From the NCBI RefSeq assembly GCF_013170805.1, contig NZ_CP051293.1, positions 4,408,001 through 4,472,000 of the forward strand: a stretch of DNA of 64,000 bases, read 5' to 3'. Below, piece after piece: positions 1 through 64,000 of this stretch. Every line of letters starts with the position of its first letter. Position 1 is the first letter of the stretch. The translations under genes and the position numbers were made by a program. The notes under the pieces are model-generated. The model made no database searches. It had not been told where the DNA came from and saw only the letters and a list, made by a program, of their open reading frames with translations. This DNA comes from Mesorhizobium sp. NZP2077 (lineage in GTDB: Bacteria; Pseudomonadota; Alphaproteobacteria; Rhizobiales; Rhizobiaceae).

Positions 1-4
1 CCAC

Positions 5-33
5 TATGCGCATATGCAATACATATACGCATA
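5..33. promoter_or_regulatory. Inverted-repeat operator upstream of RHH-like gene
   Basis: Two 12-base arms (5-16 and 22-33) are inverted copies with a single mismatch around a 5-base spacer. The repeat ends directly at the Shine-Dalgarno sequence (AAAGGAGG, 33-40) of the next gene, so a bound protein would block transcription or ribosome access. Ribbon-helix-helix proteins commonly bind such palindromes to repress themselves, so autoregulation by the downstream product is a reasonable inference. Confidence 0.6.
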
Positions 34-45
34 AAGGAGGCGCGA

Positions 46-525
46 ATGGCAAAGATGAGCATATACCTGCCGGACGAACTGAAAGAGCGCATGGACACCC
101 GGCCAACCGATAATTGGTCCGGCATCGCCCAGCGAGCATTTGAAATGCAGATCAACTCAACCCTCAAAGGAGGCAGTGACATGACAGCAGTGATTGAACG
201 GCTCCGCGCATCGAAGGAGAAGATCGAGGAGCAGCAGCGCCCGGAATGGACAAAAGACGGGCGCGAGTGGGCAAGCGAGCGGGCACAGTATGACGAACTC
301 GCTCGCTACGGCGAGATCGACGTCGACCAATACGACGAACCAAACGAACTTCTGCGGGCCATGTGCGTGGCCTACTACGACGAGCTTGATATCGACGGCA
401 TGCAGATAGCAGAAATGTGCGAGATGTTGACAGGCTCCGAGGACAAGCGACCGACTCTCAACCAACTGATCTGGTTCGTAGAAGGCGCCCAGGAAGTCTG
501 GGAACAGGTCAAGGACGAGGTCTGA
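46..525 (+). CDS. Ribbon-helix-helix-like DNA-binding protein with acidic C-terminal extension
   Basis: The first ~45 residues read like a ribbon-helix-helix domain: a short beta strand (MSIYLPDEL, residues 4-12), then two helices around a turn (RPTDNWSGIAQRAF). The rest, to residue 159, is a charged, helical, acidic extension with no motif I recognise. The start has an ideal ribosome site (AAAGGAGG, five bases away). A second equally strong site lies inside the gene at 166-173, followed by an in-frame ATG at 181 (residue 46), exactly where the predicted DNA-binding part ends. A 114-residue short form without the DNA-binding part is therefore possible. A rho-independent terminator follows, so this is a one-gene unit. 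The position beside tRNA-Ser suggests accessory DNA. It could be an antitoxin or a plasmid/island regulator; no partner toxin is visible in the window. Confidence 0.6.
   Translation: MAKMSIYLPDELKERMDTRPTDNWSGIAQRAFEMQINSTLKGGSDMTAVIERLRASKEKIEEQQRPEWTKDGREWASERAQYDELARYGEIDVDQYDEPNELLRAMCVAYYDELDIDGMQIAEMCEMLTGSEDKRPTLNQLIWFVEGAQEVWEQVKDEV
166..183 (+). promoter_or_regulatory. Strong internal ribosome binding site and in-frame start
   Basis: AAAGGAGG occupies 166-173 and an ATG in the same frame as the enclosing gene follows at 181-183 after seven bases. The motif is identical to the ribosome site of the full-length start at 33-40. Initiation here would give only the C-terminal 114 residues, without the predicted DNA-binding domain. 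Confidence 0.45.
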
Positions 526-552
526 AAATCAAGTTTCTCCGCGCCAGCTTTG

Positions 553-581
553 GCCCGCTGCCTCACGGTGGCGGGCTTTTT
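553..581 (+). terminator. Rho-independent terminator of the RHH-like gene
   Basis: GCCCGC (553-558) pairs with GCGGGC (571-576) and is followed directly by a run of five T. It lies 28 bases after the stop codon at 523-525. Confidence 0.8.
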
Positions 582-647
582 CATTTAGGTCAACGGTTAT
601 GGCAAGACGGCAAAATGGTGCCTAAGTGATTGATTTTGCTTAGGTTG

Positions 648-737
648 TGGCGGAGGGAGTGGGATTCGAACCCACGGTGAACTTGCGCCCACGCCGGTTT
701 TCAAGACCGGTGCCTTAAACCGCTCGGCCATCCCTCC
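648..737 (-). tRNA. tRNA-Ser(TGA)
   Basis: Read on the minus strand, the acceptor arms GGAGGGA and TCCCTCC pair, the discriminator is G and the CCA end is encoded (complement of 648-650). The anticodon loop carries TGA between arms CCGGT and ACCGG, the T-loop shows GTTCGAATC, and a long variable arm (GTGGGCGCAAGTTCAC) marks it as a class II serine tRNA. The 3' end points left, toward the RHH-like gene, which is the side where tRNA-targeting islands insert. Confidence 0.97.
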
Positions 738-738
738 G

Positions 739-997
739 TCGTGATTTTTCAATCACTTGGTACAGTGCGCTTCCGACGGGTTTTCATCTGTTGGCACCGG
801 ATTGGCACCGAAGGAGTTCCCGACCGGTTCGCTGTTCATTTCTGTAAAGCGGCATTGAGGGCCGCGTCAACCACCGCTGCGGCGCCTTCCTGTTGACCGG
901 GCAAGTGCGGGACTCAATTTACGGAAGCCGTGGGGAGGTGGAGCGATCCTCCGAGGTGGCACCCGCTCGACGATGAGGCGGGGAACGTTCAAACGTG
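739..997. other. Gene-poor stretch upstream of tRNA-Ser with possible degraded coding fragment
   Basis: No intact gene is visible. A short hairpin (GTGATT/AATCAC, 741-756) and an 11-base tandem repeat (791-801 and 802-812, TTGGCACCG core) lie on the 5' flank of the tRNA. On the minus strand a short open stretch ending with the stop at 836-838 reads as an alanine-rich helix (LPGQQEGAAAVVDAALNAAL), which resembles a protein C-terminus. In another frame just upstream, around 918-935, a HGFRKL-like string appears. Together they could be the remains of an integrase, but the match is short and I hold it weakly. Confidence 0.25.
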
Positions 998-1180
998 TCA
1001 CACAGGGGAAAAGGGGATGAATTTCGGCGTTCGCAGTTCCTGGGCTATTTTTGCCGCCTGAAAAATTGTCATCAGAACGACGATCGGCTCACCCTCTGTC
1101 GGGTTGATCGTCAGCACAACACGGCCGAGTTCGTCACTCATGCCGCAAGTCCAGTCCTTGATCGCGATCATCCCGGCCAT
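998..1180 (-). CDS. Small hypothetical protein (60 aa)
   Basis: The reading frame gives a compact 60-residue protein with a plausible strand-strand-helix pattern (VVLTINPTEGEPIVVLMTIF then a lysine- and alanine-containing helix). It begins 12 bases after the stop of the small membrane ORF upstream, so the two could form a pair. No good ribosome site precedes the ATG, and I do not recognise a family. The residue pattern looks like a real protein rather than a shadow frame, but the evidence is only compositional. Confidence 0.35.
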   Translation of the reverse strand: MAGMIAIKDWTCGMSDELGRVVLTINPTEGEPIVVLMTIFQAAKIAQELRTPKFIPFSPV

Positions 1181-1192
1181 GTGCCCAAGGTT

Positions 1193-1351
1193 TTATGCGG
1201 TCTGAAGCCGGTCGACCGAACCTTCGCCGGATATTGTGACCAGCCGTGCAACGGCAAATGCGGCCATAATTAAGAAAAACGCTGTGATGTTCAGGAACAT
1301 CGTTGACGCAAAAATGCTCGCGCTCTGATCATAGCAGCTTGCGAATTCCAT
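1193..1351 (-). CDS. Small single-pass membrane protein, hypothetical (52 aa)
   Basis: From the ATG at 1351 (AAGGGG about ten bases upstream) the frame encodes 52 residues with one hydrophobic segment of about 20 residues (TMFLNITAFFLIMAAFAVA). An alternative GTG start at 1393 would add 14 residues. No family is recognised. It is followed closely by another small ORF in the same direction. Confidence 0.35.
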   Translation of the reverse strand: MEFASCYDQSASIFASTMFLNITAFFLIMAAFAVARLVTISGEGSVDRLQTA

Positions 1352-1650
1352 GACGCTAAACCCCTTCAACGCTTGACGAACGGCGGACCACACCCATTGC
1401 TAAGAATGATCTTGATTTGGGGAAAATTCAAGCGATTGCTAATATATGCGACGCAGCGCACCCGGCGCAGCAGGGCGCCGTCACAATCTTGCCCGGTTCC
1501 GGCCACAATCGGTTAATATCGTGATAAACAATTCCTGCGCACAAAGGATCGGGGTTCAGGGCGCCGTTGGTGTTGTCGAGTGAGTGCTTTGGCTCCTCTG
1601 CTGTTCAAACCACGGCGTCTTGATTGAGACTGTAGGGGATTTCAGGAAAA

Positions 1651-2868
1651 ATGCAGGCTACGACGCGCCCGCGTCTTCGTCGCGCTTCCACGCTCACGCT
1701 GCTTGCTGCGTCGGCAGCCTTGCTGGCGGCTTGCGCGTCGCAGCCTGAGCCGAAGGGGATGGTCAATCCCAAGCCTCGCTCGAAGGAATACTTCGCCGAA
1801 ACCGAATATGGCGTGAAGGCAAGCCCGCGCGTCCAATTCATGCGGCGTGGCGGCGGTCGCGACCAGCTCGGCAAACCCTACCAGGTGCGCGGCAAGTGGT
1901 ATTACCCCAAGGAAGATCGGCACTACGCCAAGGTCGGCCTGGCCTCGTGGTACGGCGACGCTTTCCATGGCCGGCTGACCGCCAATGGCGAAGTCTACGA
2001 CATGTCGCATCTGACGGCCGCGCATCCGACCATGCCGCTGCCGAGCTACGCCCGTGTCACCAACCTCGAAACCGGCAGTTCGGTCATCGTGCGCGTCAAC
2101 GACCGGGGACCGTATCATGAGAACCGCATCATCGACGTCTCGGAGCGCGCCGCGCAGATGCTCGACTACGCCAAGGTCGGCACCGCGAAGGTCAAGGTGG
2201 AATATGTCGGTCGCGCACCGCTCGATGGCGACGACGACCAGTATCTGATGGCGTCCTACCACCCAGGCAACAGGATTCCGGATCCGTCGGATGGCTTGCC
2301 AACCGGTGTCATGGTGGCAATGAACGGACCGTCGCCAAGCGTGCCGGTGGGCGCCGCCGCCGTGCCGTTCCCCGGTCAGTTGACGAATTCCGGCGAGGCG
2401 TTCGCCCTGTCAGCTCAGGCGCCGGCTTTCGGCGATCTGGTGCTGCCCGATTTCGGACCGATCGTACCGGAGCGTCCCGAGATAGGCCTGCCGCCGCAGT
2501 CGCCATTCGCCGTGGCCTCGCTGTCCTATGCGGATGAGCGCATAAAGCGCGCCGACGTCTTTGCCGCACTCGACGACAGCGGCATGGCGCCCGCCGACAT
2601 CCTGCGGTCGTGGAAGAAGTCCAACCCGCAGGCCTCGCCCTCTAGCGCCGACTATGTCGCAGCCGGAACGTTCGACGATGCCGCCGAAGCCAAGCGCGTG
2701 GCCGCCGCACTTCAACCTTTTGGCAGAACAGAGATCCAGCGTTCCGATCTCGACGGCAATGACTGGTACGCGGTCAATCTCTATCCCAACGGTCATGGCG
2801 GCGTGGATGATCTGCTGCAGGCCGCATGGTCGCACGGCGCGCCGGACGCCTTGGCTGTGCGCAACTGA
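1651..2868 (+). CDS. rlpA: RlpA-family septal ring lytic transglycosylase lipoprotein
   Basis: RlpA proteins are outer-membrane lipoproteins that cleave stripped glycan strands at the septum. This 405-residue protein has a basic N-terminus, a hydrophobic stretch and a lipobox ending at Cys28 (LLAAC). A double-psi beta-barrel follows at about 93-185 with ASWYG, the conserved acid in GEVYD (Glu114), His125 and Asp151 in VNDRGPY, which match the family's catalytic positions. The last ~70 residues look like a SPOR domain (AAGTFDDAAEAKRVAAAL), which binds denuded septal peptidoglycan. The start at 1651 is chosen because it gives a complete lipoprotein signal. It lies upstream of another peptidoglycan-enzyme-like gene, 83 bases away, probably co-transcribed. 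Confidence 0.92.
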   Translation: MQATTRPRLRRASTLTLLAASAALLAACASQPEPKGMVNPKPRSKEYFAETEYGVKASPRVQFMRRGGGRDQLGKPYQVRGKWYYPKEDRHYAKVGLASWYGDAFHGRLTANGEVYDMSHLTAAHPTMPLPSYARVTNLETGSSVIVRVNDRGPYHENRIIDVSERAAQMLDYAKVGTAKVKVEYVGRAPLDGDDDQYLMASYHPGNRIPDPSDGLPTGVMVAMNGPSPSVPVGAAAVPFPGQLTNSGEAFALSAQAPAFGDLVLPDFGPIVPERPEIGLPPQSPFAVASLSYADERIKRADVFAALDDSGMAPADILRSWKKSNPQASPSSADYVAAGTFDDAAEAKRVAAALQPFGRTEIQRSDLDGNDWYAVNLYPNGHGGVDDLLQAAWSHGAPDALAVRN

Positions 2869-2951
2869 TCTATTTTGCCCGCGCGGTTGATCCGGCGGAA
2901 AAAACCCTGATAGCTTGGCTGTGCCAAAACCGGCAAACGGGTCGAGATTTC

Positions 2952-4118
2952 ATGCAGTTGCGCGCCTTTCCGCCATTTGCCGGCTTCCTGGGGCTGGCTT
3001 TGCTGCTGCTTTGCCTCGTTCCAGCCCATGCGCAGCTTTTCGAGACCAAGGCCACACAGGCGTTCATGATCGATGCCGACACCGGCACGGTGCTGTTTTC
3101 GAAAGACGCCGACAAGCCGATCCCGCCGGCCTCGATGGCCAAGTTGATGACCATGGAAGTGGTTTTCAACGCCATCAAATCAGGGCGCCTCAAACTCGAC
3201 GACACGTTCGTGGTCAGCGAAAACGCCTGGCGCAAGGGCGGCGCGCCGTCGGGAACATCGACGATGTTTGCCAAGCTCAAATCGGCGATCCGACTCGAGG
3301 ACCTGATCCAGGGCGTGACTGTGCAGGCGGCCAATGACGGCTGCATCATCATCGCAGAAGGTATGTCTGGATCCGAGGAAAATTTTGCCGCGCAAATGAC
3401 GGAGCGGGCCCGCCAGATCGGCCTGAAAACATCGACCTTCGTCAATTCGACCGGCCTGCCGGCAGACGGCCAGCAGACGACGGTGCGCGAACTGGCGCAG
3501 CTGGCCCTCCATCTGTGGCGCGATTACCCGGATTTCTATCGCTATTACGGCCTGAAGGATTTCACCTGGAACAAGATCTCGCAGAGGAACCGCAATCCGC
3601 TGCTGGCCATGGATTTCGGCGTCGATGGTCTAGCCGTCGGCGCGAGCGAGGCGGCCGGCTTCGGCATCGTCGCTTCGGTCAGCCACGACGGCACGCGGGT
3701 AATCGCGGCCATGAGCGGGCTGGCCAACGACAAGGAACGTGCCGAAGAGGCGCGCAAATTGCTCGACTGGGGGGTCCGCTCCTTCCAAAAAACCGAGATC
3801 TTTGCCAAGGACGAGGTGGTGGGCGAGGCCCAGGTTTTTGGCGGCGCGAAATCCGGCGTGACGCTGAAGGCAAAAGGGCCGATCGACATCTTCCTGCCGA
3901 TCACCAACCGCGACAAGATGACGGCCAAAATCGTTTACACCGGCCCGGTTGCAGCACCCGTGGAGGAGGGCCAGCCGGTGGGCGCGCTGCGCGTCTGGAT
4001 CGGCGACACGCTGAGCCAGGAGACACCGCTTTTCGCCGCCGAGTCGATCGGTGTAGGAACACTGCCGCAACGCGCACTCGATGCGGTCAAGGAACTGGCG
4101 ATCGGCTGGCTGCGATAG
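2952..4118 (+). CDS. D-Ala-D-Ala carboxypeptidase (DacF-like, peptidase S11) with altered catalytic motifs
   Basis: The protein has a signal peptide ending near AHA (residues 25-27), the S11 domain (about 30-270) and the C-terminal beta-rich PBP5-type domain. Members trim the terminal D-alanine of peptidoglycan stem peptides. The nucleophile tetrad is intact: SMAK, Ser61 and Lys64. The other two signature motifs are not. The SxN position reads Ala126-Ala127-Asn128, and the position of KTG reads Ala228-Val229-Gly230 in DGLAVGASEAAGFG, where family members normally have DGLKTG. The fold is otherwise full length (388 aa), so the protein may have lost or changed activity. The ATG at 2952 is preferred over a longer frame from 2826 because it starts the signal peptide. 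It is followed by tmk on the same strand. Confidence 0.85.
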   Translation: MQLRAFPPFAGFLGLALLLLCLVPAHAQLFETKATQAFMIDADTGTVLFSKDADKPIPPASMAKLMTMEVVFNAIKSGRLKLDDTFVVSENAWRKGGAPSGTSTMFAKLKSAIRLEDLIQGVTVQAANDGCIIIAEGMSGSEENFAAQMTERARQIGLKTSTFVNSTGLPADGQQTTVRELAQLALHLWRDYPDFYRYYGLKDFTWNKISQRNRNPLLAMDFGVDGLAVGASEAAGFGIVASVSHDGTRVIAAMSGLANDKERAEEARKLLDWGVRSFQKTEIFAKDEVVGEAQVFGGAKSGVTLKAKGPIDIFLPITNRDKMTAKIVYTGPVAAPVEEGQPVGALRVWIGDTLSQETPLFAAESIGVGTLPQRALDAVKELAIGWLR

Positions 4119-4204
4119 CACCGACGGCATGGACGTTTTCCCGAACGCGGACTATCTAGAGCGCAACAATCAATCCACTCCAACCTGGACAAAGGCCCTT
4201 TCGA

Positions 4205-4879
4205 TTGGCGCGCGGATTTTTCATCACCTTCGAAGGCGGGGAAGGCGCAGGTAAGTCAACGCAGATCGAGCGGCTGGCGAGGAAGATGCGCGCCAAGAAG
4301 TATGACGTCGTGCTCACGCGCGAACCGGGCGGCTCGCCGGGCGCCGAGGCGGTCAGGCATGTGCTGCTTTCAGGGGCGGCCGAGCCATTCGGGCCGAAGA
4401 TGGAAGCGCTGCTCTTCGCCGCTGCCCGTTCCGACCATGTAGAGCAGGTCATCCGGCCGGCGGTCGAGCACGGCTCGATCGTGCTATGCGACCGTTTCCT
4501 GGATTCCTCGCGCGTCTACCAGGGCGTCACCGGCGGGATCGACCCGGCCTTCATGGATGCGCTGGAACAGGTCGCCATCAACGGCATGATGCCCGACATG
4601 ACGCTGATCTTCGATATCGATCCGGCCGAAGGACTCAGGCGCGCGACGCTGCGGCGCGGCAGCGATGCCGACGCGGATCGCTTCGAGAAGGAAACACTTG
4701 CCATCCATCAGGCCCGTCGCGAGGCCTTCCTGGCGATCGCCGCGGCTGAGCCGGGACGCTGCATCGTCATCGACGCGTCCGCCGATCCCGATACGGTTGA
4801 GCACGTCGTCACCGCGGCCGTGTTCGCGGCTCTGGAGGCGAGGGCAACCGCCCGCAACAGGCAGGCCGCACCGGTATGA
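4205..4879 (+). CDS. tmk: Thymidylate kinase
   Basis: It phosphorylates dTMP to dTDP in the cytoplasm. The P-loop GGEGAGKST lies at residues 11-19, the TREPGG motif at 38-43 and a DRF motif follows the ARSDH region, all typical of bacterial Tmk; the 224-residue length is normal. Translation starts at TTG (4205). The stop codon overlaps the holB start (ATGA at 4876-4879), so the two are translationally coupled, an arrangement common in this order. Confidence 0.96.
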
Positions 4880-5925
4880 TCTTCGAACGCATAGCGCCGG
4901 AACAGCATGACACGCTGGACGGCGTGCCCGAACCGTCCGAAACGCCCCGTCTGGTCGGGCACCGGCAGGCGGCCGAGATGCTTGCCGCCGCCTATAGGTC
5001 GGGAAAGCTGCCGCATGCGCTGATCTTTGCCGGACCTGTCGGTATCGGCAAGGCGACGCTGGCCTTCCATCTGGCGCATCACCTGCTGAAGCACCCGGCC
5101 TTCGCGCAGGCGCCGGAAAGCCTTGCCGTTCCCGATCCGGCCTCGCCGCTGTCTCGCCAGATCGCGACCGGGGCGCATCCGGGTGTGCTGCATCTGACGC
5201 GTCCGATGAACGACAAGACCAAGAGCTTCAAGACGGTCGTCACCGTCGACGAGATCCGCAGGGTTAGCCGCTTCCTGTCGATGACCTCGCATGACGGCAG
5301 CTACCGGGTAGTCATCGTCGATCCCGCCGACGACATGAATGCCAATGCCGCCAATGCCTTGCTGAAGAACCTTGAGGAGCCGCCGGCGCGAACGCTGTTC
5401 ATCCTCATCGTCCACGCGCCGGGCAGTCTACTGCCGACGATCCGCTCGCGCTGCCAGGTGATACGCCTGGCGCCGCTCGACGCCGACGATTTACTGGCGG
5501 TGCTGCAGACCGCCGAACCGCCGCCACCGGGTGATCCGGCCGCACGGGCGGCGCTGGTCGAACGGGCAGGGGGCAGCGCGCGCAACGCGATCCTTTTGAC
5601 GCAATATGGCGGGCTTGAGATCGCCGAGACGCTCGATGCGCTGGTGGCGAAGGGAAAGAGCGACATCGGAGGCGCCTATCGGCTCGCGGAAGCCGTCGCC
5701 GGCCGCGACCAGGCGATCCAGTTCGATATTCTCAACCGCCGGGCACTCGACCTTTTGTCGGATGGGGCAAGCCGGGCTGCGCTCGCCGGTGACCTCGCGC
5801 GGGCCAAAACGCTCTCCGACACCTGGCATGAGGCGTTGGACGCGATTTCCGAGACAGAGACCTACAATCTCGACAAGAAACAGCATGCCTTGACCATGAT
5901 CGATCGCGTGAAGTCCGCGATGTGA
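4876..5925 (+). CDS. holB: DNA polymerase III subunit delta'
   Basis: Delta' is part of the clamp loader that opens the sliding clamp during replication. The 349-residue protein has a Walker A motif (GPVGIGKAT, about 53-61), the AAA+ core with [19 protein letters not shown] and the SRC motif (IRSRCQ). It overlaps tmk by four bases. Its last 34 codons (from 5821) are repeated, with about 15 base differences, at 7997-8107, on the far side of a two-gene insertion; holB itself is intact. Confidence 0.95.
5821..5925 (+). repeat. Left copy of holB 3'-end direct repeat
   Basis: This 105-base segment encodes the last 34 residues of HolB plus the stop. It aligns with 7997-8107 in the same orientation with about 15 mismatches, plus six extra bases before the stop in the other copy. 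The two copies bound the cassette at 5926-7996. Confidence 0.9.
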
Positions 5926-5965
5926 ACAGTCTTTCGGCGAAGCTTTCGACGTAGGCGGCCTGCTT

Positions 5966-6835
5966 TCAGGCAAGGGTCGTATTGTCGGACTGGTTTTTTC
6001 GCTGGACCGCGAGCGCGGCATCGTATTTCGCGCGATTAGCCCAATAGATGGTGGCGAAGAGCAGCGCCTGGTCGCGGAAAGGTACGTGGTCCACCGTGTC
6101 CGTAGCGGCTTCGGCTTCGATCCAGTCGGCGTGAAAGTCGGCGGCTGCCTTCCTGTCGCCGCCGAGAGCCATCTGCTGGAACCGGTGCATATGATCCTCG
6201 ATGTCGAGGTAGCGGTCGGCCCAGACGATCGACCATTGCCGATTCTGCATGGTGAATTTGCGAATCCACCGCTCGCTTAGGTCCATGTCGCCTTCGGGTT
6301 TGGAATACATGACGTTGCGGCGCGCTTCGAGCAATGTGTTGGTGGCGACGACTTCATTCTCACGCCATAAAAGCCGCATCGCCGGATCGTTCAGAAACCG
6401 GTCCGCGTAGATGGGATGGGGAAAGGCGCTTTCCCTCAGCCCATCGATCTTGAAATAGACCAGCAGTTCGGACGCCACGCTGGCTTCGAGTTCGTTGCGT
6501 TCCATCTTGCCGTGGAAAGCCTCGAATCCGATGCCTGGGATAAAGGGCATATGCGCGGCGTGCCAGATTTCATGCAGGACGTAGAGGTCTTCGATAGCCG
6601 GGGACGCATAGTCATCCCGGCGCATGGTCAGCCCCCACCATGTGCAGAAATGCGCGCGCTCCAGGCGGTCGTTGGTGGTTTCGCAGCTGAAGCGGGGCAG
6701 GCGGGCATATTGATCGACGATGCCGTGGACATAACCGCCTTGGCGATGCGAGGATCGGAATGCTTCCGTTTTCCAGTGCGCCAGGCAGTGGGCATGGATG
6801 TCATCGCTCGTGACGAGCAGGATCAAATTCTTCAT
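5966..6835 (-). CDS. HExxH-motif protein of unknown family
   Basis: The 289-residue product has no signal peptide or membrane segment. Its clearest motif is HEIWH at residues 88-92 (His88, Glu89, His92), the zinc-binding signature of many metallopeptidases, followed by NELEASVASE (114-123), where Glu117 or Glu123 could be a third ligand. The N-terminus is hydrophobic (MKNLILLVTS) and the protein is rich in Trp, His and Arg. The ATG at 6835 overlaps the stop of the upstream aminotransferase-like gene (ATGA), so the two are made together. I do not recognise the family; it may be a protease, a hydrolase or another metal enzyme. It converges on holB with a 40-base gap and lies in the repeat-bounded insertion. 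Confidence 0.8.
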   Translation of the reverse strand: MKNLILLVTSDDIHAHCLAHWKTEAFRSSHRQGGYVHGIVDQYARLPRFSCETTNDRLERAHFCTWWGLTMRRDDYASPAIEDLYVLHEIWHAAHMPFIPGIGFEAFHGKMERNELEASVASELLVYFKIDGLRESAFPHPIYADRFLNDPAMRLLWRENEVVATNTLLEARRNVMYSKPEGDMDLSERWIRKFTMQNRQWSIVWADRYLDIEDHMHRFQQMALGGDRKAAADFHADWIEAEAATDTVDHVPFRDQALLFATIYWANRAKYDAALAVQRKNQSDNTTLA

Positions 6836-7932
6836 GACAGCGTCTCGGAATTCGGATTGGCCATGCCGATCCGCTCCGCCATGCCTGGCGTCAGGCACAA
6901 GCGTGGCCGGGCATCGACTGCCCCAGGGGCACGCGTCAGATAGGAGGCCAGATCGGGATCGTTTTGCGCTCCCGCCGCGGCCTGGGCAAGGATGAAGACG
7001 TCCGCGGGCGTCAAGGCAAGGCCGAGCGCCTGGCCGGCATGTTCGGCGACGCTGCCTTGAATGCTCGCGTAGCGGCGCGCCATGGCGAAGACGTCGAACC
7101 GCTCCATCAGCCGTATTCCCAATTGCAGCGATGTCAGGTTCTTGAACCATTGATTGCCAAACAAGCCGAGATTCTCCGATCGGCAGAACACCCCGCCGAT
7201 GCGGTCGTAATAGGCGCCGAACGGTTTGGACAGGCTGATCACCACGGCGCTCACGCAAGGCGCGTCGGCGAGGATCGTCTCCGCCGGCGGTTCGCCGGTC
7301 GCCCCGACATAGGTCAAATCGAGGACGAGCTGGGCCGGGTTCGCGCGCTGGCTCAGGCGACGCAGAAATTCATTGGCCTGCGGCCACACCATGCCATCGA
7401 TGGCCGAGGGCTGGCTGAGACAGAGTAGATCCCGGGGATTGACGGTATCGGCGACATCGCGCCAGGCGTGGCGTTCATATTCCACCACCGCAACGCCACA
7501 GGCTTCCGCATACGCTTTGTAGCCCTCATATTCGCCGCGAAAGATCACAAGCCGAGGCGAAAACCCCTCGACGCGTGCGCGGTTGCCGTAGTCGGCAATC
7601 AGATGAAAAAGCGGCTCGCTTGCGCCTGATGTGGGATAGCTGAATGGAAAGGCAGCCGGGTCCAGGGGCGCCATCGGCTTTGCCCAGCCGAGCCAAGTGT
7701 CGAAGAACCGCCTGTGCAGTGCGTTCTGCTTCCCGGTCCAGGCATGGCGAAACTGATCGAGATAGGCTGCGCGGACCGGATCGGGGCCGTTCCCCCCGCT
7801 GCTGCCGAGCAGCTCGGCCTTTACTGTTTCGATCTCGGGCGTGACGAGGGCGTAAACGGTTTTGCTGGCGCCGGCCTGACGCAAGCGCGCATCAAGGATC
7901 TGTCGCGGATCATATTGCGTAGTCGTGGCCAT
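6832..7932 (-). CDS. PLP-dependent aminotransferase-fold protein (class I/II-like)
   Basis: The 366-residue protein carries SLSKPFGAYYDRIGG (233-247). This matches the class I/II lysine signature except at one position, with Lys236 as the likely Schiff-base residue. LDLTYVG (204-210) supplies the expected Asp and Tyr that contact the cofactor, and SYPTSGASEPLF (99-109) fits the phosphate-binding loop. The C-terminal small domain seems shorter than in true class I enzymes, so its reaction cannot be named; transamination, decarboxylation or C-C bond formation are all possible. It is coupled by ATGA overlap to the HExxH gene. Its upstream region contains the displaced holB 3' fragment and diverges from metG. 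Confidence 0.8.
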   Translation of the reverse strand: MATTTQYDPRQILDARLRQAGASKTVYALVTPEIETVKAELLGSSGGNGPDPVRAAYLDQFRHAWTGKQNALHRRFFDTWLGWAKPMAPLDPAAFPFSYPTSGASEPLFHLIADYGNRARVEGFSPRLVIFRGEYEGYKAYAEACGVAVVEYERHAWRDVADTVNPRDLLCLSQPSAIDGMVWPQANEFLRRLSQRANPAQLVLDLTYVGATGEPPAETILADAPCVSAVVISLSKPFGAYYDRIGGVFCRSENLGLFGNQWFKNLTSLQLGIRLMERFDVFAMARRYASIQGSVAEHAGQALGLALTPADVFILAQAAAGAQNDPDLASYLTRAPGAVDARPRLCLTPGMAERIGMANPNSETLS

Positions 7933-7996
7933 GCCGGTCTGCCTTTTTGTACCGCCGCGAAACTACGGATGGCGACCTGCCTTTGCAACGGTCGGG

Positions 7997-8107
7997 ACTT
8001 GGCATGAGGCGCTGGACGCTATATCCGAGGCCGACACCTACAGTCTCGACAAGAAGCAGCACGCCTTGACCATGATCGACCGCCTGAATTCTGCAATGCG
8101 AATGTGA
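7997..8107 (+). pseudogene. Displaced holB 3'-end fragment (right copy of direct repeat)
   Basis: The segment encodes [10 protein letters not shown] through LNSAMRM, nearly the last 34 residues of HolB, with about 86 percent base identity by hand alignment and two extra codons before the stop. There is no holB sequence to its left: 7933-7996 does not match. It is therefore a fragment left when DNA entered at the 3' end of holB. metG starts 84 bases downstream, as if this were the original holB-metG junction. Confidence 0.9.
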
Positions 8108-8191
8108 CGGTCCCCACCGGGATGGCAAATGCCATTCCGATGCGATATCCACCGCCACGGCTTCCATTCAGACATTCATGATGGTTCATTC

Positions 8192-9745
8192 ATGTCACGC
8201 GACACATTCTACATCACGACCGCGATTTCCTATCCGAACGGCAAGCCGCATATCGGCCATGCCTACGAACTGATCGCCACCGACGCTCTCGCGCGCTTTC
8301 AGCGACTCGACGGCAAGCAGGTCTTCTTCCTCACCGGCACCGATGAGCACGGCATCAAGATGCTGCAGACGGCGAAGCGCGAAGGCATTTCGGCGCGCGA
8401 ACTGGCCGATCGCAACTCGGCCGATTTCAAGCGCATGGCGACCGCGCTCAACGCCTCCAATGACGATTTCATCCGCACCACCGAAGAGCGGCATTACGCG
8501 GCCTCGCAGGCGATCTGGAAGGCGATGGACGCCAATGGCGACATCTACAAGGGCGGTTATGCCGGCTGGTACTCGGTACGCGACGAAGCCTATTACGGCG
8601 AGGAGGAGACGGAGGTCCGTCCCGACAATATCCGCTACGGGCCGCAGGGAACGCCTGTCGAATGGGTCGAGGAAGAGAGCTATTTTTTCCGCCTCTCGGC
8701 TTACCAGGACAAGCTCATCGCGCTTTATGAGAGCCAGCCCGACTTCATCGGCCCGGCCGAGCGCCGCAATGAGGTGATGAGCTTCGTCAAATCGGGGCTG
8801 AAGGACCTGTCGATCTCGCGCACCACCTTCGACTGGGGCGTGCCGGTTCCTGGCGACGACAAGCATGTGATGTATGTCTGGGTTGACGCCCTGACAAACT
8901 ACATCACCGGCGTCGGCTATCCCGATGAAAATGATGAGAAATGGCGTTTCTGGCCGGCCGATGCGCATATCATCGGCAAGGACATTGTCCGCTTCCATGC
9001 GGTGTACTGGCCGGCCTTCCTGATGTCGGCCGGCATCCCGCTGCCGAAGCGCGTTTTCGGCCACGGCTTCCTGTTCAACCGTGGTGAGAAGATGTCGAAA
9101 TCGGTGGGCAACGTCATCGACCCGTTCACCATGGTCGAGCATTACGGTCTCGACCAGGTGCGCTACTTCTTCCTGCGCGAAGTGCCGTTCGGCCAGGACG
9201 GCAGCTACAGCCATGAAGCGATCGTCAACCGCACCAACGCCGATCTCGCCAACGGCCTCGGCAATCTGGCGCAGCGCTCGCTGTCGATGATCGCCAAAAA
9301 CTGCGGCGGCGTAGTGCCGAAGCGCGGCGATTTGACGGAAGCCGACGGTGCCATCCTGGATCAGGCCGTGGCGGCTCTCGCCACCGCGCGCAAGGCGATG
9401 GCCGGGCAAGGCATTCATCTGGCGCTCGCGGCGATCTTCGATGTGGTGGCGGAAGCCGATCGATACTTCGCTGGACAGGCACCATGGGCGCTGAAGAAGA
9501 CCGATCCGGAACGCATGGAAACGGTGCTATGGACGACCGCCGAACTCGTGCGCCGTATCGCGCTGCTGTGCCAGCCCTTTGTTCCGGGGTCGGCCACGAA
9601 GCTGCTCGACCTGCTGGCGGTGCCTGCGGACACGCGTAACTTCGAGCATGTCCACGCCGACTATGCGCTTGTGCCGGGCGTCGCCTTGCCCGTGCCAGAG
9701 GGCGTGTTTCCGCGTTATGTCGAACAGCCGGACGCGAACGCCTGA
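8192..9745 (+). CDS. metG: Methionyl-tRNA synthetase
   Basis: It charges initiator and elongator tRNA-Met. The HIGH motif appears as HIGH at residues 20-23, and KMSKS at about 300-304. The 517-residue length fits the short MetG form lacking the C-terminal tRNA-binding appendix. The ATG at 8192 is chosen because [16 protein letters not shown] begins the catalytic domain; the open frame extends 21 codons further upstream without a better start. The stop overlaps the tatD start (TGATG at 9743-9747). Confidence 0.96.
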
Positions 9746-10539
9746 TGCTTGTCGACAGCCACTGCCATCTGGATTTCCCAGATTTCGCCGAGGAGCGGGC
9801 GGCCATTGTCGCCCGCGCCAAAGCGGCCGGTATCGGCCGCATGGTGACGATCTCGACCCGTGTGAAGCGCTTTCAGCAAATACTTGAAATCGCAGAGACT
9901 TTCGACGAGGTGTATTGCTCGGTCGGCACCCATCCGCACAATGCCGCGGAAGAACTCGACGTCACGACTGCCGAGCTTGTCCGTCTATCGGCTCATCCGA
10001 AGGTGGTGGCGATCGGTGAAGCCGGGCTCGATTATTTCTACGACAAGGCGCCGCGCGATGCGCAGGCGCAGGGCTTTCGCAATCATATTGCCGCGGCTCG
10101 CGAGACCGGCCTGCCGCTCGTCATCCATTCGCGCGACGCCGATGACGACATGGCAGGTATTCTCGAGGACGAAACAGGGAAGGGCGCCTTCCCTTTCATC
10201 CTGCATTGTTTCTCCTCCGGACGCCGGCTGGCCGAGGTGGGCGTCGCGCTCGGCGGCTATGTCTCGTTCTCGGGCATCCTGACCTTCAAGAATTCGGCCG
10301 AATTGCGCGCCATCGCCGCCGACGTGCCGCATGACCGGCTGCTCGTCGAAACAGACGCACCCTATCTGGCGCCGATACCGTTTCGCGGCAAGCGCAATGA
10401 GCCGGCCTATGTCGCGCACACGGCACGAGTGCTGGCGGAAACGATTGGCGTCAGCGAGGCTGAGGTCGCCGATCTGACGACGAACAATTTCTTCCGGCTG
10501 TTCGGCAAGATGCCGCGGCCTGCCGAGCAGAGCGCCTGA
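9745..10539 (+). CDS. TatD-family metal-dependent hydrolase (YcfH-like)
   Basis: TatD proteins are TIM-barrel metal-dependent nucleases/hydrolases. The N-terminal metal motif DSHCHLDF (residues 3-10), the conserved GEAGLDYFYD around 92-101, the HSRDADDD region and a late TDAPYLAP motif are all present, and the 264-residue length is typical. It overlaps metG by one base and is followed after three bases by the PhnP-like gene, so metG-tatD-MBL form one unit. Confidence 0.93.
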   Translation: MLVDSHCHLDFPDFAEERAAIVARAKAAGIGRMVTISTRVKRFQQILEIAETFDEVYCSVGTHPHNAAEELDVTTAELVRLSAHPKVVAIGEAGLDYFYDKAPRDAQAQGFRNHIAAARETGLPLVIHSRDADDDMAGILEDETGKGAFPFILHCFSSGRRLAEVGVALGGYVSFSGILTFKNSAELRAIAADVPHDRLLVETDAPYLAPIPFRGKRNEPAYVAHTARVLAETIGVSEAEVADLTTNNFFRLFGKMPRPAEQSA

Positions 10540-10542
10540 ACG

Positions 10543-11364
10543 ATGACCGACCGGCTGCGCCTCACCATTCTCGGCTGCGGCTCGTCGCCAGGTACGCCGC
10601 GCATCACCGGCGACTGGGGCAATTGCGACCCGACCAATCCGAGGAACCGGCGCATGCGCACGGCAGCACTGGTCGAACGGATTGCCGCCGACGGCCGCCG
10701 TACCACCGTGGTCATCGACACCGGGCCGGATTTCCGCGAGCAGATGCTGCTCGCTTCGGTCAAACGCATCGATGCGGTCGTCTATACGCACCCGCATGCC
10801 GACCATATCCACGGCATCGACGATCTGCGCGGCTATGTGCTCGAGCAGCGCCACCTGATCGACATCCATGCCGACCAACCGACGATGCTGCGCCTGCGGC
10901 AGGCGTTCGGCTATTGCTTCGAGACGCCGCCGGGCAGCTCTTATCCGCCGATCGTGCTGGCCCATATCATCGACCACGCAAAGTCCGTGGTGATCGAAGG
11001 CGAGGGGGGTGCCCTCACCCTAGAGCCACTGCCGCAGTTGCATGGCGACATCATCTCACTCGGTTTCCGCATCGGCGGCCTGGCCTATTGCCCTGATATC
11101 AGCGGCTTTCCCGACGCCACTGCCGAGCGGCTGCGCGGCCTGGAGATGCTGGTCATCGACGCGCTGCAGTACAACACCCATCCCAGCCATCTGTCGCTCG
11201 GCGAGGCGCTCGGCTGGATCGAGAAGCTGGCGCCGAGTAATGCCGTGCTGACCCATATGCACGTGCCGCTCGACTATGCGACCGTGATGGCCGAGACGCC
11301 TGATAAGGTGGTCCCAGCCTATGACGGCATGGTGATTGAAATCCCCTTTGAATCAGCGCGATAA
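10543..11364 (+). CDS. MBL-fold metallohydrolase, PhnP-like
   Basis: The metallo-beta-lactamase motif is THPHADHIHGIDD with His83, His85, Asp87 and His88 as metal ligands, plus the early GCGSSPGTPR loop and a late THMHVPLDY histidine pair. PhnP itself is a cyclic ribose phosphodiesterase; this lone copy next to metG-tatD is common in rhizobia and is not near phosphonate genes, so the substrate is unknown. It is 273 residues long and converges on the acetyltransferase remnant with a ten-base gap. Confidence 0.9.
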   Translation: MTDRLRLTILGCGSSPGTPRITGDWGNCDPTNPRNRRMRTAALVERIAADGRRTTVVIDTGPDFREQMLLASVKRIDAVVYTHPHADHIHGIDDLRGYVLEQRHLIDIHADQPTMLRLRQAFGYCFETPPGSSYPPIVLAHIIDHAKSVVIEGEGGALTLEPLPQLHGDIISLGFRIGGLAYCPDISGFPDATAERLRGLEMLVIDALQYNTHPSHLSLGEALGWIEKLAPSNAVLTHMHVPLDYATVMAETPDKVVPAYDGMVIEIPFESAR

Positions 11365-11374
11365 ACACGCCGGT

Positions 11375-12150
11375 TCATTGTACCGTTCGTTTCTTTGGCC
11401 CGAATATCAGCAGCGTTCCAATCCGCTCATAGCCCATGCGGGGATAAAGCAGCGCTCCGGCATGCGTCGCCAACAGCATAGAGCATCGCGCTCCACGAGC
11501 CTGGTCGTCCTGCAGCATTCTGGACATCAGCGCCTGGCCGATGCCGCGACGCCGGTGCGATGGCTCGACATACATGGCCGCGCACCAGGTGGCGCCCACG
11601 GCGTCAATGCTGCGCACACGCCCGACAATCTCGTCGCCATCGACCGCCACATATTGGCGGAACGGCGCGTCGTCGCCGAGCAGATCGGCCGCGATCGGCC
11701 GCCTGCGGATAATCGCGGCCAGCTGCGCCGCCCGTTCGACTGTCTGGACACGCTCAATCGAGACGACCGCCGGCGAGACGGCCGCCGGCGGGCTTGAAAT
11801 CTGACGTAATGGCTGGACGAAAAAACCCTCCGTCCGCAGCAGCCGGTAGCCGAGAGCCTTGTATGCGGTTCGCGTCGGCCCATCCGGTTCGTCGTTTGCG
11901 ATCACGACGGAGATAGCGAAACCCGGTCGCGCATGCTGCCGCACAATCGCATCGGCTTCCTGGGCAGCGACGTCATGGACGACCCATTCCTCGCCACGGT
12001 AGTCGCGAGCATTCTTGCGCGGCGCATCGCGCATCGCCACAATGGCCCGACGCGGCTGACCTCGTAAGGAAAGGTGCGGCTTTTGTCGGTGCTGTAGCCA
12101 TGTACGAACACCTCGATCGCCGATTCGATCTCACGCTTTGCTGCCGTCAT
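11375..12150 (-). pseudogene. GNAT family N-acetyltransferase with a single-base frameshift
   Basis: The main frame (up to a GTG at 12040) contains a C-terminal GNAT domain with MYVEPSHRRRGIGQALM, the acetyl-CoA binding loop. Its natural N-terminus lies in the next frame, from ATG 12150: MTAAKREIESAIEVFVHGYS up to VGPLW, where the protein should continue as MRDAPRKNARDYRGEEW in the lower frame. One missing base near 12037 (a GG run) separates the halves. This is either a recent inactivating mutation or a sequencing error. Some function could remain if translation starts at the GTG, but part of the N-terminal domain would be lost. Confidence 0.65.
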
Positions 12151-12373
12151 CGACGCAGCGTAGCGTTGGCAATCCACATGAGGCAACAGACATCGAGCGT
12201 CTCAAGCCTATGAAAAGCAGCAGTAATTTCCAGCTGCTGGCGAATACGTTAGTTCCATAATCTATCTTATGCGACTTTCGGGTGTGCAGTCTGGAGACCC
12301 GGATGGCGACCTACTTTGCGGCCGGCCGTGTGACGCGATAACCTCCCTGTCCATATCATCAGGACCATCAAGA

Positions 12374-13279
12374 ATGAGCGCATCGTTTCTCGACCTTCCC
12401 GATCGCCTTGCCGATAGCCGCAGGCTTCGCGCAGTGATCTTCGGAGCCGGCCATGGCAGCACCTATCCCGGCAAGGACAGCAGCGGCTATGCCTTGGCGG
12501 CCGAGGCCATCCGCGCAGCCAGCCAGGATGATGCCTCGCTCGTCGAACACTGGGACTTCGATCTCGGCGGCCCGTTGTTCGATGGCAAGCCGGTCTGCTG
12601 CGTCGACGCCGGCGACATCTCGACCACCCTGCACGACAATGCCGGCAACCGCGCCCGGGTCGAGGCGAAGACGCGCGAGGTCTTGGCTTTGCCGGCCATC
12701 CCGATCCTGCTTGGCGGTGACGATTCCGTCGTCATCCCGTTCCTTGCCGGCTTTGCCGACCACGGACCGATCTGGATCCTGCAGATCGATGCCCATATCG
12801 ATTGGCGCGACGAGGTGCATGGCAAACGCTACGGCTATTCGAGCCCGATGCGGCGGGCGAGCGAGATGCCGCATGTCGCCGGCATGGTGCAGGTCGGCCT
12901 GCGCAGCGTCGGCAGCGCGCGCCTCGCTGAAATCGAAGCGGCGCAACACTATGGCAGCCGTTTCGTGACCGCGCGCGAGGTGCATGCTCAAGGCGTGGAA
13001 GCGGCGCTCAGGCATATTCCGGAAGGCGCGCGGGTCGTCGTCACCTTCGACTGCGACAGCCTTGATCCCGGCATCATGCCGGGCGTGGCGGCGCGTACGC
13101 CGGGCGGCCTCACCTACACGCAGGCGATCGACCTGATCGCCGGCCTCGGCAAGCGGGCCAGAATCGTAGGATTCGACCTTGTCGAACTCTATCCGCCCGC
13201 CGACATAGACGGCCTGTCGGCCCTCACCGCCGCGCGCCTTCTCGTCAATGTGATCGGCACCATCGTCCGGCAGGTTTGA
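12374..13279 (+). CDS. Agmatinase/ureohydrolase-family protein
   Basis: Ureohydrolases use two Mn ions to release urea from guanidino compounds. In this 301-residue protein the DAHID motif (Asp139, His141, Asp143) and the DCDSLDP motif (Asp226, Asp228) are intact, but the usual GGDHS reads GGDDS (114-118), with Asp117 where a metal-binding His is normal. The ATG at 12374 is preferred over a longer frame from 12269 because the first conserved block begins shortly after it. It converges on proC with a seven-base gap. Agmatine, arginine or another guanidino compound could be the substrate. Confidence 0.82.
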   Translation: MSASFLDLPDRLADSRRLRAVIFGAGHGSTYPGKDSSGYALAAEAIRAASQDDASLVEHWDFDLGGPLFDGKPVCCVDAGDISTTLHDNAGNRARVEAKTREVLALPAIPILLGGDDSVVIPFLAGFADHGPIWILQIDAHIDWRDEVHGKRYGYSSPMRRASEMPHVAGMVQVGLRSVGSARLAEIEAAQHYGSRFVTAREVHAQGVEAALRHIPEGARVVVTFDCDSLDPGIMPGVAARTPGGLTYTQAIDLIAGLGKRARIVGFDLVELYPPADIDGLSALTAARLLVNVIGTIVRQV

Positions 13280-13286
13280 AACCCGG

Positions 13287-14066
13287 CTAGGTCGCGCCAG
13301 CCGCTGAAATGCGCTGATGCACGCTGTCCAGGCTTTCCGCCAGCGCATCGAAGACGTTGCGGGCCGTGAGCTCGTTCAGGACCTGCTCATTGATGCCGCC
13401 GCGGGTCGCATAATCCTGCGCCAGATGCGTGAAGTCCGCATCGGGCGCCGTCTCCGGAGCGTGTCCAAGCGCCGTGAAGAGCGCCGCGATATAGTCGCGC
13501 CCCTTGGTATCCGGCACGCCATGCGCTTTGAGCCAGCGGTGGATCGTATCGAGATATTTGAAGTAGGTGGCATAGGTCGCAGTCACGACACTCAACGCAT
13601 CGAACTCGCTCGAACTCTCGACCTCGATCACCTTCCCCAGTCCGGCCAGCAATGGGGTCACCTCCGGATCAGGCGGATAAATGATCGTCACCCCCAGCCG
13701 CTGGGCGATCATCGGCATGGGCAGCGCTTTTGTCACGTGGCTCGCGGGCGCGGTCAGGCCGACAATTTCCTCGCGCGACAGCGTGGCGATCAGGCTGATG
13801 AGATGATGGTCGCGCCGAAACCGCAATTCGGGCAGCACCTGGTGGGCAATCTGCGGCCGCACCGCCAGCATGACGGTGTCGCATGCATCGAGCACCGCCT
13901 GATTGTCGACGGCAGCATCCACATTCGGATAGCGGGAAGCGAGATCCGATGCGATCTCTTCGTTGCGAGGCGACAACACCACCGAGACCGGATCGCCCTC
14001 GAGCGATTTGAGCCCCGTGACAATGGCTGAAGCAAGCGCGCCCGTGCCGATGAAGCCAAGTTTCAT
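13287..14066 (-). CDS. proC: Pyrroline-5-carboxylate reductase-family protein
   Basis: The 259-residue protein begins with the Rossmann motif GFIGTGALASAI, followed by a VMLAVRP segment and TKALPMPM, which match ProC (the last step of proline synthesis, NAD(P)H dependent). The C-terminal half has TRGGINEQ, the ProC signature region in a divergent form. It could be one of several ProC-like paralogs, so the assignment to the main proline pathway is not certain. ATG 14066 is chosen over an ATG four codons upstream. Confidence 0.8.
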   Translation of the reverse strand: MKLGFIGTGALASAIVTGLKSLEGDPVSVVLSPRNEEIASDLASRYPNVDAAVDNQAVLDACDTVMLAVRPQIAHQVLPELRFRRDHHLISLIATLSREEIVGLTAPASHVTKALPMPMIAQRLGVTIIYPPDPEVTPLLAGLGKVIEVESSSEFDALSVVTATYATYFKYLDTIHRWLKAHGVPDTKGRDYIAALFTALGHAPETAPDADFTHLAQDYATRGGINEQVLNELTARNVFDALAESLDSVHQRISAAGAT

Positions 14067-14109
14067 TTGAAGTCCCACGACGTTGATTTTCCGGCTCGTC
14101 GTCCGCTGG

Positions 14110-14994
14110 TCACCGCGGCACCTGCTCCAGGCTGATCCGGTAGTTCAGCGAACGCTTCGCGCCGGGTTCGATCAGCATCACGCCAGGCTTGTCCGTGAAT
14201 TCGCCGTCGAAATCGGCCGGGCTTGCCACGCCGTGCCAGGGCTCGATGCACAGGAACGGCGCACCGCCCGGCTTGGACCAAATGCCCAACTCCTCTGCCC
14301 CCTGCCATGACATTTCGATGGCCGGACCATGGTCGGCGGCGTAGCGCACGCTGGAGCTGGCGGGCCGATCCAGAATGACGGCGTCGTCATCGAACAGCTG
14401 CTCGGACAATGCGAGCGTCCTGCCTTCGATCGGCGTCGACCGCGTCTCGGCGAGCAGAAGGCCATCCTTCAGCCGACGGATCGGCGCCTGCTCATCGTCG
14501 GCAAAAATCAGCCGATAGGCCTCCTTGGACAATTCCGGCTGCAACGGCCAGTTGAATGCCGGATGCGCACCGACCGAGGCCGGCAACAGCTCGTCGCCCG
14601 TGTTGGTGACCTCCAGGGCCACGCCAAGCTGCTGGCGGTCCAGCGTGTAGGTGATGGCAAGGCGAAAAGCGAAGGGGTAGTGCGTACGGGTATCGGCATC
14701 GTCGGTGAGAACCAGCGTGCAGGATCGAGGCCCCCTCTCCGCCCAGGTGAACAGCTTGTCGCGCGCGAAGCCGTGCTGCGTCATAGGATAGGCTTGGCCG
14801 CGATGGCGCAATTTATCGCCTTTCAGCCGGCCGACGATCGGAAACAGCACCGGCGAATGTCGCCGCCACTCTGGCCCGGCTTGCCACAAGTACTCGAATC
14901 CGTGCGTATCCTGCAGCGAGACAAGTTCGGCGCCCTGCACTGTGATAACAGCCGAAATGCCGTCGCCATGAAGCGTCTGGCTGTCCTGTGCCAC
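14110..14994 (-). CDS. Aldose 1-epimerase family protein (LacX-like)
   Basis: The beta-sandwich fold of galactose mutarotase relatives is recognisable: GAELVSL near the start, FPIVGRLKG, MTQHGFAR, and GAHPAFNWP with the catalytic-type His, then WSKPGGAPFLCIEPW. Members interconvert sugar anomers, but the exact sugar is not evident. GTG at 14994 is chosen as start because GCGAGGAC lies just upstream and the conserved domain begins soon after; the longer frame to 15114 has no support. The product is 294 residues. Confidence 0.8.
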   Translation of the reverse strand: MAQDSQTLHGDGISAVITVQGAELVSLQDTHGFEYLWQAGPEWRRHSPVLFPIVGRLKGDKLRHRGQAYPMTQHGFARDKLFTWAERGPRSCTLVLTDDADTRTHYPFAFRLAITYTLDRQQLGVALEVTNTGDELLPASVGAHPAFNWPLQPELSKEAYRLIFADDEQAPIRRLKDGLLLAETRSTPIEGRTLALSEQLFDDDAVILDRPASSSVRYAADHGPAIEMSWQGAEELGIWSKPGGAPFLCIEPWHGVASPADFDGEFTDKPGVMLIEPGAKRSLNYRISLEQVPR

Positions 14995-15086
14995 ATGTCC
15001 TCGCTGTGTTGGATGCTGGTTCGGCGGGCAGACTAGCAAAAGCTCTTGGGGACTCAAGGTGTAGCCGGGTGTTGCTGGAATGAATT

Positions 15087-15114
15087 GTGGCCGGAGGATC
15101 TCTCCTCCGGCCAC
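15087..15114. terminator. Perfect 12-bp hairpin, likely terminator of the BI-1 gene
   Basis: Arms 15087-15098 and 15103-15114 are perfectly complementary around a TCTC loop. It lies 50 bases beyond the stop of the minus-strand BI-1 gene. No strong T-run follows, so it may be a processing or attenuation hairpin rather than a classical terminator. Confidence 0.55.
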
Positions 15115-15164
15115 CTCTCCGCATCAAGGACGATATACTCGCCCTTGCCCACAGCGGACAGTCG

Positions 15165-15881
15165 TTATTCGCGCTCGCCGGTGAAATTCAGCAACAGCTG
15201 AAAGATGTTGATGAAGTTCAGATAGAGCGAGAAGGCGCCGAAAACGGCCAGCTTCTGACGCGATTCCGCATCGAAATTCTCGGCGTACTGTTCCTTGATC
15301 GTCTGCGTATCCCAGGCGGTCAGGCCGATGAAGACGGCGATGCCGATCACCGAAATGGCGAACTGCAGGGCGGTCGAACCGAGGAAGATGTTGACAATGC
15401 TGGCGATCACCACGCCGATCAGGCCCATGATCAGGAACGACGATAACTGTGTCAGGTCGCGCTTGGTCGTGTAGCCATAGAGGCTGGTGGCGCCGAACAT
15501 GGCGGCGGCGATGAAGAAGGTGCGCGCGATGCTGGTTCCGGTGAAGACCAGGAACACGGAGGCGAGCGACAAGCCCATCACCGCACAGAAGGCCCAGAAC
15601 ATCATCTGGGCGCTCGCCGCCGACATGGTCTGCATCTTGAACGAAAACAGCAGGACAAAGGCGAGCGGCGCCAGCATCACCACATATTTCAGCGGGCTGG
15701 AGAAGATCGGCACATAGAGCGCCGGCGTCGACGACACCATCAAAGCGACCAGGCCGGTGACCACGAGGCCAAGGCCCATATAGTTGTAGACGCGCAGCAT
15801 ATGCTGGCGCAGGCCCTCGTCGAAGACGGCTCCGGCCTGTGCGCCGGCGCCGACGCGATAACCCAGATTGGGCGTGTTCAT
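15165..15881 (-). CDS. Bax inhibitor-1/YccA family membrane protein
   Basis: The 238-residue product has about seven hydrophobic segments and the family pattern: an N-terminal hydrophilic stretch (VFDEGLRQHMLRVYNYM), FAISVIGIAVFIGLTAWDTQTIKEQY near the last helices, and a C-terminal ALSLYLNFINIF-like segment. Family members are putative pH-sensitive calcium leak channels or modulators of membrane protease FtsH. ATG 15881 has AAGGAG upstream. Confidence 0.93.
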   Translation of the reverse strand: MNTPNLGYRVGAGAQAGAVFDEGLRQHMLRVYNYMGLGLVVTGLVALMVSSTPALYVPIFSSPLKYVVMLAPLAFVLLFSFKMQTMSAASAQMMFWAFCAVMGLSLASVFLVFTGTSIARTFFIAAAMFGATSLYGYTTKRDLTQLSSFLIMGLIGVVIASIVNIFLGSTALQFAISVIGIAVFIGLTAWDTQTIKEQYAENFDAESRQKLAVFGAFSLYLNFINIFQLLLNFTGERE

Positions 15882-15904
15882 TTTCAGTCTCCTTTGCAAA
15901 TCGG

Positions 15905-16678
15905 TCAGTAAAGCGTTTTGGCGAGCGTCTCGGCGGCGCGGTCGAGGTCATGAACCCCGCTCATCGCGACCACCGCATAGGCGACCTCGCCGATCTGGAA
16001 ATAGGCCGAGGAAATATCGCCCGAGGGCGCGACGGTCGGCTTGACCACGTTGAAGGTTCCCGGCCGGATGGCAAACAGCGACACCAGGCCCATATCCTTG
16101 GTGTCGACAGCCATCTCGACACTCGGGCCGAAGCGCGACGGATAGATCTGCACGTCGCGCACCTTCCAGTCCTTGGGCAGCGACGGCATAACGATCGCGG
16201 TCGCGGCGCGGATCTCGCCGGCATTGTAGTTGGGCGCTTCCGGCTGCGAGGGCATAGTTTCGCGCACCAGCGTCGTCCTGTGTGCCCGCACCGCCTCCTC
16301 GACATAGGCGGGCGGCTGCGGCGAAGCGATGACCTTGGTCACCGACATCGGCCCGATGACGCCGTTCGCCAGCCAGCCGGCGGCAATGAAGGCGGTAACG
16401 GCCGCGGCGCGCTGCAAAACACCGAAGATACGGCCGCGGACAAACCCCCTCTCCAGCCGCCGCGCAGCGTCAGCGGTCGCCGGCCGCGCCACGCCCTTGG
16501 AGCCGGCAAGCGCCACGCGCAGTTCATCCCGGGTCCGCAGATCCGACATCACGCGCGCGGCAGCCTCCGGACGTGTCGACAGGAATGCTTCAACCTCGAT
16601 GCGGCGGGTGACATCCAGCTGGTCGTCGACATAGGCGTCGAGGTCGGCGTCGGTCACGGGGTCGACAAGAGCGGTCAT
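15905..16678 (-). CDS. Anti-sigma factor, single-pass membrane protein
   Basis: The 257-residue protein has a cytoplasmic N-terminus typical of anti-sigma factors (DADLDAYVDDQLDVTRRIEVEAFL), one membrane segment at about 90-110 and an extracytoplasmic domain. The zinc-binding HxxxCxxC motif is absent. Its start overlaps the stop of the ECF sigma gene (ATGA), so it should hold that sigma factor at the membrane until a signal arrives. The signal is unknown. Confidence 0.85.
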   Translation of the reverse strand: MTALVDPVTDADLDAYVDDQLDVTRRIEVEAFLSTRPEAAARVMSDLRTRDELRVALAGSKGVARPATADAARRLERGFVRGRIFGVLQRAAAVTAFIAAGWLANGVIGPMSVTKVIASPQPPAYVEEAVRAHRTTLVRETMPSQPEAPNYNAGEIRAATAIVMPSLPKDWKVRDVQIYPSRFGPSVEMAVDTKDMGLVSLFAIRPGTFNVVKPTVAPSGDISSAYFQIGEVAYAVVAMSGVHDLDRAAETLAKTLY

Positions 16679-17208
16679 TGCTCACCTCCCACGATTCTCA
16701 AATAATTCTTGCGACGTCCCGGGGCGGCGTCCTCCATCTGGCGCAAGGCAGCGCGCGCCCTGCCGATGCGCGACATCAGTGTGCCCAGCGGCACGCCGGT
16801 GGCATTGGCCGCCTGTTGATAGGAAAGCCCTTCGATGGCGACCAGATGCAGTGCCGAGCGCTGTTCTTCCGGGAGGTTGAAAAAGGCATCCCGCACCTGC
16901 GCCAGGCGCACAGTATGCTCCTGCGGCGCCGGCGTGCTGGCATCGGCGAGGTATCCGGCCTGTTCGATGCGCGCCGCTTCCGAGCGGCGCGAGCGCATGC
17001 GGTCGACAAACGCGTTGTGGACGATCGACAGCAGCCAGGCCCGCAGGTTTCCACCCGAGCGGAAGGTGCCGCGCTTCTCATAGGCGCGCACCAGCGCGTC
17101 ATGCACGAGATCCTCGGCGTCCGCATTGTCGCGCGTCAGCGACTGTGCGTAGCGCCGCAGCGATCCGAGCTGTCCTATGATGTCAAAGCGTGGCATCGAC
17201 CGTTTCAT
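16675..17208 (-). CDS. ECF RNA polymerase sigma factor
   Basis: Region 2 (LTRDNADAEDLVHDALVRAYE, then NLRAWLLSIVHNAFVDRMRSRR) and region 4 with its helix-turn-helix (LSYQQAANATGVPLGTLMSRIGRAR) are both clear in the 177-residue product. ATG 17208 is preferred because ACAGGAC lies directly upstream, whereas the ATG at 17226 has no ribosome site. It is coupled to the membrane anti-sigma factor. A short palindrome (GGGATT/AATCCC, 17230-17243) lies just upstream and could be a control site. The target genes cannot be told from the window. Confidence 0.92.
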   Translation of the reverse strand: MKRSMPRFDIIGQLGSLRRYAQSLTRDNADAEDLVHDALVRAYEKRGTFRSGGNLRAWLLSIVHNAFVDRMRSRRSEAARIEQAGYLADASTPAPQEHTVRLAQVRDAFFNLPEEQRSALHLVAIEGLSYQQAANATGVPLGTLMSRIGRARAALRQMEDAAPGRRKNYLRIVGGEQ

Positions 17209-17316
17209 GTCCTGTTTACGGAGCATGTGGGGATTTTAATCCCGAGCCGTGCCATTTTTCTTGTGGCGGGGTTACCGAAGGGTCGTGTTTGCCAGCACCC
17301 TCCCCCAGCCTGGCCC

Positions 17317-17910
17317 TCAGGGGCGAAGTGGTTTTGCCGGTTTGGGCGTCGTTACACCGCAGGCGCGCAACACCCACCTGCGGCCGTCGCTGCGAAAATC
17401 GGTGATGCTGAGCGGCTCGATGTCGATCTTCCAGCAAGCGGCAAGCGGAGCACCGAGAACATGCGCGATCGCGGTGCGGATGACGCTGGCATGGGTCAGC
17501 GCGATCGTGTGGCCACGCTCGGCCATCAACCGGTCCATCAAGTCGGAGGCCCGGCGAGCAACGTCGGCCAACGACTCGCCGCCGTGCGTCGCCGCATTGG
17601 GGTCTGTGAGCCAGGCAACTATGTCTTCGGGCTGTTCCGCCTGGACCTGCTCAAAGCTCCTGCCAGCCCAGCCTCCATGATCCTGGTCCGCCAGAAGCGG
17701 CTCGACCGATGCCTGCAGCGCCAGCGACTCGGCGGTCTGGCGGGCGCGAAGTGCTGGCGCTGTCCACACGCGGTCGGCGCGGCGCAGCATCCCGCGCATC
17801 GCCTTCGCCTGCGTCAGCGATCGCGGCTCCAACGGCTCATCCGACGGGAATGCACCTTTCCGGGTCGCGGCCGTGGCGCCGTTGCAGATCATCGTCAGCC
17901 GTACCAGCAT
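17317..17910 (-). CDS. Histidine-phosphatase-fold protein lacking the nucleophilic His
   Basis: The fold is that of the histidine phosphatase (phosphoglycerate mutase-like) family. The N-terminal RHG motif that carries the phosphorylated His reads ICNGAT, with Asn10 at the nucleophile position (codon AAC; CAC would be His). The rest is intact: Arg in the ALRARQTAESL block, GGES and LTHASVIRTAIAHVLG with the second His. The product, 197 residues, probably cannot form the phosphohistidine intermediate, so it may be inactive or a binding protein. It diverges from the aminotransferase at 18090. Confidence 0.8.
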   Translation of the reverse strand: MLVRLTMICNGATAATRKGAFPSDEPLEPRSLTQAKAMRGMLRRADRVWTAPALRARQTAESLALQASVEPLLADQDHGGWAGRSFEQVQAEQPEDIVAWLTDPNAATHGGESLADVARRASDLMDRLMAERGHTIALTHASVIRTAIAHVLGAPLAACWKIDIEPLSITDFRSDGRRWVLRACGVTTPKPAKPLRP

Positions 17911-18089
17911 GAAGCAGTCATCCCTAAGCCGCTTTCGAAGCGGCGCATGCGCTGCGATAAGAATGGCGGCTATCGTTTCGATCGAAAGGCCACACCCTTG
18001 GGCGCAGCCTTCTGTTTTGCACAACTAAAAGCGCTGGTGCATCACGTTCGATTTGCGTATCACTCCGCCGCGCCAACGGAACCATAACG

Positions 18090-19274
18090 ATGTTTGAAGA
18101 CCTGCAGCCAGCTCCCGCCGACAAGATCCTGGCCCTGATCGGCCTCTATCGCGCCGATCCGCGCCCCAACAAAGTCGACCTCGGCGTCGGCGTCTACAAG
18201 GATCGTGACGGCAAGACGCCGGTCATGCGCGCCGTGCGCGAGGCCGAAAAGCGGCTGCTGACCAGCCAGGACACCAAGACCTATCTTGGGCTGGCCGGCG
18301 ATACCGGCTTCAACGCGGTGATGGCCAAGCTCGCCTTCGGCCCCGGTGCAGACATGACGCGCATCCGGGCGGCACAGGCGCCTGGCGGCTCCGGTGCGTT
18401 GCGGCTGGTGGCGGAGCTGCTCAAGCGAACGCGTTCGGACGCCACCATCTGGCTATCGGACCCGACCTGGCCGAACCATATGCCGGTGATGCGCGCCGCC
18501 GGCCTGCAGATCCGCGAATATCCTTATTTCGATGCTGCCTCGGGAGCCGTTCGTTTCGACGACATGCTGGCGGCGTTGCGCACGGCAGAGAGCGGTGACG
18601 TGGTGCTGCTGCATGGCTGCTGCCACAACCCGACAGGCGCCAATCTGGACGCGGCGCAATGGGAGGCCGTCACCGATCTGGTCGTCGAGCGCGGCCTGCT
18701 GCCGTTCGTCGACATCGCCTATCAGGGCTTTGGCGATGGCCTCGAGGCCGACGCCCTCGGCCTGCGGCTGCTGGCGGCGAAAGTTCCGGAGATGGTTGTT
18801 GCTTCGAGCTGCTCGAAGAATTTCGCCGTCTACCGTGACCGTGTCGGTGCGGCGATGGTCCTGGCCAGGGACGGCGCACAGGCCGATGTGGCGATGAGCC
18901 AGATGCTGTCGGCGGCGCGCGCCATGTATTCGATGCCGCCAGACCACGGTGCCGCGGCGGTGCGCATCGTGCTGGAAGACGCTACTTTGCGTGCCGACTG
19001 GGAAGCCGAGCTGGAGGAGATGCGCCTGCGGATGCTGAGGCTCCGTGTCCAGTTCGCCGAGGCGCTGCGCCGGCAGTCCAACTCCGACCGCTTCGACTTC
19101 GTCGCCAGCCATCGCGGCATGTTCTCGCGGCTGGGCCTCACTGAAGCGCAGGTCGAACGGTTGCGTGCCGAACATGGCGTCTACATGGTCGGCGACAGCC
19201 GCATCAACGTCGCTGGACTGCCTGAGGATGGGATGGACGACCTCGCCAAGGCGATCGTCTCCGTACTCGACTAA
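18090..19274 (+). CDS. Aspartate/aromatic amino acid aminotransferase
   Basis: This is a 394-residue class I fold-type I PLP enzyme of the TyrB/AspC group: VDLGVGVYKD and TKTYLGLAG near the start, GGSGALRL, LHGCCHNPTGA, and the Schiff-base block SSCSKNFAVYRDRVG with its Lys. These motifs mark the AspC/TyrB subgroup, which transfers amino groups among glutamate, aspartate and aromatic amino acids. It is followed after 80 bases by mazG on the same strand. Confidence 0.92.
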   Translation: MFEDLQPAPADKILALIGLYRADPRPNKVDLGVGVYKDRDGKTPVMRAVREAEKRLLTSQDTKTYLGLAGDTGFNAVMAKLAFGPGADMTRIRAAQAPGGSGALRLVAELLKRTRSDATIWLSDPTWPNHMPVMRAAGLQIREYPYFDAASGAVRFDDMLAALRTAESGDVVLLHGCCHNPTGANLDAAQWEAVTDLVVERGLLPFVDIAYQGFGDGLEADALGLRLLAAKVPEMVVASSCSKNFAVYRDRVGAAMVLARDGAQADVAMSQMLSAARAMYSMPPDHGAAAVRIVLEDATLRADWEAELEEMRLRMLRLRVQFAEALRRQSNSDRFDFVASHRGMFSRLGLTEAQVERLRAEHGVYMVGDSRINVAGLPEDGMDDLAKAIVSVLD

Positions 19275-19354
19275 AGCGGCTCAGCTGTGGACAAGGCGCC
19301 CTCGCCGGCTGACAGTGTTGGCCGCGCGTCAGGCCGCAGGCTAGCATCCGCCGC

Positions 19355-20179
19355 ATGACGCCATCGAAAGACATTTCGCGCCTGATCGAGATCATGGCAG
19401 CGCTGCGTGCGCCCAAGACCGGCTGCCCCTGGGACATCGAGCAGGATTTCTCGACTATCGCGCCCTATACGATCGAGGAAGCCTATGAGGTGGCGGACGC
19501 CATCGCACGCGGCGATCTCGATGATCTCCGTGACGAGTTGGGCGACCTCCTGCTGCAGGTCGTCTATCACGCGCAGATGGCTGAGGAAGCCGGTGAATTT
19601 GCCTTCCCGGATGTGGTCCAGGCCATCACCACAAAGATGATCCGCCGCCATCCACATGTCTTCGGCGACGAAGAAGCCCGCAGCGCCGGCATGGCCAAGG
19701 GCATGTGGGAAAAGATCAAGGCGCAGGAGAAGGCCGAGAAGCGAAGCGGTCGGCTGGCACGCGGCCTCGACCCCGAAGACAACGGCAAGGGGTTTCTGGA
19801 CAGTGTTCCGGTTGCCCTGCCTGCGCTGACGCGAGCGCTCAAACTTCAGGAGAAGGCTGCGCGCGTCGGCTTCGACTGGAGCGAGGCGGCGCCCATCCTC
19901 GACAAGATCGAGGAAGAGATCGGCGAATTGCGCGAGGCGCTGGCCAAAGGCGACACGGCGTCGATCAAGGACGAATTCGGCGACATGCTGTTCGCTGTCG
20001 TCAACCTCGGCCGTCACCTAAAACTCGATTCGGAAGCCGCGTTGAGCGGCACCAACGAAAAATTCCGCTCACGCTTCCACTATGTCGAGCAGGCCCTGGA
20101 GAAGTCCGGCAATACGCTGGAGAATGCCACCTTGGCCGAAATGGAAGCGCTGTGGCAGGAGGCGAAAACGGCGAAGTAA
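19355..20179 (+). CDS. mazG: Nucleoside triphosphate pyrophosphohydrolase MazG
   Basis: MazG hydrolyses non-canonical and surplus NTPs to NMP and pyrophosphate. The two tandem all-alpha domains are visible, with EEAYEVADAI...ELGDLLLQVVYHAQ in the first half and EEIGELREAL...EFGDMLFAVVNLGRH in the second, each with the acidic Mg-binding pattern. The 274-residue length is normal. Its stop lies six bases from the convergent hflX stop, the usual order in this family. Confidence 0.95.
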   Translation: MTPSKDISRLIEIMAALRAPKTGCPWDIEQDFSTIAPYTIEEAYEVADAIARGDLDDLRDELGDLLLQVVYHAQMAEEAGEFAFPDVVQAITTKMIRRHPHVFGDEEARSAGMAKGMWEKIKAQEKAEKRSGRLARGLDPEDNGKGFLDSVPVALPALTRALKLQEKAARVGFDWSEAAPILDKIEEEIGELREALAKGDTASIKDEFGDMLFAVVNLGRHLKLDSEAALSGTNEKFRSRFHYVEQALEKSGNTLENATLAEMEALWQEAKTAK

Positions 20180-20185
20180 CCTGCG

Positions 20186-21577
20186 TTACCCCTGGTTTTT
20201 CCTGCGCAATCGGCTTTCGATCTCTTCGCGGGCGCTTTGCGTCGCCTTGAGCGAGATGGTGGCGCTGCCGTCGTCATTGTCGGCGCGCGAAACGACATCG
20301 CCATTGCGATAAAGCCAGTCGACAAGGCCGAACTGTGCCGGCTCGATCGTCACCGTCAGGTTCTCAAGCTCGCCCGCCATGCGCGTCTCGATGATCGCCT
20401 TCAGCGCATCGATACCCTCGCCGGTCACCGCCGATACGGCGATCGGCGGACCCTTGCTGCCGTCGGCGGCATCTGCGAGCAGCCGGCTCCTGTTGCCCTC
20501 GTCCAGCAGATCGACCTTGTTCCAGACTTCGATCACCCGCTTGGTATCACCGGCGTCGACGCCGAGGTCGGCCAGGATGCGCTCGACATCCTCGGCCTGC
20601 GCTGCCGTATCGGGATCGGAAATGTCGCGCAGATGGAGGACGAGATCGGCTTCGACCACCTCTTCCAGAGTCGCGCGAAAAGCGGCGATCAGATGCGTCG
20701 GCAGGTCGGAGATGAAACCGACCGTGTCGGACAGGATGATCGGCGTGCCATGTGGCAGGCGCACGCGGCGCAAAGTCGGGTCGAGCGTGGCAAACAGCAT
20801 GTCCTGCGCCAACACATCTGCTCCGGTCAGCCGGTTGAACAGCGTCGACTTGCCGGCATTGGTGTAGCCGACGATCGCCACCACCGGGAACGGCACCTTC
20901 TTGCGCTTGGCGCGATGCAGGTCGCGGGTGCGGCGAACCGTTTCCAGCTCGTGCTTCAGCTTGATGATCTTTTCCTGCAATTGCCGCCGGTCGGATTCGA
21001 TCTGGGTTTCGCCGGGGCCGCCGAGGAAGCCGGCGCCGCCGCGCTGACGCTCGAGGTGGGTCCAGCTGCGGACAAGGCGGCCCTTCTGGTAGTTGAGATG
21101 GGCGAGCTCGACCTGCAGCGTGCCTTCCTTGGTGCGGGCGCGCTCGCCGAATATCTCGAGGATCAGCCCGGTGCGGTCGAGCACCTTGGCGTTCAATTCC
21201 TTTTCGAGATTGCGCTGCTGCACCGGGGTCAGCGGATGGTCGACGATGACCAGTTTCGCGTGCCCTTCCTTGACGATCTCGGCGAACTCTTCGACCTTGC
21301 CGCTGCCGAGCAAAGTCGCCGGACGCGGATCGTTGACGGTCACCACCGCCGTATGGATCGGATCAAGGTTGATGGCGCGGGCAAGGCCTACGGCCTCGTC
21401 GCGGCGCGCGTCAGCCGATCGAGTCAGCCGCGGGCGGTTTGTATCGTCGTCGCCGCGTGGCTGGCGGGTAAGCACAGGCACAATAACGACAGCCCGGGTC
21501 GGACCCTTGGCTTCCGTCCCGGGATGATGCGCTGGTTTTCCGCGAACCGTAGCGTCCGCGTCCTTCTCACGTGCCAA
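20186..21577 (-). CDS. hflX: GTPase HflX
   Basis: HflX is a ribosome-binding GTPase that splits stalled 70S ribosomes. The 463-residue protein has the N-terminal HflX domain (NRPRLTRSADARRDEAVGLA; VVTVNDPRPATLLGSGK), then the G domain: GYTNAGKSTLFN (G1), DTVGFISDLP (G3) and NKVDLL (G4). TTG at 21577 is the start, immediately next to the hfq stop, so hfq and hflX are one unit. Confidence 0.95.
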   Translation of the reverse strand: MAREKDADATVRGKPAHHPGTEAKGPTRAVVIVPVLTRQPRGDDDTNRPRLTRSADARRDEAVGLARAINLDPIHTAVVTVNDPRPATLLGSGKVEEFAEIVKEGHAKLVIVDHPLTPVQQRNLEKELNAKVLDRTGLILEIFGERARTKEGTLQVELAHLNYQKGRLVRSWTHLERQRGGAGFLGGPGETQIESDRRQLQEKIIKLKHELETVRRTRDLHRAKRKKVPFPVVAIVGYTNAGKSTLFNRLTGADVLAQDMLFATLDPTLRRVRLPHGTPIILSDTVGFISDLPTHLIAAFRATLEEVVEADLVLHLRDISDPDTAAQAEDVERILADLGVDAGDTKRVIEVWNKVDLLDEGNRSRLLADAADGSKGPPIAVSAVTGEGIDALKAIIETRMAGELENLTVTIEPAQFGLVDWLYRNGDVVSRADNDDGSATISLKATQSAREEIESRLRRKNQG

Positions 21578-21823
21578 TCAGGCGCCTTGGCTTTCCTCGC
21601 CATCGAACATCTGAACCGGCTGGCTCGGCATGATCGTGGAAATGGCGTGCTTGTAGACGAGCTGGGAGTGACCGTCGCGGCGCAGCAAGACACAGAAATT
21701 GTCGAACGAAGTGACCACGCCGGTCAGCTTCACGCCGTTGATGAGGAAGATGGTGAGCGGGTTCTTGCTCTTGCGAACTGAATTCAGGAACAGGTCCTGA
21801 AGGTTTTGCGATCGTTCCGCCAT
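21578..21823 (-). CDS. hfq: RNA chaperone Hfq
   Basis: Hfq is a hexameric Sm-like ring that pairs small RNAs with mRNAs, and in rhizobia it controls nitrogen-fixation and stress genes. The 81-residue product has the Sm1 motif ([20 protein letters not shown]) and the Sm2 YKHA motif ([11 protein letters not shown]). ATG 21823 is chosen over a longer open frame because [10 protein letters not shown] is the usual N-terminus. hflX follows without a gap. Confidence 0.97.
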
Positions 21824-21968
21824 TGTTCTTGTCTTTCGCCGATCCCCTTCGGTTTGCAAGCCAATGCGCCAAATTGTCGGGCACATGTCAAGCGTGCAAA
21901 CACCGTCTTGTCGTCAGTAACGACAAGCAGAACGAGATATATTGATGTTCATTCCACCTGAGCGGTTA

Positions 21969-22832
21969 TCAGGCTGGACTTTTTTCCGCAATGTCAAAAA
22001 ATGCCTGCCGCAACGAAAGTGTCACAGAGCCGGGGTGGCCGTTGGCCACCGGATCGCCGTCAATGGCCACGACTGGCATGGCAATTGTCGTTGCGGAGCT
22101 GATGAATGCCTCGCGCGCCGCCTTGGCCTCGGCGACGGAAAAACCGCGCTCTTCGATCTTCAGGCCGAGCTTCGCCGCAACCTCGAACATGGTCGTGCGG
22201 GTGATGCCGCGCAGGATGCCATGATCGGCCGGCCTGGTGACCAGGACGCCGTCCCTGGTGACGATCCAGGCGTTGGACGAGCCGCCTTCCTTGACGTTGC
22301 CGTCGGTGTCGACGAACCACGCCTCCTGGGCGCCGGCTTCCTTGGCCTTCTGCTTGGCCAGCACATTGGGCAGCAGTCCGACGGTCTTGATGTCGACCCG
22401 GTCCCAGCGGTTCTCGGGCACGGTGATGACCGCGATGCCGGTCTCGGCCCGCTTTGCTCCAGCCGCTGGATCGGCCTTCCTGGCGGTGACCACCAAGGAC
22501 GGCTTGGTGTCCGCCGACGGAAAAACAAACTCGCGGCTGGCGACGCCTCGCGTCACCTGGACATAGACCAGACCGTTGACGACATGGTTGCGGTTGACCA
22601 CTTCGCGCAGGATGAGCGGCAGCACGTTGCGCGCGACCGGCCAGGCGATCGACAATTCGGTCAGCGAGCGGTTCAGCCGGGCAAGATGGCGCGGCATGTC
22701 GACGATGAAGCCTCGCGCCACCTCGCAGACCTCATAGACACCGTCGGCAAATTGATAACCGCGGTCCTCGATATGCACGGAAGCGTCCGCGTGGACGACG
22801 TAGCGCCCGTTCACATAGGCAATGCGCGGCAT
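21969..22832 (-). CDS. dat: D-amino acid aminotransferase (fold type IV)
   Basis: The 287-residue protein belongs to the PLP fold-type IV group (branched-chain/D-amino acid aminotransferases): YVNGRYV and EDRGYQFADGVYEV at the start, LYVQVTRG-like VYVQVTRG, KTVGLLPNVLAKQKAKEAGA with the cofactor lysine, and EGGSSNAWIV. The pattern fits D-alanine aminotransferase (D-Ala + 2-oxoglutarate to pyruvate + D-Glu), though 4-amino-4-deoxychorismate lyase-like function cannot be excluded. It lies between ntrX and hfq, all on the minus strand. Confidence 0.85.
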   Translation of the reverse strand: MPRIAYVNGRYVVHADASVHIEDRGYQFADGVYEVCEVARGFIVDMPRHLARLNRSLTELSIAWPVARNVLPLILREVVNRNHVVNGLVYVQVTRGVASREFVFPSADTKPSLVVTARKADPAAGAKRAETGIAVITVPENRWDRVDIKTVGLLPNVLAKQKAKEAGAQEAWFVDTDGNVKEGGSSNAWIVTRDGVLVTRPADHGILRGITRTTMFEVAAKLGLKIEERGFSVAEAKAAREAFISSATTIAMPVVAIDGDPVANGHPGSVTLSLRQAFFDIAEKSPA

Positions 22833-22928
22833 AGTGGTCCCTCAGAAAAGTCCCGGCTTTCTTATGCGATTCCGCCGCTACCGTAACCGATAATTGCATA
22901 GGCCACGGCCAGGCTGACTTTGTCTGCG

Positions 22929-24290
22929 TCAGACGCCCAGCGACTTCAGCTTGCGGTGCAAAGCAGAACGCTCCATGCCGATGAACTCGGCGGTTTTCGA
23001 GATGTTGCCGCCAAAGCGGTTGATCTGGGCGATCAGATAGTCCTTCTCGAACTGTTCACGCGCCTCGCGCAACGGCAGCGCCATGATGTGCTGGTCGGAC
23101 TGGTTCGGCGTGCGCGGCATGACATCGCCGATTTCGGACGGCAGCAGGTCGGCGGTGATCGGCGCATCGACGTCGTCGCCGCGCGCCAGGATCATCAGGC
23201 GCTCGACATTGTTACGCAGCTGGCGGACGTTGCCCGGCCAGTTGTGCGCCTGCAGCACGGCCAGCGCGTCGTCGCCGATGCGGCGCGGCTTGATGCCGGC
23301 CTGGCGGGCGATCTGCTTCATGAAGTTGTCGACGAGGTAGGGAATGTCCTCACGCCGCTCGGCCAGCCCCGGCACCATCACCGGAACCACCGCCAGGCGG
23401 TGGTAGAGATCCTCGCGGAAACGGCCGTCGGCGATCATGGCTTCCAGGTTCTGCGAGGTCGAGGAGATGATGCGGACATCGACCTTGACGCGCTTGGTGC
23501 CCCCTACCCGCTCGAACTGCTGTTCGACCAGCACGCGCAGGATCTTGTTCTGTGTCTCGCGCGGCATATCGGCCACTTCGTCGATGTAGAGGATGCCGCG
23601 ATGGGCTTCTTCCAGCGCACCGACCTTGCGCTCGACGCCGTTCGATTCGGTGCCGAACAGCTCGATCTCCATGCGTTCCGGCGTGATGTTGGCTGCGCTC
23701 AGCGTCACGAACGGCGCGCCTTTGCGCGCCGACAGCGTGTGGATGGCGCGCGCCGCCAGTTCCTTGCCGGATCCGGACGGGCCGATGATCATGACACGGC
23801 TGTTGGTCGGCGCGACACGCTCGATGGTCTGGCGCAACTGGCTCATCGCCGACGACATGCCGATCAGGTCGAAGGTCTCGCCGCTGCGCTGTTTGAGGTC
23901 GGAAACCTCGCGCCGCAATTTCGAGGTTTCGAGCGCACGCTCGGCAATGAGGATCAGCCTGTCGGCCTTGAACGGCTTTTCGATGAAATCATAGGCGCCA
24001 CGACGGATGGCCGAGACCGCCGTCTCGATGTTGCCGTGGCCGGAGATCATCACCACCGGCAAGGTGGGATGCATGGTCTTGATTTCGTCGAGCAGCGCCA
24101 AGCCGTCCAGCCGCGAGCCCTGCAGCCAGATGTCGAGGAAAATCAACCTCGGCGCACGATCAGCTATAGCAGCGAGCGCACTGTCGGCATCGAATGCCGT
24201 ACGGGTTTCGTGACCTTCATCGCTCAGGATGCCCGCGACGAGTTCACGGATGTCTTCCTCGTCATCGACGATGAGAATATCAGACGCCAT
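22929..24290 (-). CDS. ntrX: Nitrogen regulation response regulator NtrX
   Basis: The order is receiver (about 1-120, with DILIVDDE and LIFLDIWLQGS carrying the phospho-Asp), AAA+ core (GPSGSGKELAARAIH Walker A; LYIDEVADM Walker B) and a Fis-type helix-turn-helix (GGNISKTAEFIGMERSALHR) at the end; 453 residues. The sigma54-contacting GAFTGA loop is not present: the position reads ESNGVERKVGALEEA. The start overlaps ntrY by 11 bases, so it is produced with its sensor kinase. Confidence 0.94.
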   Translation of the reverse strand: MASDILIVDDEEDIRELVAGILSDEGHETRTAFDADSALAAIADRAPRLIFLDIWLQGSRLDGLALLDEIKTMHPTLPVVMISGHGNIETAVSAIRRGAYDFIEKPFKADRLILIAERALETSKLRREVSDLKQRSGETFDLIGMSSAMSQLRQTIERVAPTNSRVMIIGPSGSGKELAARAIHTLSARKGAPFVTLSAANITPERMEIELFGTESNGVERKVGALEEAHRGILYIDEVADMPRETQNKILRVLVEQQFERVGGTKRVKVDVRIISSTSQNLEAMIADGRFREDLYHRLAVVPVMVPGLAERREDIPYLVDNFMKQIARQAGIKPRRIGDDALAVLQAHNWPGNVRQLRNNVERLMILARGDDVDAPITADLLPSEIGDVMPRTPNQSDQHIMALPLREAREQFEKDYLIAQINRFGGNISKTAEFIGMERSALHRKLKSLGV

Positions 24291-26565
24291 TACCGACCTT
24301 TTCAGTTTCTCTTTCGTGTTCCGTCTTGGCTTCACCGCGCAGCGGCGTGGCAACCGCGGGCGGCAGGATGATGCTGATCATCGCGCCACGCCCGCCATGG
24401 AAATCCGCAGGGGCATCATGAAGTTCCAGCCTGCCACCATGGTCCTCCACGATCTTCTTGACGATAGCGAGACCAAGTCCGGTGCCCTTCTCGCGTGTGG
24501 TCATATAGGGCTCGAGCAACCGTTGGCGATTCTCCCGCGGCAGGCCTTTGCCATTGTCGATGACGTCGATGCGAATCGCACCATTCTGGCGCCCGGCTTG
24601 AATCCGGATTATGCCGTGCGAACCGTCCTTCTGTTCCAGTCCGTCGATCGCTTCGGCTGCATTCTTGATGATATTGCCAAATGCCTGCGCCATCAGGCGG
24701 CTATCGAACGTGCCCTTGAGCGGCTCGGAGCCGAACACGCGTTCGAACGCAATGTCGGCGCGACTGACTTCGACCAGGAATGAGGCCTCGCGCAAGGATT
24801 CGCGCAGATCGATGGCCTTCATCTCGGGCTTCGGCATCCGCGCGAAGGCGGAGAATTCGTCGACCATGCGGCCGATGTCCTCGACCTGCCGGATGATTGT
24901 GTCGGTACACTGATCGAAAATCTCGCGGTCCTCGGTGATGACCTTGCCGAAGCGTCGCTTGATGCGCTCGGCCGAAAGCTGAATCGGCGTCAGCGGATTC
25001 TTGATTTCGTGGGCGATACGGCGCGCCACATCGGCCCAGGCGGAAGAACGCTGGGCCTGAACCAGATCGGTGATGTCATCGACCGTCACGACGTAGGATT
25101 TCTCCTCCGAGCCATCGTCGCCCGCCTCGATGGTGATCTGCACGTTGAAAGTGCGTTCGGTGCCGGCGCGGAAGAATGTCACCTGCTCGCGGTAGACCGG
25201 CTTGCCCGACTGGCGGCCGATCTCGAAGACACGGCCGACATGCGGCAGAATGGCGGAAAGGTTCTGCCCGAGTGCGGCACTGGCGGAGATGGCGAGCATC
25301 GATTCGGCCGAACGGTTGACGATGGTGACGATGCCGTAGGGATCGACGCCGATGACGCCGGCGGTGACGCCGGCGAGCACGGCTTCGGAAAAGCGCCGCC
25401 GCTCGTCGATCAGGTCCTTTGCCGACAAGATCTCGTTGCGTTGCGATTTCAGTTCCAGCAGCATCTTGTTGAAGGTGTCGCCGAGCGAGGCGACATCGCC
25501 GTCGGAAGGCCTGACTGGGACCGCGACGTCGAGATTGCCGGTCGCCACCTCGTCTGCGGCACCGATGAGCTGGCGAATCGGCCGCACGAGACGATCGGCG
25601 ACGGCAATGCCGGTCCAGATCGCCGACAGGATGATGATCAGGGTCAGCGACAGATAGGGCAGCGCGAAGGCGACTTGCGAAGTGCGCCTGTTGTCTTCGA
25701 GGTTGCGGTATTCGTCGGTGTTGGACCTGACGATCTGCCGTGCCTTGATTACCTCGGGATCGACAAGGCGGATGGTGTAGAGGTAGAGGCCCTCGATCTC
25801 GCGCAGTTTGACGATGGCGCCCATGATGTTGCGGGTGCGCGGCTCGATCAGCACCGGTTTGCCGTCGGTGGCGCTGCTGACCGAGCCTTCCGGCGGTTCC
25901 GGCATAGAGAAATCGGCATCGGTCTGGGCGCTCATGACGAACGAGCCGTCCGGCTTGATCAGCGCCGCATGGGCCAGAGACCGGCCCACCGCCTCCTTGT
26001 TCATGAGGTCGAGAAAGCCTGTGCGATCAAGGCCGTAGAGCGTGCGCGACGCATCGAGATCATAGGCCATCGACAGCGTCGTGCCCTGCAGATTGCGGGC
26101 GTTTTCCTGGACATAGGCATCGGCGATCGACAACGAGGAGTTGACGATCGTCTTGGTGCGGATCTCGAACCAGCGATCGAGGCCGATATCGAGCGTGATC
26201 GAGGCGATGATCGCGACCATGATGGCGGGAATGGCGGCAACCAGCGCGAACATGGCGACGATGCGCACATGCAGCCGCGAGGCCGCCTTGCCATGCCGGC
26301 GCGCCATGACAATGCGATGCACCTCGCGCCCAACCAGCGCGCTGAGGAAAAGCACGAAGGCGGCGTTGAGCGCGATCAGCGCCCAGGTCGTCCTGGCGTC
26401 AGGCGCGATCGGTGTCGCGCCGACCAGGATGGTGAACGAAATGGCCGCCATGACCAGCGCGCCGACGACTGCCACGACGCCGGGCAGCGCCAGCAGGCGG
26501 CGCCCGTCGCGGGCGCCGGGTTCACTGAAAAGCGGTTGGTTGAGTACAGGTGCCTGCGGAGCCAT
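24280..26565 (-). CDS. ntrY: Nitrogen regulation sensor histidine kinase NtrY
   Basis: The 761-residue membrane sensor has several N-terminal hydrophobic segments (about 25-120) and a periplasmic loop, then a HAMP linker (VADRLVRPIRQLIGAADEVA), a PAS-like region, the His box ([20 protein letters not shown]) and an ATPase domain with DNGKGLP and GTGLGLAIVKK. It phosphorylates NtrX. The upstream gap to ntrC is 150 bases, so NtrY/NtrX may have a promoter of their own. Confidence 0.95.
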   Translation of the reverse strand: MAPQAPVLNQPLFSEPGARDGRRLLALPGVVAVVGALVMAAISFTILVGATPIAPDARTTWALIALNAAFVLFLSALVGREVHRIVMARRHGKAASRLHVRIVAMFALVAAIPAIMVAIIASITLDIGLDRWFEIRTKTIVNSSLSIADAYVQENARNLQGTTLSMAYDLDASRTLYGLDRTGFLDLMNKEAVGRSLAHAALIKPDGSFVMSAQTDADFSMPEPPEGSVSSATDGKPVLIEPRTRNIMGAIVKLREIEGLYLYTIRLVDPEVIKARQIVRSNTDEYRNLEDNRRTSQVAFALPYLSLTLIIILSAIWTGIAVADRLVRPIRQLIGAADEVATGNLDVAVPVRPSDGDVASLGDTFNKMLLELKSQRNEILSAKDLIDERRRFSEAVLAGVTAGVIGVDPYGIVTIVNRSAESMLAISASAALGQNLSAILPHVGRVFEIGRQSGKPVYREQVTFFRAGTERTFNVQITIEAGDDGSEEKSYVVTVDDITDLVQAQRSSAWADVARRIAHEIKNPLTPIQLSAERIKRRFGKVITEDREIFDQCTDTIIRQVEDIGRMVDEFSAFARMPKPEMKAIDLRESLREASFLVEVSRADIAFERVFGSEPLKGTFDSRLMAQAFGNIIKNAAEAIDGLEQKDGSHGIIRIQAGRQNGAIRIDVIDNGKGLPRENRQRLLEPYMTTREKGTGLGLAIVKKIVEDHGGRLELHDAPADFHGGRGAMISIILPPAVATPLRGEAKTEHERETEKVGNGV

Positions 26566-26715
26566 GTCGCCGTCTGGGAGCCAATGATTGCATCCGATCT
26601 ATGCAACGCATTGTGGCGATTATGCAACAAGTGTGACAATGGCAGCAATCTTTCGCCGGTCAGTCCACCGAAAAGACGCTCAGTCTTCTGAAAAGAATCG
26701 ACGCCGGATCAGCGC

Positions 26716-28172
<1,457 letters not shown>

Positions 28173-28176
<4 letters not shown>

Positions 28177-29315
28177 TTGCGGTCTCCTTCACCGTCTTCT
28201 TCAGCGCCGAACGGCGTTTCCTTCCAGGCCGGCATCAGGATGCGGAAGGTGGTTCCGCGCGGGGTCGAGTCGCATTCGATGATGCCGCCGTGTTCGCCGA
28301 CGATCTTGGCGACGAGCGCCAGCCCCAGCCCCGAGCCGTTCGGCTTGGTGGTGATGAAGGGATCGAACAGGATCGGCAGGATATCCTCCGAGACGCCGGA
28401 GCCATTGTCGCGCACGCAGAACTCCAGCGGCAGCGACACGCGATCCTGCGTTCCCGGCACCGAAACGCGAATGCCCGGCCGAAAGGCGGTCGACAGCACG
28501 ATTTCGCCCTGCGGATCGCTGCCGATCGCCTCGGCGGCGTTCTTGACCAGGTTGAGGAACACCTGGATCAGTTGGTCGCGATTGGCGAATACCGGAGGCA
28601 ATGATGGATCATAGTCTTCCAATATCCTGATTTTCTTCGCAAAACCGTTCTTGGCGATCGCCTTTACATGGTCAAGCACAACATGGATGTTGACGGGATA
28701 GCGATCGATCGGCCGCTCGTCGGAAAACACCTCCATTCGATCGACCAGCGAGACGATGCGATCCGTCTCGTCGGTGATCAGCCGGGTCAGCGCACGGTCT
28801 TCGTCGGAGGCGGACAGTTCGAGCAGCTGCGCGGCGCCACGTATGCCGGAGAGCGGGTTCTTGATCTCGTGGGCGAGCATGGCCGCCAGGCCGGTCACCG
28901 AACGCGCCGCACCGCGATGCGTCATCTGCCGGTCGATCTTGTCAGCCATCGACCGCTCCTGGAACATCACGACGACGGAGCCCGGGAATTCCGGCACCGG
29001 CGCGACATAGAGATCGACGACCTTCTCGATGCCGAGGCGTGGCGACGACACATCGACGCGATATTCGTTGACCGGAGCCCGGCGCTCGCGCACTTGATCG
29101 ACCAGCGTCAGCAGCGGGCTGCCGAAGGGGATCAGCTTGGACAGGGTGTTCCGCGCGAGCATATTCGCGCTGGAGCGGAAGAAGTCCTCGGCATCGGCAT
29201 TGGCGTAGGTGATGAACCCATCCGTATCAACCATGATCACCGGACGGCGGATGGTGTTGAGCACGATATGGGCGGCCTCTGCCATATCGGTGCCCTGGGT
29301 GACGTTGGCGTTCAT
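28173..29315 (-). CDS. ntrB: Nitrogen regulation sensor kinase NtrB
   Basis: NtrB phosphorylates and dephosphorylates NtrC in response to PII proteins. The 380-residue cytoplasmic kinase has an N-terminal PAS domain ([19 protein letters not shown]), the His box ([20 protein letters not shown]) and an ATPase domain with RDNGSGV and [12 protein letters not shown]. The dusB stop overlaps its start, so it lies in the dusB-ntrB-ntrC operon. Confidence 0.97.
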
Positions 29316-30340
29316 GCCGCACTCCGCAGGTTCAAGGATCGCGGATCGCGCGAGAACACATTGCGCAGCAAGGCAATGACGCGGGCCGGTTCGAACGTGG
29401 TCAGGATCGCCTTTCGGTCGTCGTCGGCGGCGCCAACGGCATGGCGATCGAGATACCAGCCCAGATGCTTGCGCGCCTGGCGCAAGCCGCTCTCGACGCC
29501 GTAGAACGCCAGCATGTCCTCGTAGTGGGCGACGACATAGTCGGCCAATGCGGCGGGATTCTGCGGCACATTGGTCGCCGCTTCGCCTGCCGCAGCGGCA
29601 GCTATGCCACCAGCGATCCAGGGCGCGCCGTAGTGCGCGCGGCCGACCATAACCGCATCGGCGCCGGATTGGTCGAGAATGGCGGCTGCCTCGGCCCGGG
29701 AACAGACATCGCCATTGGCAACGACAGGGATGGATACGGCGTTCTTGACGCGGGCTATCGCGCGCCAGTCCGCCTTGCCCTGATAGAACTGGCAGCGTGT
29801 GCGACCGTGTACCGTTACCATCCTGACGCCCGCCTGCTCGGCGCGGCGTGCGAGGATTGGCGCGTTGAGCGCGCCTTCGTCCCAGCCGAGCCGCATCTTG
29901 ACCGTCACCGGCACCTTGACCGCGCCAACCACGGCGTCGATCAGCGACAGCGCATGATCGAGGTCCAGCATCAATGCCGAGCCGGCATACCCACCGGTGA
30001 CCTTCTTGGCCGGGCAGCCCATGTTGATATCGATAATGTCGGCGCCCTCGCCGGCGGCGATGCGCGCGCCTTCGGCCATGTGCGCCGCCTCGCGGCCGGC
30101 TAGCTGCACCATATGGACGGGCAGGCCGGAATGGCGTATGCGCAGATCGAAGCCGGCCCTGCCCTTGGCGAGTTCGCCGCTTGCCACCATTTCGGACACG
30201 ACCAAGCCAGCGCCATGCGCATGGGCGCGCTTGCGGAAAGGCTCGTCGGTAATACCCGACATCGGCGCGAGGAACACGCGATTGCGGATTTCCACGCCGC
30301 CGACGTCGAGAGGCGCGGCCAATTTGGCTGAGTTAACCAT
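29312..30340 (-). CDS. dusB: tRNA-dihydrouridine synthase, DusB/NifR3
   Basis: DusB reduces uridine in the tRNA D-loop with FMN and NADPH. The 342-residue product has [25 protein letters not shown] with the catalytic Cys, [10 protein letters not shown] and [12 protein letters not shown], all conserved. The ATG at 30340 is used; the open frame extends 27 codons upstream without support. It is first in the dusB-ntrB-ntrC unit that is well known in rhizobia and Rhodobacter as nifR3. Confidence 0.95.
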
Positions 30341-30571
30341 GCACAAAAACCAAGCACGTCCATTCGTTGCACATTCTCTAGCCATACCGGCCGCAATGTG
30401 CAACGCGGAATGACGCCACATTAAGGCGCAATTGGGAAAATGCCGGCCTTCGGCTTCTGCAGCGACCAGGGCCTAGCGCGTCCCTCACGGCGCTTTGGAA
30501 TTCATATTTGACGCATGATCTTTTCGGAAAACCAATTACACTTTTGGGGATCGTGCGCTAAGCCAATCGCC

Positions 30572-31795
30572 ATGACTGACGGAAGTGAAAACTCGAGCGC
30601 GACGGGTGAGGTTGCGGTGGTGATCGTCGCCGCCGGCCGCGGCGCTCGTGCCGGGCAGGCCAACGGGCCCAAGCAGTACCAGAACATCGGTGGGCGCGCT
30701 GTCATCGCGCATACGCTGGAGATGTTTCTTGCCCATCCGCGAACCGGCCAGATCGTCGTCGCCATCCACGCCGACGACCACGAATTGTTCCGGCAAGCGA
30801 CTGGCACCCAGGCCCAGCGTGTCACCGCGGTCATTGGCGGACCGACCAGGCAGGAGTCCGTCCGGCTCGGGCTGCTGGCGCTGAAGGCCTACGCGCCGGG
30901 CCGGGTTCTGATTCACGATGCCGTCCGGCCGTTCGTCGACGCGGAGTTGATCGACCGCACCATCGCCGCCATCGGCGAGAACGAGGGAGCGTTGCCCGCC
31001 CTGCCCGTCGCCGACACGCTGAAGCGCGAATCGGCCGCCGGCGTGGTCGCGGAAACCGTTTCCCGCAGCGGGCTCCACGCGGCGCAAACACCGCAAGGTT
31101 TCCCCTACGGGCCGATCCTTGCCGCACACGACAAGGCTCATCAACTGGGCAGGCTGGACTTCACCGACGACGCGGCCATCGCCGAATGGGCGCATATTCC
31201 GGTCAAGTTGGTTCCCGGCTCGCCGGACAACGTCAAACTCACCTGGGCACGGGATATCGCCATGGCGCACCAGCGGCTTTCCAGCGAACGCACACACTTC
31301 CCCGACATCCGCACGGGCAACGGCTACGATGTCCACGCCTTCGAGCCTGGCGATCATGTCACCCTGTGCGGCGTCGCCATTCCGCATGACAAGAAACTGT
31401 CGGGCCATTCCGACGCCGATGTCGGCCTGCATGCTTTGACCGACGCGCTGCTGGCGACCTGCGGCGCCGGTGACATCGGCACGCATTTTCCGCCGTCCGA
31501 TCCGCAATGGAAGGGTGCAGCATCGCGGATTTTCGTCGAACACGCGGCCAAGGTGGTGCGCGGGCGCGGCGGGCGCATCGCCAACGCCGACATTACGCTG
31601 ATCTGCGAGGCGCCGCGCGTTGGCCCTCACCGCGAGGCAATGACATCAGCCCTCTCACAAATGCTGGGCATTTCCGCCGACCGCATCTCGATCAAGGCGA
31701 CAACCAACGAGAAGCTCGGCTTCGTCGGCCGCGAGGAAGGTATTGCGGCGATCGCCACCGCCAGCGTGGTGTTTCCAGGCGAGGTGCCGGAATGA
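30572..31795 (+). CDS. ispDF: Bifunctional IspD/IspF enzyme
   Basis: The protein fuses two non-mevalonate isoprenoid steps: CDP-ME synthesis (IspD, about 10-235) and MEcPP synthesis (IspF, about 245-407). IspD shows [18 protein letters not shown] and HDAVRPFVD; IspF shows GNGYDVHAF with the Asp-His zinc pair, [14 protein letters not shown] and [10 protein letters not shown]. The ATG at 30572 is preferred to earlier in-frame codons. The stop overlaps pncC (ATGA). Confidence 0.96.
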
Positions 31796-32280
31796 GCAAC
31801 GCCGAGCTCGCAAACTCCCTGCTGCTGGCCTGCCAACAACGTGGCATCATGCTGGCGACAGCGGAAAGCTGCACCGGCGGCCTGATCATCGCGGCGCTCA
31901 CCGACATTGCCGGCTCCTCCGCCGTGGTCGACCGCGGCTTCATCACCTATTCCAACGAAGCCAAGATGGAGATGCTCGGCGTTTCCGCCTCAACGCTTGA
32001 CGCGCATGGCGCTGTGTCGCGCGAAACGGTGCTGGAGATGGCGGCCGGCGCGCTGGCGCATTCGCGCGCGAGTCTTTCTCTTGCCGTAACCGGCATTGCC
32101 GGTCCAGGCGGCGGTTCGGCCGACAAGCCGGTCGGTCTCGTCTGGTTCGGCCTTGCCCTGGCCGGCCAGCCGGTTGTCGCCGAGCGCCAGCAGTTCGGCC
32201 ACAAGGGCCGCGAATTCATCCGCCACGTGACGGTGAGACACGCGCTGAAGCTGGGCCTGCAAGCGCTCAGCCAGAATTAG
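31792..32280 (+). CDS. CinA-family nicotinamide-nucleotide amidohydrolase (PncC)
   Basis: Only the C-terminal CinA domain is present (162 residues): [21 protein letters not shown] with the catalytic Ser, [15 protein letters not shown] and [12 protein letters not shown]. This domain deamidates NMN and recycles pyridine nucleotides. It overlaps ispDF by four bases, and its TAG stop overlaps the TAA stop of the convergent coq10 gene within the four bases TTAG, so there is no intergenic space. Confidence 0.93.
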
Positions 32281-32735
32281 GCCTGCGGTGCGACACCATA
32301 GATGACGTCGGCACGCTTCTCGAAAGCCTCGGCGAACATGCGGAAGGCACGGTCGAACATGGTGCCCATCAGCGCGCCCAGGATACGGCTCTTGAACTCG
32401 TAGTCGATGAAGAAGCGGACGGCGCAGCCGGCGCCATCGGGTTCGAAACGCCAGACATTGCTCAGATATTTGAACGGGCCGTCGATATACTTCACGTCGA
32501 TCGCGTTCTCGTCGGGCTTCAGCAGCACCTGTGTCGTGAAGGTCTCGCGGATCGCCTTGTAGCCGATACTCATGTCAGCCAGCAGAACGGTGCGACCGTC
32601 ACGCTCCTTGCGCGAGCGCACCGTCAGCGCTTCGCAAAGCGGCAGGAATTGCGGATAGGCCTCGACATCGGCGACCAATGCAAACATCTGCTGCGGCGTA
32701 TGGGTAACGCTGCGGGTGGCTTCGAATTTCGGCAT
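32277..32735 (-). CDS. Coq10/RatA family START-like protein
   Basis: The 152-residue product is a ligand-binding START-like domain: VTHTPQQMFALVADVEAYPQFLPLCEA near the start and WRFEPDGAGCAVRFFIDYEFKS later. Coq10 binds ubiquinone and supports respiration; RatA was described as an inhibitor of ribosome association. Here it follows lipA after seven bases, as in most alphaproteobacteria, so the ubiquinone role is the more likely one. Confidence 0.9.
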   Translation of the reverse strand: MPKFEATRSVTHTPQQMFALVADVEAYPQFLPLCEALTVRSRKERDGRTVLLADMSIGYKAIRETFTTQVLLKPDENAIDVKYIDGPFKYLSNVWRFEPDGAGCAVRFFIDYEFKSRILGALMGTMFDRAFRMFAEAFEKRADVIYGVAPQA

Positions 32736-32742
32736 GAAGCGG

Positions 32743-33708
32743 CTAGAGCGACTTCTGGAGTTGCGCTTCCCGCGCTGCACGCAGCCGGGCGAAATCGTCG
32801 CCGGCATGGTGCGACGAGCGCGTCAGCGGGCTCGATGCCACAAGCAGGAAACCCTTGGTCCGGCCGATCGTCTCGAAGGACTTGAACTCTTCGGGGGTGA
32901 CGAAGCGGATCACCGGATGGTGCTTCTTCGACGGCTGCAGATATTGGCCGATGGTCATGAAGTCGACATTGGCAGACCGCAGATCGTCCATCAGCTGCAG
33001 GATCTCATTCCGCTCCTCGCCCAGGCCGACCATGATGCCGGACTTGGTGAAGATCGACGGGTCGAGTTCCTTGACCCGCTGCAACAGCCGGATCGAGTGG
33101 AAATAGCGGGCGCCCGGCCGGACCTTCAGATAGTTCGACGGCACGGTTTCGAGATTGTGGTTGAAGACGTCGGGCTTGGCCGCCACGACGATCTCCAGCG
33201 CGCCGTCCTTGCGCAAAAAGTCGGGCGTCAGGATTTCGATCGTGGTCAGTGGCGTTGCCGCGCGGATCGCCCGAATGACTTCGGCGAAATGCTGTGCGCC
33301 GCCATCGGCGAGATCGTCGCGGTCGACCGAGGTGATGACGACGTGGGTCAGGCCCATCTGCTTGACGGCATTCGCGACGCGGGCCGGCTCATCGGCGTCG
33401 AGCGCGGTCGGAATGCCGGTGGCGACATTGCAGAAGGCGCAAGCGCGCGTGCAGATCTCGCCCATGATCATGAAGGTAGCGTGCTTCTTCTCCCAGCACT
33501 CGCCGATATTGGGGCAGCCGGCCTCCTCACAAACCGTCACCAGCTTGTGGGATTTCACGATTTCGCGTGTCTCGGCATAGCCCTTCGAGACCGGCGCCTT
33601 GACGCGAATCCAGTCCGGCTTGCGCAACACTTCCTGGTCAGGCTTGTGCGCCTTCTCCGGGTGCCGCAGCCGCGGCGCGTTGGCGATCGTGTCGAGGACA
33701 GTGACCAT
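32743..33708 (-). CDS. lipA: Lipoyl synthase
   Basis: LipA is a radical SAM enzyme that inserts two sulfurs into octanoyl groups on lipoyl domains. The 321-residue protein has both cluster motifs: [12 protein letters not shown] for the auxiliary cluster and CTRACAFC for the SAM cluster. It lies in the pyruvate dehydrogenase locus, whose pdhB and pdhC products are its substrates. Confidence 0.97.
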
Positions 33709-33781
33709 CTGAACCCTGGCTTTTCTTGCGACCGCCCGTCGGCGATCGTCACTTTTACGTCATCTAGGACTTTTCGGTCCA

Positions 33782-33813
33782 AAGAAAAAGGCTGCAGCGG
33801 CGCATGCCGCTAC
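33782..33813 (-). terminator. Rho-independent terminator downstream of the GlsB-type gene
   Basis: On the minus strand AGCGGC and GCCGCT pair around GCAT (33796-33811), followed by a T-rich run (complement of AAAGAAAAAG, 33781-33790). It lies 33 bases past the GlsB-type stop and would separate the pdh-lpdA part from lipA, which then needs its own promoter in 33709-33781. Confidence 0.6.
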
Positions 33814-33845
33814 AACCGTTTTCGCATAGCCGGCAACGATATCGA

Positions 33846-34103
33846 CTAGCGGCGCACCAGGCGACCGACAAAGATCAGTAGGCAGGCACCGATGAAGCCG
33901 GTGATCAGATAGGCGGTCCAGCCGACGCCAAACACGCCGATATTGAGCGCCTGCAGGATGGCGTTCAACACCACCGCGCCAACGATGCCCATGATAATGT
34001 TCATGAAAATGCCGGTGTTGCTCTTCATGACCATTTCGGCGAACCAGCCTGCCAGGCCGCCGATGATGATGGCTGCGATCCAGCCCACGCCGTTCAAGTG
34101 CAT
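33846..34103 (-). CDS. GlsB/YeaQ/YmgE family stress-response membrane protein
   Basis: The 85-residue protein has three hydrophobic segments and the glycine-rich family pattern (GWIAAIIIGGLAGWFAEMVM; NIIMGIVGAVVLNAIL). It starts at ATG 34103 with AAGGAG upstream. Family members are transglycosylase-associated small inner-membrane proteins linked to stress; the precise role is not known. Confidence 0.9.
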   Translation of the reverse strand: MHLNGVGWIAAIIIGGLAGWFAEMVMKSNTGIFMNIIMGIVGAVVLNAILQALNIGVFGVGWTAYLITGFIGACLLIFVGRLVRR

Positions 34104-34202
34104 ATGCCTTCTCCTTGCGCGCGTAAAAATGCATCCGGAAACGACCACCGTTGCCGTCGAGTTCCCAGGGCTTCCGCGGCTGAGTCTCTTGCGGCGAATC
34201 TA

Positions 34203-35648
34203 TCATGCGTTCAACGCCCGGCCATAGGCGTCGAGCACGCTTTCCTTCATCATCTCCGACAGCGTCGGATGCGGGAAGATGGTGTGCATCAACTCTTCTT
34301 CCGTAGTCTCCAGGTTCATCGCCACGACAAAGCCCTGGATCAGTTCGGTCACCTCGGCACCGACCATATGGGCGCCGAGCAGCTGACCGGTCTTCTTGTC
34401 GAAGATGGTCTTGATGAAGCCCTGGTCCTCGCCAAGCGCGATCGCCTTGCCGTTGGCGGCGAACTGGAAGCGGCCGACGCGGATATCCTTGCCCTCGGCC
34501 TTGGCCTTGGCTTCCGTCAGACCGACGGAGGCGACCTGCGGGTTGCAATAGGTGCAACCGGGGATCTTGAGCTTGTCGATGGCGTGCACGCCGGGAAAGC
34601 TGGCGATCTTTTCGATGCACACGACGCCCTCATGCTCGGCCTTGTGGGCCAGCATTGGCGGGCCGGCGACATCGCCGATGGCGTAGATGCCGGGTACGTT
34701 CGTCTTGCCGTAACCGTCGACGACGACGCAGCCGCGGTCGGTCTTCACGCCAAGTGCTTCCAGCCCGAGGCCCTCGATGTTGCCCTGCACGCCGACAGCC
34801 GAGATCATGCGGTCGGCGGTGATCTTGTCGACCTTGCCGTCCTTCATCTCGACATGCGCGGTGACCGAGTTGGCACCCTTCTCGACCTTGGTCACCTTGG
34901 CTTCGAGAATGATCTTCATGCCTTGCTTCTCGAACTGCTTCTGCGCGAATTTCGAGACTTCGGCATCCTCGACCGGCATCACCGCCGGCAACAGCTCGAC
35001 GACCGTCACGTCAGCGCCCATGGTTCGGTAGAAGGAGGCGAATTCGATGCCGATGGCGCCGGACCCCATCACCAGCAGCGACTTCGGCATCGCCGGCGGA
35101 ACCATCGCCTCGAAATAGGTCCAGATCAACTTGCCGTCCGGTTCGATACCGGGCAGCGCGCGCGGCCGGGCACCGGTCGCCAGGATGATGTGCTTGGCGG
35201 TGTAGGTGCCCTCGCCCTTGACGACCTTCGGCACCGGCGGCTGCGGTTCCATCGGCTTCTTGGCTGTCTTGGAGACGACGATCTCGCCGGGCTTGGACAG
35301 CTTGGCCTCGCCCCAGATGACGTCGACCTTGTTCTTCTTCATGAGGAAGGCAACGCCGCCATTCAACCGCAGCGAGACTTTTCGCGAACGGTCGACCACG
35401 GCCGCCGTATCGACACTGACCTTGCCGTCGAGCTTTAGGCCATAATCCTTCAGATGATCAGAATAATGCATGATCTCGGCCGAGCGCAGCAGCGCCTTGG
35501 TCGGTATGCAGCCCCAGTTAAGGCAGATGCCGCCGAGATGCTCGCGCTCGACGATCGCCGTCTTGAAGCCGAGCTGGGCGGAACGCACCGCCGTGACGTA
35601 GCCGCCGGGGCCGGAGCCGATGATGATGACGTCGTAGTTCTCAGCCAC
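34203..35648 (-). CDS. lpdA: Dihydrolipoyl dehydrogenase (E3)
   Basis: E3 reoxidises the lipoyl groups of the E2 subunit with NAD+. The 481-residue protein has the FAD-binding GSGPGGYVTAVRSAQLG, the redox disulfide GGICLNWGCIPTKAL, the NAD-binding GSGAIGIEFASFY and the interface motif HPTLSEMMKE with the active-site His. The pdh operon upstream supplies E1 and E2, so it serves that complex. Confidence 0.97.
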   Translation of the reverse strand: MAENYDVIIIGSGPGGYVTAVRSAQLGFKTAIVEREHLGGICLNWGCIPTKALLRSAEIMHYSDHLKDYGLKLDGKVSVDTAAVVDRSRKVSLRLNGGVAFLMKKNKVDVIWGEAKLSKPGEIVVSKTAKKPMEPQPPVPKVVKGEGTYTAKHIILATGARPRALPGIEPDGKLIWTYFEAMVPPAMPKSLLVMGSGAIGIEFASFYRTMGADVTVVELLPAVMPVEDAEVSKFAQKQFEKQGMKIILEAKVTKVEKGANSVTAHVEMKDGKVDKITADRMISAVGVQGNIEGLGLEALGVKTDRGCVVVDGYGKTNVPGIYAIGDVAGPPMLAHKAEHEGVVCIEKIASFPGVHAIDKLKIPGCTYCNPQVASVGLTEAKAKAEGKDIRVGRFQFAANGKAIALGEDQGFIKTIFDKKTGQLLGAHMVGAEVTELIQGFVVAMNLETTEEELMHTIFPHPTLSEMMKESVLDAYGRALNA

Positions 35649-35663
35649 GGTTCTCTCCTTGAT

Positions 35664-36302
35664 TCACAATTCCAGCATGCCGCGCACGACAGGCGCTAAC
35701 GCCTTGCCGATGTTGCGCGTGTTTTCGGCATCGAGATGGACGCCATCGAGCGGTGTACATTTGGCGACGCTCGCGGCATCAAAAAAGCCGCAGCCCATCT
35801 CGTCGGCGGCTGTTTGATAAAAGCCGGCGAGCTTGGGCGACTCGATTGCGCCCGTTCCCAACATTTCGGCGTAGTCCGCCTTGCGGGTTTCCACGATATG
35901 CGGCGGCGCAACCAGAACAATCCTGGGGATGACATCGCCGAACGGATAGGCGTGCCCTCGCACGATCTCAACGAGGCGCCGCATGCCACAGGACGCGATG
36001 ACCGCGCTGCCATGAATCGACGGCTTCATGTCGTTCGAGCCAAGCATGATGACGATCAGATCGATCGGCGAGTGCGTGCTCAGGATTGTCGGCAATATCC
36101 GCGCGCCATTTCGGTCCGCGGCCGACAGGAAGTCGTCATAGGCCGTGGTGCGACCGCCCAGTCCCTCTGCAACGACGTGGAAGCCCGGTCCGAGCGCTGC
36201 CGCCAGCGTGGTTGGCCACCGGTCTTCATAGTCGTGTCGACCCAAGGTCTCCGGGTCGTGTCCCCAAGTCAGCGAATCGCCGTAGCAAAGCACCGTCTTC
36301 AT
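35664..36302 (-). CDS. SGNH/GDSL hydrolase, arylesterase-like
   Basis: The 212-residue protein has all SGNH blocks: GDSLTWG (block I Ser), the Gly in EGLGGRT, GSND (Asn block), and DGVHLDAENT with the Asp-His pair. Relatives are rhizobial arylesterases and acyl hydrolases; the substrate is not evident. It lies four bases from the membrane gene upstream and 15 bases before lpdA, so it is embedded in the pdh locus. Confidence 0.88.
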   Translation of the reverse strand: MKTVLCYGDSLTWGHDPETLGRHDYEDRWPTTLAAALGPGFHVVAEGLGGRTTAYDDFLSAADRNGARILPTILSTHSPIDLIVIMLGSNDMKPSIHGSAVIASCGMRRLVEIVRGHAYPFGDVIPRIVLVAPPHIVETRKADYAEMLGTGAIESPKLAGFYQTAADEMGCGFFDAASVAKCTPLDGVHLDAENTRNIGKALAPVVRGMLEL

Positions 36303-36306
36303 GCGT

Positions 36307-36720
36307 TCAACCTGCCTTTGTGTCGGCTACGCCGCGCTTCACCCGCCAGCGCACGAAAAGCAACTGCACGATGATGGTCACCAGCCCAGGCAAGCCAAGG
36401 CCCGCAATGAATGGCATGTCTTTCCTGACAACTGCCGCACTGCTGTCGCTATAGAGCGTCAACGCGACCAGCAGGACAAGCAGCACCGCAAACACAATCA
36501 GCGTCCATTTGCCAGTCCTGGCCACTGCGATGACGGGATCATTCATCAGTTGAGCGATGAAGAAGACAAAGGTGACGACGAACGTCACCAGCATCGAGAC
36601 TGCAAAGGCGACGATGTATGCTCCCTGATCGTCGGTGGCGACAGCCAGCCACTGCGCGACCAGACCGCCGGCAAAGCCGGAAAGGATGAAAGCGAAAAGG
36701 CTGGTGAAGAATGTCCGCAC
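36307..36720 (-). CDS. Hypothetical four-helix membrane protein
   Basis: The 137-residue product shows about four hydrophobic segments (roughly 5-25, 35-58, 70-90, 105-125) with no motif I know. It lies between pdhC (14 bases away) and the SGNH hydrolase, on the same strand. Co-transcription with pdhC is likely; its job is unknown. Confidence 0.75.
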   Translation of the reverse strand: MRTFFTSLFAFILSGFAGGLVAQWLAVATDDQGAYIVAFAVSMLVTFVVTFVFFIAQLMNDPVIAVARTGKWTLIVFAVLLVLLVALTLYSDSSAAVVRKDMPFIAGLGLPGLVTIIVQLLFVRWRVKRGVADTKAG

Positions 36721-36734
36721 AGCCTTTTCCTTTC

Positions 36735-38096
36735 CTAGACCAGCATGCCCATCGGGTTCTCAATCAGCCGCTTGAAGGCGACCAGCAGTTCGGCACCGAG
36801 TGCTCCGTCAACGGCGCGATGGTCGGTCGACAAGGTCACCGACATCACGGTCGCGATCTTGATCTCGCCATTCTTGACCACCGCCCGCTCTTCACCGGCG
36901 CCGACCGCAAGGATCGTCGCATGCGGCGGGTTGATCACGGCGGCAAAGTCCTTGATGCCGAACATGCCGAGGTTCGACACCGCCGTGGTGCCGCCCTGGT
37001 ATTCTTCCGGCTTCAGCTTGCGGCTGCGCGCACGGCTGGCCAGATCCTTCATCTCGTTGGAGATGGTGGACAGCGTCTTTTCATCCGCATGCCGAATGAT
37101 CGGCGTGATCAGGCCGCCGGGGATCGAGACGGCAACGCCGACATCGGCGTGCTTGTGCTTGACCATGGCGCTTTCGGTCCATGAGGCATTGGCATCCGGC
37201 ACCGCCTTCAGCGCCATGGCCATGGCCTTGATCACCATGTCGTTGACGGAGAGCTTGTAGGCCGGAGCCTCACCCTTGTCGGTCTTCTTGACGGGAGCTG
37301 CCGCATTGATCTGCGTGCGCAGCGCCAGAAGTGCGTCGAGTTCGCAGTCGAGCGTGAGATAAAAATGCGGAATGGTGGTCTTGGCCTCGACGAGGCGCCG
37401 CGCGATGGTCTTGCGCATATTGTCGTGCGGGACGAGGTCGTAGGAGCCTTGCTCGAACAGCTTCAGCACCTGATCATCCGACATCGCCTTCACGGCAGGG
37501 GCAGAAGCAGCGGCAGGCGCACCGGCGGGAGCCTTGGCCGCAGGTGCTGCCTTGGCGCCACCGCCGGCTATCGCGGCATCGACATCGGCCTTCACCACAC
37601 GGCCATGCGGGCCGGTGCCGGTCACGGCGGAAACATCGACGCCGGCGTCCTTGGCGATACGGCGGGCCAGCGGCGAGGCAAAAGTGCGCTCGCCAGCCGC
37701 ATGACCATTGGCGGCCGGAGCCGCCTCGGCCTTGGGTGCGGCCGCAGCAGCAGGTTCCGCCTTCGCCTCAGCCTTTGGTGCCTCAGCCTTCGGCGCTTCG
37801 GCTTTCGCTGGCGCGGCACCGCCACCGCTTTTGGCGGCGGCGCCTGCATCCTCGCCCTCTGCGGCAAGCACGGCGATCAGCGCATTGACCTTGACGCCTT
37901 CGGTGCCGGCGGGAACCACGAGCTTGGCAACCGTGCCCTCATCGACGGCCTCGACTTCCATCGTCGCCTTGTCGGTCTCGATCTCGGCGATCACGTCGCC
38001 CGGCGAAACCTTGTCGCCTTCCTTGACCAGCCACTTTGACAGATTGCCCTCTTCCATCGTGGGCGACAGCGCCGGCATGGTGATGTTGATTGGCAT
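36735..38096 (-). CDS. pdhC: Dihydrolipoamide acetyltransferase, E2 of pyruvate dehydrogenase
   Basis: The 453-residue protein has one N-terminal lipoyl domain (Lys in [15 protein letters not shown]), an alanine/proline-rich linker, a peripheral subunit-binding domain (FASPLARRIAKDAGVDVSAV) and the catalytic core ending with DHRAVDGALGAELL, which carries the active His. It moves acetyl groups to CoA. Its lipoyl domain is nearly the same as the one in pdhB. Confidence 0.97.
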   Translation of the reverse strand: MPINITMPALSPTMEEGNLSKWLVKEGDKVSPGDVIAEIETDKATMEVEAVDEGTVAKLVVPAGTEGVKVNALIAVLAAEGEDAGAAAKSGGGAAPAKAEAPKAEAPKAEAKAEPAAAAAPKAEAAPAANGHAAGERTFASPLARRIAKDAGVDVSAVTGTGPHGRVVKADVDAAIAGGGAKAAPAAKAPAGAPAAASAPAVKAMSDDQVLKLFEQGSYDLVPHDNMRKTIARRLVEAKTTIPHFYLTLDCELDALLALRTQINAAAPVKKTDKGEAPAYKLSVNDMVIKAMAMALKAVPDANASWTESAMVKHKHADVGVAVSIPGGLITPIIRHADEKTLSTISNEMKDLASRARSRKLKPEEYQGGTTAVSNLGMFGIKDFAAVINPPHATILAVGAGEERAVVKNGEIKIATVMSVTLSTDHRAVDGALGAELLVAFKRLIENPMGMLV

Positions 38097-38107
38097 AGTT
38101 GCTCTCC

Positions 38108-38404
38108 CTACAGGCCAGCCGGCCTAACCACGGCAAGTTCCAGACGTTTGCCTCCGAATTCCATGCCAATCGACCTTGCCAAGAAAAAATTGAGGCAGAG
38201 GAATGAGGCCGCGAGACCGAGGCAGGCTCCACCGACCGTGCTCATTGCTCGAATCACTTCGAGGCGAACTCCGAAAACCCCACCAGTCAATCCAACAACG
38301 AACCCGAAAAACGCCCCAGCCAAAAATCCGCACGCAATGCTGGACAGAAAGCTCCGCCAATACAGCGACCAAGCTATTCCCCTGACATCTGCCATCGTGG
38401 CCAT
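38108..38404 (-). CDS. Small two-pass membrane protein inside the pdh operon, hypothetical
   Basis: From ATG 38404 (GGGGAG upstream) the frame encodes 98 residues with two glycine- and phenylalanine-rich hydrophobic segments (about 18-43 and 54-77). It fills the space between pdhB (26 bases away) and pdhC (11 bases), two genes that are normally adjacent. No family is recognised. The base composition seems less GC-rich than the flanking pdh genes, so it may be a later insertion. Confidence 0.6.
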   Translation of the reverse strand: MATMADVRGIAWSLYWRSFLSSIACGFLAGAFFGFVVGLTGGVFGVRLEVIRAMSTVGGACLGLAASFLCLNFFLARSIGMEFGGKRLELAVVRPAGL

Positions 38405-38430
38405 TTCTGCTCTCCCCCACAAAAAGCCTG

Positions 38431-39828
38431 TTAGCGATATGCGACTGCCTTAACCGCCTCGATGACCTCGCCGACATTCGGCAATGCCAGCTTTTCGAGG
38501 TTTGCCGCATAAGGCATCGGCACGTCTTTGCCGGCAATGGTGATGACCGGCGCGTCGAGGAAATCGAAAGCGCGCTGCGAGACCTGGTTGGCAATATGGT
38601 CGCCGACCGAGCTCTGCGGATAGCCTTCTTCGACCACGACCAACCGGTTGGTCTTCTTGACCGAGGCGATGATGGTGTCGAGGTCGAGCGGACGGATGGT
38701 CCTGAGGTCGATGATCTCGGCGTCGATGCCCATGCCGCGCAGTTCCGCTTCCGCCTTGACCGCGTAGGTCATGCCGATGCCGAACGAGACGATGGTGACG
38801 TCCTTGCCCGTCTTGTGGATGCGCGCCTTGCCGATCGGCAGCACGAAATCATCCAGCTTCGGCACGTCGAAGGACTGGCCGTAGAGGATTTCGTTCTCCA
38901 GGAAGATGACCGGGTTCGGATCGCGGATCGCCGCCTTGAGCAGGCCCTTGGCGTCGGCGGCCGTATACGGCATCACCACTTTCAGGCCAGGAATGTGGCT
39001 GTACCAGGCGGCATAGCACTGCGAGTGCTGGGCGGCGACGCGGGCCGCGGCCCCGTTCGGTCCGCGGAACACGATCGGCGCGCCCATCTGGCCGCCCGAC
39101 ATATAGAGCGTCTTGGCGGCCGAGTTGATGATCTGGTCGATCGCCTGCATGGCGAAGTTGAAGGTCATGAATTCGACGATCGGCTTCAAGCCGGCCATCG
39201 CCGCGCCGACGCCGACGCCGGCAAAACCATGCTCGGTGATCGGCGTGTCGACGACACGACGCGGCCCGAATTCCTGCAGCAGGCCTTGGGTGATCTTGTA
39301 GGCGCCCTGGTATTCGGCAACCTCCTCGCCCATGACGAAGACATCGCCGTCGCGGCGCATTTCCTCGGCCATGGCATCGCGCAGCGCTTCGCGCACCGTT
39401 GTCGAGACCATCTCGGTGCCGGCCGGAATGTCCGGGTCGGCGGCGATTTCCGTTTTTGGAGCAGCTGCGACAGGAGCCGGCTTAGCCGCCGGAGTGGCCT
39501 CTTCAGCAGCGGCCGGGGCTTCCGCCCTTGCCGGCGCTTCTGCCTTGGCGGGCGCCGCGGCCTTGCCGGCATCGGCGGCACTTTCGCCGTCCTGCAGCAG
39601 AATGGCGATCACCGCGTTGACCTTGACGCCTTCGGTACCGGCAGGCACCACGATCTTGCCAATCGTGCCTTCATCGACAGCTTCGACTTCCATCGTCGCC
39701 TTGTCGGTTTCGATTTCGGCGATGACGTCGCCGGCGACGACCTTGTCGCCCTCGTTCTTCAACCACTTGGAAAGATTGCCCTCTTCCATAGTCGGCGAGA
39801 GGGCGGGCATGAGAATTTCGATCGGCAT
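38431..39828 (-). CDS. pdhB: Pyruvate dehydrogenase E1 beta subunit with N-terminal lipoyl domain
   Basis: The 465-residue protein begins with a lipoyl domain (Lys in [15 protein letters not shown]), then an alanine/proline-rich linker, then the E1-beta core ([21 protein letters not shown] onwards) with [12 protein letters not shown] and [17 protein letters not shown] lipoyl domain on E1 beta is known from Sinorhizobium meliloti and other alphaproteobacteria. It follows pdhA after 14 bases. Confidence 0.96.
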
Positions 39829-39842
39829 GTCCTGGCCCTCCC

Positions 39843-40880
39843 TTACAGTACGATATCGGTCCAGAGCTCGGACGGATCCGGCTCTGCATCGTTCTGGGCA
39901 AACTCGGCGGCGTCGGCGACGATGTCGCGAACCTCCTTGTCGATGGTCTTCAGCTCGTCCTCGGTCGCCCACTTCTTCTCGATCAGCCGCGCCTTGACCT
40001 GCTCAATCGGGTCATGGTCGGAGCGCATCTTCTGGACTTCTTCCTTGGAGCGGTATTTCGCCGGGTCGGACATGGAGTGACCGCGATAGCGATAGGTCTG
40101 CATTTCAAGAATGATCGGCCCGTTGCCGCCACGGCACCACTCGGTGGCCAGATCGCCGGCCGCCTTGACGGCGCGCACATCCATGCCGTCGACCTGGATG
40201 CCCGGAATCTTGAACGAGGCGCCGCGATGCGAAAAATTGGTTTCCGCCGACGAGCGCGACACCGAGGTGCCCATGGCGTAGCGGTTGTTCTCGATGATGT
40301 AGATCACCGGCAGCTTCCACAGCGAGGCCATGTTGAAGCTTTCATAGACCTGGCCCTGATTGGCCGCGCCATCGCCGAAATAGGTCAGCGAGACATTGTT
40401 GTTGTCGCGGTAGCGGTTGGCGAAGGCCAAGCCCGTGCCGAGCGACACCTGCGCGCCGACAATGCCGTGACCACCGTAAAAATGCTTCTCCTTGGAGAAC
40501 ATGTGCATGGAGCCGCCCTTGCCCCGCGACAGGCCGCCACGGCGTCCGGTCAGCTCGGCCATGACGCCACGTGGCGAAAGCTCCATGGCCAGCATGTGGC
40601 CGTGGTCGCGATAGGCGGTGATCATCTGGTCGCCGTCGATCAGCGCCATCTTCATGCCGGTGACGACTGCTTCCTGGCCGATATAGAGATGGCAGAAGCC
40701 GCCGATGAAGCCCATGCCGTAGAGCTGGCCGGCCTTTTCCTCGAAGCGGCGGATGAGCAGCATATGCCGGTAGGCGGCAAGCTCTTCGTCCTTGGTGAAT
40801 TCAGCAGGCTTGGGCGCGGAAAGCCCTGATTTGCCGTCGGATTTCGATTTGGCAGGCGCTTTTCTGGCTGCGGTGGCCAT
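39843..40880 (-). CDS. pdhA: Pyruvate dehydrogenase E1 alpha subunit
   Basis: E1 alpha binds thiamine diphosphate and decarboxylates pyruvate. The 345-residue protein shows [15 protein letters not shown], the ThDP motif starting [15 protein letters not shown] and ending near NNRYAMGTS, and the [15 protein letters not shown] phosphorylation-loop region. It is the first gene of the long minus-strand pdh locus, with a 190-base upstream gap to ftsB. Confidence 0.97.
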
Positions 40881-40962
40881 GCATCACTCCCTGTTGCGTC
40901 TCTTTGCGGACATTAGGGCAGGATGAAATCTGCCCTGGGAAGATCAGCTCTCCCCACCGATT

Positions 40963-41012
40963 TATGCAAAGCTAACACGCGTCAGAGCGTTGCGCCATGA
41001 CGAATTTGCATA
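40963..41012. promoter_or_regulatory. Inverted TATGCAAA motifs upstream of pdhA
   Basis: TATGCAAA (40963-40970) and its inverse TTTGCATA (41005-41012) lie about 80 and 130 bases upstream of the pdhA start in a 190-base gap that must hold the pdh promoter. Paired sites of this kind are typical of regulator binding, but I cannot name the factor. Confidence 0.3.
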
Positions 41013-41072
41013 GCTGGCATGCGCCTAAGCAATTAAAATCATTGAAAATATTGTCGATTAACTGAAATCCGG

Positions 41073-41396
41073 TTACTTTGTAGATGCCGGCAGCATGATG
41101 GTGATTTCATCAGCCTGGGACAGATTGAGCGCCTTGCGCGCCTGCTCGTCGAGCATGTCCTTCTCCAGCGTGCCATCGTGCATGAGCCGAACGCGCCGTT
41201 CAAGCTCCATCCGGCGTGCCTTGACGGCATCGAGCTGGGCCTGCAACGCAACCGTCTGCGCTTCCAGCTGATATTTCGAATTGATGCCGAATTCGCCGTG
41301 ATAGGCATGGAAGCCGAAATAGGCCAGGAACAGGACGCAAAGCGAAGGGATGATCAACCGGCCAGTATTTCTCTGCTTGTGTTGACGCGTCCACAT
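41073..41396 (-). CDS. Septum formation initiator, FtsB/DivIC family
   Basis: The 107-residue protein has one N-terminal membrane segment (about 14-32) and a coiled coil (QLEAQTVALQAQLDAVKARRMELERRVRLM), the FtsB architecture; FtsB links FtsL and FtsQ in the divisome. The ATG at 41396 precedes the positively charged N-terminus. It lies between eno and pdhA, the usual order in rhizobia. Confidence 0.9.
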   Translation of the reverse strand: MWTRQHKQRNTGRLIIPSLCVLFLAYFGFHAYHGEFGINSKYQLEAQTVALQAQLDAVKARRMELERRVRLMHDGTLEKDMLDEQARKALNLSQADEITIMLPASTK

Positions 41397-41498
41397 GACC
41401 CGATTCCCCATGGCCGCGAACTCAAGCGACCCGGAACCTTTTTCACCCGATTGTGCTTAACGGACGGTTACGGAGACCGGCCCGGCGATCAGCGAAAT

Positions 41499-41526
41499 GA
41501 AAAAGGGCGGGAATGCTCCCGCCCTT
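41499..41526 (-). terminator. Rho-independent terminator of eno
   Basis: On the minus strand GGGCGGGA pairs with TCCCGCCC around a four-base loop (41505-41524), and the stem is followed by five T (complement of the AAAAA at 41500-41504). It lies 28 bases beyond the eno stop. Confidence 0.85.
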
Positions 41527-41553
41527 CGCGCAATCCGAGTTTGGTATTTCGGA

Positions 41554-42927
<1,374 letters not shown>

Positions 42928-43025
42928 TCACGAAGCGCAAATTTCTGTCATCATAAGTCATGCCGTCAGACGCGCATTTCGAGCTATGGTTGCAATGCGC
43001 GGGGCGAAACAGGAGGAGTTTCGCC

Positions 43026-43151
43026 ATGTCCGAGTTGAGCGGTATCGTGAGTTTGTTCCTGATCGCGGCGGCGTTTCTGACGTCGTGCGACACCCAACAA
43101 TCGCCACCGAAGGCTTTCGCGCCTTTGCCGGCGTTGAGCACCAGCCAATAG
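43026..43151 (+). CDS. Very small putative lipoprotein (41 aa)
   Basis: From ATG 43026, with an AGGAGGAG ribosome site ten bases upstream, the frame encodes 41 residues: a hydrophobic segment (IVSLFLIAAAF), a lipobox ending LTSC (Cys18 or so) and a short Pro/Ala-rich tail. A strong bidirectional terminator follows directly. Small lipoproteins of this size are often unannotated; this one could be of the entericidin-like kind, but no family is certain. Confidence 0.6.
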   Translation: MSELSGIVSLFLIAAAFLTSCDTQQSPPKAFAPLPALSTSQ

Positions 43152-43166
43152 ACGTTGGCATTGACG

Positions 43167-43200
43167 CGAAAAGGGCCTCGTCGAAACGAGGCCCTTTTCG
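43167..43200. terminator. Bidirectional terminator with 14-bp stem
   Basis: CGAAAAGGGCCTCG (43167-43180) pairs perfectly with CGAGGCCCTTTTCG (43187-43200) around a six-base loop. The T- and A-rich stem ends can serve both the small lipoprotein gene on the plus strand and the PRC-barrel gene on the minus strand. Confidence 0.8.
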
Positions 43201-43212
43201 ATTGAGGTTGCG

Positions 43213-43578
43213 TCAATGCCAGTAAGGCGTGACCTTGTAGTACTCATACGAGGCATCGCGCGCGGTCTCGCCATCGGCGCCGGCCAGTTCGTTGATCGAA
43301 TAGGCGGGCGCTGCCTTCAGCTGATCCTTCGAGAAGGGCACGACATAACCGCCCTTGCGCTCATCATAGTCGAGACTTGCCCAGGGAACGGCATGGTATT
43401 TCTCGCCGATGCCGAGAAAGCCGCCAAAGCCGATCACCGCGAACATGATGCCGTTCGACGTCTTGTCGAGCATGATGTCCTCGATGCTGCCGATGCTCTT
43501 GCCTTCGGTGTTGTAGACCGATGTGCCGATGACGCGCGAAGCGGCAATGGCTTCGGTGTGACCCGTGTGAGTTGTCAT
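43213..43578 (-). CDS. PRC-barrel domain protein
   Basis: The 121-residue product begins with a PRC-barrel pattern (ASRVIGTSVYNTEGKSIGSI EDI region), continues with AVIGFGGFLGIGEKYHAVPW and ends in a Tyr-rich tail. PRC-barrel proteins of this short type are common in rhizobia and are linked to stress; no reaction is known. ATG 43578 has GAGGAG upstream. Dodecin lies 83 bases upstream in the same direction. Confidence 0.88.
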   Translation of the reverse strand: MTTHTGHTEAIAASRVIGTSVYNTEGKSIGSIEDIMLDKTSNGIMFAVIGFGGFLGIGEKYHAVPWASLDYDERKGGYVVPFSKDQLKAAPAYSINELAGADGETARDASYEYYKVTPYWH

Positions 43579-43661
43579 GATCTGCTCCTCGTTGTCGTTG
43601 AACTCTGCTTTGACAATGAGGGGCGCGGGCGAAAGTTCCCGACTTTTTCGGCGGCGGCCAA

Positions 43662-43865
43662 TCACTCCGCGAGGATGAAAGTGACCTTCATGTTGACGCG
43701 GTAGGCCGCGATCTTGCCATCCTCGACGACGATCTTCTGATCCTGGATCCAGGCGCCTTCGACGTTCTTCAGTGTTTTCGAAGCGCGGGCGATTCCCTTT
43801 TCGATGGCGTCCTGAAAGCTCTTCTTCGACGACGAGGTGATTTCGGTGACGCGGGCGACGGACAT
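43662..43865 (-). CDS. Dodecin family flavin-binding protein
   Basis: Dodecins are 12-subunit hollow spheres that store or buffer flavins. The 67-residue product matches the family size and pattern: TEITSSSKKSFQDAIEKGI with the helix, the aromatic residue in GAWIQDQKI that stacks on flavin, and a last strand YRVNMKVTFIL. Confidence 0.92.
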   Translation of the reverse strand: MSVARVTEITSSSKKSFQDAIEKGIARASKTLKNVEGAWIQDQKIVVEDGKIAAYRVNMKVTFILAE

Positions 43866-44009
43866 GGCTTCCTCCTGCCAAAACGCTCATTTGCCGGCCA
43901 AGCGTACAACCGGTCTATGCCTTCCACAAGCGCGGCCCCATCGGGGCCATTGTCATGCCGCCGTCCAGCGTGGCATTGAGGGACCGTCCGGTCGTTTTGT
44001 GAGGCGGTA

Positions 44010-44699
44010 ATGGCCCGAAGGCGCAGTCAGCAGCCAGCAGCGGCGCAGCCGCCGGCACCTGTGGTTGATGCCAATGCCGCGAATGCGTCCAGCGGCTACT
44101 TCTTTGCTGGCGCCATGGTGCTGATCGCCGTCCTGATCCCCTGGTATTTCGAGCTGCCGTTCAACTTCAACGTCAACGACCGCGAATTCAATCCACTGGT
44201 CTTCGTCCCGGTTGTGTTTGCCGTCATCGGGCTCTACGCATTGCTGAAGGCGATCCGTGACACGTTGCGCGTGCGCAAATTCGGCGCAACGACGCTGGAG
44301 GCGGGTCCGGCAAGACCTGGCGGACGCTTCGAAGGCCGGCTGCGGTCGAGCCGCGATCTGGCTCCTTGCGGTGACTACGTCGTCAAATTGCGATGTATCA
44401 GAACCTACCGCGTCGGCGGACCGGCCGTGAATACGACCGCTGGTGACAAATCGACCTACAAGGAAGAGCTCAGATACGAGGAAAAGCTCGTCGTGCCGCG
44501 TGGTTCCGTGCAGTCGAGCGCGGGCATTCCCTTCGCCTTTGCAATCCCGGCCGATGCCCTGCCCTCGAACGGCCCGCCGGTTTACGAGCGCCAGCATGGC
44601 AATGTGCGCTGGATCCTGACAGTCACGGCGCCGATGCCGGGCGTCGATTATTACGCGGTGTTCGCGATCGACATGAGGCGGTCAGGCCAGAACAACTGA
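44010..44699 (+). CDS. Two-pass membrane protein with C-terminal beta domain, unknown function
   Basis: The 229-residue product has a Pro/Ala-rich N-terminal tail, two hydrophobic segments (about 28-46 and 66-84) and a C-terminal domain with a beta-sandwich-like pattern (FAFAIPADALPSNGPP; VRWILTVTAPM) that recalls arrestin-like or DUF3592-type proteins. I cannot name the family. It converges on kdsA with a 32-base gap. Confidence 0.7.
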   Translation: MARRRSQQPAAAQPPAPVVDANAANASSGYFFAGAMVLIAVLIPWYFELPFNFNVNDREFNPLVFVPVVFAVIGLYALLKAIRDTLRVRKFGATTLEAGPARPGGRFEGRLRSSRDLAPCGDYVVKLRCIRTYRVGGPAVNTTAGDKSTYKEELRYEEKLVVPRGSVQSSAGIPFAFAIPADALPSNGPPVYERQHGNVRWILTVTAPMPGVDYYAVFAIDMRRSGQNN

Positions 44700-44731
44700 C
44701 ATGCAGCCGATTGAACATTCCTCAGGACGCT

Positions 44732-45577
44732 TTAGCGGCCCTTGGCGATGCGATCGAATGCCATCAGCCTCTCGATCAGAGCCGGCATATCCTTCAGCGG
44801 CAGCATGTTCGGGCCATCTGAAGACGTCGAATTGTCCGGATCCTGATGGGTCTCGATGAACACGCCGGCAACGCCGACGGCAACGGCAGCGCGTGCCAGC
44901 GTCTCGACAAAGCGGCGCTCGCCACCGGAGGAACCGCCCTGTCCGCCCGGCTGCTGCACCGAATGCGTGGCGTCGAAGATCACAGGCGCGCCGATTTCCG
45001 CCATGATCGGCAGCGCGCGCATGTCGGACACCAGCGTGTTGTAGCCGAAGGATGCGCCGCGCTCGGTGGTGAGCACATTTGCGTTTCCGGACCCGGTGAT
45101 CTTGGCGACCACGTTCTTCATGTCCCAGGGGGCAAGGAACTGCCCCTTCTTCACGTTGATGACCTTGCCCGTTTTCGCCGCAGCCACCAGCATATCGGTC
45201 TGGCGCGACAGGAAGGCCGGAATCTGCAGCACATCGACATGCGGCGCGACGATCGCGCATTGTTCCTCGGTGTGGACGTCAGTCAGAATGGGAAGCGAAA
45301 ATTCCTTGCGCAGTTCGTCGAAGACCGGAAGTGCGGCGTCCATGCCGGCGCCGCGTGTTGCCGACAGCGAGGTGCGGTTGGCCTTGTCGTAGCTTGTCTT
45401 GTAGACGAGGCCGATGCCGAGCTTGCCGGTCAGTTCCTTCAGCGCGCCGGCCATGTCGAAGGCGTGCTGGCGCGATTCGAACTGGCACGGGCCGGCGATC
45501 AGCGCCAAAGCCGCGTTGTTGTCGAAAACGACGTTGCCGACCATTACCGTCGAATTGGGGGCTTGGGGCTTGCTCAT
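44732..45577 (-). CDS. kdsA: 3-deoxy-8-phosphooctulonate synthase
   Basis: KdsA joins arabinose 5-phosphate and PEP to Kdo-8-P for lipopolysaccharide. The 281-residue protein has LALIAGPCQFESRQHA, YKTSYDKANRTS, the PILTDVHTEEQ block, FLSRQTDML and DATHSVQQPGGQGG. Its start overlaps the stop of the VOC gene (TCAT), so the two are coupled. Confidence 0.97.
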   Translation of the reverse strand: MSKPQAPNSTVMVGNVVFDNNAALALIAGPCQFESRQHAFDMAGALKELTGKLGIGLVYKTSYDKANRTSLSATRGAGMDAALPVFDELRKEFSLPILTDVHTEEQCAIVAPHVDVLQIPAFLSRQTDMLVAAAKTGKVINVKKGQFLAPWDMKNVVAKITGSGNANVLTTERGASFGYNTLVSDMRALPIMAEIGAPVIFDATHSVQQPGGQGGSSGGERRFVETLARAAVAVGVAGVFIETHQDPDNSTSSDGPNMLPLKDMPALIERLMAFDRIAKGR

Positions 45578-46458
45578 GGGATCTCCCGGAAGATGAAAGC
45601 CGCGCCCTGTCCGGATGCCGGCTGCACGACAATGTCATTGCCCGCTATATCGTGGTGGATTGAATTGGCTGCAAGCAGCCGCGATGTGACATCGATGCTT
45701 CGGACGGCAAAGACGATCGCCGCGAAGCGAAGTTTCGTCGCTGACCCGGCCGGAATGCCAAAGCGGGCGGTGAAGGATTTGGGATCAAGCACGCTCAAAC
45801 TTGCATTCGGCAGGAGAAACACCCCGCCGTCGGCGGCAGGATCGTTCGCCGCCACCGAGATCAGCCTAATCTGTTCGGCGGGCTGGTCGCTGACCGCCAC
45901 CACCTCCACAATGCCCGTGGCGCCATTGGCGTGGGTCTGCAAAGCCGTACGGTCCACTTTCGGCGCGTTGATCTGCTGGCAGGCAAACAGGAACGCGTCG
46001 GTTGCTCCGCCGGTCGCGGCAAAGGCGAGCTTGAATGACGCCACATCGCTCTTGCCCGACGTATCCATGAAAGCGCGTGAAAAGCTCAGCGTGTCTCCCG
46101 CCGACAGGCCGGCCGTGACATAGCGCGCATGATCGGCGTCGGCATTGTCAGTACCGAGAACGACCGCGGAAAATCCCTCCTCGCCACGGCTGTCGCGATA
46201 GAGGCGGTCGCGCGCGACGAAGACATTGCCCTCGGCAGCCGCCTTGATCGCGGCCTGTTCATTGCCGATCGCGAGCGGCTCCAGATACGTGCCGTCGGCG
46301 AGGAAAACGCAGCAGTTTTCCGTTCCAAAGGGATGGATGCCGGTCGGGGCGACGACGAAGCCCAGCGAAGCGAGCCGGGTTCGCGCCACATCGAGGTTCT
46401 GCGTCGGCAGCACCAGATGATCGAGCAGATGAATGCCGGCTGCTGTTGTTCGGGTCAT
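45574..46458 (-). CDS. VOC/glyoxalase-like domain protein
   Basis: The 294-residue product starts with a VOC pattern (LLDHLVLPTQNLDVARTRLASLG with an early metal-type His, then GTENCCVFLADGTYLEPLA) and looks like two VOC-type halves, as in the glyoxalase-like PF13468 group. Substrate unknown. The stop overlaps kdsA by four bases, an odd partner for lipopolysaccharide synthesis. ATG 46458 is preferred over a start ten codons upstream. Confidence 0.8.
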   Translation of the reverse strand: MTRTTAAGIHLLDHLVLPTQNLDVARTRLASLGFVVAPTGIHPFGTENCCVFLADGTYLEPLAIGNEQAAIKAAAEGNVFVARDRLYRDSRGEEGFSAVVLGTDNADADHARYVTAGLSAGDTLSFSRAFMDTSGKSDVASFKLAFAATGGATDAFLFACQQINAPKVDRTALQTHANGATGIVEVVAVSDQPAEQIRLISVAANDPAADGGVFLLPNASLSVLDPKSFTARFGIPAGSATKLRFAAIVFAVRSIDVTSRLLAANSIHHDIAGNDIVVQPASGQGAAFIFREIP

Positions 46459-46594
46459 TGAGGCGCGATGTGCATCATTCCGCAACACGGTTCAAGACGT
46501 GATTGCGATCATCAGCGCCAGCGGCGCCTGTCTCGCTTGGGGATGCTGCGAATTCCGTCCTGGCCATTGTCACGACGTCACGATTCGACGTCGA

Positions 46595-46885
46595 TCAACC
46601 TTCAGCCTCGACATCGGCTGAATAGCGCAATTCGCGCAATGGTTTGACCTTGGCTGTGGTCTGCGCATAGAGCGGATGTGCCTTGTAGGCGGCCAGCGCC
46701 GCGTCGTCGGTGAACTCGGCATAGACGACGACGTCAACTTCATCCGACAGCGGGTCGACCTTGGTGTTCAAAGTAACCTCGAAGAGACTGGAATGAGGAA
46801 TGTTGCCGAGTGCCAACAGCCCGGTGCGTACTGCCTCCACATCCTCCTTGCGCCGCGCGCTGAAGAAAACGATATGCCGGATCAA
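46595..46885 (-). CDS. Dabb family (stress-responsive alpha/beta-barrel) protein
   Basis: The 96-residue product begins MIRHIVFFSARRKEDVEAVR and has the DVVVYAEFTDDAALAAYKAHP segment, both typical of the dimeric alpha/beta barrel family. No enzymatic role is established for most members. Confidence 0.88.
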   Translation of the reverse strand: MIRHIVFFSARRKEDVEAVRTGLLALGNIPHSSLFEVTLNTKVDPLSDEVDVVVYAEFTDDAALAAYKAHPLYAQTTAKVKPLRELRYSADVEAEG

Positions 46886-47053
46886 TCCCGCCTCCTCGAT
46901 CTGAATGTCGGGGTCTTTAGTGACGGCGGTCCTCGCGCGTCAACCGTTGATGGCGCCACGCGTCCTTGCGACGCGCCCGGATGGGGCCGGACCTCATCTC
47001 GCAGCGACCAACACCTCGCAGAAGCGCCGGACTGCTATCTCTGGAAGGGGATA

Positions 47054-47188
47054 TTATGCCTTGCCGGTGACGTAGCGCACAGCATGGGAGAGCTCCCTAA
47101 CCGATATGTCGAGATACCGGCCCTGATTGTAGAGGCCGTCCCAGATCAGGAAGAACGCGATTGCCGCAATGACGATTACATAACGCAT
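47054..47188 (-). CDS. Tiny single-pass membrane protein, hypothetical (44 aa)
   Basis: From ATG 47188 the product has an N-terminal hydrophobic helix (VIVIAAIAFFLIWDGLY) and a short polar tail (RYLDISVRELSHAVRYVTG). The pattern looks like a real small protein, and similar ones are, I believe, common in rhizobia. No good ribosome site is seen, and a longer in-frame start is possible. Confidence 0.5.
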   Translation of the reverse strand: MRYVIVIAAIAFFLIWDGLYNQGRYLDISVRELSHAVRYVTGKA

Positions 47189-47519
47189 AGCTAAAGCTAT
47201 CGCACAAGCGCGACTGCGACCATAGACGTTTTTTGATTTTGGGCAGCAGCGACTCGACGAAAAATGCCGAACGCCACGTGGCACAGCCCAGCTAACGGCT
47301 TGCCTCTTGAAGTTCCCCCTCATGACGTGGAAGATTGTGACCGGCATTTGCTGGGAAGCGCGGAAGCTCCGGTTAACGGGCGCGCGCTTTCGTTCGACCC
47401 ACCCGTCGCCGAACCCGTGAGCCAGCGGGACCAGGCAAGGGTGTTCGAACCTGGCGGATGATCCAACAAACCGTGGTTCAGCAATTTGCGCCGGCACCAC
47501 GGAAATCCAGGGGCATGAA
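47189..47519. other. Intergenic stretch with no supported gene
   Basis: These 331 bases lie between two divergent genes (the tiny membrane protein and cfa). A 65-codon plus-strand frame at 47264-47461 has no protein-like pattern or ribosome site. A GTTCGAACC-like string near 47450 is not part of a tRNA fold. The stretch must contain the cfa promoter, but I see no clear consensus. Confidence 0.6.
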
Positions 47520-48776
47520 ATGGCAGACGGGGAACATCATAGCGTAGCGCCTGGCGAAGCGGTCAGGCTCGACGAGTTCAATTTCGCCGAGATCGTCAAA
47601 GGCCTGCCGGCCAAGGCGCGCATGGTGCTGTCGGCGGCGATGAACCTGCCGCGCGGTACGCTCAAGGTCAGGATGCCGGATGGTCGCGCCGTTCTCGTCG
47701 GCGGCAAGGGGCCCGGCCCGGACGCCGAACTGGTGCTCAAGAACTGGCGCCTGCCAGGCCGCGCCTTTTCCGGCGGCACGATCGGCGTTGCCGAATCCTA
47801 TATGGACGGCGATTGGGAAAGCCCTGATGTCACCAGCTTCTTGGAATTGTTCGTGGTCAATTCGGCGATCGGCGAACGGGTCGCCGGGGGCGCCAGCTGG
47901 CTTATCAACACCGTCCAGCGCATCCGCCACTGGTTCAACGAGAACACACGCACCGGCTCCAAGCGCAATATCTCGGCGCATTACGATCTCGGCAACGCCT
48001 TCTACAAGGAGTGGCTCGACCCGAGCATGACCTATTCCTCGGCGCTCTACGCCAATGGCGCCAATGACCTGGAAAGCGCCCAGGCCGCCAAATATCGGGC
48101 GCTGGCCAGGGATACGGGTATCGGTAGGAAGGACCATGTGCTGGAAATCGGCTGCGGTTGGGGCGGCTTCGCCGAATTCGCGGCACGCGAAATCGGCTGC
48201 CGCGTCACGGGACTGACGATCAGCCGCGAACAGCACGATTTCGCCAAGGCACGCATCGCCAAGGCCGGACTTGCCGACAAGGTCGATATCAAGCTGCAGG
48301 ATTACCGCGACGAAACAGGGACTTACGATCGCATCGCTTCGATCGAGATGTTCGAGGCGGTCGGCGAGAAATACTGGCCGGTGTTCTTCGGCAAGATGAA
48401 GGCCTGCCTGCGGCCCGGCGGCACCGCAGGCCTGCAGATCATCACCATCAACGAGGCCGCCTACGACACCTATCGCGCCAGGCCGGATTTCATCCAGCGC
48501 TACGTCTTTCCGGGCGGCATGCTGCCGACACCGTCGATCCTGAAGGCGCTCGGCAAGGATCACGGCCTTGCCCATCTACGCGAGCGCGTGTTTCCCGACG
48601 ACTATGCGCGTACGCTCGCCGAATGGCGGCAGCGCTTCTGGGTATCGTGGGACAAGATCGTGCCGCTCGGCTTCGACGATCGCTTCAAGAAGCTCTGGGA
48701 GTTTTACCTGCACTATTGCGAAGCCGGCTTCCGCGCCAGCTACATCGATGTGCGCCAGGTGGTCTACAAGGCGTAA
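47520..48776 (+). CDS. cfa: Cyclopropane-fatty-acyl-phospholipid synthase
   Basis: The enzyme adds a methylene group from SAM to unsaturated membrane lipids. The 418-residue protein has an N-terminal lipid-binding region, the entry AHYDLGNAFYKEWLDPSMTYS, the SAM motif LEIGCGWGGFAEFAA, TGLTISREQHDFA, and SIEMFEAVGEKYWP with the bicarbonate-site Glu. It stands alone. Confidence 0.95.
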   Translation: MADGEHHSVAPGEAVRLDEFNFAEIVKGLPAKARMVLSAAMNLPRGTLKVRMPDGRAVLVGGKGPGPDAELVLKNWRLPGRAFSGGTIGVAESYMDGDWESPDVTSFLELFVVNSAIGERVAGGASWLINTVQRIRHWFNENTRTGSKRNISAHYDLGNAFYKEWLDPSMTYSSALYANGANDLESAQAAKYRALARDTGIGRKDHVLEIGCGWGGFAEFAAREIGCRVTGLTISREQHDFAKARIAKAGLADKVDIKLQDYRDETGTYDRIASIEMFEAVGEKYWPVFFGKMKACLRPGGTAGLQIITINEAAYDTYRARPDFIQRYVFPGGMLPTPSILKALGKDHGLAHLRERVFPDDYARTLAEWRQRFWVSWDKIVPLGFDDRFKKLWEFYLHYCEAGFRASYIDVRQVVYKA

Positions 48777-48937
48777 GTCGGCACACTCTTCGATCGCGTT
48801 ACCATCGGAAGTCAGCACTGCTGGAGATGACGACCGGGTCGATTGCCGGTTGGCGTGCCTGGCCCTTTTCGATCGCGACTTCCTGATGCCAATGTGATGC
48901 CTGCAACCAACTGAAGCCGCGATACTCAACGGCCGGA

Positions 48938-50917
48938 TCAGAGCAGGATGCGATATCTAGCAAACCCCGCTTCGCCCTCGCCCGCCGGTTCGATCTTCAG
49001 CGACTTCACGTCGGCAATGAAGTCCTTTGCCCTGACGCCTGTCTCGAACACGACGCTGGTGCCTGGCAGTGGGGCGAACGACCAGTTGTCGTCGGCCGAC
49101 GGATTGATCGTGCCCTGGCTGACGATGTAGCGAACGATGACGTCGCGGTTGGTGTCCGGCGCCTCGTAGATGATCTTGGAGGCATTGATGTCAGGGAAAT
49201 TGCCGCCACCGCCGGCCCGGTAATTGTTGGTCGCAACGACGAATTTCTGATTGGGATCAATTGGCTTTCCGCCGAACATCAAGTCGACGATACGATTGGC
49301 GCCGGCATTCGCCACGCCGCCCTTGGCATCGTATTTCGGCGGCTGCGACAGGTCTATCTTGTAGGTGACGCCGTCGATGACGTCGAAATTGTAGGACGGG
49401 AAATCGGTGTTGATGAGCGCCTGGTCGGCCTTCCCCACCTCGATCCTGTTGAAGATGCCGGCCGACATTTCCAGCCATTCCTTGACTTGCGCACCGGTGA
49501 TTTCGACAGCGCGCACGGTGTTCGGGTAAAGATAGAGGTCGGCGACGTTCTTGATGGCGATGTCGCCGGCCGGCACGTCGGTGTAGTAGTCGGCGCCGTT
49601 GCGCCCACCGGCCTTGAAGGGAGCCGCGGCCGACAGCAGCGGCACATCCTTCCACTGCGTGCTCTTGAGGATGTCCTTCAAGTACCAGGTCTGCGCCTGG
49701 CTGACGACCTGCACCGACGGATCGTCGGCGACCAGCGAGAAATAGGAATAGAGCGGCGCCGAAGTCTTGCCGACAGGACGGCGCACATAGGCCAGGGTTG
49801 CCTGGTGGTCCTGTTCGAGAGCGGCGATGATGCGCTTGTCGTCGGGAACAGTCGGCTTGTTCTTGTTGTCGACGCGCTCGAAGATCGGCCGCGCCTCGGA
49901 GGTTGCGGAAACGACCTTCCATTTCGATCCGTCACGCTCCAGCATCAGGTCTATCAGACCCATATGCGAGCCCCAGAAGCCGCCCATGACGGCGGGCTTG
50001 CCCTGCAGCGTGCCTTTTTGCGTATCGACGCCTTCGAGCGACTGGAAATCCTTCTTGCCGGGGAACACCAGATGCTGGTGGCCGGCGAACACGGCATCGA
50101 TGCCATCGACGCCGGCGACGAAGAACGAAGCGTTCTCCATCATGTCACCGTCATTCACATCGATGCCGGAATGGGAGAGCGCGATGACGATGTCGGCGCC
50201 CTCTTCCTTCATCTGCGGCACCCAGGCCTTGGCCGCCTCGACGATGTCGCGCGTCTTGACGTTGCCTTCGAGATTCTTGAGGTCCCAGACCATGATCTGC
50301 GGCGGGACGAAACCGATAATGCCGATCCTGATCGGCTGCTCGGCGCCCGAACCGTCCTTGATCTTCCTGTCGAGGATCACATAGGGCTTGAGATAGAGCT
50401 TGTCGTCGCGCGGGTTGGCGGCAAGCGCGGTGCCGCGGATCAGATTGGCGCAGACGAACGGAAAATCGGCGCCGGCCAGCACCTTGTCCAGGAAGGACAG
50501 GCCGTAGTTGAACTCATGGTTGCCGAGCGTCGAGCACTCGTAGCCGAGCAGGTTCATGCCTTTCATGATCGGATGCAGATCGCCGTCCTTCAGGCCCTTC
50601 TCGTAGGCGATGTAGTCGCCCATCGGGTTGCCCTGCAGCAGGTCGCCATTGTCGATCAGCATCGAATTGACGGCTTCCTTGCGCACCGCATCGATCAGGG
50701 ACGCCGTGCGCGACAGGCCCATCGTGTCGTTGGCTTTGTCGGCGTAATAATCATAAGGCAGCACATTCACATGGATATCGGTGGTTTCCATGATGCGAAG
50801 ATGCGCCTGGTTGGCCTGCGCACGGGCGGAGAAGGGATGAAGCACGATCAGCGCCCCTGTGGCTGCGGCACCCGCGAGAAAACCGCGGCGGGAGACTGGG
50901 TGGAGCAGTTGCGACAT
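48938..50917 (-). CDS. Bifunctional 2',3'-cyclic-nucleotide 2'-phosphodiesterase/3'-nucleotidase, Tat-exported
   Basis: The 659-residue protein has a twin-arginine signal (SRRGFLAGAAATG, residues 9-21), a calcineurin-like phosphoesterase domain with ETTDIHVNVLPYD, DNGDLLQGNP, LGNHEFNYG, HSGID and GHQHLVFPG metal motifs, and a C-terminal 5'-nucleotidase domain (AYNNYRAGGGGNF-like NNYRAGGGGNFP). It degrades periplasmic nucleotides. ATG 50917 is used because it starts the signal; the longer frame to 51031 does not. Confidence 0.94.
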   Translation of the reverse strand: MSQLLHPVSRRGFLAGAAATGALIVLHPFSARAQANQAHLRIMETTDIHVNVLPYDYYADKANDTMGLSRTASLIDAVRKEAVNSMLIDNGDLLQGNPMGDYIAYEKGLKDGDLHPIMKGMNLLGYECSTLGNHEFNYGLSFLDKVLAGADFPFVCANLIRGTALAANPRDDKLYLKPYVILDRKIKDGSGAEQPIRIGIIGFVPPQIMVWDLKNLEGNVKTRDIVEAAKAWVPQMKEEGADIVIALSHSGIDVNDGDMMENASFFVAGVDGIDAVFAGHQHLVFPGKKDFQSLEGVDTQKGTLQGKPAVMGGFWGSHMGLIDLMLERDGSKWKVVSATSEARPIFERVDNKNKPTVPDDKRIIAALEQDHQATLAYVRRPVGKTSAPLYSYFSLVADDPSVQVVSQAQTWYLKDILKSTQWKDVPLLSAAAPFKAGGRNGADYYTDVPAGDIAIKNVADLYLYPNTVRAVEITGAQVKEWLEMSAGIFNRIEVGKADQALINTDFPSYNFDVIDGVTYKIDLSQPPKYDAKGGVANAGANRIVDLMFGGKPIDPNQKFVVATNNYRAGGGGNFPDINASKIIYEAPDTNRDVIVRYIVSQGTINPSADDNWSFAPLPGTSVVFETGVRAKDFIADVKSLKIEPAGEGEAGFARYRILL

Positions 50918-51065
50918 GTTTTCTCCTCTTCGACTACCTGACGCCCTGCCCCGCAGCGAACTTGGCGCCGAAACCGGCTCAAGTCCACTCAAGAAGTCGC
51001 GCGCATCGGAGCGCCAGTCGATCAGCGCCATATGACGCGCGGATGAAGGCGACAGTGAAGAAAAG

Positions 51066-52340
51066 TCAGGTCTTGTCGTCGTCGCCCTGGGTGATCAGCC
51101 GGGCGCTGCGCTGACCTGTGACGTAGATCCATAGCCAGCTCAAGGAAACCGCAAGCCGGTTGCGGAAGCCGATCAGAAAATAGATGTGCGCGATGCCCCA
51201 CAGCCACCAGGCGAGCCAACCCGTAAGCTTCATCCAGCCGAGATCGATCGCGGCGGCGCGTTTGCCGATCGTCGCCAGATCGCCGGCATGTTTGTAGTGA
51301 AATGGCCGCGTGGTGCTATCACCGCCGAGCCTGGCCCTGATGGTCGCCGCCACATGGCGGCCCTCCTGCTTGGCGGAAGGCGCGACGCCGGGTACCGGCC
51401 GTCCATCGGGCCGCAACACAAGGGCGTCGTCGCCGATGACAAAAATCTCGGGGCTGCCGGGCACGCTGAGGTCGGGCTCGACGAGCACCCTGCCCGCGCG
51501 GTCCGCCTTCGCCCCCAGCCATTCGGCGGCGGGCGAAGCGGCAACACCGGCTGCCCACAGGATCGTTCTCGCCTCCAACTGCTTGTCGCCAAACACAACA
51601 CCTTCGGCGTCACAGCGCGTAACGGCCCGGCCGAGTTCGACCGTCACGCCGAGCCGCTCGAGCGCCTTGCTGGCGTAATCGGAAAGTTTTGGCGCGAAAT
51701 TGGCAAGGATGCGGTCGCCGGCCTCAATCAACACCACGCGCGTTTGCCGCGTGTCGATGTTGCGGAACTCGCCGCGCAGCGTGTCGTGCGCCAGCTCGAC
51801 GATGGTGCCGGCCAGTTCCACGCCGGTCGGCCCGCCGCCGACGATCGCAATGGTCAGCAGCGCCTGGCGCTTGGCGGGATCGGTTTCCCGCTCGGCCTGC
51901 TCGAAGGCCAGGAGAATGCGCCGCCGGATGGTGGTGGCGTCCTCAAGCGTCTTCAAGCCTGGCGCGAAAGGCTCCCATTCATCGTGGCCGAAATAGGCAT
52001 GGCGGGCGCCGGTGGCGAGCACCAGCGTGTCGTAGGTGACGGCGGTGCCGTCATCGAGCAACACGCGTTTGCCGGCACGGTCGACGCCGGTGACGTTGGC
52101 CAGCAGCGTCGTCACATCCTTGCGCTTGCGCAGAAGATGGCGGATCGGCCAGGCAACCTCGGAGGTCGCCAGCGCCGTCGTCGCCACCTGGTAGAGCAGC
52201 GGCTGGAAAAGATGATGGTTGCGCTTGTCGATCATGGTGATGCGCACCGGAGCGCCCGACAGCCCGCGGGTGAGTTCGAGGCCGCCGAACCCCGCGCCGA
52301 CAACGACGACATGATGGCTGGCTTCGTTCATCTCATTCAC
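51066..52340 (-). CDS. Type II NADH dehydrogenase-like FAD oxidoreductase
   Basis: The 424-residue protein has two Rossmann motifs, VVVVGAGFGGLELTRGL (FAD) and IAIVGGGPTGVELAG (NADH), plus GDDALVLRPDG and, near the C-terminus, a hydrophobic amphipathic segment (WLAWWLWGIAHIYFLIGF) that anchors such enzymes to the membrane. NDH-2 passes electrons from NADH to quinone without pumping protons. A second start lies three codons in. Confidence 0.9.
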   Translation of the reverse strand: MNEMNEASHHVVVVGAGFGGLELTRGLSGAPVRITMIDKRNHHLFQPLLYQVATTALATSEVAWPIRHLLRKRKDVTTLLANVTGVDRAGKRVLLDDGTAVTYDTLVLATGARHAYFGHDEWEPFAPGLKTLEDATTIRRRILLAFEQAERETDPAKRQALLTIAIVGGGPTGVELAGTIVELAHDTLRGEFRNIDTRQTRVVLIEAGDRILANFAPKLSDYASKALERLGVTVELGRAVTRCDAEGVVFGDKQLEARTILWAAGVAASPAAEWLGAKADRAGRVLVEPDLSVPGSPEIFVIGDDALVLRPDGRPVPGVAPSAKQEGRHVAATIRARLGGDSTTRPFHYKHAGDLATIGKRAAAIDLGWMKLTGWLAWWLWGIAHIYFLIGFRNRLAVSLSWLWIYVTGQRSARLITQGDDDKT

Positions 52341-52496
52341 CCTGCCGGTAATATTGCCAACCGTAGATGTAGGTATTTTTTGTGCAATGCAGCAACAGAA
52401 GGACAGTGCCCGGGGCTCGCCGTCCCATGTCGTGAACGCACAAGACGTATCGTGACGCGAGGTATAGCGTCGTCAAACACGCTTACGAGGTAAAGC

Positions 52497-53144
52497 ATGG
52501 CCAAAGATCATGACGACCAGGGTCCGGGACAGTATGCCTCGCCGCCCTGCTTCATGCACGAACTCAATCCGGAATTCCGGGCGCTCTCCGACTGGACCGA
52601 TGTCCGGCGCTGGCGCAAGGCCGAGCGCGAACGCCTGATCGCGGCTCGCCTCGCTGTTTCGGCCGACGCGAGAACGGCAATGTCCCAGCGTATTACCGAA
52701 GGGCTCGACGCGATCATCGGCGAGATCAGCGGCCGCATGGTGAGCCTCTACTGGCCGTTTCGCGGTGAGCCGGATTTGCGGCCATGGATGGCATCCGTCA
52801 ATGAGCGCGGCGGCCGCACGGCGCTGCCCATCGTCGTCGAGAAAGGGCAACCGCTGATCTTCCGTGCCTACAAATCCGGCGACCGGTTGGAAAAAGGCAT
52901 CTGGAACATCCCGATCCCGGCCGAGGGCGATCCGGTGCTGCCCGACATCGTCATCTCGCCGATCGTCGGCATTGATCCGGCAAACTATCGCCTAGGCTAT
53001 GGCGGCGGCTTCTTCGACCGCACGCTGGCCGCAATGCCGTTCAAGCCGCTGGTCATCGGCGTCGGCTACGAACTGCAGCGCATCGCCACGATCTATCCGC
53101 AGCCGCACGACATTGCGATGGATCGGGTCGTCACCGAAGCCTGA
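52497..53144 (+). CDS. 5-formyltetrahydrofolate cyclo-ligase
   Basis: It converts 5-formyl-THF to 5,10-methenyl-THF with ATP. The 215-residue product has RWRKAERERLIAARL, SLYWPFRGEPDL and the ligase signature PIVGIDPANYRLGYGGGFFDR. It carries about 35 extra residues at the N-terminus relative to the core. The upstream gap of 156 bases is where 6S RNA often lies in related bacteria, but I cannot show one here. Confidence 0.93.
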   Translation: MAKDHDDQGPGQYASPPCFMHELNPEFRALSDWTDVRRWRKAERERLIAARLAVSADARTAMSQRITEGLDAIIGEISGRMVSLYWPFRGEPDLRPWMASVNERGGRTALPIVVEKGQPLIFRAYKSGDRLEKGIWNIPIPAEGDPVLPDIVISPIVGIDPANYRLGYGGGFFDRTLAAMPFKPLVIGVGYELQRIATIYPQPHDIAMDRVVTEA

Positions 53145-53338
53145 GAGCCTGTGTCCGGAAAATTATCCATACTTCCGCGCGCAGCAGCGCAGATGTCACG
53201 TGACAAAAATCCGACTTGGTCGATAAATAATCTGCCCTCGAAGGGGACCATGCTGCGGAGGACCGTTTTGACATGCGCTCTGGGCGGATCCAACAGTTCG
53301 GTCGCTCTTGGATTGTCTGGTTCGCAACGGAGGACAAG

Positions 53339-53752
53339 ATGATCGGACGAACTATAGCGGCTGCCCTTGCCATCGCGTTTTCCTTGTCGCCTGCGCACGC
53401 ACAACCACGGCATCGTTTGCCGAGCGATTACAAATGGGGCCGTTGCCTGCTCGTTGTTGACGGTCAGACCCGCATATCCGGAAAATGTTCCTATCAAATC
53501 GAGGCGGGCGGCGATTTTAATATCCAGGGGCCCCGGCAAGTTTTTGCAGGTATTGACTATCCTGATACGCATAGCGGGGCTGGTGAAATGTCCAAGGATT
53601 ACTGGGCAGTCATCTACAAGGACGGTGACGTTTGGGCCGGCTATAGCAACTCCGAAATTGACGAAACGCACGGTGACGAACGTTGGGAAGCACTTCGCCG
53701 CGAAGGCGCATGCTATGTTGGCAAGGACGTCCGGGTCTGCCTTTGGCGTTAA
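53339..53752 (+). CDS. Secreted small protein with four cysteines, unknown function
   Basis: From ATG 53339 (CGGAGG upstream) the 137-residue product has a signal peptide ending AHA (about residue 21) and a mature part with four cysteines (GRCLLVV, GKCSYQ, GACYVG, RVCLWR) that could form two disulfides. No family is recognised. Its stop overlaps the stop of the convergent Lrp gene by four bases. Confidence 0.75.
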   Translation: MIGRTIAAALAIAFSLSPAHAQPRHRLPSDYKWGRCLLVVDGQTRISGKCSYQIEAGGDFNIQGPRQVFAGIDYPDTHSGAGEMSKDYWAVIYKDGDVWAGYSNSEIDETHGDERWEALRREGACYVGKDVRVCLWR

Positions 53753-54222
53753 GCCATTTCCGGCTTCATGCCCATGGCCGTCCGATCAACGATCTCACGC
53801 AAGGCGAATGACGAGTTGATCTTTGTCACGTGCGGCATCGCGGACAGCCATTCCTTGTGGATGCGCTCATAGTCGACCAGGTCTTTTGCCGCGATGCGCA
53901 GGATGTAGTCGTATTCGCCCGACATCAAGTGGCAGGACAGCACGTTGGGGCAGCGCTTGATCGCCGCCTCGAAATCCGACAGCGTCTTCTCGAACTGGCC
54001 CGACAGCGATATGTGCACGATCGCCGTCATCTGGTGACCGAGCGCCGCATTGGAAAGCCGGGCGTGGTAGCCGCGAATGGTTCCGGATTTTTCCAGATTA
54101 TCAAGCCGGCGCGAACAGGCCGACTGCGACAGGCCAACCTTCTCGGCGAGCGCCGCATTGGGTATCCTGCCATCCTTCTGCAAAGCCTCGAGAATGGCGA
54201 TATCGATCCTGTCGAGCGGCAT
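53749..54222 (-). CDS. Lrp/AsnC family transcriptional regulator, likely of alanine dehydrogenase
   Basis: The 157-residue protein has an N-terminal winged helix (ALAEKVGLSQSACSRRLDNLEKSG) and a C-terminal RAM ligand-binding domain (NVLSCHLMSGEYDYILRIAAKD). It is divergently transcribed from ald. In other rhizobia and in mycobacteria such an Lrp (AldR-like) controls alanine dehydrogenase, so that job is likely here. ATG 54222 is chosen over the longer frame to 54261. Confidence 0.92.
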   Translation of the reverse strand: MPLDRIDIAILEALQKDGRIPNAALAEKVGLSQSACSRRLDNLEKSGTIRGYHARLSNAALGHQMTAIVHISLSGQFEKTLSDFEAAIKRCPNVLSCHLMSGEYDYILRIAAKDLVDYERIHKEWLSAMPHVTKINSSFALREIVDRTAMGMKPEMA

Positions 54223-54236
54223 TTTTCGTGAATCCT

Positions 54237-54257
54237 GCGAATATCCTGCTATTTCGC
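54237..54257. promoter_or_regulatory. Candidate Lrp-type operator between lrp and ald
   Basis: GCGAATA and TATTTCGC are imperfect inverted arms around a short AT-rich centre in the divergent gap (54223-54379). This is the pattern expected of an Lrp-family box, and the position suits control of both genes. Confidence 0.35.
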
Positions 54258-54379
54258 GCAACGATTATCCAAACCTGCCCGTCCGTGCAAGCGCATTCGC
54301 AAACACTTGCGACCCGATTCATGGTTCACTTCACCAATACAGGGAGTGAGCCCAAAAGGGTCCGGATCAGGAGAAGAAA

Positions 54380-55495
54380 ATGCGCGTCGGTTGCCCCAAG
54401 GAAATCAAGAACCACGAATATCGTGTCGGCCTCACGCCAGGCGCGGTCCGCGAATACGTCGCGCACGGCCACGAAGTGCTGGTCGAGACCGGCGCCGGCG
54501 CCGGCATCGGCGCCGATGACAACGCCTATCGCGCCGCCGGCGCTACCATCGCCAAGACCGCCGCCGACGTGTTCGCCAAGTCGGACATGATCGTCAAGGT
54601 CAAGGAGCCGCAGCCCAATGAGTGGGTGCAGCTGCGTGACGGCCAGATCCTGTACACCTATCTTCACCTGGCTCCGGATCCGGAGCAGACCAAGGGCCTG
54701 CTCGCTTCGGGCGTGACCGCGATCGCCTACGAGACCGTAACCGACGACCGTGGCGGCCTGCCGCTGCTCGCGCCGATGTCGGAAGTCGCCGGCCGCCTGT
54801 CGATCCAGGCCGGCGCCACGGCGCTGCAGAAGGCCAATGGCGGCCGTGGCGTGCTGCTGGGCGGCGTGCCCGGCGTGCTGCCCGGCAAGGTCACCGTGCT
54901 CGGCGGCGGTGTCGTCGGCCTGCATGCGGCTCGCATGGCCGCCGGTCTCGGCGCCGACGTCACCATCATCGACCGCTCGATCCCGCGTCTGCGCCAGCTC
55001 GACGACCTGTTCGCCGGCCGCGTCCACACCCGCTACTCGACCGTCGAGGCGCTCGAGGAAGAATGCTTCTCGGCCGACATCGTCGTCGGCGCGGTGCTGA
55101 TCCCGGGAGCCGCAGCACCTAAGCTCGTCACCCGCGAAATGCTCTCCGGCATGAAGAAGGGCTCGGTGCTGGTCGACGTCGCCATCGACCAGGGCGGTTG
55201 CTTCGAGACCTCGCATGCGACGACTCACGCCGAGCCAACCTACGAAGTCGACGGCGTCATCCACTATTGCGTCGCCAACATGCCAGGCGCCGTGCCGGTC
55301 ACCTCGGCCCATGCCCTCAACAACGCAACGCTCCACTACGGCCTGCAGCTCGCCGACAAGGGCCTGAAGGCGCTGGTCGACGACCATCATTTGCGCAACG
55401 GTCTCAATGTCCATAAGGGCAAGATCACCAACCGGGCGGTCGCCGAAGCACTCGGCTACGAGCTGGTCGAGCCGAAAGCTGTTCTGGCCGCTTAA
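54380..55495 (+). CDS. ald: Alanine dehydrogenase
   Basis: Ald interconverts L-alanine and pyruvate plus ammonia with NAD. The 371-residue protein has [27 protein letters not shown] with the catalytic Lys, [10 protein letters not shown] with the catalytic His, [19 protein letters not shown] for NAD and [14 protein letters not shown]. In root nodules alanine is a possible nitrogen export product. A strong terminator follows. Confidence 0.97.
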
Positions 55496-55526
55496 TACAC
55501 CCAGAAATAGTCACCTTGCTTTTGTT

Positions 55527-55555
55527 GCCCGCCGGTTCGCTCCGGCGGGCTTTTT
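55527..55555 (+). terminator. Rho-independent terminator of ald
   Basis: GCCCGCCGG (55527-55535) pairs with CCGGCGGGC (55542-55550) and is followed by five T. It lies 32 bases after the ald stop. Confidence 0.9.
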
Positions 55556-55708
55556 ATTGGGCAATCTGCGGCGTCAAGCCTGCCCATCGGGCAAATCAGT
55601 GCCTGTTGCAGGTGTTGGTTTGCCTAACACTGTTGCATATTTATCATTCCTAATCTGTCCGACTCCTTGCTAGGAACATCGCGGGCTTATTGATTAGGGG
55701 TTTGAGCA

Positions 55709-57013
55709 ATGTCTGTTCGCGTTTCTGCGAAGTCTTTTCTTTTGGGCGCCGTTTCTGCTGTGGCTTTGCTGTCTGCGGCTCATGCGGCTGATGTGGTACA
55801 GCCAGTCGAGGCATCCGGTTTCAACTGGAGTGGGCTGTATGTCGGCTTCGGTGTTGGCGCCGGTGCAAATGTTCATAAACTCAGCAGCGACTTTATTCCG
55901 ATCTCGTTGAACGGAATTGGCGGTGAAGGTGTCTACGGCGAACTGACCGCCGGTTACGACTACATGGTGTCGCCCCGCTTCCTGCTCGGTGGATTGCTGG
56001 ACGTCCACGTCGGCGATATCAAAACCAAGATCGATGCCGCCGGGTTCAACGCCTCGATCCAGGAGACATACGGTTTCGACGCTGGCCTGCGCGTCGGCTA
56101 TCTGTTTACCCCGAATACACTGGGCTACGTGCTCGGCGGCTATTCCTGGCAGAAGTACAAACTCGATACCAATGCTGGCTTCGGCTTTGATTGGGACCAG
56201 AGCGGCTACTTCGTCGGCGGCGGCATTGAAACGGCCATCAACAGCAACTGGACGATCAAGACCGAGTATCGTTATACGCGCTTCGGCACCAAGGGGGATC
56301 TCCTCTCAGAGGCGGGCCTCATCGGTGCGCCGGATGGCCTTCTCAACCTCGATACGTCGCGGCATACATTCCAGATTGCGGCCAACTATCGTTTTGGCGC
56401 CCAGAATGGCGGCGGTGCTACTTTTGAAGCCCCTGCGTACAACTGGACCGGCTTCTATATCGGTGGCGGCTTGGGCGCCGGTGCATCCGTTCACCAGATC
56501 GAAATCCCGCCCCTCGGCGGCGCCAAGTTCAATGGCCTCGGTGGTGAAGGCGCGTTTGGTGAGCTAAACGTCGATTACGACCAAGACTTCGGCAGCTGGG
56601 TTGCAGGCGTCATGGTCGACGCCCGCTACTCCGGCATGACCTCGAAACTGGACCTTGGCGGCGGATCGATCAATGTGGACACCGACTACGGTTTCGACGT
56701 GCTCGGCCGCGTCGGCATGAAAATGAACGAATCGACGCTTGCCTACGCATTGGCTGGCTACAGCTGGCAGCATTTCGATCTGAACGCTTCCGACCCGATC
56801 GGCGACATCCTCGACTGGGGCTCCAGCGGTTTCTCGGTTGGCGGCGGTCTGGAAACGGCTATATCCAGCAACGTCACCGTCGGTGTCGAGTATCGCTATT
56901 CGCAGTTCGCCAAGAAGGATTTCTCGTCGGAGTTGGGGCTGCCTGACGACTCCATTACCTCGACGTCTTCCTTCCATACCGTGCGTCTCGGCGCGAAGTA
57001 CAAGTTTAACTGA
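55709..57013 (+). CDS. Outer-membrane beta-barrel protein with two tandem barrel domains
   Basis: The 434-residue protein has a signal peptide ending at SAAHAA and then two similar units: the first begins SGFNWSGLYVGFGVGAG (about 37) and the second PAYNWTGFYIGGGLGAG (about 243). Each unit has the YSWQ, FVGGG/SVGGG-xETAI, and EYRYxxF blocks of Omp25/RopB-type small barrels, and the protein ends in a Phe-Asn strand. Single-unit proteins are about 200 residues, so this is an internal duplication with 206-residue spacing. It could form two 8-strand barrels or one larger one. It has its own terminator. Confidence 0.9.
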   Translation: MSVRVSAKSFLLGAVSAVALLSAAHAADVVQPVEASGFNWSGLYVGFGVGAGANVHKLSSDFIPISLNGIGGEGVYGELTAGYDYMVSPRFLLGGLLDVHVGDIKTKIDAAGFNASIQETYGFDAGLRVGYLFTPNTLGYVLGGYSWQKYKLDTNAGFGFDWDQSGYFVGGGIETAINSNWTIKTEYRYTRFGTKGDLLSEAGLIGAPDGLLNLDTSRHTFQIAANYRFGAQNGGGATFEAPAYNWTGFYIGGGLGAGASVHQIEIPPLGGAKFNGLGGEGAFGELNVDYDQDFGSWVAGVMVDARYSGMTSKLDLGGGSINVDTDYGFDVLGRVGMKMNESTLAYALAGYSWQHFDLNASDPIGDILDWGSSGFSVGGGLETAISSNVTVGVEYRYSQFAKKDFSSELGLPDDSITSTSSFHTVRLGAKYKFN

Positions 57014-57038
57014 GTAGCCCTCCAGGCAAACAATCGAA

Positions 57039-57066
57039 GCCCGTCGGCCTGGCCGGCGGGCTTTTT
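57039..57066 (+). terminator. Rho-independent terminator of the outer-membrane protein gene
   Basis: GCCCGTCGGCC and GGCCGGCGGGC (57039-57061) form a strong stem with one G-T pair, followed by five T. It starts 25 bases after the stop. Confidence 0.85.
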
Positions 57067-57103
57067 CTTTGCTTGGATGACTTTCTCTGGGAAAAATCGG
57101 CAA

Positions 57104-57130
57104 CAAAAAAGCGGAGCCAAAGCCCCGCTT
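57104..57130 (-). terminator. Probable terminator of the DUF1203 gene
   Basis: On the minus strand AAGCGG and CCGCTT (57109-57130) pair with a short inner stem and are followed by six T (complement of AAAAAA, 57105-57110). It lies about 118 bases beyond the stop of the minus-strand gene at 57249. Confidence 0.55.
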
Positions 57131-57248
57131 CCTCGATATCGAGATTGCCGCCGGTTCATCCGCGGTCGGCCAATCGATCGACACTGGCTTTCTATCGCAT
57201 CTATGCGACGGGAGTACGACAGGCCTCCTGACCGCATTCCTTTGCGGT

Positions 57249-57716
57249 TCAGGCCCGTTCAATCCGGCACTGGTAGCAGTTGTTGCGCGCCGAGCGGACA
57301 TGCACGTAGGCGATGTCGACGCGTTCGAACAGCGTCTCGGCGCGCGCTGTAATTGCCTCGGTCGGGATGACTCCGCCGCTGCCATAGACGATGCGATCAT
57401 CCCTTCCATAGCCGCGCACGATGTAGTCCGGGCTTTCGAGGATCTCGGGAAGCATCTCGCTCCGGGCGGCGCGCTCGCATTCTTCGGCATGCAGGAAGAT
57501 CGGCCCGGTTTCCGCATAGGGCTGCAGGTTCGGGAACGGCCGATAGGCGAGAATGAGATAGGGGTCGCCGGCTGCGATGTTCCTCAGACAATGCCGGCAA
57601 GGCATGCCGTCGCCGTCAGAGATCCTCCGCTCGGGCGTGTGGCCGTAAGCATCGGGCCCACCACGCTGCAGAGCCCTCACAGATTCGGTGGGAAGTGCCT
57701 TGAACTGAATGGTCAT
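57249..57716 (-). CDS. DUF1203 family protein
   Basis: The 155-residue product begins MTIQFKALPTESVRALQ and has the family pattern CRHCLRNIAAGDPYLILAYRPF and GPIFLHAEECER, with paired cysteines (Cys-x-x-Cys) and further His/Cys residues, including NNCYQCRIERA at the end. Function unknown; metal binding by the Cys pairs is plausible. ATG 57716 is preferred over the longer frame. Confidence 0.85.
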   Translation of the reverse strand: MTIQFKALPTESVRALQRGGPDAYGHTPERRISDGDGMPCRHCLRNIAAGDPYLILAYRPFPNLQPYAETGPIFLHAEECERAARSEMLPEILESPDYIVRGYGRDDRIVYGSGGVIPTEAITARAETLFERVDIAYVHVRSARNNCYQCRIERA

Positions 57717-57897
57717 CGTGAAAACCTCCGGTCTTGTCGATCGGAAACTATGCGCACAGGCCAATGCTTCCCACCCGATTCCTGACAAGGGATCGAGGGA
57801 CCGATCCAATGTCGGTGATCAGTCCCTCATATAGATAAAAGCACCGACGCAAACCGGCGAAATAAGCCGGCTAATTACATGCCGGCGGACTTCCGAA

Positions 57898-58455
57898 TCA
57901 ACGAATGAAATCGTCGAAGCGCCGCAGTGTCACCCGGCGATTCTGCCAGTTTTCGTTCTGTGTCGGCACGAGCAGAAACTGCTCGCCGTAGCCAACAGTT
58001 TCCAAGGCATAGCCGGGCACGCTGAATTCTCGCACCAGCGTGCGCTTTAACGAGGCGGCGCGCTGTTCGGACAGGATCTGGTTCGACTGGAAGGAGCCGA
58101 CGGCATCGGTATGCCCCTCGATCAGCACACGGGCACCAGGATCGCGGCGCAGGATGCGCTGCAGCGCGTCGGCGATATTCTCGATCTTGTCGTATTGCGA
58201 ACTGGAAATGGCGGCCGAGCCGAAGGCGAAGTTGATCGACTGGATATCGATCGAGCGCGCCATGCGGCGCAAATCCGGCCGTCGCTTGAATTCGCGGATG
58301 GTGACGCGCTCGTTTGGCCGCAACTTCACCCGTGGTGCGGCTTCGAGCTTGCGCTCGATCGTCGCGGCCGAAGGGGTCGTCGCCTGGGCGGAGGCAAGGC
58401 TCGGCATGGCAATCGCCGCGATCAGCGCGGCGGCCAGTGTACGGCGTGTCAGCAT
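57898..58455 (-). CDS. OmpA family peptidoglycan-binding protein
   Basis: From ATG 58455 the 185-residue product has a signal peptide ending SLASA, then an OmpA-like domain: INFAFGSAAISSSQYDKIENIADAL and IEGHTDAVGSFQSNQILSEQRA, which binds peptidoglycan via diaminopimelate. No barrel is attached, so it is a periplasmic, wall-bound protein. Confidence 0.92.
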   Translation of the reverse strand: MLTRRTLAAALIAAIAMPSLASAQATTPSAATIERKLEAAPRVKLRPNERVTIREFKRRPDLRRMARSIDIQSINFAFGSAAISSSQYDKIENIADALQRILRRDPGARVLIEGHTDAVGSFQSNQILSEQRAASLKRTLVREFSVPGYALETVGYGEQFLLVPTQNENWQNRRVTLRRFDDFIR

Positions 58456-58571
58456 GTCTTTTCTCCTTCGGCCTCTGCCGCATTGATGATGTGGGCAAGA
58501 TGCCAAAGACAGGCTGAAGCGCCGATGAACGAGTGGCTCAGGTTCGCGCTGGTGTCGGCTTCCGGCTGAAA

Positions 58572-59144
58572 TCAGGGCCGCATGACGCTGGCCGAGCGCT
58601 CGGCGAAAGGCAGCGGATGCACGACCTCTTTCTTCTGCGCGACCGGCTTGAAACCGAGCTTCTGGTAGAGCGGCAAAGCCGCCGGATGGTCCAGCGTGCA
58701 GGTCTGCACCGTCACCCGTTTCGGCCCATGCGACCAGGCGGCTGAAATCGCCGAGCCCAGGAACCAGCGGCCAATGCCTTGCCCGGTGGCATGGTCCATC
58801 ATACCGAAATAGGCGAGCTCGACTTCATCAGGCAGATGTGGCTTGAGATCGAAGAAGCCGGCTGGCGCGCCGTCGAGATAAAGCACCCTAATGTCGCGAT
58901 CCTCACGGTGGATGCCGGCCGAAAGCTCATCATCGTTCAGTCTGAGAACATTCACCCAGTGCCATTTGCGCCCGACCCGGTCCATCAAATAGCGATAAAA
59001 ATGCAAGGGAATTTCCTTGGTCTTCAGCAGCGCGACCTGGCGGTTGTAGGGTACGGGCGGCGAGACGGCAGGAGGGGCATGCATTTCGAGAAAAGTCACC
59101 GTGACTTCAATGTCCTGCACCACGCCGTTTTCCATCGCGTTCAT
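58572..59144 (-). CDS. GNAT family N-acetyltransferase
   Basis: The 190-residue product has the acetyl-CoA motif YFGMMDHATGQGIGRWFLGSAI and a late TCTLDHPAALPLYQKLGF segment. Substrate unknown. Its ATG overlaps the sseA stop (ATGA), so it is the last member of the cysK-alaX-sseA unit. Confidence 0.88.
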   Translation of the reverse strand: MNAMENGVVQDIEVTVTFLEMHAPPAVSPPVPYNRQVALLKTKEIPLHFYRYLMDRVGRKWHWVNVLRLNDDELSAGIHREDRDIRVLYLDGAPAGFFDLKPHLPDEVELAYFGMMDHATGQGIGRWFLGSAISAAWSHGPKRVTVQTCTLDHPAALPLYQKLGFKPVAQKKEVVHPLPFAERSASVMRP

Positions 59145-60007
59145 TCCTTGCCGGTCGTATCGGGGCCGGTCACGACAGGCGTGTCGGAGAGCCCGCCCCA
59201 CTCGGTCCATGAGCCGTCATAGAGCCTGTTGTCGGTGTGGCCAAGCGTCTCCAGCGCTAGAGTGATCACCGCGGCGGTGACACCTGAGCCGCAAGATGTG
59301 ACGACGGGCTTCGACAGGTCAATGCCGGCCTCCTCGATCACCCTCCGCAAACGGTCGTTCGACTGCAGCTTGCCGTTTTCCGACAGTGCGGAATACGGCA
59401 CATTGCGCGCGCCCGGCATATGGCCGGAGCGGATTCCCGCACGAGGCTCGGGCTCGGCACCGGTGAAGCGGCCAGGTCCACGGGCATCGGCAATCTGGCT
59501 GGCGCCGGTATCGACGATCCGGCGCATATCGGCGAGGCTGGCGACGCGGCCGGCGTCGAAATCGACATGGAACACACTCGGCGCGATCTTCGTCAGTTCG
59601 TAAGTTACCGGCCGGTCGGCCGCTTTCCAGCCATCGAAACCGCCATCCAGAATATAGGTCTGGAAGACACCCATGATGCGGAACATCCACCATGCCCGGG
59701 GTGCCGAGAAGAACCCCGGACCGTCGTAAACGACAATGGTGTCGTCGGCCGAAACACCCATCGCGCCGACATATTGGGCAAAATGCTGAGGTGATGGCAG
59801 CGTGTGCGGCAAAGCGGCGTCGGGGTCCGAAACCGCATCCTGATCCAGGAACCGGGCGCCGGGAATGTGGGCGGCCTCGTATTCGGCGCGCGCGTCGCGC
59901 TTTTGCGCCGGCAAGTACCAGGACGCGTCTACAATCGTCAGCCCGGGCTCGCTCAGGCGCCCCTGCAGCCAGTTGGCATCGACGATAAAAGGACTGTCTT
60001 CGGCCAT
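59141..60007 (-). CDS. sseA: 3-mercaptopyruvate sulfurtransferase
   Basis: The 288-residue protein has two rhodanese domains; the second holds the active-site Cys239 in the loop CGSGVTA, the sequence typical of mercaptopyruvate rather than thiosulfate sulfurtransferases. It takes sulfur from 3-mercaptopyruvate, a product of cysteine. ATG 60007 is chosen because MAEDSPFIVDANWL begins the domain. It lies 40 bases downstream of alaX. Confidence 0.94.
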   Translation of the reverse strand: MAEDSPFIVDANWLQGRLSEPGLTIVDASWYLPAQKRDARAEYEAAHIPGARFLDQDAVSDPDAALPHTLPSPQHFAQYVGAMGVSADDTIVVYDGPGFFSAPRAWWMFRIMGVFQTYILDGGFDGWKAADRPVTYELTKIAPSVFHVDFDAGRVASLADMRRIVDTGASQIADARGPGRFTGAEPEPRAGIRSGHMPGARNVPYSALSENGKLQSNDRLRRVIEEAGIDLSKPVVTSCGSGVTAAVITLALETLGHTDNRLYDGSWTEWGGLSDTPVVTGPDTTGKE

Positions 60008-60047
60008 TCTGGGTCTCTCCATCCCGGGTAAAGCAAAGCGTTGCGTG

Positions 60048-60791
60048 TCAAATCGCCGGCATCGGACCGAAGCGGATGCGGAAGCGCCTGTTTTCACGGC
60101 CCTTCTTTTCGATCTTGCCGATATGGATTTCGCCGATTTCGCCGGTGCTTTTCACATGCGTGCCACCGCAGGGCTGGCTATCGACCGCGCCATTCTCACC
60201 GATGCAGACCAGGCGGATCTTGCCGCTGCCGACCGGCGGCCGGACGTTCTTGGACTTCACCAGGCCAGGGTTCGCGGCGAGTTCCTCGTCGCTGATCAGC
60301 CTGGTGAAAATCGGATGATCGGCCCGCACCAGGTCCATCAGGCTCGCCGTGACCTCCTCCTTCGAGAAGCTGGCATCGGGAATGTCGAAATCGACACGGC
60401 TGTCGTCCTCGGAAACCGAAGCTCCCGTGATCGGGAAGGGGCAGACGACGGTGAGCAGATGGCAAGCCGCGTGCATGCGCATCAGGAGATGCCGGCGCTC
60501 CCAGTCGATGGCGAGTTTGACCTTCTCGCCCACCGCCAAGGCCGCCTGTTCCGGCGCCGGCACATGGATGATCTCGTCCTTGGTTTCACCCGTGATGGTA
60601 GCGGCAACAGCGATGCGGCTGCCATCGGCGCGTTCGAGATAGCCGGTGTCTCCCGGTTGACCGCCCGAGGTGGCGTAGAAGATCGTGCTGTCGAGAATGA
60701 TGCCGCCACGATCATTGACGGCAACAACCGTCGCATCCGCGGTGCGGAGATAAGCATCGTCGCGAAACGGCGCTTCGGTCTTGTGCGCCAT
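60048..60791 (-). CDS. Alanyl-tRNA editing protein, AlaX
   Basis: AlaX hydrolyses mischarged Ser- or Gly-tRNA(Ala). The 247-residue product has the zinc ligands His107 and His111 (HAACH) and Cys208 and His212 (CGGTH), plus the early TSGGQPGDTG motif. It lacks the synthetase domain, so it works in trans. Its ATG overlaps the cysK stop by one base (TAATG). Confidence 0.93.
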   Translation of the reverse strand: MAHKTEAPFRDDAYLRTADATVVAVNDRGGIILDSTIFYATSGGQPGDTGYLERADGSRIAVAATITGETKDEIIHVPAPEQAALAVGEKVKLAIDWERRHLLMRMHAACHLLTVVCPFPITGASVSEDDSRVDFDIPDASFSKEEVTASLMDLVRADHPIFTRLISDEELAANPGLVKSKNVRPPVGSGKIRLVCIGENGAVDSQPCGGTHVKSTGEIGEIHIGKIEKKGRENRRFRIRFGPMPAI

Positions 60792-61825
60792 TATGCAACC
60801 TTTTCGAAAGGCACCGAAATCTTGCTCTGCAGTTCCATCCAGCCCGGCACAGGCAGATTCTTCTCTCGCAGGAATTCCGGGTTGAACAGCTTCGACTGAT
60901 AGCGTGTGCCGTAGTCGCAAAGAATCGTCACGATGGTGTGGCCGGGCCCCAATTCCCTGGCCAGCCGGATCGCGCCGGCAATGTTGATGCCGGTCGAGCC
61001 GCCGACGCAAAGGCCTTCTTCCTGGATCAGATCGAAGACGATCGGCAGCGCGTCCTCGTCCCTGATCTGGAAGGAGAAGTCCGGTGTGAACCCTTCGAGA
61101 TTGGCGGTGATGCGCCCCTGCCCGATGCCTTCGGTGATCGAACTGCCCTCGGACTTCAATTCGCCGCTGGTGTAGAAGCTGTAGAGCGCGGCCCCCAGCG
61201 GATCAGCCAGCGCGATCTTCACATTGTTGCTCCTAGCCTTCAGCCCCATGGCGACACCGGCAAGCGTGCCGCCGGAACCCACCGCCGACACGAAACCGTC
61301 GACCTTGCCGCCGGTCTGAGCCCAGATTTCCTCTGCTGTCGTGCGGATATGGCCGTCGCGGTTGGCGACATTGTCGAACTGGTTGGCCCAGATGGCGCCG
61401 CTCGGCTCACTCCTCGCCATCTGCTCGGCCAGCCGTCCCGACAATTTCACGTAATTGTTGGGGTTCTTGTAGGGCACGGCCGGCACCTCGATCAGCTCGG
61501 CGCCGAGCAACCGGATCGTGTCCTTCTTTTCCTGGCTCTGCGTATCGGGGATGACGATGACGGTGCGGTAGCCCAGCGCCTTGGCGACCAGCGTCAGCCC
61601 GATGCCGGTATTGCCAGCCGTCCCCTCCACGATGACGCCGCCCGGCTTCAGCAGGCCGCGCTGTTCGGCGTCGCGGATGATGAACAGGCCGGCGCGATCC
61701 TTGACCGATTGCCCCGGATTCATGAACTCGGCCTTGCCCAGTATCTCGCAGCCGGTTTCTTCGGACGCTTTGTTGAGGCGGATCAGAGGCGTGTTGCCGA
61801 TCGCGTCGATCACAGAACGGGGCAT
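60791..61825 (-). CDS. cysK: Cysteine synthase A-type O-acetylserine sulfhydrylase
   Basis: The 344-residue PLP enzyme has NTPLIRLN, the cofactor Lys42 in NPGQSVKDRAG, EGTAGNTGIGL and GSGGTLAGVAMGLK, matching the CysK/CysM family that makes cysteine from O-acetylserine and sulfide. It is first in the unit cysK-alaX-sseA-GNAT and diverges from the SDR gene at 62052. Confidence 0.93.
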   Translation of the reverse strand: MPRSVIDAIGNTPLIRLNKASEETGCEILGKAEFMNPGQSVKDRAGLFIIRDAEQRGLLKPGGVIVEGTAGNTGIGLTLVAKALGYRTVIVIPDTQSQEKKDTIRLLGAELIEVPAVPYKNPNNYVKLSGRLAEQMARSEPSGAIWANQFDNVANRDGHIRTTAEEIWAQTGGKVDGFVSAVGSGGTLAGVAMGLKARSNNVKIALADPLGAALYSFYTSGELKSEGSSITEGIGQGRITANLEGFTPDFSFQIRDEDALPIVFDLIQEEGLCVGGSTGINIAGAIRLARELGPGHTIVTILCDYGTRYQSKLFNPEFLREKNLPVPGWMELQSKISVPFEKVA

Positions 61826-62051
61826 TCAGGATTCCTTATGTGCGTACGCCGAAACCCTAGAAACCCGAAGCTTCCGTTTCAAGGCAAGAATTCGTCTGGT
61901 CCAGTCGCATTTCCGGCACCACGGTGCATGGACGCCCTCGCGACCGGACGAATATCCTACAGTTCATTTACACCCAACGTCGAAAAGCACTCTTTTCATT
62001 CGATTTCTTCACCGCTAGAGCAAGGCACCAACAAACTCGGCAGGGCGCAGC

Positions 62052-62873
62052 ATGACACTCTATCGGGCCGATCCGAAACACGGCGTCGCCTGGGTCACGG
62101 GCGGCTCGAGCGGTATTGGCCGCTCGCTGGCCAGGGACCTGGCGTCTCAAGGCTATGCGGTGGCGGTGACGGCGCTGGACGACGATCCGATCGACACGCT
62201 GATCGTCGAGACCGCGCAGATGCCGGGCAGCGTTACGGCTTTTCCCTGCGACGTGACCGACGAGCAGCGCATGGCAAGAACGGTCGCCGCGATCGAGAAG
62301 GAACTCGGCCCCATCGTGCTCGCCGTCTTCAACGCCGGAAACTATATCTCCACGCCTGGAGAAGCTCTCGTCGTCAGCGACTTTCGCAAATCTTTCGAGG
62401 TCAATTATTTCGGCATCATCAACGGGCTGGTGCCGGTTGTGGAATATATGCGCGTGCGGGCGCGCGGCCATGTCGTGCTGGTCGGATCTGTCACTGCCTA
62501 TTTCGGCTGGCCGACCACGGCCGCCTATGGCGGCACCAAGGCGGCGATCAACATCCTGGCCGAGTCGCTGAAGTACGATTTCGACAAGATGAACATCCGC
62601 GTCCAGGTGATAAACCCCGGTTTTGTCGACACGCCGCTGACCGAAAAGAACATGCTGCCAATGCCAGGCCTGATGCCGGTCAGCCGAGCGACACGCCGCA
62701 TGGTGAAGGCAATCAAATCCGGCGGCTTCGAAGTCACCTTTCCGTACCGCACGAGCTGGCCGCTGAAATTTCTCAGCCTGTTGCCGAGGCCCGTCACCCG
62801 ATGGGTGATCATCTTGATGACCAGTTGGAAGGCCCGACCTCTGCATTACGCGCGTAAGCCGCCGAACGAATAG
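62052..62873 (+). CDS. Short-chain dehydrogenase/reductase
   Basis: The 273-residue protein has the cofactor motif TGGSSGIGRSLARDL, NAGNY at the structural Asn position, and the catalytic Ser, Tyr and Lys in VGSVTAYFGWPTTAAYGGTKAA. The C-terminal RPVTRWVIILMTSW segment suggests membrane contact. Substrate unknown. Confidence 0.92.
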   Translation: MTLYRADPKHGVAWVTGGSSGIGRSLARDLASQGYAVAVTALDDDPIDTLIVETAQMPGSVTAFPCDVTDEQRMARTVAAIEKELGPIVLAVFNAGNYISTPGEALVVSDFRKSFEVNYFGIINGLVPVVEYMRVRARGHVVLVGSVTAYFGWPTTAAYGGTKAAINILAESLKYDFDKMNIRVQVINPGFVDTPLTEKNMLPMPGLMPVSRATRRMVKAIKSGGFEVTFPYRTSWPLKFLSLLPRPVTRWVIILMTSWKARPLHYARKPPNE

Positions 62874-62965
62874 ATGCCCACAGGATTTGGTGGTTTCCGC
62901 GCTTGAGGGGACGTTGCCTGTTCATGGCCGCCGCCATAGTTTGTTGTTGTTGCGTGGAGTCTGTG

Positions 62966-63940
62966 ATGGGGCGACGTGTCGTGCTTGCTGTGCTCGGCCT
63001 GATCGTCGTCCTTGCACTCGCTTTCGTGTTGGGTCCACGCGTTCCCATCGACACCACGATCCGTTTCGATCCTTCCGTCATCGGTGACGATCCGCAGGCC
63101 TATGTGGCAAAGGTGGAAGCCGCCGTTCCCGGCATCCGCGACGGGCTGGAGAAGGAGATCGTCTGGGCCAACCAGATGGTGCATGCCAAGACACCGCTGT
63201 CGATCGTCTATATCCACGGCTTCTCGGCTTCGAAGGGCGAGGTCCGCCCCCTGCCCGACGACGTGGCCGACCAGCTCGACGCCAACCTGTTCTACACCCG
63301 CCTCACCGGTCACGGGCAGGACGGCGCGGCGATGACGCAAGGCAGCGTCAATGCCTGGATCAACGACTATGAGGAGGCGCTCGCCATCGGCCGGGCGATC
63401 GGCGACAAGGTCATTGTCATCTCAACCTCGACCGGCGGCTCGCTGGCGGCATGGGAAGCAACGCAACCCGACGCTTCGGATGGCGTGGTGGCGATTGCAT
63501 TCATCTCGCCCAATTTCGGCGTGAGGGCATCCGGCGCCGAGATCCTGACCATGCCATGGGGCAAGCAGATCGCCGAACTCGTTGCCGGCAAGGAACGCAG
63601 CTTCGTGCCGCGCAACGCACTGCACGAAAAATTCTGGACCACCAAATATCCGATCGCCGCGACGATGCCGATGCAGGCGCTGACGGAACTTGCCTATGGC
63701 GCGCCAGTGGAGAAGGCGACCATCCCTGCCCTGTTCATCTTTTCGGATTTGGACAAGGTGGTGCGCGAAGACCGCACTCGCGAAATTGCAGGGCGCTGGG
63801 GTGGTGCGCACGAGTTGGTGCCGCTCGAGAGCACCGGCGACCCAGACAATCATGTCATTGCCGGGGATGCCCTGTCGCCGTCGACCACGGCCTTCCTCGC
63901 GCAGAGGATCGCTGTCTGGATCGAAGCCGTGGTGAAGTAA
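62966..63940 (+). CDS. Alpha/beta hydrolase with N-terminal membrane anchor
   Basis: From ATG 62966 (TGGAG upstream) the 324-residue product has one hydrophobic anchor (about 5-23) and an alpha/beta-hydrolase fold with the oxyanion motif YIHGFSASKGE. The nucleophile elbow reads STSTGGS (Ser155) rather than the usual GxSxG; the acid (FSDLDKVV) and His (DPDNHV) are in place. It may act on lipids or esters at the membrane, but the substrate is unknown. Confidence 0.85.
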   Translation: MGRRVVLAVLGLIVVLALAFVLGPRVPIDTTIRFDPSVIGDDPQAYVAKVEAAVPGIRDGLEKEIVWANQMVHAKTPLSIVYIHGFSASKGEVRPLPDDVADQLDANLFYTRLTGHGQDGAAMTQGSVNAWINDYEEALAIGRAIGDKVIVISTSTGGSLAAWEATQPDASDGVVAIAFISPNFGVRASGAEILTMPWGKQIAELVAGKERSFVPRNALHEKFWTTKYPIAATMPMQALTELAYGAPVEKATIPALFIFSDLDKVVREDRTREIAGRWGGAHELVPLESTGDPDNHVIAGDALSPSTTAFLAQRIAVWIEAVVK

Positions 63941-63954
63941 GGCTCAAACAAAAA

Positions 63955-63985
63955 GGGGCGACCGAAGCATCGCTTCAGCCGCCCT
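63955..63985 (+). terminator. Imperfect hairpin, possible terminator of the alpha/beta hydrolase
   Basis: GGGGCG and CGCCC close a stem that continues through GAAGC and GCTTC with two mismatches (63955-63985). The T-run after it is weak (CTTGTTG). It starts 15 bases after the stop. Confidence 0.4.
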
Positions 63986-64000
63986 CTTGTTGTCAATCAC

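Follow-up and report, generated by a model that had tools for sequence, protein, structure and literature searches.

A holB end duplicated around a two-gene insertion before metG in Mesorhizobium, and the probable parting of its two functions

In Mesorhizobium sp. NZP2077 the 3' end of holB occurs twice, once in the gene and once in front of metG, with two genes of the opposite strand in between. How this repeat arose, and why its copies differ, was studied in a window of 64,000 nt (contig NZ_CP051293.1, 4,408,001 to 4,472,000; positions are counted from the first letter of this whole stretch). The intact holB (DNA polymerase III delta prime; 4876..5925, plus strand, 349 codons) was assigned with Pfam DNA_pol3_delta2 and NCBIfam PRK09112 (496 bits, cut-off 308). 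A repeat search of the window returned a direct repeat of 106 nt with 85% identity (5821-5926 and 7997-8102); over codons 316-349 (102 nt) the copies were 85.3% identical, with 15 differences. The upstream copy (5821..5925, plus strand), here called embedded, still encodes the end of holB. The downstream copy (7997..8107, plus strand) is a fragment outside any intact holB, and its reading frame ends at a later TGA (8105-8107), which lies two codons past the stop of the first copy. Searching the whole 7.69 Mb genome with the first copy gave these two sites only (E up to 0.001). Between the copies lie G2 (5966..6835, minus strand, 289 aa) and AT (6832..7932, minus strand, 366 aa), two coupled ORFs overlapping by ATGA, and a spacer from the AT start to the second holB end (7933..7996). 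They are followed by an ORF at 8192..9745 (plus strand), which we take to be metG, encoding methionyl-tRNA synthetase. The sequence-only reading had described a holB 3' end of 105 bp recurring before metG with about 15 mismatches, flanking two coupled minus-strand genes, and this description was borne out.

The holB-metG interval was compared across 117 Mesorhizobium genomes in which both genes were in view. In 108 of them a single holB end lay directly before metG, with a gap of 87-162 bp and no second holB end. The remaining nine carried the same AT-G2 cassette, one as a remnant only, and all nine had a second holB end; the repeat is not due to chance, since this end was present in 9/9 cassette genomes and 0/108 uninterrupted ones. 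The proposed entry of a two-gene cassette into the holB-metG interval, with single-copy sites in relatives lacking it, was thus supported by the comparison it had called for. At least about 105 bp of the target was repeated on both sides of the insert in all nine genomes, and the second ends were 91-98% identical to the clade consensus. The intervals measured 2.2-2.5 kb in eight cases and 494 bp in one, and the eight longer ones were filled by AT and G2 (tblastn with both proteins; ORFs in the window). No other insertion between holB and metG was seen in the 108 Mesorhizobium loci or in 28 loci of other genera. The AT-proximal part of the spacer was recognisably common to the nine cassette genomes, and because of this common junction sequence we infer one founding insertion behind all nine loci. 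The suggestion that holB 3' ends form a hotspot for cassettes was not supported, as the nine insertions have one cargo and common spacer sequence. The rest of holB placed the cassette genomes within the genus tree, among uninterrupted relatives.

AT matched Pfam Aminotran_1_2 with 29.6 bits (cut-off 19.7), a Foldseek structure search with an E limit of 0.001 matched 1019 PDB entries, and the lysine motif SLSKPFG was invariant in 37 aligned AT sequences. AT is a fold-type I PLP enzyme by family match, fold and lysine motif. For G2 no family was found in Pfam, NCBIfam or PADLOC; the confident predicted model is of a helical protein with no convincing match in the PDB. Both genes look foreign to the host family, since AT was found at E up to 1e-40 in only 1/394 genomes drawn from it, namely that of the window.

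Uninterrupted holB ends were then examined at the codon level. In these genomes the last 34 codons spell CTTGGC-N16-TATATC, a promoter-like pair, by means of rare codons. Codon 316 was ACT in 63, GCT in 43, AGT in one and ACC in one of the 108 genomes, and codon 324 was ATA in 103 and GTA in five; over codons 1-315 of the same genes ACT made up 3.3% of Thr, GCT 4.9% of Ala and ATA 3.2% of Ile codons. At silent sites this 34-codon end was the least diverse of 316 windows (0.184; median 0.349; 107 rows). TTGGCA was present in 107/108 genomes, the exception being L124, which lacks it without carrying the cassette. The -10-like box varied among rows (TATATC, GATATC or GTATCT), its first base not being fixed, and ATATC was missing from 9/108. 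In the 28 other-genus loci metG likewise adjoins holB (28/28), and TTGGCA was found in four and ATATC[TC] in two, so metG there would not need the element. In the window, the downstream copy retains both boxes on the plus strand, the -35-like CTTGGC at 7998..8003 (TTGGCA, 7999-8004) and, 16 nt further on, TATATC at 8020..8025; CTTGGCA-N13..15-TATATC had this copy as its single site in the 7.69 Mb genome. The corresponding plus-strand positions of the embedded copy read CTGGCA (5823..5828) and GATTTC (5844..5849). The holB end of uninterrupted genomes is thus under both coding and DNA-level constraint, with transcription as the candidate second function. The Rhizobium etli SigA consensus, CTTGAC-16..23-TATNNT, is given in Table 3 of PMC4943231, and CTTGGC-N16-TATATC is a borderline case of it. 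A simple sigma-70 scan of 5700-8260, which demands a spacer of 16-18, returned no promoter, the distance from TTGGCA to TATATC being 15.

In cassette genomes the two copies changed in opposite ways. TTGGCA was lost from the embedded copy in eight of nine genomes and kept in the downstream copy in all nine, so that after the parting of holB and metG the element remains with metG, not with holB. Silent and coding changes from the clade consensus numbered 71:14 in embedded and 19:32 in downstream copies (Fisher 6e-8, kinship ignored), and the two boxes held 20 changes in the former and two in the latter. The window's embedded copy differed from the uninterrupted-clade consensus by 11 silent and three coding changes; among downstream copies, that of L042 has a stop and that of L045 a frameshift. 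In cassette genomes the 34-codon end of holB ranked only 218th lowest of 316 in silent diversity (0.280; median 0.250), and the ratio of silent diversity in the end to that in the rest was 1.12, against 0.49 in uninterrupted genomes of the same clade. This value was reached by 21 of 10000 label shuffles, which ignore kinship. A kinship-aware pair test, with only three to four pairs on supported branches, gave three in the same direction, none opposite and one undecided; over 200 pairings the outcome (same:opposite:undecided) was 3:0:0 in 114, 2:0:1 in 82 and 2:1:0 in four (median p 0.25). Losses between the copies are complementary, the protein code being kept in the embedded and the control-like bases in the downstream copy. 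The separation would have reached different stages: L044, which retains TTGGCA in both copies, would be hardly split, L046 and L047 partly, and the window and five others fully. At silent sites, the embedded ends of L044, L046 and L047 have still diverged less than the remainder of their holB genes.

An integrase-type island would have integrated site-specifically at the 3' end of holB, restoring it with its own diverged copy from another strain. The directly repeated gene end around foreign genes and the divergence of the copies agree with this, and a Vibrio cholerae island that targets recA does bring a divergent recA (PMC4405046). At holB, however, none of the nine intervals has room for an integrase, eight being filled by AT and G2 and one measuring 494 bp, and for this reason the proposed integrase-type insertion is not supported. 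The claim that the divergence marks an incoming end from another strain is not supported either: embedded changes are mainly silent and those of the other copy mainly coding, and the best matches of embedded copies reached 88-98% in the 108 uninterrupted congeners and 80-84% in the 28 other-genus loci. No embedded-like donor lineage was seen among these 108 + 28 loci, the founding event being old and apparently single. The forecast that trees would set the embedded end apart was borne out superficially, six of nine embedded copies being the odd ones; loss of DNA-level constraint accounts for this better. Since the junction is also common to all nine, the island reading is very improbable.

Plain old duplication followed by drift, with the bases before metG kept only through gene conversion or because little time has passed, would account for genomes in which the copies are alike (97% in L044, 91% in L047), and the match over 190 columns in L047, spacer included, suggests homogenisation in some lineages. 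It leaves unexplained the opposite change spectra, the 20 versus two box changes and the silent constraint in 108 genomes without a second copy, and is improbable. An element that belongs to metG without being a promoter, i.e. an operator, an RNA leader signal or a signal isolating metG from holB transcription, is unlikely but deserves more weight. Conservation spans much of the 105 bp and CGAATGTGACGG past codon 349, which exceeds the needs of two boxes; the spacing of the boxes is also borderline. Against a leader, RNAalifold on 49 uninterrupted rows supported only a short hairpin before metG (CGGGATGGC..GCCATTCCG, 8118..8139, plus strand; pairs present in 42-49 of 49 rows) and no long leader structure, and Rfam at the gathering threshold matched nothing in the window except a tRNA at 651-737.

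The preferred explanation, to which we assign a probability of roughly 0.7, is that a double-duty holB end, coding for holB and probably containing the metG promoter, was duplicated by one insertion and its jobs were then separated. Weighing against it are the empty sigma-70 scan, the variable -10-like box, the rarity of the element in other genera, the exceptions L124 and L044, the silent constraint left in the embedded ends of L044, L046 and L047, and the few pairs of the kinship-aware test. In Mesorhizobium, the last 34 codons would encode the delta prime end and hold a DNA element serving the downstream gene, presumably metG; CTTGGC-N16-TATATC is probably its promoter. In an ancestor of some members of the genus, the AT-G2 cassette would have entered a single time between the two genes, by a route that left the double-duty segment on both sides. 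Both holB and metG are in general essential, so an insertion without duplication would have left one of the pair without either its end or a control element. The embedded copy, relieved of DNA-level constraint, would have gathered silent changes; the downstream copy, relieved of coding, may have gathered amino-acid changes, the stop and the frameshift while the element was kept. The scattered distribution of the cassette could result from deletion, as the remnant would suggest, and/or from recombination through the flanks.

Compact genomes often overlap code and control, and what each part is for is rarely visible. At holB-metG the overlap would have been parted by nature, so that bases needed for protein and for control become distinguishable by comparison; if so, the locus would be a natural series of 108 joined and nine split cases at different stages, and similar repeats elsewhere could be read backwards to hidden promoters inside genes. 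More generally, and tentatively, long target duplications may need no special insertion mechanism: possibly, between essential neighbours that overlap in the end of one and the promoter of the next, an insertion persists only if it duplicates the overlap, with functions splitting afterwards. Confirmation would explain by simple selection why direct repeats border insertions, open a sequence-only route to promoters hidden within upstream genes, and give a prediction on metG control in rhizobia that can be tested directly.

Integrase-borne islands occur at gene 3' ends, and the holB cassette resembles them in the gene end repeated around foreign DNA. Unlike them it has no room for an integrase and no short exact att core, its copies are 85% identical with opposite change spectra, and instead of varied cargo at one gene end a single cargo was found (9/117). 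In duplication-degeneration-complementation (subfunctionalisation), ancestral functions are divided between copies by complementary losses, as between the two holB ends; here, however, the unit is not a gene but 105 bp in which a coding end and a control-like element overlap, and the duplication was made by insertion between its two users. Restriction-modification genes of Helicobacter pylori were reportedly found by Nobusato et al. in 2000 to be inserted with a long target duplication. Such duplications around inserted gene sets were revealed by comparing relatives (PMC3031569, PMC1643837), and the holB locus is alike in its small gene set, the long repeat on both sides and the single-copy empty site in relatives (108/117). 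It differs in that the repeat appears to do double duty as coding sequence and conserved control-like element, in the specialisation of the copies, and in a cargo of a PLP enzyme pair rather than restriction-modification genes. Variable segments, small and present or absent at one site, are flanked by repeats in 10-18% of cases, and 66-94% of these repeats are shorter than 30 bp (PMC2884548). The holB-metG cassette is a similar small, repeat-flanked, present-or-absent segment, with the difference that its repeat measures at least 105 bp and is apparently kept in part by selection.

In the window, holB was intact (4876-5925), and its last 105 bp (5821-5925; embedded copy) recurred with 85% identity at 7997-8107, before metG (8192-9745; downstream copy). 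The two copies enclosed a cassette of two minus-strand genes overlapping by ATGA, which encoded a 366-aa fold-type I PLP enzyme (AT) and a 289-aa protein (G2) for which no family was found. Both the repeat and the coupled gene pair claimed in the sequence-only reading were present. The genome comprised 7.69 Mb in two contigs, and the named relatives with the same cassette were Mesorhizobium.

Searches for holB in 119 genomes of the genus gave 118 matches, and searches for AT in 146 genomes gave nine. The holB-metG interval was compared in 117 genomes, window included, which were 116 of the 118 holB matches plus one genome from the AT search (G123); in the other two a contig ended there. The genes were 87-162 bp apart and free of the cassette in 108 of the 117 genomes, and the same cassette lay between them in nine. 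All 117 intervals were searched with a clade consensus of the holB end, and a second holB end was found in 9/9 cassette genomes and 0/108 others. The expectation that cassette-free strains have holB directly before metG with a single end was thus borne out (108/117). In cassette genome L048, about the first 50 AT codons were left and G2 was not found, so this cassette is in decay. In L047, AT is interrupted by a change of frame at about codon 310, and its cassette may thus be degenerating as well. A search of 394 family members at E up to 1e-40 found AT in one, the window's own genome. In other genera, metG was located 59-199 bp downstream of holB in all 28 best-matching loci of 87 matches, and no insert was found between the genes in these 28.

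The end of holB is unusually constrained in uninterrupted genomes. Silent diversity of the last 34 codons was 0.184, the lowest of 316 windows of the same size (median 0.349; 107 uninterrupted rows). Codon 316 ended in T in 107/108 genomes (ACT 63, GCT 43, AGT 1; ACC in one), and codon 324 was ATA in 103 and GTA in five. The constrained bases fall in codons little used in the remainder of these genes: in codons 1-315, ACT accounted for 3.3% of Thr, GCT for 4.9% of Ala and ATA for 3.2% of Ile codons. Combined, the constrained codons mostly read CTTGGCA...TATATC or GATATC, with a spacing of 16 nt between CTTGGC and TATATC, and TTGGCA was present in 107 of the 108 genomes without cassette. The exception was L124, whose near relative L076 has TTGGCA. 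The element is similar to rhizobial sites for the primary sigma factor listed in Table 3 of PMC4943231, namely CTTGAC-16..23-TATNNT (R. etli) and CTTGAC-about 17-cTATat (S. meliloti). Transcription from within genes is common in S. meliloti, with internal sense starts making up 7,650 of 17,001 (PMC3616915).

In cassette genomes, the two copies have diverged differently. TTGGCA was retained in the downstream copy in 9/9 genomes and was missing from the embedded copy in 8/9, the exception being L044. Measured against a consensus built from 28 uninterrupted relatives in the same group, silent and coding changes numbered 71:14 in embedded and 19:32 in downstream copies (Fisher 6e-8, related genomes counted separately). 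Inside the two boxes, 20 and 2 changes were counted, respectively. Downstream copies contained a stop in L042 and a frameshift in L045. The ratio of silent diversity in the end to that in the rest of holB stood at 1.12 for cassette genomes, compared with 0.49 for their uninterrupted kin; 1.12 was reached by 21 of 10000 label shuffles, with related genomes counted separately. On a 109-row tree of length 7.20, of which end branches of cassette rows made up 0.36, TTGG loss (nine rows, L124 included) required eight changes. A kinship-aware test on supported branches was left with 3-4 pairs; almost all of them went the expected way, but their number is too small for significance. The copies of L044 had hardly diverged, L046 and L047 were intermediate, and the window and five others were fully split. 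In L047 the copies matched past the stop, over 190 columns in all, possibly through gene conversion. The holB-metG spacer of many uninterrupted loci (e.g. L052) and of L044, L045 and L047 contained a palindromic insert (TGCATGCCG...CGGCATGCA) that other genomes lack; in L047 it stood behind both holB ends. GCATGCC occurred in 52/108 uninterrupted spacers.

Where the insertion separates holB from metG, the conserved element accompanies metG; it was therefore rejected as a feature of holB. It was also rejected as a feature of AT because 107/108 cassette-free genomes have it. The simplest reading is that the holB end harbors a putative metG promoter or operator. Three points speak against a promoter: a simple promoter scan found none at the element, the -10-like box varies, and the element is missing from most of the other genera examined, although holB and metG are arranged in the same way there (TTGGCA in 4/28 and ATATC[TC] in 2/28 best-matching loci). 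The case for a promoter is therefore built on constraint and natural separation. Both holB and metG are essential genes in bacteria that have been studied in detail, so an insertion between them would survive only with coding end and element both whole. This would account for the long duplication of the holB end, by which both would be kept intact, and each copy would afterwards shed the job no longer needed. Insertion with a long target duplication is of a kind reported for restriction-modification genes of Helicobacter pylori (Nobusato et al. 2000, as discussed in PMC3031569 and PMC1643837). Added here are a proposed reason for the duplication, which lies in the shared, double-duty target, and the visible later division of functions; no earlier case of such a split was recognisable among the matches listed from open-licence papers.

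All nine cassettes agree in site, gene order, the spacer next to AT and the point at which strong similarity of the second copy sets in; we therefore infer a single founding insertion. In a tree of 116 rows built from holB codons 1-300, all nine cassette genomes fell within one 37-row group, and cassette presence and absence needed eight state changes. Pairwise AT+G2 identity tracked holB identity (window and L042, 0.918 and 0.927; window and L046, 0.840 and 0.849), with one conflict over the placement of L045. An old insertion followed by many losses fits these data, as does spread via homologous flanks. AT is under purifying selection (dN/dS 0.08-0.16 vs 0.09-0.12 for holB, window against seven others). 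Divergent types of the metG protein were observed among the compared loci (about 80-87% vs 91-97% identity to that of the window), noted in L044 and L082/L184 and also in L066-L068, L073-L075 and L079-L081. The low-identity type occupied at least two places in the holB tree and the cassette co-occurred with both types, a pattern suggesting that metG may have been exchanged by recombination.

AT and G2 form a conserved pair, which was found at another site in 16 loci (15 named Bradyrhizobium, one Hyphomicrobiales MAG). Upstream of the pair, 10/16 loci had a member of ORF family c5, whose representative is hemW-like; downstream, 13/16 had a member of family c1, whose representative is a periplasmic binding protein. 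In L088-L103, this Bradyrhizobium site differed from holB-metG and was largely fixed. G2 was present in 10/117 genomes of the genus of the L101 genome, a Bradyrhizobium, and is thus scattered there too. In one Bradyrhizobium (L094), AT-G2 was flanked by a 32-bp direct repeat (91%; 4695-4726 and 6841-6872 of that locus), which by eye looks like a dispersed repeat. NAD-related neighbors of G2 were detected in two MAGs, L104 with AT and L108, in which no AT match was found. Both contained NAD synthase and an isochorismatase-family gene, possibly a nicotinamidase, and L108 also nicotinate phosphoribosyltransferase and NrtR. Two G2 relatives carried a NUDIX-like extension (P0132, confirmed by Pfam NUDIX; P0146, by eye). 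NadA was nonetheless present in 13/13 genomes searched. Our guess, held with low confidence, is an amino-acid-derived or NAD-linked small-molecule step; a new step in NAD or pyridine-nucleotide chemistry is possible. The G2 model was helical and confident (pLDDT 94), and no PDB structure matched it convincingly. The G2 family (window 5966-6835) has conserved ExxH (E59-H62) and HExxH (H88-H92) motifs, and G2 is possibly a metal enzyme.
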